Source: a virus. Taken from it: DNA of 33,751 nucleotides. The translations under genes were made by a program, and so were the position numbers. This document shows, one piece after another, positions 1 to 33,751 of the stretch (position 1 is its first letter; each line of letters begins with the position of its first letter). The stretch lies in the IMG/VR virus record IMGVR_UViG_3300032322_001355, positions 1 through 33,751 of that record; one strand, 5' to 3'. The notes below the pieces were generated by a model that saw only the letters and a program-made list of their open reading frames with translations, made no database searches and was not told the DNA's origin.

Positions 1-123
1 ATTTTTAAAGTGTCTGAGCCATTGAAAGGCTGCTCGGGTGCCTTGTATTCCTGCTTAAACTCGCAGCGTAATAATTGCCATACCAAGATAGCCAAAACTA
101 TTACTATTATGATATCTTTCATA
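1..123. repeat. Terminal direct repeat, left copy
   Basis: These 123 bases are identical to 33629-33751. Joining the two copies restores an intact small gene and an ATGA start/stop overlap across the junction. That is expected if the contig is a circular or circularly permuted genome whose assembly overlaps itself. Unique length would be 33,628 bp. A genuine short terminal repeat on a linear virion DNA is the alternative. Confidence 0.9.
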
Positions 124-433
124 GCTTAGTAACGAAAGGAAAGTATTGAGAAACTTGTTTTCGGGTTCTGCGACAGATAAACGCATCTTTGTGCGCTCGC
201 TTCCACGTGGTTAACATTATTTCTGCTTCTTCAAATGTATCGTAAATAAACATAATCCTGTAAAGGCTATTTGTTTGTTCGACCATTGCCTGATCAAGTG
301 TACACATTGCAAGATGCTCAGCTCTGATATACTCAGGTGTGCGAGTAGAAAGGATTTGAATGCAGTAAACTGAATCAGTTTGTTGAGCTGCTGCGCTGAA
401 TGACAGCATAAGGATAAAAAATAAAGTTCTCAT
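119..433 (-). CDS. Secreted SPOR-like domain protein
   Basis: 104 aa. The N-terminus is a signal peptide (hydrophobic FFILMLSFSAAAQ, likely cleavage near residue 16). The rest reads like a SPOR fold: a YCIQILST strand near the start, then a helix and a YRIMFIYDTFEEAE segment. SPOR domains bind denuded peptidoglycan, so a periplasmic, wall-associated role is plausible (inference from family). The leader carries the AACTACCAA motif 3 bases before the ATG. The stop overlaps the start of the next leftward gene (ATGA), which lies across the contig junction at 33750. It belongs to the leftward early operon with a glucosaminidase, supporting a cell-wall theme. Signal peptide is clear; SPOR assignment is moderate. 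Confidence 0.7.
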   Translation of the reverse strand: MRTLFFILMLSFSAAAQQTDSVYCIQILSTRTPEYIRAEHLAMCTLDQAMVEQTNSLYRIMFIYDTFEEAEIMLTTWKRAHKDAFICRRTRKQVSQYFPFVTKL

Positions 434-435
434 TG

Positions 436-444
436 TTGGTAGTT
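436..444 (-). promoter_or_regulatory. AACTACCAA leader motif
   Basis: Exact 9-mer on the minus strand, ending 2 bases before the ATG of the SPOR-like gene (reads AACTACCAACAATG). It is one of eight such leaders on early genes and is complementary to the hairpin loop at 18769-18777. Confidence 0.7.
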
Positions 445-457
445 TTAAAATTGTTAA

Positions 458-919
458 TTATTTAAGTGATTCGATTTTTCTAATTGCCCAGTTGATACCT
501 TCATCACCGCCCCAGGCATCCCACATCAAGCCTCCGCATCCTTGGTCATAGCTAACATCTTTATTCTCTTGATGTCTTATGAATGCTGCCATACGTTTTA
601 CGGTTGTGAGGCTGATAGGTTCTTTCTTGGCTAACTGATTTGCTCTCATCCATCCGACAAGAGTTCCGCAGTCATTTTTGTTGCCGTTCTCTTCCTTCCA
701 TTTAAGCGCACGTTTTGCATTCTCGGTGGCTGCCTTAGGATAGTCGGTGAATGTTTCTTCGTTCTTCGGATTGGTTGCCTTGTCTTTGTTGTTAAACTTC
801 ATTGAGCAGATGGCATATCGTTGGTCTTGTGGATATTCAGAGATCATATTCTCATCTGACATACAGCGTTCAATGAACTTGTCAAACTGCTCTCCTGGAT
901 TAGGATTTGGAATGGGCAT
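458..919 (-). CDS. Protein with prohead-protease-associated domains
   Basis: 153 aa. Residues 1-45 (MPIPNPNPGEQFDKF.ERCM) resemble the short N-terminal module seen on many phage head proteins and proteases. Residues 55-153 (DYPKAATENAKRAL, CGTLVG, RANQLA, MWDAWGGDEG) resemble a helical domain found next to HK97-type prohead proteases. The protease itself is not present here; a ClpP-type protease is encoded on the opposite strand at 1515. It lies in the leftward early operon, overlapping the upstream gene by 20 nt. Its leader has only a degenerate motif (CTACTAA). It may be a capsid accessory or a domesticated domain; function unknown. Confidence 0.6.
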   Translation of the reverse strand: MPIPNPNPGEQFDKFIERCMSDENMISEYPQDQRYAICSMKFNNKDKATNPKNEETFTDYPKAATENAKRALKWKEENGNKNDCGTLVGWMRANQLAKKEPISLTTVKRMAAFIRHQENKDVSYDQGCGGLMWDAWGGDEGINWAIRKIESLK

Positions 920-1193
920 AAATTAGTAGATTTGGAACGTATTTGATAATTGATGAACTTATCTCATCATAGGTTACTTGTAATATCTCGTGTCTGCATA
1001 CAAAATTATAATTCATTCCGATAACACCAAAATAAATATCAAACTTTTCGGGGTTTATTTTGCATCTGTGAACATAAACTTTGTTTGAATCTGCACCTGC
1101 TAAGAAGGTATGGCCAATGATTAAAAGGTCATCACTTACTTGTACTGTCTCAACGAAAAAATGTTTTCTGTAAATTGCTGCTAAATCTCTCAT
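900..1193 (-). CDS. Hypothetical early protein
   Basis: 97 aa, not recognised. Mixed alpha/beta composition with one short cysteine-containing segment (YNFVCRHEI), and no signal peptide or membrane segment. The start is supported by an AACTACCAA motif ending two bases before the ATG. It is the second gene of the leftward early operon driven from about 1413 and overlaps the next gene by 20 nt, suggesting coupled translation. Confidence 0.65.
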   Translation of the reverse strand: MRDLAAIYRKHFFVETVQVSDDLLIIGHTFLAGADSNKVYVHRCKINPEKFDIYFGVIGMNYNFVCRHEILQVTYDEISSSIIKYVPNLLIYAHSKS

Positions 1194-1195
1194 TT

Positions 1196-1204
1196 TTGGT
1201 AGTT
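1196..1204 (-). promoter_or_regulatory. AACTACCAA leader motif
   Basis: Minus-strand 9-mer immediately upstream of the 97-aa gene (AACTACCAAAAATG). It is complementary to the hairpin loop at 18769-18777. Confidence 0.7.
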
Positions 1205-1227
1205 TTTAATTGTTTAAAAAGTATTTA

Positions 1228-1362
1228 TTAAGCTGGTCTTTTCATATAGTTTTGAATTTCTTTAAGAAGTTCTAATTCTTCTTTTGATAAAACTGTTTTT
1301 AATAGTAATGTTTTTTGAATTTTTACTATTTCGCTATCTGTATAAAGTAATTCGATTGGCAT
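1228..1362 (-). CDS. Small hypothetical early protein (44 aa)
   Basis: 44-aa ORF beginning MPIELLYTDSEIVK and ending NYMKRPA. It is largely helical, with a Lys/Glu/Leu-rich middle. It is the first gene behind the operator-bearing promoter at 1413-1443, and its leader carries AACTACCAA 12 bases before the ATG. Position, leader motif and tight packing against the next gene support it as real despite its length. No function can be assigned. Confidence 0.6.
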   Translation of the reverse strand: MPIELLYTDSEIVKIQKTLLLKTVLSKEELELLKEIQNYMKRPA

Positions 1363-1374
1363 AATCTTAATTTT

Positions 1375-1383
1375 TTGGTAGTT
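1375..1383 (-). promoter_or_regulatory. AACTACCAA leader motif
   Basis: Minus-strand 9-mer in the 5' leader of the first gene of the leftward operon, 12 bases upstream of its ATG and about 25 bases downstream of the promoter box. Confidence 0.65.
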
Positions 1384-1412
1384 TAAATAATTCCTTTCCG
1401 TATTTGTTGTTA

Positions 1413-1443
1413 CAAAGGTAGTAATAATATTTTATTACACAAA
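1413..1443 (-). promoter_or_regulatory. Early leftward promoter with operator in the spacer
   Basis: On the minus strand TTTG (1440-1443), a 19-bp spacer and TACCTTTG (1413-1420) exactly fit the Bacteroidota primary-sigma promoter TTTG-N19-TAnnTTTG. The spacer is filled by the palindrome GTAATAATATTTTATTAC (1421-1438), one of four such operators in the genome. A repressor bound there would block both boxes. It drives the leftward operon running to 32121. Confidence 0.8.
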
Positions 1444-1514
1444 TATAAAAGACATTTTTTTGCACTAAAATGATATTTTTTTTATGTTATAATTGTGCAA
1501 ATTCATTTTTTAAT

Positions 1515-2657
1515 ATGTATAAGTTTACCGCAGAAGCAGCTGAAATGACGATTAACGGTGAGATTGACGCTTTTTATGGCGAAAATCTCCGTTACATTGA
1601 TTATGACCTGCAAGATGCAAAAGATGTAAAGATTTTTCTAAACTCAGGTGGCGGTCAAGTTACCGAGGGTTTTGCCATTGCTGACCGTTTGCGTAGGCAC
1701 GGACAAAACAACAATGTTTCTGTAACCGTTTGTGGCCTTTGTGCATCAATCGCTACAATGATTCACGCATCAGGAACACCAGGACAAAGAAAGATGACAG
1801 CCAATTCTTTCTATATGATACACAACACCGCTGTCTTTGCGGAGGGCGGATCTAAGACACTTCGCAGTTTAGCCGATACACTTGATTCTATGACAGAACG
1901 TATCGCAGAAAACTATGTTGATGTTATTGAATCCAATAATAAGCTTATCAATGGCTCACGTGAAGAGACCAAAGCACAAGTTTTAACCTGGATGGATAAT
2001 GAAACTTGGTTTTCAGCACAACAAGCTTTAAATGCTGGACTTGTTGATGCAATTGAAACAGCTCAAACATATATCACACCTGAGTCCGCTCAGGCTATAA
2101 AGAATCAAATTCGTAACTGTGTAAATGTTCCAACTGAACTTATGACAGAACTTGACAATAACATCACAGCGGAGGAAAAATCTTTCTTCCAAAAATTCTT
2201 GGCGTTCTTAGGTTTTGCGCCAAAAGATGAATACAAAAAAACCGAAGAGGAAAACATTTCAAACATCGAAAAAATCGAAGAAACAATGACTGAAGAACAA
2301 ATGATCGAAGCTCTAAAGGCTGCTGGATATAAAGTCGAAATCGAAGCACCGGAAGAGGAAGAAGTTGTTACTGAAGAGAAGGTAATGACTGAAGAGGAAA
2401 TGATGGCAGCACTCGAAGCTAAAGGTATGAAAATTAAAAAACCTGAAGCTGACAATGTAACCAACGAAATCAAAGCACTACGTGAGGAACTTGCTCGCAT
2501 CAAACAAGGCGAGAAGAAGCCACAGGTAACTGCTCAATCTCAAACAACTGAAACTCTTAGTCGCAGAGATGCAGCTTTAAGAAAATTCACAGACAAAAAC
2601 GAAGGAATGCTCGTTAATGCTGCGAAATCTATTAAGGCTAAGTTGAACGGAGAGTAA
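1515..2657 (+). CDS. ClpP-type head maturation protease fused to scaffold-like tail
   Basis: 380 aa from ATG 1515; an upstream in-frame ATG at 1470 adds 15 atypical residues and was not chosen. Residues 1-190 are a ClpP/S14 serine protease fold: glycine motif NSGGG (43-47), nucleophile Ser78 in LCASIA, His103 in MIHNT, and a WFSAQQALNAGLVDAI segment near residue 170. Residues about 200-380 are acidic and coiled-coil rich, with a duplicated MTEEQMIEALKAAG / MTEEEMMAALEAKG unit, like a scaffold. ATG codons at 2286 and 2385 could start a separate scaffold, as in lambda C/Nu3. It heads the rightward head operon. Family knowledge: such proteases process the procapsid. Confidence 0.85.
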   Translation: MYKFTAEAAEMTINGEIDAFYGENLRYIDYDLQDAKDVKIFLNSGGGQVTEGFAIADRLRRHGQNNNVSVTVCGLCASIATMIHASGTPGQRKMTANSFYMIHNTAVFAEGGSKTLRSLADTLDSMTERIAENYVDVIESNNKLINGSREETKAQVLTWMDNETWFSAQQALNAGLVDAIETAQTYITPESAQAIKNQIRNCVNVPTELMTELDNNITAEEKSFFQKFLAFLGFAPKDEYKKTEEENISNIEKIEETMTEEQMIEALKAAGYKVEIEAPEEEEVVTEEKVMTEEEMMAALEAKGMKIKKPEADNVTNEIKALREELARIKQGEKKPQVTAQSQTTETLSRRDAALRKFTDKNEGMLVNAAKSIKAKLNGE

Positions 2658-2688
2658 TTTTCAAAACAAATCCAAAAAATTTATAAAA

Positions 2689-3387
2689 ATGGAAAAGAAT
2701 TTCAAAAAAGCGGCCGTAAATCCGTTTGTTAAAGCTAACAGCGGTGGCATTATTCTTAAAGGTATTAATCCAGGTTACTCTACAGAAGCTCCTACCTTCA
2801 ATGTTGTTATCGCAGCTGGTGGTAACTCTGCAACTTTTACTCTTAACTCTGCTAACCAAGCTCAGTTCGAGTTCATCCGTTACAACATCACAGATTCAGC
2901 AGGTAACGGTAACGGTGCTGTTTATTCAACTGGTACTGAAACTTTGAACATCACTAATGTATCTAAGGCTTATAATGGTATTGGCCCGGATGCAAGTATC
3001 GAAATCGTTTACAAGTTGGTAACTCAAGAGCAAGTGCTTTCATACAGCATCAATCTTGATTCTGCTTCTTTGGTTGCAGGTATCACAGTTAATACACTTA
3101 ATGCGCTTGATAGCGACAACAGAGGTGCTTACTTGGAAGTTGCTGCTAACTATGACTCACCTAACACAGAAACAGATGTTATCATAACTGGTGCTATCGG
3201 TCTTGTAGGTTACACTATCGAAGCTAAGGTAAATGGTGTAACAAATACTGGTGTAGTTGGTGCTGATGGTGAAGTTACTATCGTAGTAAATGGATCACTT
3301 TCTGCTGGTACTTATGTAGTAACTGCAAGAGTAACCAATGCAGGCCCTGAATACGGTAGTTTCCAAACAGTATCATTAACTGTATAA
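2689..3387 (+). CDS. Putative head decoration/structural protein
   Basis: 232 aa, strand-rich, rich in Val, Asn, Gly and Thr. It sits between the protease/scaffold and the capsid-type protein, where decoration or stabilisation proteins usually lie. The C-terminal 75 residues (VIITGAIGLVGYTIEAKVNG..., VNGSLSAGTYVVTARVTN) read as an Ig/FN3-like beta sandwich. The leader is A-rich (ATTTATAAAAATGG) with no Shine-Dalgarno, like the capsid gene. No signal peptide. Role inferred from position and composition. Confidence 0.6.
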   Translation: MEKNFKKAAVNPFVKANSGGIILKGINPGYSTEAPTFNVVIAAGGNSATFTLNSANQAQFEFIRYNITDSAGNGNGAVYSTGTETLNITNVSKAYNGIGPDASIEIVYKLVTQEQVLSYSINLDSASLVAGITVNTLNALDSDNRGAYLEVAANYDSPNTETDVIITGAIGLVGYTIEAKVNGVTNTGVVGADGEVTIVVNGSLSAGTYVVTARVTNAGPEYGSFQTVSLTV

Positions 3388-3415
3388 TTTTTTAACTCAA
3401 AACAAAATTTCAAAA

Positions 3416-4411
3416 ATGGAATCTTTAAATATCAAATTAAACGCACAGGATGCAATCGACATTATGTTCGAACCTGTCTTCGTAGACAAAGATATGATGG
3501 CAGATTTTGCTATTGTAAAAAACCTTTTTGCAGGTGAATACAAAATCGGTCTTCTTTCTGCAATTAAAAACGTGACTGGTAAGCTTCAAGCTTGCTCACC
3601 AAAGTACAAAGGTACTTCAACTATGAGCGAGCGTTCACTTGTTGCTCAGTACGTTGAGGCTGGTACCAAGATGTGCTATGAGGAGTTCATCAATACTCAC
3701 TACGATCTACTTGCTCCATTGTACACAACTGCAAAGGGCAATCCTGATTTGACTATCCTTCTTAACTTGCTTACTAAGCAGTTGGGTGAAGGTATCCGCA
3801 GAGACGTTAATCGTGTTGCTTGGTTCGGTGATGTTGCTGATGCTGATGATAATCTCAACTGGGCAGATGGTATTTTCAAATATCTTGACCAATTGGTTAC
3901 AGCAGGCACAATCGGTGCTTACACTAACTCAAACCAAGGTACTGCTCTTACTAATCAGCAAGCATACGAATTGCTTCAAGATGTAGTTAACGCTGCTCCT
4001 GCTGCTCTCAAGACTATGCCGGCATCTGAGAAGGTAATCCACATCAGCGGTTTGCTTTGGGATAAGGTAGTAACTTACTTGGAAGACAACGCTGTTACTT
4101 CAGGTTTCATCAGAATCTTCGAAGAGCAGATTCAAGGCCTTGTAGGTTCTTACAGAGGTATAAAAGTTAAAGCTCACTACGAGTGGGATGAAATCTCTCA
4201 GGAATACTTCGGTTCAGTTGACCAAAACAAGATTGTGTACACACACAAATCAAATATGGTTATCGGTACTGACCTTAGACCTGATGCAACTGGTGGTGCT
4301 TCTTTCTTCAAGGTTTACCAAAATCCTGAAACTGACGAAATCACTCTACGTGCAAAGTTTGTATTCAACACTAACTATGTGTGGTCTGAGTTATTCTCAG
4401 TAGGTCTCTAA
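3416..4411 (+). CDS. Major capsid protein (HK97-like fold likely)
   Basis: 331 aa. Position (after protease and decoration protein, before the major tail protein) and length fit a major capsid protein. Visible features include an N-terminal helical arm, a central segment with NRVAWFGD and LNWADGIFKYLDQL, and a C-terminal strand region (GIKVKAHYEWDE, TLRAKFVFNTNYVWSELF) typical of Bacteroidota phage capsids. The leader is A-rich (TTTCAAAAATGG), consistent with strong translation in this group. It is followed by a hairpin at 4420-4439. No recognisable protease site can be assigned by eye. Confidence 0.75.
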   Translation: MESLNIKLNAQDAIDIMFEPVFVDKDMMADFAIVKNLFAGEYKIGLLSAIKNVTGKLQACSPKYKGTSTMSERSLVAQYVEAGTKMCYEEFINTHYDLLAPLYTTAKGNPDLTILLNLLTKQLGEGIRRDVNRVAWFGDVADADDNLNWADGIFKYLDQLVTAGTIGAYTNSNQGTALTNQQAYELLQDVVNAAPAALKTMPASEKVIHISGLLWDKVVTYLEDNAVTSGFIRIFEEQIQGLVGSYRGIKVKAHYEWDEISQEYFGSVDQNKIVYTHKSNMVIGTDLRPDATGGASFFKVYQNPETDEITLRAKFVFNTNYVWSELFSVGL

Positions 4412-4419
4412 ATATAATC

Positions 4420-4445
4420 GGGAGGTGTAACAGCCTCCCTATTTT
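4420..4445 (+). terminator. Hairpin after capsid gene
   Basis: GGGAGG (4420-4425) pairs with CCTCCC (4434-4439) around an 8-base loop and is followed by TATTTTC. The U-tract is weak, so partial termination or 3'-end stabilisation of the capsid mRNA is likelier than full termination. Confidence 0.6.
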
Positions 4446-4468
4446 CAAAAATATAAATACAAAATAAA

Positions 4469-5008
4469 ATGGCAATTACTACTGGCTTAACTACCAATTG
4501 CGCAAAATCTTGTGCAGGTGGTGTAAAAAGACTTTGGATAGCAAATTTCGAAGATATCTCAACTATCACATTTGATGGTACAGAGCAAATCACAGCTATA
4601 ACTATGGCTGGTGCTGCTGTATTCTACGAAATAGAACTAAAGCGTAACAGCAAATCATTCACGGAGCAGTTTAATGTTTCTGATGATGGTTGTAACAACT
4701 CACTTACTCAAACATTTACTGGTAACGGACAATGCCGTGACCAAGATACTCGTAACTTCCTTGTTTCTGCTGCAAAACAATCTTGCTGTGGTATCATCGT
4801 TGCTCACGAAGAAAACAATGGACAAGTAGTTGTTTGGGGATTCTTTTCTGACCTTAATGCTCGTCTTGGTGCAGGTACTCAAATCACAACTGGTACTAAC
4901 CTTACCGATCCATCACAAATTACACTTGAGCTTATCTGCGACACAGTTGTTGATGGTGCTGCTACTGTCTTCACTCCTGGTGTTGCTGGTATCATCGCTC
5001 TTACATAG
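4469..5008 (+). CDS. Major tail protein
   Basis: 179 aa. The start (MAITTGLTTNCAKSCAGGVK) and the LWIANFEDI segment are of a type I associate with major tail tube proteins of Bacteroidota siphophages. The body is strand-rich with several cysteines (CAKSC, DDGC, QSCC) and ends in a beta region. It follows the capsid gene and is bracketed by hairpins at 4420 and 5063, as expected for a highly expressed single gene. The leader is A-rich. An AACTACCAA 9-mer falls inside codons 7-10 (4489-4497), the one exact copy outside the early leaders. Confidence 0.65.
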   Translation: MAITTGLTTNCAKSCAGGVKRLWIANFEDISTITFDGTEQITAITMAGAAVFYEIELKRNSKSFTEQFNVSDDGCNNSLTQTFTGNGQCRDQDTRNFLVSAAKQSCCGIIVAHEENNGQVVVWGFFSDLNARLGAGTQITTGTNLTDPSQITLELICDTVVDGAATVFTPGVAGIIALT

Positions 5009-5062
5009 TCTTAGCGTTTTTCATACTGATTTTTGATTAAAAAAGTGGGGTATTATCCATCT

Positions 5063-5088
5063 AAGGCGGTGTAAAAGCCGCCTTTTTT
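5063..5088 (+). terminator. Rho-independent terminator
   Basis: AAGGCGG (5063-5069) pairs with CCGCCTT (5078-5084) around TGTAAAAG and is followed by a T run. This is a canonical intrinsic terminator after the major tail protein gene. It may be partial, since the portal gene lies downstream in the same direction. Confidence 0.85.
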
Positions 5089-5102
5089 AAAATATTAAGG
5101 CT

Positions 5103-5348
5103 ATGATAAAAGTTAAAGACTATTGCAAAAATTACAATGTACCATACAAGGGAAAAGTTCTCGGAACATTGGAAGGTGATGACCTTAAAAAATACATCAA
5201 AGCACACCTGGATAGCAAACATCCTGAGCAGCTTCTTAAATATTTTGACAATACTATGCAGGAATTGAAAGATTTTATCTTAGATTTACCTGCTAAGAAA
5301 ATTAAAAAGCCAAAAGCAGAAGCTGAAACAGAAAGCGAAGAGCAATGA
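5103..5348 (+). CDS. Hypothetical protein upstream of portal
   Basis: 81 aa, charged, with a Lys/Glu-rich tail (KKIKKPKAEAETESEEQ). No known motif recognised. Its last codons overlap the portal start (ATGA), so the two are translationally coupled. Position suggests a head-related accessory protein. Confidence 0.65.
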   Translation: MIKVKDYCKNYNVPYKGKVLGTLEGDDLKKYIKAHLDSKHPEQLLKYFDNTMQELKDFILDLPAKKIKKPKAEAETESEEQ

Positions 5349-6850
5349 GTAAGAAAAACAAGCCAAATAATTTATTCAGTATGCAGATAGGTACTACGGC
5401 AGATCAGATCGTATTGCCTAAGGACTTATACTACGAAAATTCAGACCCTACACGTGCGCTGTTTGGTTTGTTTGATTATCTTCCATTTGTTCGTGAGGGT
5501 GAATTGGAGCAGATTATTGCTCTGATTAACAATTCTCCGACAGCTAAGGCTATCTGTAATAAGGTGGCCTACTATACCGTTGGTGAAGGCTTCTATATCC
5601 GAAAGGAAAAATCAGTTCTCGGTGAGAAATCAGCACAGATACTTACTCCTGAACAGAAGAATAAACTTTGGGCCGTATTGTCCAGGCAAAACAGCGATGG
5701 AGATACAATCTTGGATATCTGTAAAAAGGCAGCATTTGACTATACTGCAATTGGTAATGCCTTCACGCAGCTCGATGTTGTTCAAGGTTTTGTTTTCGCT
5801 TCACATCAGAATATAAACTTTGTTCGACCATTCCGCAGCACAGACCTTAAAACTCGTTTTTTTGGTGTATCTGCCGATTGGGCAATTCTACCTTATACCG
5901 GAAGAAGCAGAGGATATGAAAAATATGAATTGAATAGTGTTCCTGCAACGGTAAAAGATATCGCAGCTTATCCAAGATGGACAGATGAACTTGATGAACT
6001 TTTAGAGTCAGAATATGGTCAAGGTGCTAACATCGCAGAGTTGTACGGTTATGACAAGTCTTCGATGCTACAATTAAAGCAGTACAGTCCTCTGATGTAT
6101 CAATGGGGAGTGCCAAACTGGATTGGTGCAAAACATTTTGTTGAACTTGAATACAGAATTGCAAAGTTCAATGTATCAAAGTTCCGCAATGGCTTAACAA
6201 CATCGGGTTTATTGCAGTTGTTTGGTGACCTTACTCCTGAACAGCAAAGAGATTACCAGGAAGCATTTATGCATAAGATGACTGATACAGGCAATGACTT
6301 CAAAGTTATCTTTCAAATCCTTGAAAATCCCGAACTAAAAGCTAACTGGGTGCCGTTCGAGCAGTCATACAATGGCTACTTTATGGAACTTTCCAATATT
6401 GCCAAGGATAGGATAGCAACTGGCTTCGAAATACCTTTGAGTTTAGTACAAGCGACACCAGGGCAGCTTGGTAATAATCAGCAAATACGTTCCGAGTTCG
6501 AAATATTGTATCGAACAAAGATTTATGATATTCAGCAGTCAATCCTAAGAGGCATTGTAAAGCCTTATCTTGATACGGTTGCAGAAACGGAAGGCATAGA
6601 GTTTTTAAAGAACGTAGAACTTGATTTTATAAACATCGTTCCGGTATCTTTCGCAGGCGATCTCGATGTGAATATGCTGCTTACCAAAACTGAAGGCCGT
6701 GAAATTCTTGGTTATGGCCCGACACTTATGCCTGCAATCAAAGAAGAGCAGATACAGACAGAAGCACAAGCAGAAGTTCAAGCAGAAGAGGAACTGCCAA
6801 AAAATATTTTAGCTAAAATCAAAAACTTACTCGGATGGCGCAATTCATAA
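5345..6850 (+). CDS. Portal protein
   Basis: 501 aa, the usual size for a siphophage portal. Signs of the family include an N-terminal region with NNSPTAKAICNKVAYYTVGEGF, a central AIGNAFTQL strand, the stem-like YRIAKFNVSKFRNGLTTSG, and a C-terminal helical segment (RIATGFEIPLSLVQATPGQLGNNQQIRSEFEILYR) where portals carry a conserved Gly/Pro-rich turn. The last 40 residues are acidic and repetitive (EAQAEVQAEEEL). It would form the dodecameric DNA channel at one capsid vertex and the docking site for terminase. It overlaps neighbours on both sides. Notably it is not adjacent to the terminase genes, which lie at 18902-20615. Confidence 0.8.
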   Translation: MSKKNKPNNLFSMQIGTTADQIVLPKDLYYENSDPTRALFGLFDYLPFVREGELEQIIALINNSPTAKAICNKVAYYTVGEGFYIRKEKSVLGEKSAQILTPEQKNKLWAVLSRQNSDGDTILDICKKAAFDYTAIGNAFTQLDVVQGFVFASHQNINFVRPFRSTDLKTRFFGVSADWAILPYTGRSRGYEKYELNSVPATVKDIAAYPRWTDELDELLESEYGQGANIAELYGYDKSSMLQLKQYSPLMYQWGVPNWIGAKHFVELEYRIAKFNVSKFRNGLTTSGLLQLFGDLTPEQQRDYQEAFMHKMTDTGNDFKVIFQILENPELKANWVPFEQSYNGYFMELSNIAKDRIATGFEIPLSLVQATPGQLGNNQQIRSEFEILYRTKIYDIQQSILRGIVKPYLDTVAETEGIEFLKNVELDFINIVPVSFAGDLDVNMLLTKTEGREILGYGPTLMPAIKEEQIQTEAQAEVQAEEELPKNILAKIKNLLGWRNS

Positions 6851-7401
6851 AGGCTTTGGAAGTTGTGCGAGGTGGGTACATTCGCATCACTCCGACAGAT
6901 ACTCAGTTCGACCCGAATCTGTTGGCTCCATTCGTTGACAATGCCGAGCGCAGATACGTTCGAAATCTTATCGGTGCTGCTTTCTTCGATGAACTGAAAG
7001 CCAATAGGACAGTAAATACTATCAACTACAATCCTGCATTCGGTGCAATAGAACCTGCATTCACAGATACAGACCTTGAAAATCTGTTCCTCGATGGTAA
7101 GCTCTTCGACTTGCTTGGTTTTGCAGTCCTGGAAGAATCACTCAGCTTTGCGCATTTCAAAATTACATCGGCAGGTGTACAGGTTACACAAGCAAATTTT
7201 GCTACTGCTGCAACAGGTAACGATATGCGTTACTTAAAAGATACGTTAAAAGATAAGATTCAGTTTTTACAACAAGAAGTTATTACGTATCTTTGTGATA
7301 ACAGTTCGTTGTATGTTCCTTTCGATTTTGAACCTGAAGGAAAATGCCAATGCTGTAAACCTAAAAGTAAAAATATTTCAACATTTCCAATAATATACTA
7401 A
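6835..7401 (+). CDS. Putative head-tail connector
   Basis: 188 aa, mostly helical, beginning 16 nt before the portal gene ends. The sequence (PFVDNAERRYVRNLIGAAFFDEL, then a long helix KDTLKDKIQFLQQEVITYLCD) resembles the adaptor proteins that follow portals in Bacteroidota phages. The C-terminus has a CQCC cluster of unknown role. Family knowledge: gp6-type adaptors bind the portal ring and seal the head. Assignment rests mainly on position. Confidence 0.55.
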   Translation: MAQFIKALEVVRGGYIRITPTDTQFDPNLLAPFVDNAERRYVRNLIGAAFFDELKANRTVNTINYNPAFGAIEPAFTDTDLENLFLDGKLFDLLGFAVLEESLSFAHFKITSAGVQVTQANFATAATGNDMRYLKDTLKDKIQFLQQEVITYLCDNSSLYVPFDFEPEGKCQCCKPKSKNISTFPIIY

Positions 7402-9143
7402 TGATGAATAAGCAATTTGCAGAATTACAAGTTTACCCAATCGGAGGTGGTATCGCCTTTGGATTGCCGGGTACTACAACTCCGTTCCTGGCACTACCAA
7501 GCGGACAAGCAACAATCAAACCTTGGGGTACAAGTGGTTTTTTATTTGAGAATATTCTCACAGGCGATGTTATTGCTTTTGTAGCTGAATACGATGATGT
7601 GCTTGATAACACAGATGCTCCTTATGGTGGAGACCAGACTACTGTCTTTATTGCCTTAGCAGCTTTTTTTTTTGATTTAGGAGGCGGTGGTGCATCTGAT
7701 TTAGCAGGGGTTTTAAATATTGGCAATACATCAGGCTCAAACGATATTTCGTTCGATGCTTTTTATGGCCTTTTTTTTGCCAATGCTTCAAGGCTAAGAG
7801 AGGGAACAATTGATGCTGGCCTTGGAGGAAATAGAGGTATCGCTGAAATTTGCGGAGTAGGATTTGAAAGTAAGTGGGAGGCAGGTCGCAGATATATTAT
7901 GGGCAGCAGCGGTGATACTATCCGACAGTCATTGTATAATTTTAATGTGACTCCTACTGTAACTGATGACGATACATTAGGCTATGCAGTTGGATCGCTT
8001 TGGACATTAGACGATGGAACTACTTATGTTTGCTCGGATGCTACAACAGGAGCAGCTGTTTGGGCAATTCAGGAATATGATTTTATAGGTTTTGACACAG
8101 CAGCAGCACATTCAGTTGTAGAAGCAGAATTGGCTTGGAATGATACTGACGGAACGTTGGATTTAGGTCTAAAAGGTGGGTTAAAAAATAAGCTTGGTCA
8201 GCAATTAGTAGTTCGTGCAAGAAACACGAGCGGTTCTTTGATTGCAAAAGGCAGCGTTGTAAAAGTTGTCGGAGTGGCTGGTGGATTCATCGGTATAAAC
8301 TTGGCACAAGCAGACAATGACACAAATAGCGCAACAGCTTTTGGTATTGTTGCCGAAGACATTGCAAATAATAGCAACGGGTTTGTCACAATCAACGGAA
8401 TTGTTCACGGAGTTAACACAAACGCTTTTAACGAAGGTGACATTCTTTACCTTAGTCCAACTACACCAGGAGAAATTACAAATGTTAAACCAGTCTCTCC
8501 AGCTCACATAGTTGTAGTTGGATATGTAGCAAAGAAAAGCGCAGGAGATGGACACATCTTGCTACACGTTCAAAATGGTTATGAACTTGATGAATTACAC
8601 GATGTGACTATCACAAGTGCTGCTAATAACGATGCTTTGGTCTATGAGAGTACAACAGCTCTTTGGAAAAATAAAACTATCGGTGGTTGGAATTACATTG
8701 TTAAAAGTGCTAATCAAGATGTGACAAATAATGCAACTTTACAAGATGATACAGAATTGCAGTTTAGCGTTGTTGCAGGCGGTCAGTATATGATTGAATT
8801 AGATGCTGTAATTGCTTCAAATAGTACAGTTGCCGATTATAAAAGTGCATTTGCAGTTTCTGCTGGAACTATGAAAGGACAAGGTATTGTAGTAAATAAT
8901 AGTACTGGTAGTGTAGCAGGAGTTTCAAATATTACAGCAGGAGCTGCATCAGTTACAAATTCAATAGGCTCAGGAACTTCAGTAAATGATTTAGACTATC
9001 TTCTTAGTATTAAAACAATTTACTCTTTTACTGCTTCATCAAACGCTATATTTAAATTTCAATTTGCACAAAATACGGCTACTGCAGCAACAACGGCACG
9101 CACTTTTAAAGGTTCAATTTTAAAATATAAAAAAATAAACTAA
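7401..9143 (+). CDS. Putative tail fibre / receptor-binding structural protein
   Basis: 580 aa. The N-terminal 140 residues are a glycine-rich structural domain. Residues about 260-400 (GQQLVVRARNTSGSLIAKGSVVKVVG, LAQAD, GIVAEDIANNSNGFVT, INGIVHGVNTNAFNEGDILYLSPTTPGEIT) match a beta module I know from phage fibre and minor structural proteins. The C-terminal 150 residues (NQDVTNNATLQDDTELQF...) look like a trimeric fibre tip. Homopolymers of ten and eight T occur in the coding sequence but stay in frame. It follows the connector with a 1-nt overlap. Fibre role is inferred; a head fibre is the alternative because all neighbours upstream are head genes. Confidence 0.6.
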   Translation: MMNKQFAELQVYPIGGGIAFGLPGTTTPFLALPSGQATIKPWGTSGFLFENILTGDVIAFVAEYDDVLDNTDAPYGGDQTTVFIALAAFFFDLGGGGASDLAGVLNIGNTSGSNDISFDAFYGLFFANASRLREGTIDAGLGGNRGIAEICGVGFESKWEAGRRYIMGSSGDTIRQSLYNFNVTPTVTDDDTLGYAVGSLWTLDDGTTYVCSDATTGAAVWAIQEYDFIGFDTAAAHSVVEAELAWNDTDGTLDLGLKGGLKNKLGQQLVVRARNTSGSLIAKGSVVKVVGVAGGFIGINLAQADNDTNSATAFGIVAEDIANNSNGFVTINGIVHGVNTNAFNEGDILYLSPTTPGEITNVKPVSPAHIVVVGYVAKKSAGDGHILLHVQNGYELDELHDVTITSAANNDALVYESTTALWKNKTIGGWNYIVKSANQDVTNNATLQDDTELQFSVVAGGQYMIELDAVIASNSTVADYKSAFAVSAGTMKGQGIVVNNSTGSVAGVSNITAGAASVTNSIGSGTSVNDLDYLLSIKTIYSFTASSNAIFKFQFAQNTATAATTARTFKGSILKYKKIN

Positions 9144-9145
9144 TA

Positions 9146-9448
9146 ATGGCATTATTACTCACAAAAAACACGACTCCAATTAACGTACAAGGAACTGACA
9201 TTGAGCTTGCCTCTGTCTATGTACGTATTATTTTTACTTGTCAAATTGATGGCTCGCTAACTATTACCTACAAAACATATCTTAACTATGATGCGTTTTT
9301 GGCAGGCAAAGAAATAGCAACAGACATACAAAATATGACTTACAATTTTGTAATTCTCGAAACAGAGACACAATCTTTGGAGGTTGCACTTTTGTATATG
9401 CAAACGGCATTTATTGAATTAGGATATAACGCTGCAATCGTAGCGTAA
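9146..9448 (+). CDS. Hypothetical structural-operon protein
   Basis: 100 aa, not recognised. Strand-rich first half (YVRIIFTCQIDGSLTITYKTYL) and a helical end. It starts 2 nt after the fibre-like gene stop, so probably co-translated. It may be a fibre chaperone or accessory, based only on location. Confidence 0.6.
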   Translation: MALLLTKNTTPINVQGTDIELASVYVRIIFTCQIDGSLTITYKTYLNYDAFLAGKEIATDIQNMTYNFVILETETQSLEVALLYMQTAFIELGYNAAIVA

Positions 9449-9476
9449 CTATCACCACCATTCCCATTATAGACTA

Positions 9477-9785
9477 ATGAACATACTATTATTCCAGGAA
9501 GCTATCCCCGGCTTTATTAACTCACTCGCAAATTATGGGGTATTAGGCATCTTTGCTATACTGATGATTGCAATCATTTATTTTATGGGTAAGCAATTCT
9601 TTATTTGGCATAAGAAGAATGAATCAAGGATTCAGGAACTTGAAAAAAGATTGGAAACTTATCTTGTTGAAGATAGAACTACACTTATGGAAACTCTTGC
9701 TTCTAACAATCACGTAATCGAAAACAACACTTCGATGATGAAAAAGCTTCTAAATCTTGTCGAGAAACTTGAAAAATCACACTAA
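9477..9785 (+). CDS. Putative holin (BhlA/UviB-like)
   Basis: 102 aa with one N-terminal membrane helix (YGVLGIFAILMIAIIYFMG, residues about 20-38). This is followed by a charged cytoplasmic coiled coil (WHKKNESRIQELEKRLETYL). The same plan is seen in BhlA/UviB-type putative holins. The next gene also encodes a membrane protein, and a holin/antiholin pair at the end of the rightward head operon is plausible. No experimental support. Confidence 0.5.
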   Translation: MNILLFQEAIPGFINSLANYGVLGIFAILMIAIIYFMGKQFFIWHKKNESRIQELEKRLETYLVEDRTTLMETLASNNHVIENNTSMMKKLLNLVEKLEKSH

Positions 9786-9786
9786 T

Positions 9787-10038
9787 ATGTTCAACTTCTT
9801 AAAAGAAAGTACCGATGTCAGTTCGATGCGAGTAACTTTGTTCCTGGGTACTTTGTGTGTGTGCTTGCTGTGTATTGGTATTTTGGTTTACATAATCATT
9901 CACGCAGTAAAATGCACTACATTAGACTGGTCAGGGGTATCAATATTCTTGACATCGATAGCAGCATTCACCGGTACATTACTTTACGGAAAGGTGCAGC
10001 AGAAGAAAGTAGAAAACAACGAAGAAAATAAGGCATAA
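9787..10038 (+). CDS. Two-helix membrane protein, holin-like
   Basis: 83 aa from ATG 9787; an upstream start at 9757 would extend 10 residues into the previous gene and is less likely. Two membrane helices are evident (VTLFLGTLCVCLLCIGILVYIII and VSIFLTSIAAFTGTLLYG), with a charged C-terminal tail (KVQQKKVENNEENKA). Small two-helix proteins next to another membrane protein at an operon end are commonly holins. It is the last gene of the operon, directly before the bidirectional terminator at 10036-10072. Confidence 0.55.
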   Translation: MFNFLKESTDVSSMRVTLFLGTLCVCLLCIGILVYIIIHAVKCTTLDWSGVSIFLTSIAAFTGTLLYGKVQQKKVENNEENKA

Positions 10039-10072
10039 AAAAAGAGCATCTTAATCGGATGCTCTAATTTTT
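10036..10072. terminator. Bidirectional terminator between convergent operons
   Basis: AGAGCATC (10043-10050) pairs with GATGCTCT (10058-10065), with an A run before and a T run after. It can therefore terminate the rightward head operon and the leftward replication operon, whose last genes face each other here. Confidence 0.85.
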
Positions 10073-10566
10073 TAGAATGGAAGTTCACCATCATCATCGC
10101 CAGTAGGAACTTCAGCTCGGAGTTGTGCCAGTTGCTCTGTTGTTAAATCGAACTTATCTTGTATCTGTGACATCGTAAGCTCACCTTTTTTTACTTTTAT
10201 CTTCATAGCCACCATTTGACCGTTGGTGGGTTCGGGTAAGCTTGGCTTGTCTTCGTGCTGCTCAGTCTGTTTTTCTCCCTTATAATTCAATTTACGTGCG
10301 GTAGAAGCAATGATATCGGTGTAATACTTTCCATCGTGTTCTCTGTATTCAACTTTCCCTTCAATGTAGCACAAATCTCCTTTGTCAGCTTTAAACTCTT
10401 TAAAGATAGTGCAGCGATGCCATTGTGTTTTTTCCTGCCACTCTCCGTTCTTATCCTTGTAAGACTCAGATGTTGCAACAGAAAGATTTGTTAGCTTGTC
10501 TCCGCTCTTTGTATCCTTAACATCAATTTGACCGATGCGCCCGATCAGCGTTAGTTTGTTTACCAT
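10072..10566 (-). CDS. ssb: Single-stranded DNA-binding protein
   Basis: 164 aa. The start is taken at MVNKLTLIGRIG (ATG 10564-10566), where the OB fold begins; an upstream ATG at 10626 would add 20 unlikely residues. OB-fold signatures include NKLTLIGRIG, SVATSESYKDKNGEWQEKTQWHRCTIF and YIEGKVEYREHDGKYYTDIIA. The acidic tail ends DDDGELPF, the typical SSB tip that recruits replication proteins. The segment in between carries a helical insertion (EQLAQLRAEVP). It is the last gene of the leftward replication operon, ending at the terminator shared with the head operon. Confidence 0.9.
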   Translation of the reverse strand: MVNKLTLIGRIGQIDVKDTKSGDKLTNLSVATSESYKDKNGEWQEKTQWHRCTIFKEFKADKGDLCYIEGKVEYREHDGKYYTDIIASTARKLNYKGEKQTEQHEDKPSLPEPTNGQMVAMKIKVKKGELTMSQIQDKFDLTTEQLAQLRAEVPTGDDDGELPF

Positions 10567-10567
10567 T

Positions 10568-10693
10568 TTAATGATTTTTAGGTTCGTAATATTTATATTT
10601 ATTTTTTCGCTTTGGTTTATAACCAATATTGTTTGTCAACAGCAACAGGCCGAAACCTGTGCTGAGACAAAAGATTGCTATTGCTAACACCAT
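10568..10693 (-). CDS. Small single-pass membrane protein (41 aa)
   Basis: 41 aa. An N-terminal membrane helix (VLAIAIFCLSTGFGLLLL) is followed by a very basic tail (KPKRKNKYKYYEPKNH). The ATG overlaps the end of the upstream gene by 10 nt and the stop lies 1 nt before the SSB start, so it fills the gap in the operon exactly. Too short for family assignment. An inner-membrane-inserted peptide acting on the host early in infection is one possibility (inference). Confidence 0.55.
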   Translation of the reverse strand: MVLAIAIFCLSTGFGLLLLTNNIGYKPKRKNKYKYYEPKNH

Positions 10694-11001
10694 ATTGAAT
10701 CCTCCGAATCATTTTCATAGGCTTCTTGAAGATGTTCACAAAAATATCGGTCAAGTTCTTTCCAAGACTTCTCAAATATAATAGCTGCTTGGTCAATGGT
10801 GACACTTTTATCATAGTCTTCGATATAAATGTCGGTTAGTTCAAAATATCCTCCCAAATCGGGTTCTAACTGACAGCCATAAGAATCTCTGCTGCCCATT
10901 TCAGGTTCTACATAGTAACCTGAGATTTTAACATAAACTTCGTTTGTTGGAAAATTGTCGCACTCCATAAAGAGGCCTGTGGTGAAAATTGCGTTTGTCA
11001 T
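10684..11001 (-). CDS. Hypothetical early protein
   Basis: 105 aa, acidic, with many Asp/Glu and Tyr residues (EVYVKISGYYVEPEMG, GYFELTDIYIEDYDKSVT, DRYFCEHLQEAYENDSEDSIWC). Not recognised. Acidic small early proteins sometimes mimic DNA, but nothing here proves that. It is the first gene behind the operator-associated box at 11032-11039 and carries an AACTACCAA leader motif 3 bases before the ATG. Confidence 0.65.
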   Translation of the reverse strand: MTNAIFTTGLFMECDNFPTNEVYVKISGYYVEPEMGSRDSYGCQLEPDLGGYFELTDIYIEDYDKSVTIDQAAIIFEKSWKELDRYFCEHLQEAYENDSEDSIWC

Positions 11002-11004
11002 AAC

Positions 11005-11013
11005 TTGGTAGTT
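11005..11013 (-). promoter_or_regulatory. AACTACCAA leader motif
   Basis: Minus-strand 9-mer 3 bases upstream of the ATG (AACTACCAAGTTATG). The 14-base context is identical to that of the gene at 15131. It is complementary to the hairpin loop at 18769-18777. Confidence 0.7.
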
Positions 11014-11031
11014 TTAATTATTAACGATGCA

Positions 11032-11054
11032 CAAAGATAATAATATTTTATTAC
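11032..11054 (-). promoter_or_regulatory. Operator copy 2 with leftward promoter box
   Basis: TATCTTTG on the minus strand (11032-11039) fits TAnnTTTG and directly abuts the palindromic operator TAATAATATTTTATTA (11038-11053). A clear TTTG at -33 is not visible, so the promoter may be weak or activator-dependent. It lies between the P-loop ATPase gene and the 105-aa gene, giving SSB and its neighbours their own promoter. Confidence 0.65.
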
Positions 11055-11064
11055 ATTGTACGTT

Positions 11065-12786
11065 TTACAGAATATTTTTTAAATTTATTTGCACACATCT
11101 GCCAATTAAACCCGAACTGAATCGAGTAGTGTTGCGCTTTCCTGCACCAGGATGCCTTGTCAATACCGTGCTGTAACTTACTGCCCACGGTGTGCGACTC
11201 AAAACTTGCTTAACAAAAACTGAGGTGTTCAGAATCAGCAAATATTTTTCTTTCTGCTCTTCAATAACTCGCAATCCAAGCCTCTGAAGCCTCTCATCCG
11301 CTGCCGATTGCTTAATTTTTGCCTGTGGTTCATACTCAGAAGCATATTCGACCAACTCACCAACTGTAACAGTACCAATAAAATCTCCTTCAATCCTTGT
11401 TTCGTGCTGTAGTATGGTTTGCAGACATCTTTGTTCATCTGTCAAGTCCTCTTTGTCTTCCAATATTCCTTTCGCATCCAATATTGCAGCAGCTTCATTC
11501 AATGCCGTTTGAGGTTCAACAACATCATCGTTCCAGGTATGCCACCATCCGCCCAACAGCGCACCGAATTGGTCAGCAATAGCACGATCACCCACCAGTT
11601 CCGATATGGCTTCCGTAAAAATATAAATGCTTCTGAGCATATTCGGTAAGAGATTCACCATTCTCGCTGTAAATCTCAATCCAAAATCACCTGTAATGGT
11701 TTCTTTCTTAATCTTGTTTAGCTCCTTGAACTTGTCCTGGTTGCTGTGCTTCGCAAGTTCAAAGATTGTAAACCTTCTCTTGTCTGAATCATTGACCAAT
11801 TGCGGATTGATTGACACCATCAAAAAGCAGCTACGAACAAAATAGTCCGTTGCCTTGCCGTCTTTCCCACCTTTTGGAATGGCAGGTGACTTCTCCGAAC
11901 TTCCTGCTCGTGCCAAGGCAATAACTTCCTGCATTCTCCTTGCTGCATTCTCATCATTACCCTCCGATTCATCTATCGTCACTGGCATAGCATCAGAATT
12001 GAGCTTCTGCCTTATCGCTGCCTCTGTCGCTGCTGTTCCCTGAGCATTTATTGAGAACTCTCCTAATACCGGGTGAACAATCTGTTCAAGCACATAAGTT
12101 TTTCCGTTCCCTCTTGGGCCTGTAATCCAACAATGAGGCCGCCAAGATAGTGCGCCACAAACAGGAGCTATCGCTAACCATCCTGCTAATAACTTACCAT
12201 CAGCTTCAGTATTCCAATTCAATCTCGATAACAATCTTGTCAGTTTAGCACATTCCAACTTATCCATCATATTTTCTATCGGAATGCGGATGTTCTTTCG
12301 CATCTCATAGGTAAACTCCGTATCAATGCTGCCAAGGTTGTATCTAATCTTCTCGCTGAGTAACTGCATCCCGGTATGGAAGATAATTCTATCAGATTCC
12401 TTCCAGGCACCACGACCTCTGATGCTCTGCAAATCAAAATAACCTACTGCATTACACATCGTAATCAGGTAGTCTGCAATATACTCGCTCTTATCAAAAG
12501 ATTCGTTCTGCCAAAATTCAATCGGTGCGAGCTGAACAACGTGCTGTTTTGTAAACTTCGATGTGCTAAATGCCAAAATAGCATTGCTCAACTTTGAGTA
12601 AAAGTAAAAACGCTGAAATCTGCTTTCAGAATCCCATCCTAATGGCTTAAAATAACCACCTACAAAACCACGCTGGTCTGTTGGAGGTGTGTTGCCCGGT
12701 GCAGGTTGTGCTTTTGGTTTTCGGGTTCTTTTCTTTGGTGGTTCTTCCTGATCGGATTCCCAATTGATTGATGGTAGTTTTTTCAT
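11065..12786 (-). CDS. P-loop replication ATPase/helicase (VirE/DUF927/SF3-like)
   Basis: 573 aa. The Walker A motif GPRGNGKT is at about 223-230, the acidic Walker B segment MPVTIDE at about 267-273, and a sensor-like SCFLMVSINP near 320. The N-terminal 200 residues begin with a basic, proline-rich linker and contain a helical region with no visible primase catalytic motif. The layout resembles phage and mobile-element replication ATPases of the D5/DUF927/VirE type. With SSB, an SF2 helicase and the iteron region, it is the best candidate for the replicative helicase. The AACTACCA 8-mer occurs at +8 inside its first codons. Its start overlaps the upstream gene by ATGA. Confidence 0.65.
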   Translation of the reverse strand: MKKLPSINWESDQEEPPKKRTRKPKAQPAPGNTPPTDQRGFVGGYFKPLGWDSESRFQRFYFYSKLSNAILAFSTSKFTKQHVVQLAPIEFWQNESFDKSEYIADYLITMCNAVGYFDLQSIRGRGAWKESDRIIFHTGMQLLSEKIRYNLGSIDTEFTYEMRKNIRIPIENMMDKLECAKLTRLLSRLNWNTEADGKLLAGWLAIAPVCGALSWRPHCWITGPRGNGKTYVLEQIVHPVLGEFSINAQGTAATEAAIRQKLNSDAMPVTIDESEGNDENAARRMQEVIALARAGSSEKSPAIPKGGKDGKATDYFVRSCFLMVSINPQLVNDSDKRRFTIFELAKHSNQDKFKELNKIKKETITGDFGLRFTARMVNLLPNMLRSIYIFTEAISELVGDRAIADQFGALLGGWWHTWNDDVVEPQTALNEAAAILDAKGILEDKEDLTDEQRCLQTILQHETRIEGDFIGTVTVGELVEYASEYEPQAKIKQSAADERLQRLGLRVIEEQKEKYLLILNTSVFVKQVLSRTPWAVSYSTVLTRHPGAGKRNTTRFSSGLIGRCVQINLKNIL

Positions 12787-13142
12787 TGCTTAGATTTTAA
12801 TCCGTATTTTTCTTCCTGGTATTCCATAAACTCATTGGCTCTTTGAATGCTTTCAGCTCTTGCAGCTTCCTTTCCGTGCATCCCGAATATCTTTCTGATG
12901 CTCATATCGCATCTGTTATCAAGTTTAAGGGTGTGCAAGGTAGGACTTACAGTTGGAACTTCCAAAAAAATTGTTTCAGATTCTGCATTTTTTAGTTCTT
13001 CAATCAGTTCATTCAATACTGATAGCTGTCTTTCTTTCTTCTCACGATATGCTTTTTTCGTGACTTCATCCTTTAAGAATCCATCCATATATTTTGCCTC
13101 GGAGATAAGCTCTTGGATGACTTTTTGTGCTTGCTCAATCAT
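12783..13142 (-). CDS. Hypothetical coiled-coil protein
   Basis: 119 aa. The first half is strongly helical and charged (IQELISEAKYMD, KKAYREKKERQLSVLNELIEELKN), with coiled-coil character. The second half contains RCDMSIRKIFGMHGKEAARAESIQRANEFMEY. Not recognised. It overlaps both neighbours by 4 nt, between a VRR-NUC nuclease and the replication ATPase, so a helicase loader or nuclease partner is conceivable but unproven. Confidence 0.6.
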   Translation of the reverse strand: MIEQAQKVIQELISEAKYMDGFLKDEVTKKAYREKKERQLSVLNELIEELKNAESETIFLEVPTVSPTLHTLKLDNRCDMSIRKIFGMHGKEAARAESIQRANEFMEYQEEKYGLKSKQ

Positions 13143-13483
13143 ATTCTTTCTATTTTTGCGATGCCGCCTGCATCATTAACATTTTTTATAAATCGTTTCT
13201 GTTCATCACTTACTCTGCCAGTCTTTGTTTTTACTTCTACTGCTGTGAAGACTGCAATACGTTTGCCCACCATATCAGGAGTGATTGTTATCTCAGTCCA
13301 TCCAATCAAATCGGAACTACCTTTGCACAATCCGAACTCAACAAAACGAGGGTACAATAAAACTCTGTCACCGTTTATGCTGCCCATCTGGCCCTGGTAT
13401 GCTGTTCCGACATTGTTACGGAATAAAACTCCTCTGCCTGCGTGAGCTGCTCTGATTCTGTCATAGTGCTGTTGTTCTTTCAT
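13139..13483 (-). CDS. VRR-NUC domain nuclease
   Basis: 114 aa. It matches the VRR-NUC subset of the PD-(D/E)XK superfamily. An N-terminal RNNVGTAYQG is followed by PRFVEFGLCKGSSDLIGWTE, where GSSDLIG contains the catalytic Asp. The motif AVEVKTKTGRVSDEQKRFIKNV (E-x-K, then Q) comes next, and a terminal AGGIAKI. Stand-alone VRR-NUC proteins in phages act on branched or junction DNA (family knowledge), so Holliday-junction or flap processing during replication is likely. It overlaps the downstream coiled-coil gene by 4 nt and the upstream zinc-ribbon gene by 23 nt. Confidence 0.85.
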   Translation of the reverse strand: MKEQQHYDRIRAAHAGRGVLFRNNVGTAYQGQMGSINGDRVLLYPRFVEFGLCKGSSDLIGWTEITITPDMVGKRIAVFTAVEVKTKTGRVSDEQKRFIKNVNDAGGIAKIERI

Positions 13484-13673
13484 ATCGATAGTATTCTCCT
13501 GTTAAAAAATCATATTGAAACCAATTGCCTGAAAACTTACTTAGATATGTTTTTTCATTAACAATCTTTATGTTTCCTCCGCAGTCTAAACACTTTTTTT
13601 GTTCCGTTGGGCAATTATGCCATACTGCTTCACATCCAGGATCAGGGCAGACTTTAATATTTAGATCTTTCAT
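13461..13673 (-). CDS. Small zinc-ribbon-like protein
   Basis: 70 aa. Cysteines in CPDPGC and CLDCGG are spaced like a zinc ribbon, with an additional HNC between them. The C-terminal half is aromatic (FSGNWFQYDFLTGEYYRYER). It could be a nucleic-acid-binding accessory of the VRR-NUC gene that it overlaps, or an adaptor on a host protein. It overlaps the upstream lysozyme-like gene by 4 nt. Confidence 0.6.
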   Translation of the reverse strand: MKDLNIKVCPDPGCEAVWHNCPTEQKKCLDCGGNIKIVNEKTYLSKFSGNWFQYDFLTGEYYRYERTTAL

Positions 13674-14116
13674 AGCTTTCGAAATTTTTCAAGGTACTTC
13701 AATGTTGATTTATGATTATATCCAACAGGGCCGCCATTCCACATCCTTGCAAGCTCTTCATACGTTGGATATCTGCCATTCCGCTGCGCAAAGGTATGCG
13801 AGTGAACGCCCATCGTTGCCCAAAATACGTGATCTGCCTTCGTGCTGTCAAACATATCAGCGTGAGTATATCCAAGCAAGTCCATAAGTCCGCTGCCCTT
13901 TACGCAAATCTGATGTATGCCATATCTCCCATAAGCTCTGCCACCATCACCGATAACGCTGTCAATATTATTGGTCTCAATTTGTCCAATTTTAGCCATA
14001 AACTGACTATCGCAAGTATCTCGGTAAATGATAACCGTTTCAGTTACAATCCTTGTTTCAGGTTTTTGACAGCCTAATCCAAGAGAAAAGGCTGCCAAGA
14101 TAAATATTTTTTTCAT
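13670..14116 (-). CDS. Lysozyme/transglycosylase-like lipoprotein
   Basis: 148 aa. The N-terminus MKKIFILAAFSLGLGC looks like a lipoprotein signal with Cys16 as lipidation site, though the lipobox is loose. Residues about 40-148 resemble an SLT/lysozyme-like domain: IGQIETNN with candidate catalytic Glu47, GDGGRAYGRYGIHQI, and ELARMWNGGPVGY. Substrate would be peptidoglycan in the periplasm. It is oddly placed inside the leftward replication operon rather than with lysis genes. An early membrane-anchored muramidase could act on the wall during takeover or in superinfection exclusion (inference). Confidence 0.7.
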   Translation of the reverse strand: MKKIFILAAFSLGLGCQKPETRIVTETVIIYRDTCDSQFMAKIGQIETNNIDSVIGDGGRAYGRYGIHQICVKGSGLMDLLGYTHADMFDSTKADHVFWATMGVHSHTFAQRNGRYPTYEELARMWNGGPVGYNHKSTLKYLEKFRKL

Positions 14117-14343
14117 TTTATTAGCTTTTTTTCGACAGGAATAAATCCAGTACCTGTACCTTCATTGCCCATCATTTTTAAGAAATCAATCTCTACCTTC
14201 GCAGAGTTAATTATTGTGTCTGCAAGTTTTGAAATTGCCTTGGCTTTTGCTGTCTCTTTCTCAACATCGGCATCTTCATCCATTAGCTTTTCAATCTGCT
14301 CAAATAAGAGGTTTCTCAAATCCTCAATTTTATTTCGTGCCAT
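14113..14343 (-). CDS. Hypothetical helical protein
   Basis: 76 aa, mostly one long charged helix (KIEDLRNLLFEQIEKLMDEDADVEKETAKAKAISKL) followed by VEIDFLKMMG and a short basic tail. Small helical proteins of this style often accompany HNH-type genes in Bacteroidota phages and prophages. No function is known. It overlaps the upstream gene by 14 nt and the downstream gene by 4 nt. Confidence 0.6.
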   Translation of the reverse strand: MARNKIEDLRNLLFEQIEKLMDEDADVEKETAKAKAISKLADTIINSAKVEIDFLKMMGNEGTGTGFIPVEKKLIK

Positions 14344-14944
14344 TCTTTCTGATAGTTCTTTTTAGTTTTTGTAATGCCCTCATTGTCTTTTTCAACTCTT
14401 CAGGATATCTGTGCATCGTGTTAAGCTTCATATTCTGTCCTTTACTAATGAGCATCAGATTGTTAATGTCATATTTGTTCTGTCTTTGGTCTTTTACTCG
14501 TACTACGCATCCTTTCGGTACTTTTCCGTAGGTTTCTTCCCAAATAAGAATCTCTTTTCGAATCCATTTTTTATCGGCCACCTTAACAAGTAAAAACTTA
14601 TCTTTGCCATCTATCCTGGTAGATCCGACTTCCCTTGTATTGTGAGGTTTTTGTCCTTTCTTGAAGCTTGTCTCATTGGCTCCCATATAACCTTTTGTTC
14701 CTTTGTTCCAAGTTGTATGACCAGGTTGGAATCGTGTTTGATTGCCAAGTTCCCTAAGCTTTTTAGCTTCAATATTAAGAAGCATCTTAATATATTCTTC
14801 TGACCTTTTTAAGCCTAAAAGATATGCTTGTGTGTAAATACTTCTATCTGAGCGACCTAAGATTCTGCAAATCTCCTTTATGTCGGTATCAGAGTAGAGG
14901 GCACTTAGTACCCTCCGCTCATCTTCAGTCCATTTACGCTTCAT
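14330..14944 (-). CDS. HNH-family protein with apparently lost catalytic histidines
   Basis: 204 aa from ATG 14942-14944, which fits the conserved start KWTEDERRVLSALYSD better than the upstream ATG at 14980. Residues 1-60 are a SANT/Myb-like helix-turn-helix (EICRILGRSDRSIYTQAYLLGLKRS). Next come WNKGTKGY and KKGQKPHN segments, typical linkers of this family. The nuclease core reads IWEETYGKVPKGCVVRVKDQ..NKYDINNLMLI. Family members usually have His where this one has the Thr of EETYG and the Cys of GCVV, so it may be a DNA-binding protein without nuclease activity. It overlaps the upstream gene by 11 nt. Confidence 0.7.
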   Translation of the reverse strand: MKRKWTEDERRVLSALYSDTDIKEICRILGRSDRSIYTQAYLLGLKRSEEYIKMLLNIEAKKLRELGNQTRFQPGHTTWNKGTKGYMGANETSFKKGQKPHNTREVGSTRIDGKDKFLLVKVADKKWIRKEILIWEETYGKVPKGCVVRVKDQRQNKYDINNLMLISKGQNMKLNTMHRYPEELKKTMRALQKLKRTIRKNGTK

Positions 14945-15131
14945 CCTTAGCTCTTTTGAGATAGTAAACAGCTTCCGCAATTATAACTGAAAGGCTGCCC
15001 AACTGTGCGTGTGCTTTATACTCATCAGCAATAGATACTTTGTTTGCCGTTTCTTTCGAGCGTTCCATTGCATTTTCAAGTTGTTTCAATGCCTGCTCAA
15101 TGCAGAACTCAACTTCAGTAAGATTTTTCAT
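14934..15131 (-). CDS. Hypothetical early protein
   Basis: 65 aa, helical (EFCIEQALKQLENAMERSKETANKV, then LGSLSVIIAEAVYYLKRAKDEA). Not recognised. It is the first gene of the leftward replication operon behind operator copy 3. The leader AACTACCAAGTTATG is identical to that of the gene at 11001. Confidence 0.6.
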   Translation of the reverse strand: MKNLTEVEFCIEQALKQLENAMERSKETANKVSIADEYKAHAQLGSLSVIIAEAVYYLKRAKDEA

Positions 15132-15134
15132 AAC

Positions 15135-15143
15135 TTGGTAGTT
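15135..15143 (-). promoter_or_regulatory. AACTACCAA leader motif
   Basis: Minus-strand 9-mer 3 bases upstream of the ATG of the first replication-operon gene. It is complementary to the hairpin loop at 18769-18777. Confidence 0.7.
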
Positions 15144-15169
15144 TTGATGTTAATAATTGATTACGGTTG

Positions 15170-15195
15170 TAAAGGTAATAATAAAATTTTATTAC
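15170..15195 (-). promoter_or_regulatory. Operator copy 3 with leftward promoter box
   Basis: The perfect 16-bp palindrome TAATAAAATTTTATTA (15179-15194) sits just upstream, in minus-strand terms, of TACCTTTA (15170-15177), one mismatch from TAnnTTTG. This is the only perfectly symmetric copy, so it may be the strongest repressor site. It controls the operon starting at 15131 and lies immediately after the SF2 helicase stop. Confidence 0.65.
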
Positions 15196-15205
15196 GTTGT
15201 ACTTT

Positions 15206-16795
15206 TTAATAAGATTTTTTATAACTTTTTTTCATATTGACTTTTTTCCAACTATAAAATGTATTCCAGGCAATATTGATTGCTGCCTTAACATCTGTTT
15301 CGGAAAGCGATGCAGCATTGATTTTGTAATTAAAATTTAAAATATAAATATAATTTATTAAATCAGTATTTTTTTGATGCCATACATAGTTTGATAACTC
15401 CTTTAATACCTTAGCTTCAAAAATATGCTTAACCCAAAAATCTTGATATCCTTTCATTTCCTTATACTGCCAATGTTCTTCCAAGGTTTTACAATCTTTT
15501 AGTTCTTTTACCTTAGCTCCTTGATGGATATTCAAGAAATCATCCAGTGACCTTTCATCTTTGACAGCAATGCCCTGGACAGTTTTCAACTCACGTTTTT
15601 TCTTCTCATTTATCAATCCGCACTTCGGACAGCACTCCTCAGACTTCTCATACACAAAGTAACAGCCTTCACAAGTGTAATACTCCTCATTCTCTTCCTC
15701 CTGCTTTTTCTTCTTCCTCTTTTTCTTCATTCCTTCCAATGACCAGTCTCTTTGCGTCAATGGGTGCTGATGTCTGCCAATGTTACCAACGTGATCTAAT
15801 ATGATGCACTTATCTTTGCCCTCACAAGGTCTCAATCCACGGCCGACTATTTGTAAGTACAATGCCATCGACATCGTTGGTCGGCATAAACCTACAACAG
15901 CCACAGCAGGAATATCTGTACCCTCGCTTATCAAATCACAGAATGTTACTACATTGATACTTCTATCCGCAAGACCTTTGAATATTCGCTCAACTTCTTC
16001 ATCTTTCAGCTCACCGTGAACAGCCTCAGAGGTGTATCCTGCCGACCTGAACTTCTCCGCCAACTTTTTGGACTCTGCAATACTGACGCAACTGTATATT
16101 GCAGGTTCTCCAGGTGCGAGTTTTGTGTATTCCTTTACAGCATCACCAACTAAACCCGATTGCTCAATCAACTTGTTTACTTCGCTTTTATTGTATTCTC
16201 CGTGCTTGTCGAGCTTCACATTCTCCAATCCTTTAAGATTCTTGAACGTATAATAATCAGGCATCACCAAATTACCCATCTTGACCAGTTCCGCAGGCGT
16301 TGGACCCAATATCATATCCTGGAAGATATCTCCAAGACCTTGGCCATCGGTTCTTATTGGTGTAGCTGTAACTCCAAGTGTATAGACTTCGGAATAATAA
16401 TCCAATATTGCTTTCCACGTTCCTGCATTACTATGGTGCGCCTCATCGACAATAATCAGATCAGGTACCGGAACATCAGACAATCTGTTCTTCAAGGTCT
16501 GCACACTACAAATCTGTGCAGGTAAGTAGTATTGTTTCTGATATCCTCCTGCAATAATTCCGTGCCTAAGATTGTACTTTTTGCATCGCTCAGAGATTTG
16601 CCTAACAAGGTTCTTTTTATGCACCAGGAAGAACACAGTCTTACCCATTGACATCGCTCTTTCTGCTATGTATATAAAGGTCTCAGTCTTGCCTCCACCT
16701 GTTGCAAGTACATACAGCACTCTTTTATTCTTTTTGAGGCTGTTACGGATGCCATTCACACCATCTTGCTGATATGGCCTAAGATTTACGCTCAT
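15206..16795 (-). CDS. SF2 DEAD/DEAH-box helicase with zinc-ribbon insert
   Basis: 529 aa from ATG 16793-16795; an upstream start at 16843 would lie inside the HTH gene. Motif I is ATGGGKT (31-37), motif II DEAH (117-120), motif III-like GVTATP (141-146), and motif VI QIVGRGLRP near 320. A four-cysteine ribbon CEGC...CPKCG lies around residues 385-410 after a very basic stretch. This is the UvrB/RecQ/Type-III-restriction-like helicase group common in phage replication modules. It would unwind DNA, possibly at recombination or replication forks. It overlaps the HTH repressor gene by 17 nt, so the two are co-transcribed from the divergent promoter at 17031-17038. Confidence 0.88.
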   Translation of the reverse strand: MSVNLRPYQQDGVNGIRNSLKKNKRVLYVLATGGGKTETFIYIAERAMSMGKTVFFLVHKKNLVRQISERCKKYNLRHGIIAGGYQKQYYLPAQICSVQTLKNRLSDVPVPDLIIVDEAHHSNAGTWKAILDYYSEVYTLGVTATPIRTDGQGLGDIFQDMILGPTPAELVKMGNLVMPDYYTFKNLKGLENVKLDKHGEYNKSEVNKLIEQSGLVGDAVKEYTKLAPGEPAIYSCVSIAESKKLAEKFRSAGYTSEAVHGELKDEEVERIFKGLADRSINVVTFCDLISEGTDIPAVAVVGLCRPTMSMALYLQIVGRGLRPCEGKDKCIILDHVGNIGRHQHPLTQRDWSLEGMKKKRKKKKQEEENEEYYTCEGCYFVYEKSEECCPKCGLINEKKKRELKTVQGIAVKDERSLDDFLNIHQGAKVKELKDCKTLEEHWQYKEMKGYQDFWVKHIFEAKVLKELSNYVWHQKNTDLINYIYILNFNYKINAASLSETDVKAAINIAWNTFYSWKKVNMKKSYKKSY

Positions 16796-16991
16796 CGATA
16801 TATTTTTTAAGGTTAGCATCCTCTTGTTTTCCAAGTTCTTCATTAATGCGATCTAAATACATAAGCGTTTGTGGTTCAACTCTGCTCCACTTATCCAAGG
16901 TCTGTTTGTGGATTCCTGTTCTACGGCACAACTCACGGATGCTGATGCCTGCACGTTCTGCTCGCTCTTTGATTTTTTGGTAAGTCTTCAT
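16779..16991 (-). CDS. Cro/XRE-family HTH repressor candidate
   Basis: 70 aa. Residues about 14-36 (ISIRELCRRTGIHKQTLDKWSR) form a classic XRE helix-turn-helix. There is no extra ligand or protease-cleavage domain, so it is Cro-sized. It lies directly beside operator copy 4, in the divergent region between this gene and the exonuclease, the classic place for an autoregulated phage repressor. The same palindrome recurs at three other early control regions, so one regulator probably governs all. The leader lacks the AACTACCAA motif, unlike other first genes. A lysogeny repressor is possible but no integrase is seen. Confidence 0.8.
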   Translation of the reverse strand: MKTYQKIKERAERAGISIRELCRRTGIHKQTLDKWSRVEPQTLMYLDRINEELGKQEDANLKKYIDERKS

Positions 16992-17030
16992 TTTTTTTTA
17001 AGATTTTTGAAAAAATATTGTTTAATAGTG

Positions 17031-17058
17031 CAAATGTAATAATATTTTATTATCTTTG
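17031..17058. promoter_or_regulatory. Divergent promoters sharing operator copy 4
   Basis: TAATAATATTTTATTA (17037-17052) is flanked by CAAATGTA (17031-17038, TACATTTG on the minus strand) and TATCTTTG (17051-17058, plus strand). Both fit TAnnTTTG, giving back-to-back -7 boxes for the HTH gene and for the exonuclease. One bound dimer would cover both. Clear TTTG -33 boxes are not seen. Confidence 0.75.
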
Positions 17059-17086
17059 TGTAACAATTCGTTAAAATTTTAAAAAT

Positions 17087-17095
17087 AACTACCAA
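17087..17095 (+). promoter_or_regulatory. AACTACCAA leader motif
   Basis: Plus-strand 9-mer whose last A is the first base of the exonuclease ATG (AACTACCAATG). It pairs over 10 nt with the hairpin loop at 18768-18777. Confidence 0.7.
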
Positions 17096-17856
17096 TGACA
17101 AATCAAGAGTATCACTCAAAAACAGATTTTTTAAGCAAAAGCTTACTTGATCAGATTCGCAAATCTCCTGCTCACTTTCAGGCCTATATTAACGGTCAGA
17201 AAAAAGAAGCTACTTCAGCAATGAACTTCGGAAGCCTTGTGCATTCTGTACTATTCGACCAGGATAACTTCGCAATTATGCCGACCTGTGACCGCAGAAC
17301 CAAGGAAGGTAAACTTCTTTATGAGGCATTCTTACAAGATGCTCAAGGTAAGGAACTATTGGTTACTGAAGAACAGCACGAACAAGCACTTCTTATCGCT
17401 CAGTCTATTGCCAAGCATCCAAAAGCAGCAGCACTCCTTTCTTCAGAAGGTATTGCAGAAGCCCCGGTATTCGGACAGCTCGAAGGTGTTAACTTCAAAT
17501 GTAAACCCGATTTTTTCAATACCAAGTTTAACGTAGTGGTTGACCTTAAAACAACTACAGACAGCTCACCTTCTGAATTTTCAAAGTCTGTGTGGAATTA
17601 TCGTTACCACGTGCAGGCGGCAATTTATATGGACTTGACCAATGCAAAAAGGTTCTTCTTCATTGCAGTAGAAAAAGAAGCTCCGTTCAATGTTGAGGTG
17701 TACGAACTTGATGATGAATCCATCAGCATCGGAAGAGCAGCATATCTCGCAGATATCGAAACCTACAAAAAATGTGTCGAAACAAACAACTGGCACGGTT
17801 ACACAGAAGAACCTGCAATTCACGTTATCTCACTTCCATCTTGGGCAAAAAAATAA
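17095..17856 (+). CDS. RecE-like PD-(D/E)XK exonuclease
   Basis: 253 aa. N-terminal SKTDFLSKSLLDQIRKSPAHFQAY and MNFGSLVHSVLFDQ are the usual opening of RecE/DUF3799-type nucleases. The catalytic core is CKPDFFN (Asp) followed by VVVDLKTT (D-x-K), then YHVQAAIYMDL with the QxxxY helix. It would resect double-stranded ends 5' to 3' and hand ssDNA to the annealing protein encoded next. The 26-nt gap to the next gene contains another leader motif. Early expression is implied by operator copy 4 just upstream. Confidence 0.85.
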   Translation: MTNQEYHSKTDFLSKSLLDQIRKSPAHFQAYINGQKKEATSAMNFGSLVHSVLFDQDNFAIMPTCDRRTKEGKLLYEAFLQDAQGKELLVTEEQHEQALLIAQSIAKHPKAAALLSSEGIAEAPVFGQLEGVNFKCKPDFFNTKFNVVVDLKTTTDSSPSEFSKSVWNYRYHVQAAIYMDLTNAKRFFFIAVEKEAPFNVEVYELDDESISIGRAAYLADIETYKKCVETNNWHGYTEEPAIHVISLPSWAKK

Positions 17857-17871
17857 TTCTTAATCTTAAAT

Positions 17872-17880
17872 AACTACCAA
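17872..17880 (+). promoter_or_regulatory. AACTACCAA leader motif
   Basis: Plus-strand 9-mer 2 bases before the ATG of the annealing protein gene (AACTACCAACAATG). It is complementary over 9 nt to the hairpin loop at 18769-18777. Confidence 0.7.
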
Positions 17881-17882
17881 CA

Positions 17883-18410
17883 ATGTCAAACATCACAAAA
17901 CTTCCAACATTCCAAGATCTGATTACAGATACACAGGAATCTCTTAAACAAAATGCACTTACTGTACTCCTAAATCAAGACCCTCCGAAGAGTTGGCTTG
18001 TAACACATCCGATGATTAAGGGGTATAATTACCTATCAATTGAGAAAATTGAGTACCTTTTAACACGAATTTTTACAAAATGGTGGGTAGAAGTAAAATC
18101 AGTACAAATCGTCGCAAACAGCGTCTGTGTCACGGTTAGACTCTTTGTAACAAACCCAATTACAGGAGAAACAGAATGGCAAGATGGAATTGGTGCTGCT
18201 CCAATACAAACAGACAAGGGTTCGGGCGCAACTGATTGGAACTCAGTTAAAACCGATGGTGTTCAGAAGGCTGCACCTGCTGCTGAAAGTTACGCAATAA
18301 AAGACGCAGCAGAGAAATTTGGTAAGATTTTTGGGCGTGATGTGAGCCGAAAAACAACGATGGATTACAACTCGTTACTGAAAAAAAGCGATTTTAACGA
18401 GCAGATTTAG
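17883..18410 (+). CDS. Rad52/Sak-like single-strand annealing protein
   Basis: 175 aa. The pattern YNYLSIEKIEYLLTRIF, a strand pair (VKSVQIVANSVCVTVRLFV), WQDGIGAAPIQ, and a C-terminal helix (AAPAAESYAIKDAAEKFGKIFGRDV) fits Rad52-superfamily annealing proteins of phages, which commonly follow RecE-type exonucleases. It would anneal complementary ssDNA during phage recombination and concatemer formation. ERF or RecT families are alternatives. An intrinsic terminator follows at 18430. Confidence 0.75.
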   Translation: MSNITKLPTFQDLITDTQESLKQNALTVLLNQDPPKSWLVTHPMIKGYNYLSIEKIEYLLTRIFTKWWVEVKSVQIVANSVCVTVRLFVTNPITGETEWQDGIGAAPIQTDKGSGATDWNSVKTDGVQKAAPAAESYAIKDAAEKFGKIFGRDVSRKTTMDYNSLLKKSDFNEQI

Positions 18411-18429
18411 TGTGTTAATAGTTTGTGTT

Positions 18430-18461
18430 AGAGTGCCTTATGTCGGGGCACTCTTTTTTTT
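18430..18461 (+). terminator. Rho-independent terminator after recombination genes
   Basis: AGAGTGCC (18430-18437) pairs with GGCACTCT (18447-18454), followed by a T run to 18461. This is a strong canonical terminator that isolates the recombination operon from the non-coding region to its right. Confidence 0.9.
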
Positions 18462-18466
18462 GCCCT

Positions 18467-18685
18467 TGTAACAACTTTAAAAAGCCGTTACAGGTTTTGA
18501 TACACTTAACTCATTGATATTCAATCTTTGTAACAATGTAACGATTGTAACGGGAAAATATATTCATATATAAGAACACTATTATACTATTATATATACA
18601 TACATAATACCTGTTACATCTGTTACATTGTTACAATATAGTATTAGTCGATATTTCAATGTAACAAAAATGTAACACTTGTAAC
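18467..18685. other. Candidate replication origin: eleven TGTAAC iterons around an AT-rich core
   Basis: TGTAAC occurs forward at 18467, 18529, 18537, 18546, 18660, 18671 and 18680. It occurs reversed (GTTACA) at 18487, 18613, 18622 and 18630. The triplets at 18529-18551 and 18613-18635 are mirror images (spacings 8, 9 and 9, 8) flanking about 60 bp of nearly pure A/T, like a DNA unwinding element between initiator sites. There is no ORF here. No initiator gene is recognisable, so the binding protein is unknown. Multi-site transcriptional control is the alternative. Confidence 0.6.
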
Positions 18686-18710
18686 ACTTCATTTTTTAGA
18701 AAAAAAAACA

Positions 18711-18718
18711 TATTTTTG
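18711..18718 (+). promoter_or_regulatory. Candidate rightward promoter box
   Basis: TATTTTTG fits TAnnTTTG but no clear TTTG lies 19-21 bp upstream. It lies between the iterons and the hairpin. The longer context ACATATTTTTGCAGT matches ACATTTTTTTGCACT upstream of the head operon (1452-1466) at 13 of 15 positions, so both could be late promoters. Initiation near 18725 would produce the hairpin RNA at 18758. Confidence 0.4.
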
Positions 18719-18724
18719 CAGTGC

Positions 18725-18792
18725 TTTTGTAAGCAGGGTTTTTTAGTTTGTCTCTCAGGGGAAGGTTATTGGTAGTTTCCTTCCCCGATTTT
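18725..18792 (+). ncRNA. Hairpin RNA candidate with loop antisense to early leaders
   Basis: GGGGAAGG (18758-18765) pairs with CCTTCCCC (18779-18786) as a perfect 8-bp stem with a 13-nt loop TTATTGGTAGTTT. TTGGTAGTT in the loop is the exact complement of AACTACCAA found before eight early genes. A short T tract (GATTTTA) follows, so the hairpin may also terminate transcription and leave a short RNA. Outer boundaries are approximate and inferred from the promoter box and T tract. Alternatives are a plain leader terminator or a packaging signal next to the terminase genes. Confidence 0.5.
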
Positions 18793-18901
18793 AAAAAAGC
18801 CGATTTAAGACACTTTTATTTCTTTTTGATAGTAGAGTACCACTTTGGAAAGAAAATTGAACGTAGGTACTAAAGAATGATAAATAAACATATTTTAACT
18901 T

Positions 18902-19255
18902 ATGCCTTTCGAACCTGGAAACAATCTGAGCAAAGGTAGACCAAAGGGAGCGATAAACAAAACCACTTCCGAAACAAAAGCCTTCCTTGCACGAATATCA
19001 AATAAACTCGGTCAACGTATCGAGGAAGACCTGGACTTAATGGATCCCAAAGACCGGGTAAAGATTTGGCTTGAACTACAGGAATACTTAATACCAAAGC
19101 TAAGCCGCACCGAAATTACTGGCGAAGATGGTGGAATGATAGAGATACAACAAACCTTAAAACTCGAAAACCTTGGCATTGATCAACTCAGAGACCTTGA
19201 ACGAATTGCTGAACTTGCAGCGTATTCGCCAACTGATAGCAGCGAAGGACTTTAA
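18902..19255 (+). CDS. Terminase small subunit / DUF5681-like protein
   Basis: 117 aa. The N-terminus FEPGNNLSKGRPKGAINKTT is the DUF5681-type DNA-binding motif found immediately before phage large terminases. It is followed by a helical body (KAFLARISNKLGQRIEEDL) and an acidic C-terminus. It is expected to recognise the packaging site and recruit the large subunit. It opens the rightward packaging/tail operon and overlaps the large terminase reading frame by 59-83 nt depending on the start chosen. Confidence 0.75.
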   Translation: MPFEPGNNLSKGRPKGAINKTTSETKAFLARISNKLGQRIEEDLDLMDPKDRVKIWLELQEYLIPKLSRTEITGEDGGMIEIQQTLKLENLGIDQLRDLERIAELAAYSPTDSSEGL

Positions 19256-20615
19256 GCGGTTTGTTTCTCATACCAAGCCTGACTACCAATTCTCCTGGCA
19301 TCACAATCTGCTCATTGACTATCTGCAAAAGTTTGCGGAAGGTAAGATTCGGAAGTTGATGGTGTTTATGCCACCACAGCACGGAAAGTCTGAGCTTACA
19401 TCGAGAAGGCTTCCTGCTTATTTGCTTGGCATAAATCCGAAACTGAAGATTGTCGGATGCTCATATTCTGCCGATCTAAGTCGAAGCTTTAATCGAGATG
19501 TGCAACGCATAATGGATGATGAGGTTTATATCGATATCTTCCCGAACTCCAGGTTAAACTCTTCGAACATCAGGACATCTGCCAAAGGTAGCTACCTTCG
19601 AAATGCCGACATCTTTGAGATTGTCGAAAATGTTGGATTCTATAAGTCCGTTGGTGTTGGTGGATCGCTCACAGGAACACCAGTTGACATTGGCATCATT
19701 GATGACCCGGTAAAAGATGTTGTTGAGGCAAACAGTATGACATATCGTGCGAGGGTTTGGGATTGGTACAACGGTGTTTTTTCTACTCGATTGCATAATA
19801 ACTCCCAAGTGTTGATTACTCAAACAAGGTGGCACGAGGATGACCTTAGTGGTAGAATCCTGAAGCAGAAAGATGCACACGAGTGGACAGTCTTAACGCT
19901 TCCAGGTATCCTGATGACAGCCGACAAAAGGCAAGATGATCCGAGGAATATTGGAGAAGCTTTATGGCCCGAAAGGCACAGTCTTGAAAAACTGCAAAAG
20001 TTCCAAGACAATTCCCCAAGGTTGTTTCAAGCTATGTATCAGCAAGACCCAAAACCGTTCGAAGGTGGTTTGGTGTACCCAAGATGGAATGCCATTGATG
20101 AGGCAGAATACAGACAGATTGGCATTGAGCCGATTTACGGATTGGACTTTGGTTACAGCACCAGTCCTGCTGCATTTGTGGAGATAAAGTTGGATATGGA
20201 AAACAGAAAGATTTACATTAAGCAGCTGATTTACAAACGTGGAATGGGTATTGATGAACTTGGCACCGAGATAAACCGAACTATCCAAACGAGCAGAGGC
20301 AAGATAATTGCGGATTCTGCCGACCCGATCTTGATTGACCATCTCAGAGGCAAGCACAAGTTGAACGTACACAAGGCCGACAAAGGCAAGGACAGTATCT
20401 CCTATGGCATATCAGCTATTAACGAGTTCGAACTGATTGTTACCAAAGAGAGTAAGGATATTGCCATTGAGCTTTCGAACTACCGATACAAAGAAGATGC
20501 CGATGGTAACCCATTGGATGAAGCCATAAAAGAATTTGACCACAGTTTGGATGCGATGCGCTATGCTGTTACATCTGTAATCTCAAAGAAAAACAATAAA
20601 TTTATATTATTATGA
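19173..20615 (+). CDS. Terminase large subunit
   Basis: 480 aa with TTG start at 19173; TTG at 19197 (MNELLNLQ) is an equal alternative, and no ATG precedes the ATPase motif. The ATPase has Walker A MPPQHGKS (66-73) and Walker B IGIIDDP (173-179). The nuclease domain has GLDFGYS with Asp325, ADSADP, and a final DHSLDAMRYAV. Family knowledge: it cleaves concatemers and pumps DNA through the portal. The 5' end overlaps the small subunit gene in another frame, so coupled translation or a frameshift-made fusion is possible. The portal is encoded far away, at 5345. Confidence 0.92.
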   Translation: MALINSETLNELLNLQRIRQLIAAKDFKRFVSHTKPDYQFSWHHNLLIDYLQKFAEGKIRKLMVFMPPQHGKSELTSRRLPAYLLGINPKLKIVGCSYSADLSRSFNRDVQRIMDDEVYIDIFPNSRLNSSNIRTSAKGSYLRNADIFEIVENVGFYKSVGVGGSLTGTPVDIGIIDDPVKDVVEANSMTYRARVWDWYNGVFSTRLHNNSQVLITQTRWHEDDLSGRILKQKDAHEWTVLTLPGILMTADKRQDDPRNIGEALWPERHSLEKLQKFQDNSPRLFQAMYQQDPKPFEGGLVYPRWNAIDEAEYRQIGIEPIYGLDFGYSTSPAAFVEIKLDMENRKIYIKQLIYKRGMGIDELGTEINRTIQTSRGKIIADSADPILIDHLRGKHKLNVHKADKGKDSISYGISAINEFELIVTKESKDIAIELSNYRYKEDADGNPLDEAIKEFDHSLDAMRYAVTSVISKKNNKFILL

Positions 20616-20854
20616 TTAACGCTAAGGATATGAAAACGCATCTTGACCTGATGATTGGTGAGGTCGAAGAGAAGACAGAAAGATGGAGCTTACAGACAAG
20701 GCAGCTGCTCAACAACTTGGTTGCAGCTCGCAGGATATGTGAGCGCATCATCACAGACCAGTCCATCCTGGATAAGCAGGGCAAGGAATATTTTCAGCAT
20801 TCCATTCCGGCAGAAAAGAAACAGATTAAAATCAGCAAACCAAAAGCGAAATGA
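20612..20854 (+). CDS. Hypothetical protein
   Basis: 80 aa, helical and charged (MKTHLDLMIGEVEEKTERWSLQTRQLLNNLVAARRICERII), ending in a Lys-rich tail. Not recognised. It overlaps terminase and the chaperone gene by 4 nt each. Position between packaging and tail assembly genes suggests a structural accessory. Confidence 0.6.
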   Translation: MINAKDMKTHLDLMIGEVEEKTERWSLQTRQLLNNLVAARRICERIITDQSILDKQGKEYFQHSIPAEKKQIKISKPKAK

Positions 20855-21483
20855 TTGACATCAAGATTGATGGTATCAAATACCAACTGCCAAAACTTAG
20901 CGAGATAAGCATCAGTCGCTTCATTGATTATTTGGAGTTCATAGACAAATATGAACCTGATGAGGAGGAAAAGAATATGCTTGTTTGGCTGAAGTTTTAC
21001 ACCAAGCACATTGCATTTTGGACTGGTGCCGATGAGAAGCTGATACGCAAGTGTAAAGCTGAAGATATTTCAGGAGTTTACGCTGTTCATCAAAATTATT
21101 TGTCACCAGTTGAAAATAAGACATATAATTGCTTTGAAATATCGGGAGAAATATACTATCTTCCGCTGCGATTTATGCAGGAAAGTACAATTGAGGACTT
21201 TGCAGAGGCGAATGAGTATGAGAAGCAGTTGGCTGATTTGCTGAATGGTCATTACAGAGTATTGCCAAAAGTAGCAGCGGTTATTTGCAGAAAGGAGGAT
21301 GAGGGTTTTGATGATTACAAGGTTGAAGAGCGAGCCAAGTTATTTGAAAGTGAATTGAGTGCCGATGATTTATTTCAGGTAGGTTTTTTTTTGCAGAGAC
21401 AAAGCGAGAAATTGCAGAAAAATTTGCAAATTTATACGATGAGCCAGACGCTCGGAGCCTTAAAGCAGGTGTCAAAGACTTGA
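20851..21483 (+). CDS. Tail assembly chaperone, zero-frame product
   Basis: 210 aa. The N-terminal region (MIDIKIDGIKYQLPKLSEISISRFIDYLEFIDKYEPDEEE) fits tail assembly chaperones of Bacteroidota siphophages. A nine-T run at 21384-21392 lies in codons GGT TTT TTT TTG near the end, where a -1 slip would continue the protein to 21641. Such a short/long pair is the hallmark of lambda G/GT-type chaperones that coat the tape measure. It overlaps the 80-aa gene by 4 nt. Confidence 0.7.
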   Translation: MIDIKIDGIKYQLPKLSEISISRFIDYLEFIDKYEPDEEEKNMLVWLKFYTKHIAFWTGADEKLIRKCKAEDISGVYAVHQNYLSPVENKTYNCFEISGEIYYLPLRFMQESTIEDFAEANEYEKQLADLLNGHYRVLPKVAAVICRKEDEGFDDYKVEERAKLFESELSADDLFQVGFFLQRQSEKLQKNLQIYTMSQTLGALKQVSKT

Positions 21484-21641
21484 TTGAACCTTATGGGTGG
21501 TTTGCGACATTTGTAACTTTGGCAAATGGTGACATCCTGAAGATAAAAGAAGCTGCAAAGTTACCGTTGTACACGGCATTTGCGTTTTTGAGCCTTAAAG
21601 CTGCACAGAATGAGTACGAATCTAATATGATGAAACAATGA
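20851..21641 (+). CDS. Tail assembly chaperone, -1 frameshift product
   Basis: Predicted 263 aa: 180 codons in frame, then 83 in the -1 frame after slippage on T TTT TTT (21384-21390). The extension contains EPYGWFATFVTLANGDILKIKEAAKLPLYTAF, which looks like a conserved domain rather than random sequence. Its stop overlaps the next ATG (21638), the tight spacing expected for a real gene. Without it, 21484-21637 would be unexplained. A lost T in sequencing (ten rather than nine) would make one uninterrupted gene instead. Confidence 0.65.
21384..21390 (+). promoter_or_regulatory. Putative -1 ribosomal frameshift slippery site
   Basis: T TTT TTT in the zero frame of the chaperone gene, inside a nine-T run followed by GCAG. 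It matches the X XXY YYZ slippery form. Downstream structure was not evaluated. Confidence 0.6.
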
Positions 21642-22480
21642 CAATAACACAACTATCCAACTTATTTAATCTGATTGTTCAGAACGATTCTGATTATAAG
21701 TTCTACCACTACGGATTCCCATCTGATATGAACATCAACATATCGAACAACTTCGACCCGACATCGGACACAGGTCGATTGTTTCCGTATGTGTTGTTAT
21801 TGCCTCCGATTTTAAACAGTCGGGCGATGGAGAGCAATACAGCTGCGATTTATGACACTTATCAGGTTGAATTTCTGATTACAGATACCTACGCCTACGA
21901 GCAAGGACTTCTGACATACAAGATTGACACTACGATTGAGTTGGAGCAGACCTTGCAGATACTTGCAAAGAAGATGATTCAGTATTTGTTGGACTATTCT
22001 GCCATATCTAATCCACCTTTCAATGTTGGGGATTATCGCATTGAGTTCGACCCATACCGATTCACGGCCGATACTCGCAGCATCCGGGTAACATTGGACT
22101 TGGTTGTTCCTGCTATTTGCGATGACCAAAGTCTCGACATATCGTTTTTGCCTGTTGACCTGGAAGATATTGCCACAGTCGATGAAGAGAATCAGCAAGT
22201 GAATGGCATAGCTCCATCCAATATTGATAAACCAGTAATAGCTGGTGATAATATTGTAGGCAGTATATTAGATGTTATTGATGATGGAACGTGGTCAGGA
22301 GATTTGCCAATAACATTCACTTATCAATGGAAGCAAAATGGCATTGATATTATAGGCGAAACGAGCAATCAGTACACAACTGTATTAGATGACTCAGGAA
22401 AATCTATAAGTTGTGCGGTTACAGCTACAAATATAGTAGGTACAGGAATCGCACCAAGCAATTTTATACACATTTTATGA
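21638..22480 (+). CDS. Neck/tail structural protein with C-terminal Ig-like domain
   Basis: 280 aa. Residues 1-180 look like a neck or tail-terminator protein (LSNLFNLIVQNDSDYKFYHYGFPSDM...FPYVLLLPP). Residues about 195-280 form an Ig-like repeat of the surface-protein kind: DKPVIAGDNIVGSILDV, GTWSGDLPITFTYQWKQNGIDI, and SISCAVTATNIVG. Ig-like add-ons on phage virion proteins are thought to aid weak binding to host surfaces or mucus carbohydrates (family knowledge). The start overlaps the frameshift product's stop. Domain boundaries are approximate. Confidence 0.65.
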   Translation: MTITQLSNLFNLIVQNDSDYKFYHYGFPSDMNINISNNFDPTSDTGRLFPYVLLLPPILNSRAMESNTAAIYDTYQVEFLITDTYAYEQGLLTYKIDTTIELEQTLQILAKKMIQYLLDYSAISNPPFNVGDYRIEFDPYRFTADTRSIRVTLDLVVPAICDDQSLDISFLPVDLEDIATVDEENQQVNGIAPSNIDKPVIAGDNIVGSILDVIDDGTWSGDLPITFTYQWKQNGIDIIGETSNQYTTVLDDSGKSISCAVTATNIVGTGIAPSNFIHIL

Positions 22481-22514
22481 ATGAAAGCAAAACAAAGAAC
22501 TTGCCCACAGATTT

Positions 22515-23015
22515 ATGGAAGCCAACGAACTACTGAACAATCTTGCGGACTTGCTCAAAGAAGAGATGAGGCAGCAGTTAAGAATTGCGAACCACATAAT
22601 GACTGGAGACTTGATCGAGAGCATCGAAAGCCGAATACTGAGTACGATCGAAGGAAGAAAGATTGAGATTTGGTTAAACAGTTACGGCATAGCATTAGAC
22701 CAGGGTGTTCCTGCTGATAGGATTCCGTTTACAGAGCCAAGTGGTAGAGGTGGAAGGAGTAAGTACATCGAAGGTCTTCAGAGATTTGCGCAGTTGAAGT
22801 TGGGTGTTACGGATAACAGAAAAAGTTTAGGCATAGCGTTTGCGATTGCCCGAAAGCATAAGAAAGTTGGAATGCCTGTAAAAGGCCCGACACAATTTAT
22901 TCAGAAGACTATTGATGCGACAGATGAAGAGATTATGAAATTTGCAGAGGAATGGTCAGCAGCAGTATTCGAAGCTAAGATTGATAAAATTATTGAAAAT
23001 TTAAAAAGAGCATAA
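22515..23015 (+). CDS. HK97 gp10-like neck/tail completion protein
   Basis: 166 aa. The N-terminal helix (LLNNLADLLKEEMRQQL) followed by MTGDLIESIESRI and strands IEIWLNSYGIALDQGVP resembles HK97 gp10-type neck proteins. It is followed by a long C-terminal helix. Family and position between a neck-type protein and tail proteins are consistent. The stop overlaps the next ATG by 1 nt. Confidence 0.6.
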   Translation: MEANELLNNLADLLKEEMRQQLRIANHIMTGDLIESIESRILSTIEGRKIEIWLNSYGIALDQGVPADRIPFTEPSGRGGRSKYIEGLQRFAQLKLGVTDNRKSLGIAFAIARKHKKVGMPVKGPTQFIQKTIDATDEEIMKFAEEWSAAVFEAKIDKIIENLKRA

Positions 23016-23302
23016 TGACTGAGAAAAAATTTTTACTTACACTCCTGAGCAGCGCAAACAGCGAGTTATTGACAAACGATTACCAGGATGCGATTGATGC
23101 GCAAGGTGGTGATCAGGTTGCGTTTTCATTGGCGGTTGCTGCCTATGTGAGTTTTATCGTTCCGGCATCATTGGCATCTGCATACAGCGTAGCGAGCCAA
23201 GCGAAGAAAGAGAAGATGGCAGAAATTTGTCAGATTACGTTTGCGAGTGGTCAGGACTTTGACACTTATTACACTACGCTTTACAATGAAATATATCCGT
23301 AA
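23015..23302 (+). CDS. Hypothetical tail-operon protein
   Basis: 95 aa, Ala/Ser-rich and helical (QVAFSLAVAAYVSFIVPASLASAYSVASQAKKEKMAE). The hydrophobic middle is not strong enough to call a membrane helix confidently. It overlaps both neighbours by 1 nt. Function unknown. Confidence 0.6.
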   Translation: MTEKKFLLTLLSSANSELLTNDYQDAIDAQGGDQVAFSLAVAAYVSFIVPASLASAYSVASQAKKEKMAEICQITFASGQDFDTYYTTLYNEIYP

Positions 23303-24549
23303 TGGCAGTCATAACAAGTCCAACGTACAATCCGACATCGGCATACAGACCAATAGTGTGGCAAGTAATGTACACTACATTTCCACCTGATGTAATAACT
23401 AATTGCAAGTTCACGATTGCAACGGCAGGCGGTTCGATAGTTATTGCAGAGGGCAGAGTTGCGCCATATCAGTCAGTTCCGAGCTTAACTCCTCCTGCTG
23501 TTGAGTATTACTTTTATGTCGATGTTCAGCAGTACATACAGAGGTATCTCACAAAGAGAAGTCGGAGAAGTACCTTCGGGAACCTGAATGCCGATACCAG
23601 GGTAAATAATACTGATAGCTTTGTGGAGTTCGAGATGAAGTTTGAGTATGAATATCGGAATGCTGCAACAGGCAAGATTGAAACCTTTCCTTTATTCGAT
23701 ACAGCAGGTTTTCAGGGTGCCTGCATAACTACAAGGCAGAACGGAGAGGATATGTCTTTGGATGATTTCCTTGGTGTACCATTTGTTACAGGCCCGAAAC
23801 GATTTTTAACAAACAGTCCTACAAGCAGAAAGATACAGCAAGATGAAAATATCTTCTTATCGTTTTTAAGTCAATGGAATCAGATTAGGATTGAGACCTT
23901 CAATAGTGCAGGAACGCTGATAAACACAGCATATCTTGCAACACTTGCTGGTCTTCCCGATGAGATGCACACAATCGGAGTTGGCAAGCCACAGTTACAG
24001 GCCATACCGGCAGGAACATTTTTCTTGGGTATTGCTCCGAACTTTACAGGAGCAGCATCTTACACGATTGTTGCAGGCTTAGGTATTCCAATTTTCGGAG
24101 GGATGATATTCTTGTTAAACTCTGATTTGCATACCTATACCTTTGACGATTCTTGTCCTAAGCAGTTGAGCTTATATTGGCTTAATTCCTTGGGCGGTGT
24201 CGACAATTATGACTTTACGTTTACTGAGCTTGCCATTGGTGTTACATCGGAGTTATTTCAGAAGCCATTGAACTGGCCTCATACACAAGATGACTACGGC
24301 AGAGCGAGAACCAACATACAAGCGAGCAAAGGATATCGATGCACTAAGCTTGTTACCAATGCTGAGATGGCTTGGTTAAAAGATTTGTTATACTCGGTTG
24401 AGGTGTACGTTGTGAATCCGAATGACAGCAGCGAGTATTGGAGATGTTGGATAAGCGATCAGGATGTTATTGAGAAAAAGAATCCTGGACTGTTTACGAT
24501 TGAGTTTACATTGAACCTATCACAGGACATTATAACCCACAGAATATGA
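23302..24549 (+). CDS. Putative tail/baseplate structural protein
   Basis: 415 aa, strand-rich, without signal peptide. The start (MAVITSPTYNPTSAYRPIVWQV) and repeated Gly/Pro/aromatic patterns are typical of beta-sandwich virion proteins. The C-terminus (SVEVYVVNPNDSSEYWRCWISDQDVIEKK..FTIEFTLNLSQD) resembles tail proteins that bind neighbours through an added domain. It precedes a second large tail protein and the tape measure. A distal tail or baseplate role is inferred. Confidence 0.5.
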   Translation: MAVITSPTYNPTSAYRPIVWQVMYTTFPPDVITNCKFTIATAGGSIVIAEGRVAPYQSVPSLTPPAVEYYFYVDVQQYIQRYLTKRSRRSTFGNLNADTRVNNTDSFVEFEMKFEYEYRNAATGKIETFPLFDTAGFQGACITTRQNGEDMSLDDFLGVPFVTGPKRFLTNSPTSRKIQQDENIFLSFLSQWNQIRIETFNSAGTLINTAYLATLAGLPDEMHTIGVGKPQLQAIPAGTFFLGIAPNFTGAASYTIVAGLGIPIFGGMIFLLNSDLHTYTFDDSCPKQLSLYWLNSLGGVDNYDFTFTELAIGVTSELFQKPLNWPHTQDDYGRARTNIQASKGYRCTKLVTNAEMAWLKDLLYSVEVYVVNPNDSSEYWRCWISDQDVIEKKNPGLFTIEFTLNLSQDIITHRI

Positions 24550-24872
24550 TATTGGATTACGCAGGATATAATAGACTTGAAAACACTATTTGGACATCGA
24601 CAAATGGTAGTGCTTATGGCAATCAAATTACTTCGCCATACAATGAAATTATTACTTTCGGAGCTGTAACTTTGTACAATGGTTACAAGTTGATTGCCTG
24701 CGATTACAAGGTAAAGCAAAGTAAGTATGTTGGCTATTTGTATGTTCCTGAAAGTTTGGTTACCAAGTTTATTTTTGGAAATACAGAAAAACAGAATGGC
24801 AGATTCGAACTTAGTAGTGGCATTCTGACAATTTATTCCAAAGATGAAAATGTAAGTATGTCCTATGTATAG
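24546..24872 (+). CDS. Hypothetical tail protein
   Basis: 108 aa, beta-rich and Tyr/Asn-rich (MILDYAGYNRLENTIWTSTNGSAYGNQI, YKLIACDYKVKQSKYVGYLYVP). Not recognised. It overlaps both flanking genes (4 and 8 nt), so it is part of a tightly packed tail cluster. Confidence 0.6.
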   Translation: MILDYAGYNRLENTIWTSTNGSAYGNQITSPYNEIITFGAVTLYNGYKLIACDYKVKQSKYVGYLYVPESLVTKFIFGNTEKQNGRFELSSGILTIYSKDENVSMSYV

Positions 24873-27000
24873 AAGATTGACAATAGATGGAACGGTAGTA
24901 GATTTGCCACAGAGCGGATTAACTTATTCACTTGTTTACGAGGTGGATGAGGAAGGCTTTGTTTCGGGTGCCTATTCGAAGCGAGGGATTGAGCTGCCAT
25001 CTACAGGAGTTAACGATGCCTTGTTCGATGATTGGTATGCAGCAGGAACAAGGAATGAAACAACGGCAGCAACATTGAAGCCTTTTGTTTTTGAGGATGG
25101 TGGTGTTCAGATTCTTTCCGGGCAGGCTTCTTTGCAGTCGGGAGTGCTGATGTCAGACCGTTACAGATTTAAGGGCAGAAGCTACAAGGTTGAGCTTTAC
25201 GGCAACAATTCTGACTGGACTATCAGAATGAAGGATATCAGAATCCGTGATTTGGATTTTACTTCAATTGTTTACGATATGGCAGCGGTTACGGCAGGAT
25301 GGACTGCGACATACGATGCAGGTGATTATTCAGGATTCACGCTTATCAAGTGGAAGGAATGGAATACAGCAGGTCAGGTTGGCATTGATGAGTTCACTCC
25401 GTTTTTGTTTATCCGTTCAATATTGGAGAAGGCATTCGACACAATTGGTTACACAATTTCAAGTAATTTTTTAGACAGCGATGTTTTTAAAAGATTGATA
25501 TTGCCATTACCTATGCCTGCGAGATACCCTGAAGAGTTTAGTCAGGATTATATCAATGTGACTTTGGAAGAACCTGGAACAACAACTGGCAGTTCAGGTG
25601 TGACCTATGTATTCCCGAATTATACTCAGCCGAATTTGGCAACTCCTTACAATACTGCGACAGGATTTTATACAGTTCCTTTCTCAGGTTACTATCAGAT
25701 ATCTGTATCTGCAAATGTGACAAGTGCATCGGGAACTTGGAATGCTCAAATAGGTGCAACAATAAATAGTAGTGTTACTTTTTTCAATAACCAAGCAATA
25801 TTTTTTGGCAATTTTTTGTCTCCTGTATCGGGGAATCTTTCAGGAAATATAATCTACGATGTAGGGTTTTTCAATGCAGGTGACACGATAAGTTTGTTGC
25901 ATAACTTTGGTGGTACTGACCCGACCAATGTTTATGCCTTCACTATGAACATCATTGGCGAGGCTGAATATGCTTTCGGTTCTATCCTGGCATTTAAATA
26001 CCTTGTCAAGGATTGGTTAGTAGTGGATATGATTAAGGGATTGCAGCATATGTTCAATCTAAGGTTCGAAGCTAATCCACAATCACAGCAAGTTGTCATA
26101 GAGCCTGCCGACCCATATCTTTACAGGCAGAATAATGCACCGACAAATATACCGTTGGAGTTGAGAGATGGCTTTTACGCTGTTCCGACAGTAGATTCAA
26201 CACAAGGATTGGATTTGGAAATTGGTGCGGAGTTATTTAATTTGACCGATGTACCAAAAACAACATTATTTGAATACATAACCGATGGTGAAACGGAAGC
26301 TCAGAGGGAACTTAACGAACCGATTAAGATATTTGGTTCACAATATGTACTTCCACAGAACAGATTCAACGAAGTCATTGAGCAGAGGGAAAATCCGTTC
26401 TTTGCAAAGACGATACATACCAATGATTCAAGCATACAGGGTACAACAGCGTTAGGTTCTTTGCAGATACCTTTGATTTACCCACAGGATTACCAGTTAG
26501 ATCCGACAGCAACGGAAATGAATCCTGACATACAGCCAAGGATATTGTATTTTGTTGGATTCCGAGGATTGCCAAGCGATTCAAACGTGAAATATGACTT
26601 TACAGGTGGTGCTGAGCTTGCGCCTCCGTTAAGTTTTATGGTAAATTATAACAATCCATTAGATTTTAGCCTTAGCTTTGCGAATGAATTTTACTTAGGA
26701 CAAAAAACAATAGGTTTGTTTGATTCTTTTTGGCAGCAGGAGTATGCAAGGAAGCGCATCGGTAAGAGATTGGAGGCAAATTACTTTTGGGATTTATTAA
26801 GCATCAATGCTTTGTCATTCCGAAACAAGATGCTGATTGATGGATTGGAATGGGTTCTGCAAAAGATTGATGGTTACAGCGCACAATCTGACAGCAGCAC
26901 CAAGACTTGGTTGATATTGGAGCAAGGCCCGACAGATGACGATGTATTCGCAACAACATTTAGTAACATTATAGGAATTATAAACCCAATAGTAGAATAA
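24865..27000 (+). CDS. Large tail/baseplate protein
   Basis: 711 aa. The N-terminus (YRRLTIDGTVVDLPQSGLTYSLVYEVDEEGFVSGAYSKRGIELPST) and the following strands resemble tail hub or baseplate proteins of Bacteroidota phages. A Thr/Ser/Gly-rich middle (residues about 230-370, TTTGSSGVTYVFPNYTQPNL...) could be a carbohydrate-binding or fibre-like insertion. It lies between a smaller tail protein and a putative tail-associated lysin, which fits a baseplate complex. Exact role not determined. Confidence 0.55.
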   Translation: MYRRLTIDGTVVDLPQSGLTYSLVYEVDEEGFVSGAYSKRGIELPSTGVNDALFDDWYAAGTRNETTAATLKPFVFEDGGVQILSGQASLQSGVLMSDRYRFKGRSYKVELYGNNSDWTIRMKDIRIRDLDFTSIVYDMAAVTAGWTATYDAGDYSGFTLIKWKEWNTAGQVGIDEFTPFLFIRSILEKAFDTIGYTISSNFLDSDVFKRLILPLPMPARYPEEFSQDYINVTLEEPGTTTGSSGVTYVFPNYTQPNLATPYNTATGFYTVPFSGYYQISVSANVTSASGTWNAQIGATINSSVTFFNNQAIFFGNFLSPVSGNLSGNIIYDVGFFNAGDTISLLHNFGGTDPTNVYAFTMNIIGEAEYAFGSILAFKYLVKDWLVVDMIKGLQHMFNLRFEANPQSQQVVIEPADPYLYRQNNAPTNIPLELRDGFYAVPTVDSTQGLDLEIGAELFNLTDVPKTTLFEYITDGETEAQRELNEPIKIFGSQYVLPQNRFNEVIEQRENPFFAKTIHTNDSSIQGTTALGSLQIPLIYPQDYQLDPTATEMNPDIQPRILYFVGFRGLPSDSNVKYDFTGGAELAPPLSFMVNYNNPLDFSLSFANEFYLGQKTIGLFDSFWQQEYARKRIGKRLEANYFWDLLSINALSFRNKMLIDGLEWVLQKIDGYSAQSDSSTKTWLILEQGPTDDDVFATTFSNIIGIINPIVE

Positions 27001-27626
27001 TGAAACAGTTTCAACAGATACTTAAAGACCGAGGCTATTATACTGGAGCCATTGATGGCATAGTTGGCCCATTGACACTCGGAGGGGCAAAGCAATGGAT
27101 TGATGCCGAAATGAACATCAGAGGATGGGTGAAGCCTGTTAATGACCTTGTGTGGATACGTACCGACCAAAGCTTCGACAACAAGTTTGCGGACTACGTT
27201 GTGAGGTTTAATAACCGGGTTGCCGATATGATTATGCCCTGCTCAACTACTCCAGGCGATTTTTATATTTTTAATCCTTTGACGGTTGGCGGCATAACTG
27301 GTGCAGCGGTTGCAGCGGAACAGCAAGTTATCGGTTCACATAAGTTTGTCACATCGGGCACGTGGTCTTCTTTGTGGTTAGGTGCGCCTTACTTTTTCCA
27401 AGCCGGTGCAATTGAGATTTATCGGGATGGGAACAAAGACAGAAAGCTCGACAAGACAGTAAAAACAAAAGGCTGGTATGGCATAAACTTTCACCGTGGC
27501 GGCATAGGCAGTTTTGTCGATAATTGGTCGGCAGGCTGTATGGTTGTTCCCGATGCAAGATGGTTTGAGGCTATCAAAATCTTTCAGGCAAACCAACTTA
27601 TTAACTTTACACTAATAGAACTATAA
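27000..27626 (+). CDS. Tail-associated lysin: peptidoglycan-binding domain plus L,D-transpeptidase-like domain
   Basis: 208 aa. Residues 3-35 (FQQILKDRGYYTGAIDGIVGPLTLGGAKQW) are a PG_binding_1 repeat. Residues about 135-190 carry INFHRGG with His165 and NWSAGCMVVPD with Cys180, matching the HxG...S(H/x)GC catalytic pattern of L,D-transpeptidase-like folds. Such proteins cut or rearrange the peptide part of peptidoglycan. No signal peptide is visible. It directly precedes the tape measure, so it is more likely a virion enzyme that opens the wall at entry than a classical endolysin, though a lysis role is possible. Confidence 0.7.
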   Translation: MKQFQQILKDRGYYTGAIDGIVGPLTLGGAKQWIDAEMNIRGWVKPVNDLVWIRTDQSFDNKFADYVVRFNNRVADMIMPCSTTPGDFYIFNPLTVGGITGAAVAAEQQVIGSHKFVTSGTWSSLWLGAPYFFQAGAIEIYRDGNKDRKLDKTVKTKGWYGINFHRGGIGSFVDNWSAGCMVVPDARWFEAIKIFQANQLINFTLIEL

Positions 27627-30600
27627 TGGCAAAAACAATAGCACTAAGTATTGAGATTGATGGTTTATCGGACTTGACCAAACAGGTTGTTGGTCTTGAA
27701 ATGCAACTTGAAAAACTCAACACGGAACTCAAACAGACCGAGAAGGGCAGCGAAGAATACATAAATCTTCGTAATCAGATTGCAGCAACAAACGAGCAGC
27801 TCATAAAGGCAAAGAAAGAGCAGAAAGATTTCGTTAAGTCTGCCGAGGGAACAAAAGCAGCTGAGGGTAGTTACTACCAATTGAATCAGCAGTTGGTTGA
27901 CCTAAGAAAGCAGTACAAAAACTTATCTGCTGCCGAAAGAAATGCTGCCAAAGGTCAGGAGCTTAAAACTAAGATACAGCAGCTTGATACCGAACTCAAA
28001 AAGATTGATGAAAGTACAGGACAGTTCCAACGCAATGTCGGTAACTATCCGAAGACTTTTGCATTGATAAACCGTTCCCTTACAAGAACGATACCGGGGT
28101 TTGAGGCATTCTCAGAACAGTTGAAGGATGGTCAAGGGAACATTAACGGTTTTGGTAAGGCTTTGATTGGTGGATTTGTAGCATTCCAGGGTGCGAAGTT
28201 GATCGGGCAGGCTATTCAAAAGCTTGACCAGTTTATATCTAAAATTAACGAAACGAAAGATACAGTTGCTCAGTTTTCGGGTGCCTACGGTGAAGACCTT
28301 AATACCTTGACAGCATCGACAACGGCATTGGCTGAAACTTTCAATACAGATGCGAGAACAATATCACAAGCCGCTGAAGCACTCAGTAAGAATTTAGGCA
28401 TAGGCTTCGAGGAGGCATTGAGTAAATTGGAGGGTACACTTGTTGAGGGCCGTGGTAATGCAGATGATTACCTAAAAGCCATAACAGAATATCCTCAGGC
28501 TTTCAAAACTGCGAGCGGTGAGATTAGTGACTTCTCGGAAAAGAACAGAGATGCTGTTAACACAAATCGTGAGCTTGCGTTGTCGCAGATTGAAACTGCC
28601 AAAAGAATTGAGAAATCTACTGGTGGCATCAGCAATTTTGGAAAACAGCTCGAGACTGGATTTTTTCTTGTTATTGCGGAAATAATAGATTTGTTTAAGC
28701 CTTTGACAGATGGGTTCACCAGGTTATCGACTTCATTTACTAAGGTATTCGAAAATTTAAAACTTGGTGGTATTCAGTTTAATTTTTTGGGAGTTGCTGT
28801 AAAATTTTTATTAGGACCGCTTACAGGTATAGCGACTATGTTTCCAATTTTGTTAAATGCCCTTGCGAGTTGGTATGACATTGTAGGAAATGTGATAAAG
28901 CAAAGTCCTTTTTTGCAAAGCGTATTTACGAATGTAGGTGCTGCGATTACAAATGTTATTGCTGTATTCAATGATTTGCCCAATATTTTTTCGGGGGTTG
29001 TTTCGGCATTGAAGCAGGTCGGAGTAACCTTTGTCAATACGTTTCAATCTTTGTTTTTAGAGGCTCAAATATTTGCTGAGCAGGTCAAAGGGGTTTTTGG
29101 CGCTAATGTTAAAAGTGCCATTGAGGATTTAAGAAAGCAGCAAGCGGAAATCGGAAAGGCAGGAATGACCATTGCCGAGGCATTTTCGAAAGGTTATAAC
29201 GATGCAAAGAAATCAGGTGATGAAAAACGAGTTGAGCAAGACAAAAAGACTGGAGAAAAGATTTTAAAAGTAGATATCGAATTATTAAGAAAACAGCAAG
29301 AGGCAGCAAAGCAAGCAGCTGATAAACTTCAGCAAGCACGTGATAAATATGCCGAGGATGAAATAAAGAATGCACAAGAGAAATCTGCATTGCTTTTGGA
29401 ATTACAGACAAGGCTTCAGGAAGAAATTGTTAAGAACATCAAAGACAATCGTGAACGTGAACTTGCGGAGGTGCAGTTAGGCCTTCAGAAAGAAAAAGCA
29501 GCACTACAAAAGCAGTACGATGATGTAGTTTTAGCAGCTAAGAATCGTGAAACAGAACTTGCAAAAGTATTTGGCGAAAACTCTGCTGAGGTTCTAAAGG
29601 CACAAGAAGACAACAAGAATCAATTGATTGAAGTCAAGAGATTGCAGAAAGAAATTGAAGTTCAGATTGAGCAAGATGCAGCAGATAAGACAGCTGATAT
29701 CAACGATACTTATAGTAAAGCAGAACTTGAAAAGGCAGAGGCAAATCTTGAACAGTTGAAGCAATGGAGAGACGAGGCATTGACTTCTGAACTTGACTTT
29801 ATTGAAGAGGCTGGAGATATGCGAATCTTAAAAAATGAAGAGACGCTGAATAAGCAATTGGCTCAGGAGAAAGATGCAAAGAAGCGTGAGTTGCTTGTAA
29901 GATTAGCTGAAGAGAAAAAGATACTTGATGAGATTGAAAAGCTTAAACTTCAGCTTCGGGCAGTTGATGACCAGGAAGCATTTTTGAAAGACCAAGCAGC
30001 CAAAGGTGTACAGATTAAGCAAGAGGAATACGATGCTGTGGCAAAAGCAAGACAAGAACTAAACACCAAGTTATCAGAAGCAGAGTTGAAGTACAAGGAT
30101 ATGGTTAAGAAGACTGGTGAAGATATCAAAGATGAAAGGATTAAGCAGCTCCAACAGATTGCAGAATATATTCAGCAAGGTCTTCAGTTTATTGACCAAG
30201 TTCTATCTGTTATCAATGCCAGGGCAGAGAAACAAGTTGAGGAACAGTTAGCTCGCAGTAGTGAAAGGCAAGAAAAGCTGAACGAAGAGCTTGAAAACGC
30301 AACAGGATTGCGCAGGCAGTTTCTTCAGCAGCAGTTGGACAATGAGATTGAGAATGAAAAGAAACTTGCTAAGGAGCAGGAAAGAATACAGCTTGAATCC
30401 GCAAAGAGGTCAAAGGCATTGGCAATTATTCAGTCCATCATAAACACGGCATTGGCAGTATCAACGGCATTTATAAAGGGTGGGCCTGTTGCTGCTTTAT
30501 TGGCAGGAGTTGCAGGAGCAGCACAGACAGCTATCATTGCAGCACAGCCATTAGCCGAAGGTGGTGCGGTTGTGCCTATTGGCCTTCCTGATAGTGGTGG

Positions 30601-30934
30601 CAAAGTTGTTGGTGTGCAGAATATTCCGCAAACAAGCAAGGGTGACAATGTATTGGTAGCTGCCCGGGTAGGAGAAACATTCCTTAATGCTAAACAAACG
30701 AAGCTTTTGAGACCTGCATTAAGTGCTGCGAAGGTACCAGGATTTGCTAATGGTGGTTTGCTTGGTGCGCCAAATATCGGTGGCATTGGCAATAGCACAC
30801 TAAGAGCATTTAATGACCGTACTACTGCAATAAGTGGTCAGGTGTTGGACAGCAAAGTGTATTTGGTAACAGATGAGCTGCACAGAGATACAAGAGAAGG
30901 TGAGCGCATCAGAAAAAAGGTAACGCTGCGATGA
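27626..30934 (+). CDS. Tape measure protein
   Basis: 1102 aa. Long coiled coils occupy residues about 15-110 and 530-930 (LQKEKAALQKQYDDVVLAAKNRE, many Gln/Lys/Glu). Hydrophobic patches occur around 385-435 (FNFLGVAVKFLLGPLTGIA, FPILLNALASW). The C-terminus is Gly/Ala-rich with ALLAGVAGAAQTAIIAA and AEGGAVVPIGLP, as in many tape measure proteins. It sets tail length and probably contacts the host membrane during DNA ejection. By the usual 0.15 nm per residue rule the tail would be about 165 nm (estimate). It overlaps the next gene by 4 nt. Confidence 0.9.
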   Translation: MAKTIALSIEIDGLSDLTKQVVGLEMQLEKLNTELKQTEKGSEEYINLRNQIAATNEQLIKAKKEQKDFVKSAEGTKAAEGSYYQLNQQLVDLRKQYKNLSAAERNAAKGQELKTKIQQLDTELKKIDESTGQFQRNVGNYPKTFALINRSLTRTIPGFEAFSEQLKDGQGNINGFGKALIGGFVAFQGAKLIGQAIQKLDQFISKINETKDTVAQFSGAYGEDLNTLTASTTALAETFNTDARTISQAAEALSKNLGIGFEEALSKLEGTLVEGRGNADDYLKAITEYPQAFKTASGEISDFSEKNRDAVNTNRELALSQIETAKRIEKSTGGISNFGKQLETGFFLVIAEIIDLFKPLTDGFTRLSTSFTKVFENLKLGGIQFNFLGVAVKFLLGPLTGIATMFPILLNALASWYDIVGNVIKQSPFLQSVFTNVGAAITNVIAVFNDLPNIFSGVVSALKQVGVTFVNTFQSLFLEAQIFAEQVKGVFGANVKSAIEDLRKQQAEIGKAGMTIAEAFSKGYNDAKKSGDEKRVEQDKKTGEKILKVDIELLRKQQEAAKQAADKLQQARDKYAEDEIKNAQEKSALLLELQTRLQEEIVKNIKDNRERELAEVQLGLQKEKAALQKQYDDVVLAAKNRETELAKVFGENSAEVLKAQEDNKNQLIEVKRLQKEIEVQIEQDAADKTADINDTYSKAELEKAEANLEQLKQWRDEALTSELDFIEEAGDMRILKNEETLNKQLAQEKDAKKRELLVRLAEEKKILDEIEKLKLQLRAVDDQEAFLKDQAAKGVQIKQEEYDAVAKARQELNTKLSEAELKYKDMVKKTGEDIKDERIKQLQQIAEYIQQGLQFIDQVLSVINARAEKQVEEQLARSSERQEKLNEELENATGLRRQFLQQQLDNEIENEKKLAKEQERIQLESAKRSKALAIIQSIINTALAVSTAFIKGGPVAALLAGVAGAAQTAIIAAQPLAEGGAVVPIGLPDSGGKVVGVQNIPQTSKGDNVLVAARVGETFLNAKQTKLLRPALSAAKVPGFANGGLLGAPNIGGIGNSTLRAFNDRTTAISGQVLDSKVYLVTDELHRDTREGERIRKKVTLR

Positions 30935-31275
30935 AAAACAATATAATTTTACTGCTCATTTTAGTTTTAATAGTTTTGATTGGGGTGCTGTCCTACTTGT
31001 TTTATGACAGCACTACCAATTTTCACAAACAATTGCTAAAAAATGAGCGCAATTTTAGAGATTCAGTATTGCAAAGTGTTGTATCTTTGCAGAACGATCG
31101 GGAGAAACTAACTGAAGAGATTGATAGCTTTCAAAAAATCCTATCAGATCAGACTGAGGATGTAAAGAAGCAGATTAAAAATATCAAAATAAATATCAAT
31201 GTACCGCCTGCACCACCAATACCTTATCACAGCCTTAGCGATTCTGCTTTGGTTGCCAGGTTACTCTCAAATTAA
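30931..31275 (+). CDS. i-spanin-like membrane protein
   Basis: 114 aa. An N-terminal membrane helix (IILLLILVLIVLIGVLSYLFY) is followed by a periplasmic coiled coil (NFHKQLLKNERNF...REKLTEEIDSFQKI) and a Pro-rich stretch (NVPPAPPIPYHSL). This is the plan of an inner-membrane spanin (Rz type). The next gene overlaps its 3' end by 77 nt in another frame and encodes a secreted partner, as in embedded Rz/Rz1 pairs. Function inferred from architecture and position after the tape measure. Confidence 0.55.
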   Translation: MKNNIILLLILVLIVLIGVLSYLFYDSTTNFHKQLLKNERNFRDSVLQSVVSLQNDREKLTEEIDSFQKILSDQTEDVKKQIKNIKININVPPAPPIPYHSLSDSALVARLLSN

Positions 31276-31636
31276 GCCTCATCCTGATGGATTTATTTGC
31301 AGTCGCAATTTTATGGAGCTTGTTGCATCCAGGTTCGACAGCCTAAAGCATTACAAGGTAGTGATAAAAGAAACTGAAACGATATTGGACAGCTGCTATT
31401 CTGTACTCAGCAAAACACAAAAATTAAATGTGATGCAAGACAGAAGATTGCAGACAATGGAGCTTGAGATATCGGGTTATAAGCAGATTATTGAAAGCTT
31501 TAATCGGGATGCCATCGTACACAAAGAGGTACAGAAAAAACTCGTCAAAGAAACTCGCAGAAAAAAGACCTGGAAGATTATTGGCATCGGTGCCGGTGCA
31601 GGATTCTTAACAGCACTAATCATATTAGCACTATGA
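31199..31636 (+). CDS. Overlapping secreted/membrane partner of the spanin-like protein
   Basis: 145 aa. The N-terminus (YLITALAILLWLPGYSQ) is a signal peptide without a clear lipobox. A helical, coiled-coil periplasmic domain follows (LKHYKVVIKETETILDSCYSVLSKTQKL...LEISGYKQIIES). The C-terminus is a membrane helix (IIGIGAGAGFLTALIILAL). It starts 77 nt inside the upstream gene in a different frame. Canonical o-spanins are outer-membrane lipoproteins, so this C-terminal anchor is unusual. The pair might be a two-component spanin variant or holin-associated; uncertain. Confidence 0.55.
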   Translation: MYRLHHQYLITALAILLWLPGYSQIKPHPDGFICSRNFMELVASRFDSLKHYKVVIKETETILDSCYSVLSKTQKLNVMQDRRLQTMELEISGYKQIIESFNRDAIVHKEVQKKLVKETRRKKTWKIIGIGAGAGFLTALIILAL

Positions 31637-31893
31637 AAAACAAAGCATACAACATACCCGAAGAGCATCGAGAAGAACTAATCCAATTAAAACCTTGGCT
31701 ATTGGAACTGCCGAGGGGATTGCCCCCAGGTGATGACCGTACAAGGTATTTATTTGACATCTACAACGAATATCTCTTCACATCAAATATCTTTATGGAA
31801 GACAATTGCGCATCGTGCAGAGGCAAAGTATTCCGCAAAGTAATGGAAGCCATTGAAACCTATGAACAATTTGGAATGTATGGACAATATTAA
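31633..31893 (+). CDS. Hypothetical protein with CxxC motif
   Basis: 86 aa. It contains one NCASCRGKVFRKVMEAI segment, which could bind a metal or form a disulfide, and IQLKPWLLELPRGLPPGDDRTRYLFDIYNEY in the N-terminal half. No known family recognised. It overlaps the previous gene by 4 nt and the next by 14 nt. Confidence 0.6.
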   Translation: MKNKAYNIPEEHREELIQLKPWLLELPRGLPPGDDRTRYLFDIYNEYLFTSNIFMEDNCASCRGKVFRKVMEAIETYEQFGMYGQY

Positions 31894-32152
31894 AAGCGAG
31901 TTTGCCCGAAGATTGGCAGAGCGCATTGAGCAGATGGATATTATCACTCCTGAAACGCTATCTGATATGCTCATTGAATCGGGTATTGTTACTGAGCGCA
32001 GAGTATTGCAGTATTGTGCCATCTGCGAGTTTTACGATAGCATAGGCAACAAAACAAAAACGCAGACAATAAAAGAACTGTCTGCGAAATACAATATCTC
32101 TGAGCGCATCCTGGTAGAACTTACAGGGCGAGAGCGGAGGTTTTTAGTTTAA
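31880..32152 (+). CDS. Hypothetical small protein, HTH-like
   Basis: 90 aa from ATG 31880 (MDNIKSEFARRL); starts at 31862 or 31853 are alternatives. Helices RLAERIEQMDIITPETLSDMLIESGIVTERRVLQYCAICEFYDS and KELSAKYNISERILVELTGRERRFL resemble a small DNA-binding or regulatory protein. Its 3' end overlaps the sigma-factor gene on the other strand by 32 nt. It is the last gene of the rightward tail/lysis operon, and no terminator is visible between the two convergent genes. Confidence 0.5.
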   Translation: MDNIKSEFARRLAERIEQMDIITPETLSDMLIESGIVTERRVLQYCAICEFYDSIGNKTKTQTIKELSAKYNISERILVELTGRERRFLV

Positions 32153-32888
32153 GTTTTTGAAGGGCCCTATGGTGAAGATATCGAATTCCTTGCACAGACA
32201 TCTTCATTTCAATTGCCAATTCTTGCCAACTTTTTGGGAATGGCAAAAGGTAACATTGATAAATGATATGCTGTTCCTTGTATGACAATTGCCCCATCAA
32301 TTCTTTGATACGGTCTGACATATCTTTTTTCTCATAGTGTTCCAAAAAGTTTTCATCAGAAACATACTGCTTGATGTATTCATCACTATCTGAATCGTAC
32401 TGGTTATCCATTGATTCTGTAAATGGTGTGTGAATGTAGTTTCTGAAAACGCTATCGGTAATTTTCAGCTTTTCTTTGATTTCTTCTTCGGTATGCGTGT
32501 CAATCAGTTGAAGAATTTTTTTATTTGATATTATCTGTGGTTCTGAAATTCTAATCAGATTGCGTTGGTTTTTAAGGTAAGCCATTATGCTCTGCTGAAT
32601 ATACCAAACAGCATAAGATATAAACTTGAAGCCTTTGGAAGCATCAAATTTTTGTGATGCCTTTACTAATCCGATCATTCCTTCCTGGATTAAATCTTTT
32701 AAGTCATTGGCTTGGCTGCCATACTGTTTTGCGACAGAAACAACAAAAAGCATATTGTGTTTTACAAGTTGTTCGGGTGTTGCTGTAACTTCCTGTTCAG
32801 GAGTGAGTGGTTTGTACTTTGTAGCTTCAGTTAGAAAGCTTTGTATGTTGTGCTGCGTGAATGATTTTTCAATCTGTATTTGTCTCAT
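32121..32888 (-). CDS. Phage-encoded sigma-70 family factor
   Basis: 255 aa. Region 2 is clear (LFVVSVAKQYGSQANDLKDLIQEGMIGLVKASQKFDASKGFKFISYAVWYIQQSIMAYL), including the -10 recognition helix. Region 4 near the C-terminus (LSYKEQHIIYQCYLLPFPKSWQELAIEMKMSVQGIRYLHHRALQKL) is the -35-type HTH with unusual recognition residues. It would bind host core RNA polymerase and redirect it. Early expression suggests it switches on late genes. It overlaps the upstream glucosaminidase gene by ATGA and the rightward gene by 32 nt. Confidence 0.85.
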   Translation of the reverse strand: MRQIQIEKSFTQHNIQSFLTEATKYKPLTPEQEVTATPEQLVKHNMLFVVSVAKQYGSQANDLKDLIQEGMIGLVKASQKFDASKGFKFISYAVWYIQQSIMAYLKNQRNLIRISEPQIISNKKILQLIDTHTEEEIKEKLKITDSVFRNYIHTPFTESMDNQYDSDSDEYIKQYVSDENFLEHYEKKDMSDRIKELMGQLSYKEQHIIYQCYLLPFPKSWQELAIEMKMSVQGIRYLHHRALQKLKLKTSALAL

Positions 32889-33424
32889 TTATCGTACTTG
32901 TCAAGGTCATAAGTTTGTATAATATTAATTAGTGCTGTCGCATAGTGTGGAGCTGTGGCATATCCTGCTTTCTTCAATCCGTGGGCCCATCTTTTATAAT
33001 CGGTGCGTTTCAGTTTTGTCAGGTGTCGATACCGGGCAGAAACTAAAAGCTTCGAATGGTCACGGTAAGACCACCACGCGGAACGGTAAACAACAAATCT
33101 ATCTTTCGGAGTATCATCTTTGTAAACAGCATATTTTTCCTTTCTGCTGCGATGCCATTTCATTCCGAAGTGGTTATTGTGTTTTCTGCTTAGGTCGGAT
33201 CTACCTGAATTGCTTTCGATAATACCCTGTGCCAAAGTTATTGACACAGGAATATTGTAAAGTTCTGCTTCACGTTGAGCAGTTTTCAAAAAGCGTTTAA
33301 TGTATTTTTCTACGTAAGCAGGTTTTTGTTTGACTGGTTTTCCCGATGGTGGGTTACCCGGTGTTGCAAGTTTAAATGACAGCAGTAATGCTGCGAGTGC
33401 TGTACCGATTAAGATTGCTTTCAT
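32885..33424 (-). CDS. Glucosaminidase (FlgJ/LytG-like peptidoglycan hydrolase)
   Basis: 179 aa with an N-terminal signal or membrane anchor (ILIGTALAALLLSFKLA). The glucosaminidase signature includes IPVSITLAQGIIESNSG with candidate catalytic Glu70, HNNHFGMKW, the YRSAWWSYRDHSKLLVSARY segment, and AGYATAPHYATALINIIQ. It would cleave glycan strands in the periplasm. It is early in this phage, in the same operon as a SPOR-like protein and the sigma factor. The leader carries AACTACCAA overlapping the ATG. Confidence 0.8.
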   Translation of the reverse strand: MKAILIGTALAALLLSFKLATPGNPPSGKPVKQKPAYVEKYIKRFLKTAQREAELYNIPVSITLAQGIIESNSGRSDLSRKHNNHFGMKWHRSRKEKYAVYKDDTPKDRFVVYRSAWWSYRDHSKLLVSARYRHLTKLKRTDYKRWAHGLKKAGYATAPHYATALINIIQTYDLDKYDK

Positions 33425-33432
33425 TGGTAGTT
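33424..33432 (-). promoter_or_regulatory. AACTACCAA leader motif
   Basis: Minus-strand 9-mer whose last A is the first base of the glucosaminidase ATG (AACTACCAATG). It overlaps the stop of the upstream small gene. It pairs over 10 nt with the hairpin loop at 18768-18777. Confidence 0.7.
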
Positions 33433-33586
33433 AGTTTTCTGATTGATAGTTTTGTTCTGATGCCTGGATAAGAAGTTCTGTTTCGATATCATAGGCATTA
33501 ATAAAGTCTGCGAGGGTAAGTTTTTGTTTATTGTCCATATATCTGCGGAATAAAAACTCAACTGCTGTTTCTGTTTCTTCGTTCAT
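33431..33586 (-). CDS. Small hypothetical early protein (51 aa)
   Basis: 51-aa ORF beginning MNEETETAVEFLFRRYMDNKQK, charged and helical, ending QNYQSEN. Its ATG overlaps the stop of the upstream 55-aa gene (ATGA) and its stop lies at the glucosaminidase leader. The exact fit between neighbours supports it as a real coupled gene. Function unknown. Confidence 0.55.
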   Translation of the reverse strand: MNEETETAVEFLFRRYMDNKQKLTLADFINAYDIETELLIQASEQNYQSEN

Positions 33587-33750
33587 TTCAAGGGTTTTAT
33601 TTCCGTGATGGAGTCGTTAACAAAAAAGATTTTTAAAGTGTCTGAGCCATTGAAAGGCTGCTCGGGTGCCTTGTATTCCTGCTTAAACTCGCAGCGTAAT
33701 AATTGCCATACCAAGATAGCCAAAACTATTACTATTATGATATCTTTCAT
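33583..33750 (-). CDS. Small membrane protein across the contig junction (55 aa)
   Basis: 55 aa. An N-terminal membrane helix (IIIVIVLAILVWQLL) is followed by CEFKQEYKAPEQPFNGSDTLKIFFVN and a basic end. The C-x-F after the helix could be a lipobox-like feature but is not clear. Because of the terminal repeat, its 5' part also appears at 1-122. On the circle its start overlaps the stop of the SPOR-like gene (ATGA), so it belongs to the same leftward operon. Possibly a spanin-like or immunity-type membrane protein; unproven. Confidence 0.55.
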   Translation of the reverse strand: MKDIIIVIVLAILVWQLLRCEFKQEYKAPEQPFNGSDTLKIFFVNDSITEIKPLK

Positions 33751-33751
33751 A
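33629..33751. repeat. Terminal direct repeat, right copy
   Basis: Exact copy of bases 1-123. It contains most of the 55-aa gene at 33583-33750, whose left copy (1-122) is truncated by the contig edge. The repeat has no inverted or IS-like structure, so an assembly overlap of a circular molecule is the simplest reading. Confidence 0.9.

Follow-up and report, generated by a model that had tools for sequence, protein, structure and literature searches.

A hairpin encoded upstream of the terminase large-subunit gene in an uncultured phage genome displays a loop that is complementary to a short word at the translation starts of about nine of the phage's own genes. This loop probably belongs to a late-class, trans-acting antisense RNA that pairs with the initiation regions of these messages and represses them, a reading for which no transcript or activity data exist. 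The window, i.e., the whole stretch of DNA analysed here (33,751 nt), comprises a complete circular-type phage record (IMG/VR IMGVR_UViG_3300032322_001355) with a 123-nt end repeat. No relative of the window was identified at the DNA level in the annotated phage collection; the nearest terminases include those of Flavobacterium phages, and the phage hosts are probable members of the Bacteroidota. IMG/VR searches with the terminase, the primase-like protein and the exonuclease recovered approximately 20 contigs of the same group, and related contigs whose sequence upstream of the terminase is present are referred to as clade A.

The word AACTACCAA occurs ten times on both strands of the window compared to a mean of 0.35 and a maximum of two in 100 dinucleotide shuffles, and a blind k-mer count at gene starts returned it as the most enriched word. 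Eight copies are located at start codons (0-13 nt 5′ of the start, sometimes ending on the A of the ATG), which corresponds to a binomial P of about 3e-8 for enrichment at gene starts, while one copy is the hairpin in its minus-strand reading and one falls within a coding region. The first-pass annotation, which placed the complement of the loop at or near the starts of eight genes, is thereby borne out, with eight of the ten copies at these sites and only 0.35 expected in total. Orthologous leaders retain the motif despite unrelated sequence further upstream, as observed for gene 10684 in L021 and the window, and the motifs are largely single-stranded in the fold computation (mean unpaired probability 0.6-0.99). 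As the sites are found at start codons, including those of genes internal to operons, and not at promoters, a function as DNA operator was ruled out. The phylum does not use Shine-Dalgarno pairing, structure near the start hinders initiation, and the known initiation signals are scattered adenines (PMC6847099); a 9-nt word at start codons therefore requires another explanation.

Family searches confirmed three of the product names initially assigned to the target genes, namely exonuclease (DUF3799/PDDEXK match), annealing protein (Rad52-type) and glucosaminidase, whereas the putative 'SPOR-like' gene 119-433 yielded no family match in these searches and the 'replication ATPase' (573 aa) matches a DNA-primase family. 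The label 'eight early genes' is in part an assumption; the glucosaminidase operon ends with a sigma factor gene. The 8-mer reported for the primase-like gene is real and occupies positions +7 to +15 of the coding sequence, where its Leu codon CTA and its Pro codon CCA are kept in 12 of the 12 orthologues compared. CTA accounts for 7.7% of Leu codons, and a single codon is kept at only 2 of 39 invariant Leu residues. Judging from these codon comparisons, the site is under nucleotide-level selection at the translation start, which would add a ninth target. The additional copy of the 9-mer at +21 of gene 4469-5008 (annotated as the major tail gene) exists as described, but is not kept in the relative G001 and probably arose by chance.

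Table 1. Positions of the hairpin, the predicted RNA, putative target motifs and associated elements in the window.
Feature	Position	Strand	Basis
Late-class promoter-like element ACATATTTTTGCA, including Bacteroidota -7-like TATTTTTG	18708..18720	+	conserved in relatives
Second copy of late promoter-like element, 5′ of head maturation protease gene 1470-2657	1452..1464	+	
Predicted RNA, ~70 nt	18721..18792	+	fold and alignment of relatives; ends inferred, not mapped
Loop-bearing hairpin GGGGAAGG-TTATTGGTAGTTT-CCTTCCCC	18758..18786	+	exact in sequence; stem covariation, + strand G.U pairs
Sigma-70-like factor gene, regions 2 and 4	32121..32888	-	
Target motif AACTACCAA, 5′ of gene 119-433	436..444	-	conserved in orthologues
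Target motif, 5′ of gene 900-1193(-)	1196..1204	-	sequence and orthologue comparison
Target motif, 5′ of gene 1228-1362(-)	1375..1383	-	sequence
Target motif, 5′ of gene 10684-11001(-)	11005..11013	-	kept in 10 relatives
Target motif AACTACCA, inside 5′ end of primase-like gene 11065-12786	12772..12779	-	Leu CTA / Pro CCA invariant, 12 orthologues
Target motif, 5′ of gene 14934-15131(-)	15135..15143	-	sequence and orthologue comparison
Target motif, 5′ of exonuclease gene 17095-17856	17087..17095	+	sequence, orthologues, family match
Target motif, 5′ of annealing-protein gene 17883-18410	17872..17880	+	sequence, orthologues, family match
Target motif, 5′ of glucosaminidase gene 32885-33424	33424..33432	-	sequence, orthologues, family match

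The hairpin itself is present in the window exactly as first annotated. Its 13-nt loop is antisense to the leader motif and largely open in an unpaired-probability computation, the fold on the plus strand reaches z = -2.2 to -2.4, and the complementarity of the loop to several mRNAs encoded elsewhere exceeds chance. From 5′ to 3′, the predicted RNA would consist of a small 5′ hairpin, a variable linker, the loop-bearing hairpin and a short T tail. This tail is weak in the window (GATTTTAAA), thus a discrete small RNA is not assured; L029, L035, L036 and L037 have strong T runs after the hairpin. No Rfam family matched the window at the gathering score.

In every clade A member that reaches that far, the hairpin is located approximately 415-440 nt 5′ of the terminase large-subunit start. 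In the alignment, the loop TTGGTAGTT is constant in nine of ten distinct clade A sequences, and the linker preceding it varies. Stem changes preserve the fold: two pairs are altered on both sides in L029 (GGGACAGG/CCTGTCCC), L021 has one further pair, balanced between the two arms and misplaced in the alignment, and three genomes carry a G.U pair that would read A.C on the minus strand. The same kind of plus-strand G.U change distinguishes L038 from L036 in a distant clade. As G.U on the plus strand corresponds to A.C on the minus strand in both clades, the functional strand is most likely the plus strand and the functional molecule most likely RNA, as far as can be judged from sequence alone. 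RegA, a protein of phage T4, acts at the start sites of many early phage messages and turns them down, and by analogy the leader motif could be where an RNA-binding translational repressor of the phage binds, with the minus-strand hairpin serving as a decoy or autoregulatory site, since the minus-strand loop (AAACTACCAATAA) has the same sense as the leaders. We consider this decidedly improbable, because the G.U pairs fit the plus-strand sense only in two clades, no minus-strand gene or promoter was seen at the hairpin, the promoter-like element and T tail are on the plus strand, and motif and loop change jointly to an unrelated sequence in L037 (see below).

The antisense RNA reading is further supported by a late-class promoter-like element approximately 40 nt upstream of the hairpin, which is otherwise found only at the other late operon: ACATNTTTTTGCA has only two matches in the window, compared to 0.03 expected. 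The same pair of elements is present at both late operons in other clade A genomes, and the promoters preceding the target operons look different (TAATATTTTATTATCTTTG type). The sigma-70-like factor gene is the last gene of a minus-strand operon, several leaders of which are targets, and its product is inferred to be a candidate activator of the late promoter elements. Alternatively, the late terminase mRNA could itself carry the loop in its 5′ leader, which would act in trans on, or sense, early mRNAs in an attenuator-like dual role. This remains possible, if on balance unlikely: the promoter-like element directly 5′ and the terminase directly 3′ of the hairpin, the weak T tail in the window and a second inverted repeat, which relatives conserve between the hairpin and the terminase, are in agreement with it, and the strong T runs in the four genomes named above are not.

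This second inverted repeat (18836-18875) reads AGTACC/GGTACT in the window and L026 and TACCACTT/AAGTGGTA in L027/L028, with two alternative 3′ arms and one constant 5′ arm. Several other elements were identified in this part of the genome and at the early operons. A strong intrinsic terminator (18430-18454; 10-bp stem, T8) ends the annealing-protein operon and separates it from the predicted hairpin transcript. Direct and inverted TGTAACA/TGTTACA repeats, also present in relatives, are clustered at 18528-18690 before the late promoter and possibly mark a replication origin, operator or packaging site. A long AT-rich repeat (ATAATATTTTATTA followed by TATCTTTG/TACCTTTG) is common to the early promoters (11030-11083, 15178-15234 and 17007-17060); a simple host -7 element would be shorter.

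In L037 (terminase identity to the window 66%), the loop and the leaders have changed in concert. Here, a hairpin at the same place has the loop TAGTGTGGTGCTG, which reads GTGTGGTG, and a T7 tail, and two leaders carry CACCACAC immediately 5′ of the ATG, matching the loop over 10 nt in the helicase leader (AGCACCACAC-ATG) and over 8 nt in that of the first minus-strand gene (ACACCACAC-ATG). CACCACAC was listed as a repeated L037 leader word in a count made without using the loop, and the loop-leader duplexes (-19.7 and -15.8 kcal/mol) are stronger than the 1% null of -14.6. Furthermore, this hairpin ranks first in a blind scan of T-tailed hairpins across 131 phage/prophage loci (P = 3e-4 before correction), the T-tail filter of which is failed by most clade A hairpins. 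The L037 test relies on two leaders of a small contig, and these targets are not orthologues of the clade A targets. Another conceivable explanation is pairing of ACUACCA with UGGUAGU, a conserved stretch of 16S rRNA. As the L037 motif differs, such a common host target was rejected as unlikely.

In L029/L030, the loop is one G shorter (TTGTAGTTTAT) and the corresponding C is gone from the exonuclease leader (ACTACAATG); AAACTACTATG, found in other leaders, also matches AGTAGTTT in the linker. Pairing in L029 covers only 7-8 nt and the loop duplexes fall short of the 1% null, hence this case is not significant alone. Besides the loop, the L029 linker (9555-9620) holds this second stretch antisense to AAACTACT leaders. 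L032 (terminase 73% identical) has no such hairpin before the terminase, and a comparison of leader words detected neither an excess nor the leader motif. Retention of the leader motif alongside a changed loop, which the first-pass annotation had named as grounds for refutation, was not seen: L029 and, to a greater degree, L037 show changes in both, and L032 lacks both. L035 was outside the loop-leader test, as its early genes are missing, and independent lineages in the collection are few.

L036, L038 and L040 keep a strong hairpin with a common loop (TTGTAAGGGAAG), and a comparison of loop, linker and leaders revealed no leader matching the loop and only weak low-complexity matches to the linker. 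Their leaders keep neither known motif, so this is not a loop change without leader change; the case shows that the putative pairing is not universal. Compensatory change that maintains the predicted pairing is thus seen in L037 and more weakly in L029, but not in these three genomes. They are in agreement with the suggestion that the hairpin serves merely as a terminator or packaging-site element, with the leader motif an unrelated translation signal and their complementarity coincidental. We regard this as very unlikely indeed, given that loop and leaders repeatedly change, or are absent, together and that the scattered adenines of the phylum (PMC6847099) do not amount to a 9-nt word.

An inspection of the region upstream of the terminase in more distant relatives (L132-L150) did not reveal the hairpin, and L205-L208 contain a different terminator at this location without matching leaders. 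Matches to a DNA pattern in L050 and L052 proved unrelated. Prophage hairpins in L105, L119 and L129 that appeared to match leaders were a false lead, as the matches were the hairpins' own sequence. Bacteroidota prophages (L105 8209, L107 8208, L112 8207, L119 8438 and L129 8204) contain a conserved inverted repeat (AAAGCGTGT...ACACGCTTT) approximately 1.6-1.8 kb before the terminase, at a gene start, the loops of which differ between prophages.

In the favored antisense mechanism, transcription from a late-class promoter at about 18708 would stop, completely or in part, at the hairpin (RNA of ~70 nt) or run on into the terminase mRNA, of which the RNA would then form the leader. The 13-nt loop of this RNA would display UUGGUAGUU, which could pair over 8-11 nt with AACUACCAA in the initiation regions of about nine mRNAs, encoding the exonuclease, annealing protein, primase-like protein, glucosaminidase and small unknown proteins. 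In hosts that initiate translation without Shine-Dalgarno pairing, the duplex would keep the 30S subunit from loading, and the target genes would be turned down as the late operons come on, a timing that is inferred. The short plus-strand RNA from the late side of the genome proposed in the first-pass annotation is supported by the co-change, the strand-specific wobbles and the late-class element, with no transcript demonstrated so far. The repressive sign is likewise inferred: since structure near the start hinders initiation, pairing there should repress. The sign does not follow from the position of the pairing alone, and the RNA might instead protect or activate the messages. This appears improbable: the pairing sites either include part of the start codon or are found at -1 to -22 and +7 to +15, structure around the start region lowers initiation in Flavobacterium (PMC6847099), and there is little leader structure to open. 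In a more extensive version, which falls somewhat short of being probable, one loop would act as a master post-transcriptional switch of an early regulon of at least nine genes, with the late promoter read by the phage sigma factor, negative feedback through the sigma operon among the targets, and co-evolution of loop and leaders between lineages.

Multi-target bacterial small RNAs pair with many leaders via a short accessible seed. The proposed RNA shares with them the use of one short accessible stretch for many leaders, but would be phage encoded, target the phage's own genes and carry its seed in the loop of a terminator-like hairpin. Like T4 RegA, it would be a single trans-acting factor for many early mRNAs, with an RNA loop in place of a protein. 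Known loop-based or small phage antisense RNAs include c4 of P1/P7, sar of P22 and OOP of lambda, each with one target (PMC12197685). The loops of c4 are also complementary to the translation start of a phage mRNA (PMC12197685), but c4 acts on one message (ant) in lysogeny control, whereas here one loop would address approximately nine leaders in several operons. Sar (68/69 nt) and OOP (77 nt) are of similar length and lower phage gene expression (PMC12197685), but each has one target and lacks a repeated leader motif forming a regulon. Consistent with the initial statement that no described phage system with this layout is known, our literature search, which was incomplete in coverage, returned no phage RNA with a many-leader regulon, and the known phage antisense RNAs mostly act on one message. 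If confirmed, a regulon of one loop and many leaders would do with RNA what RegA does in T4 with a protein and would offer phages of hosts without Shine-Dalgarno pairing a simple gene-timing device, and its signature, the co-evolution of loop and leaders, could be searched for in uncultured phages.
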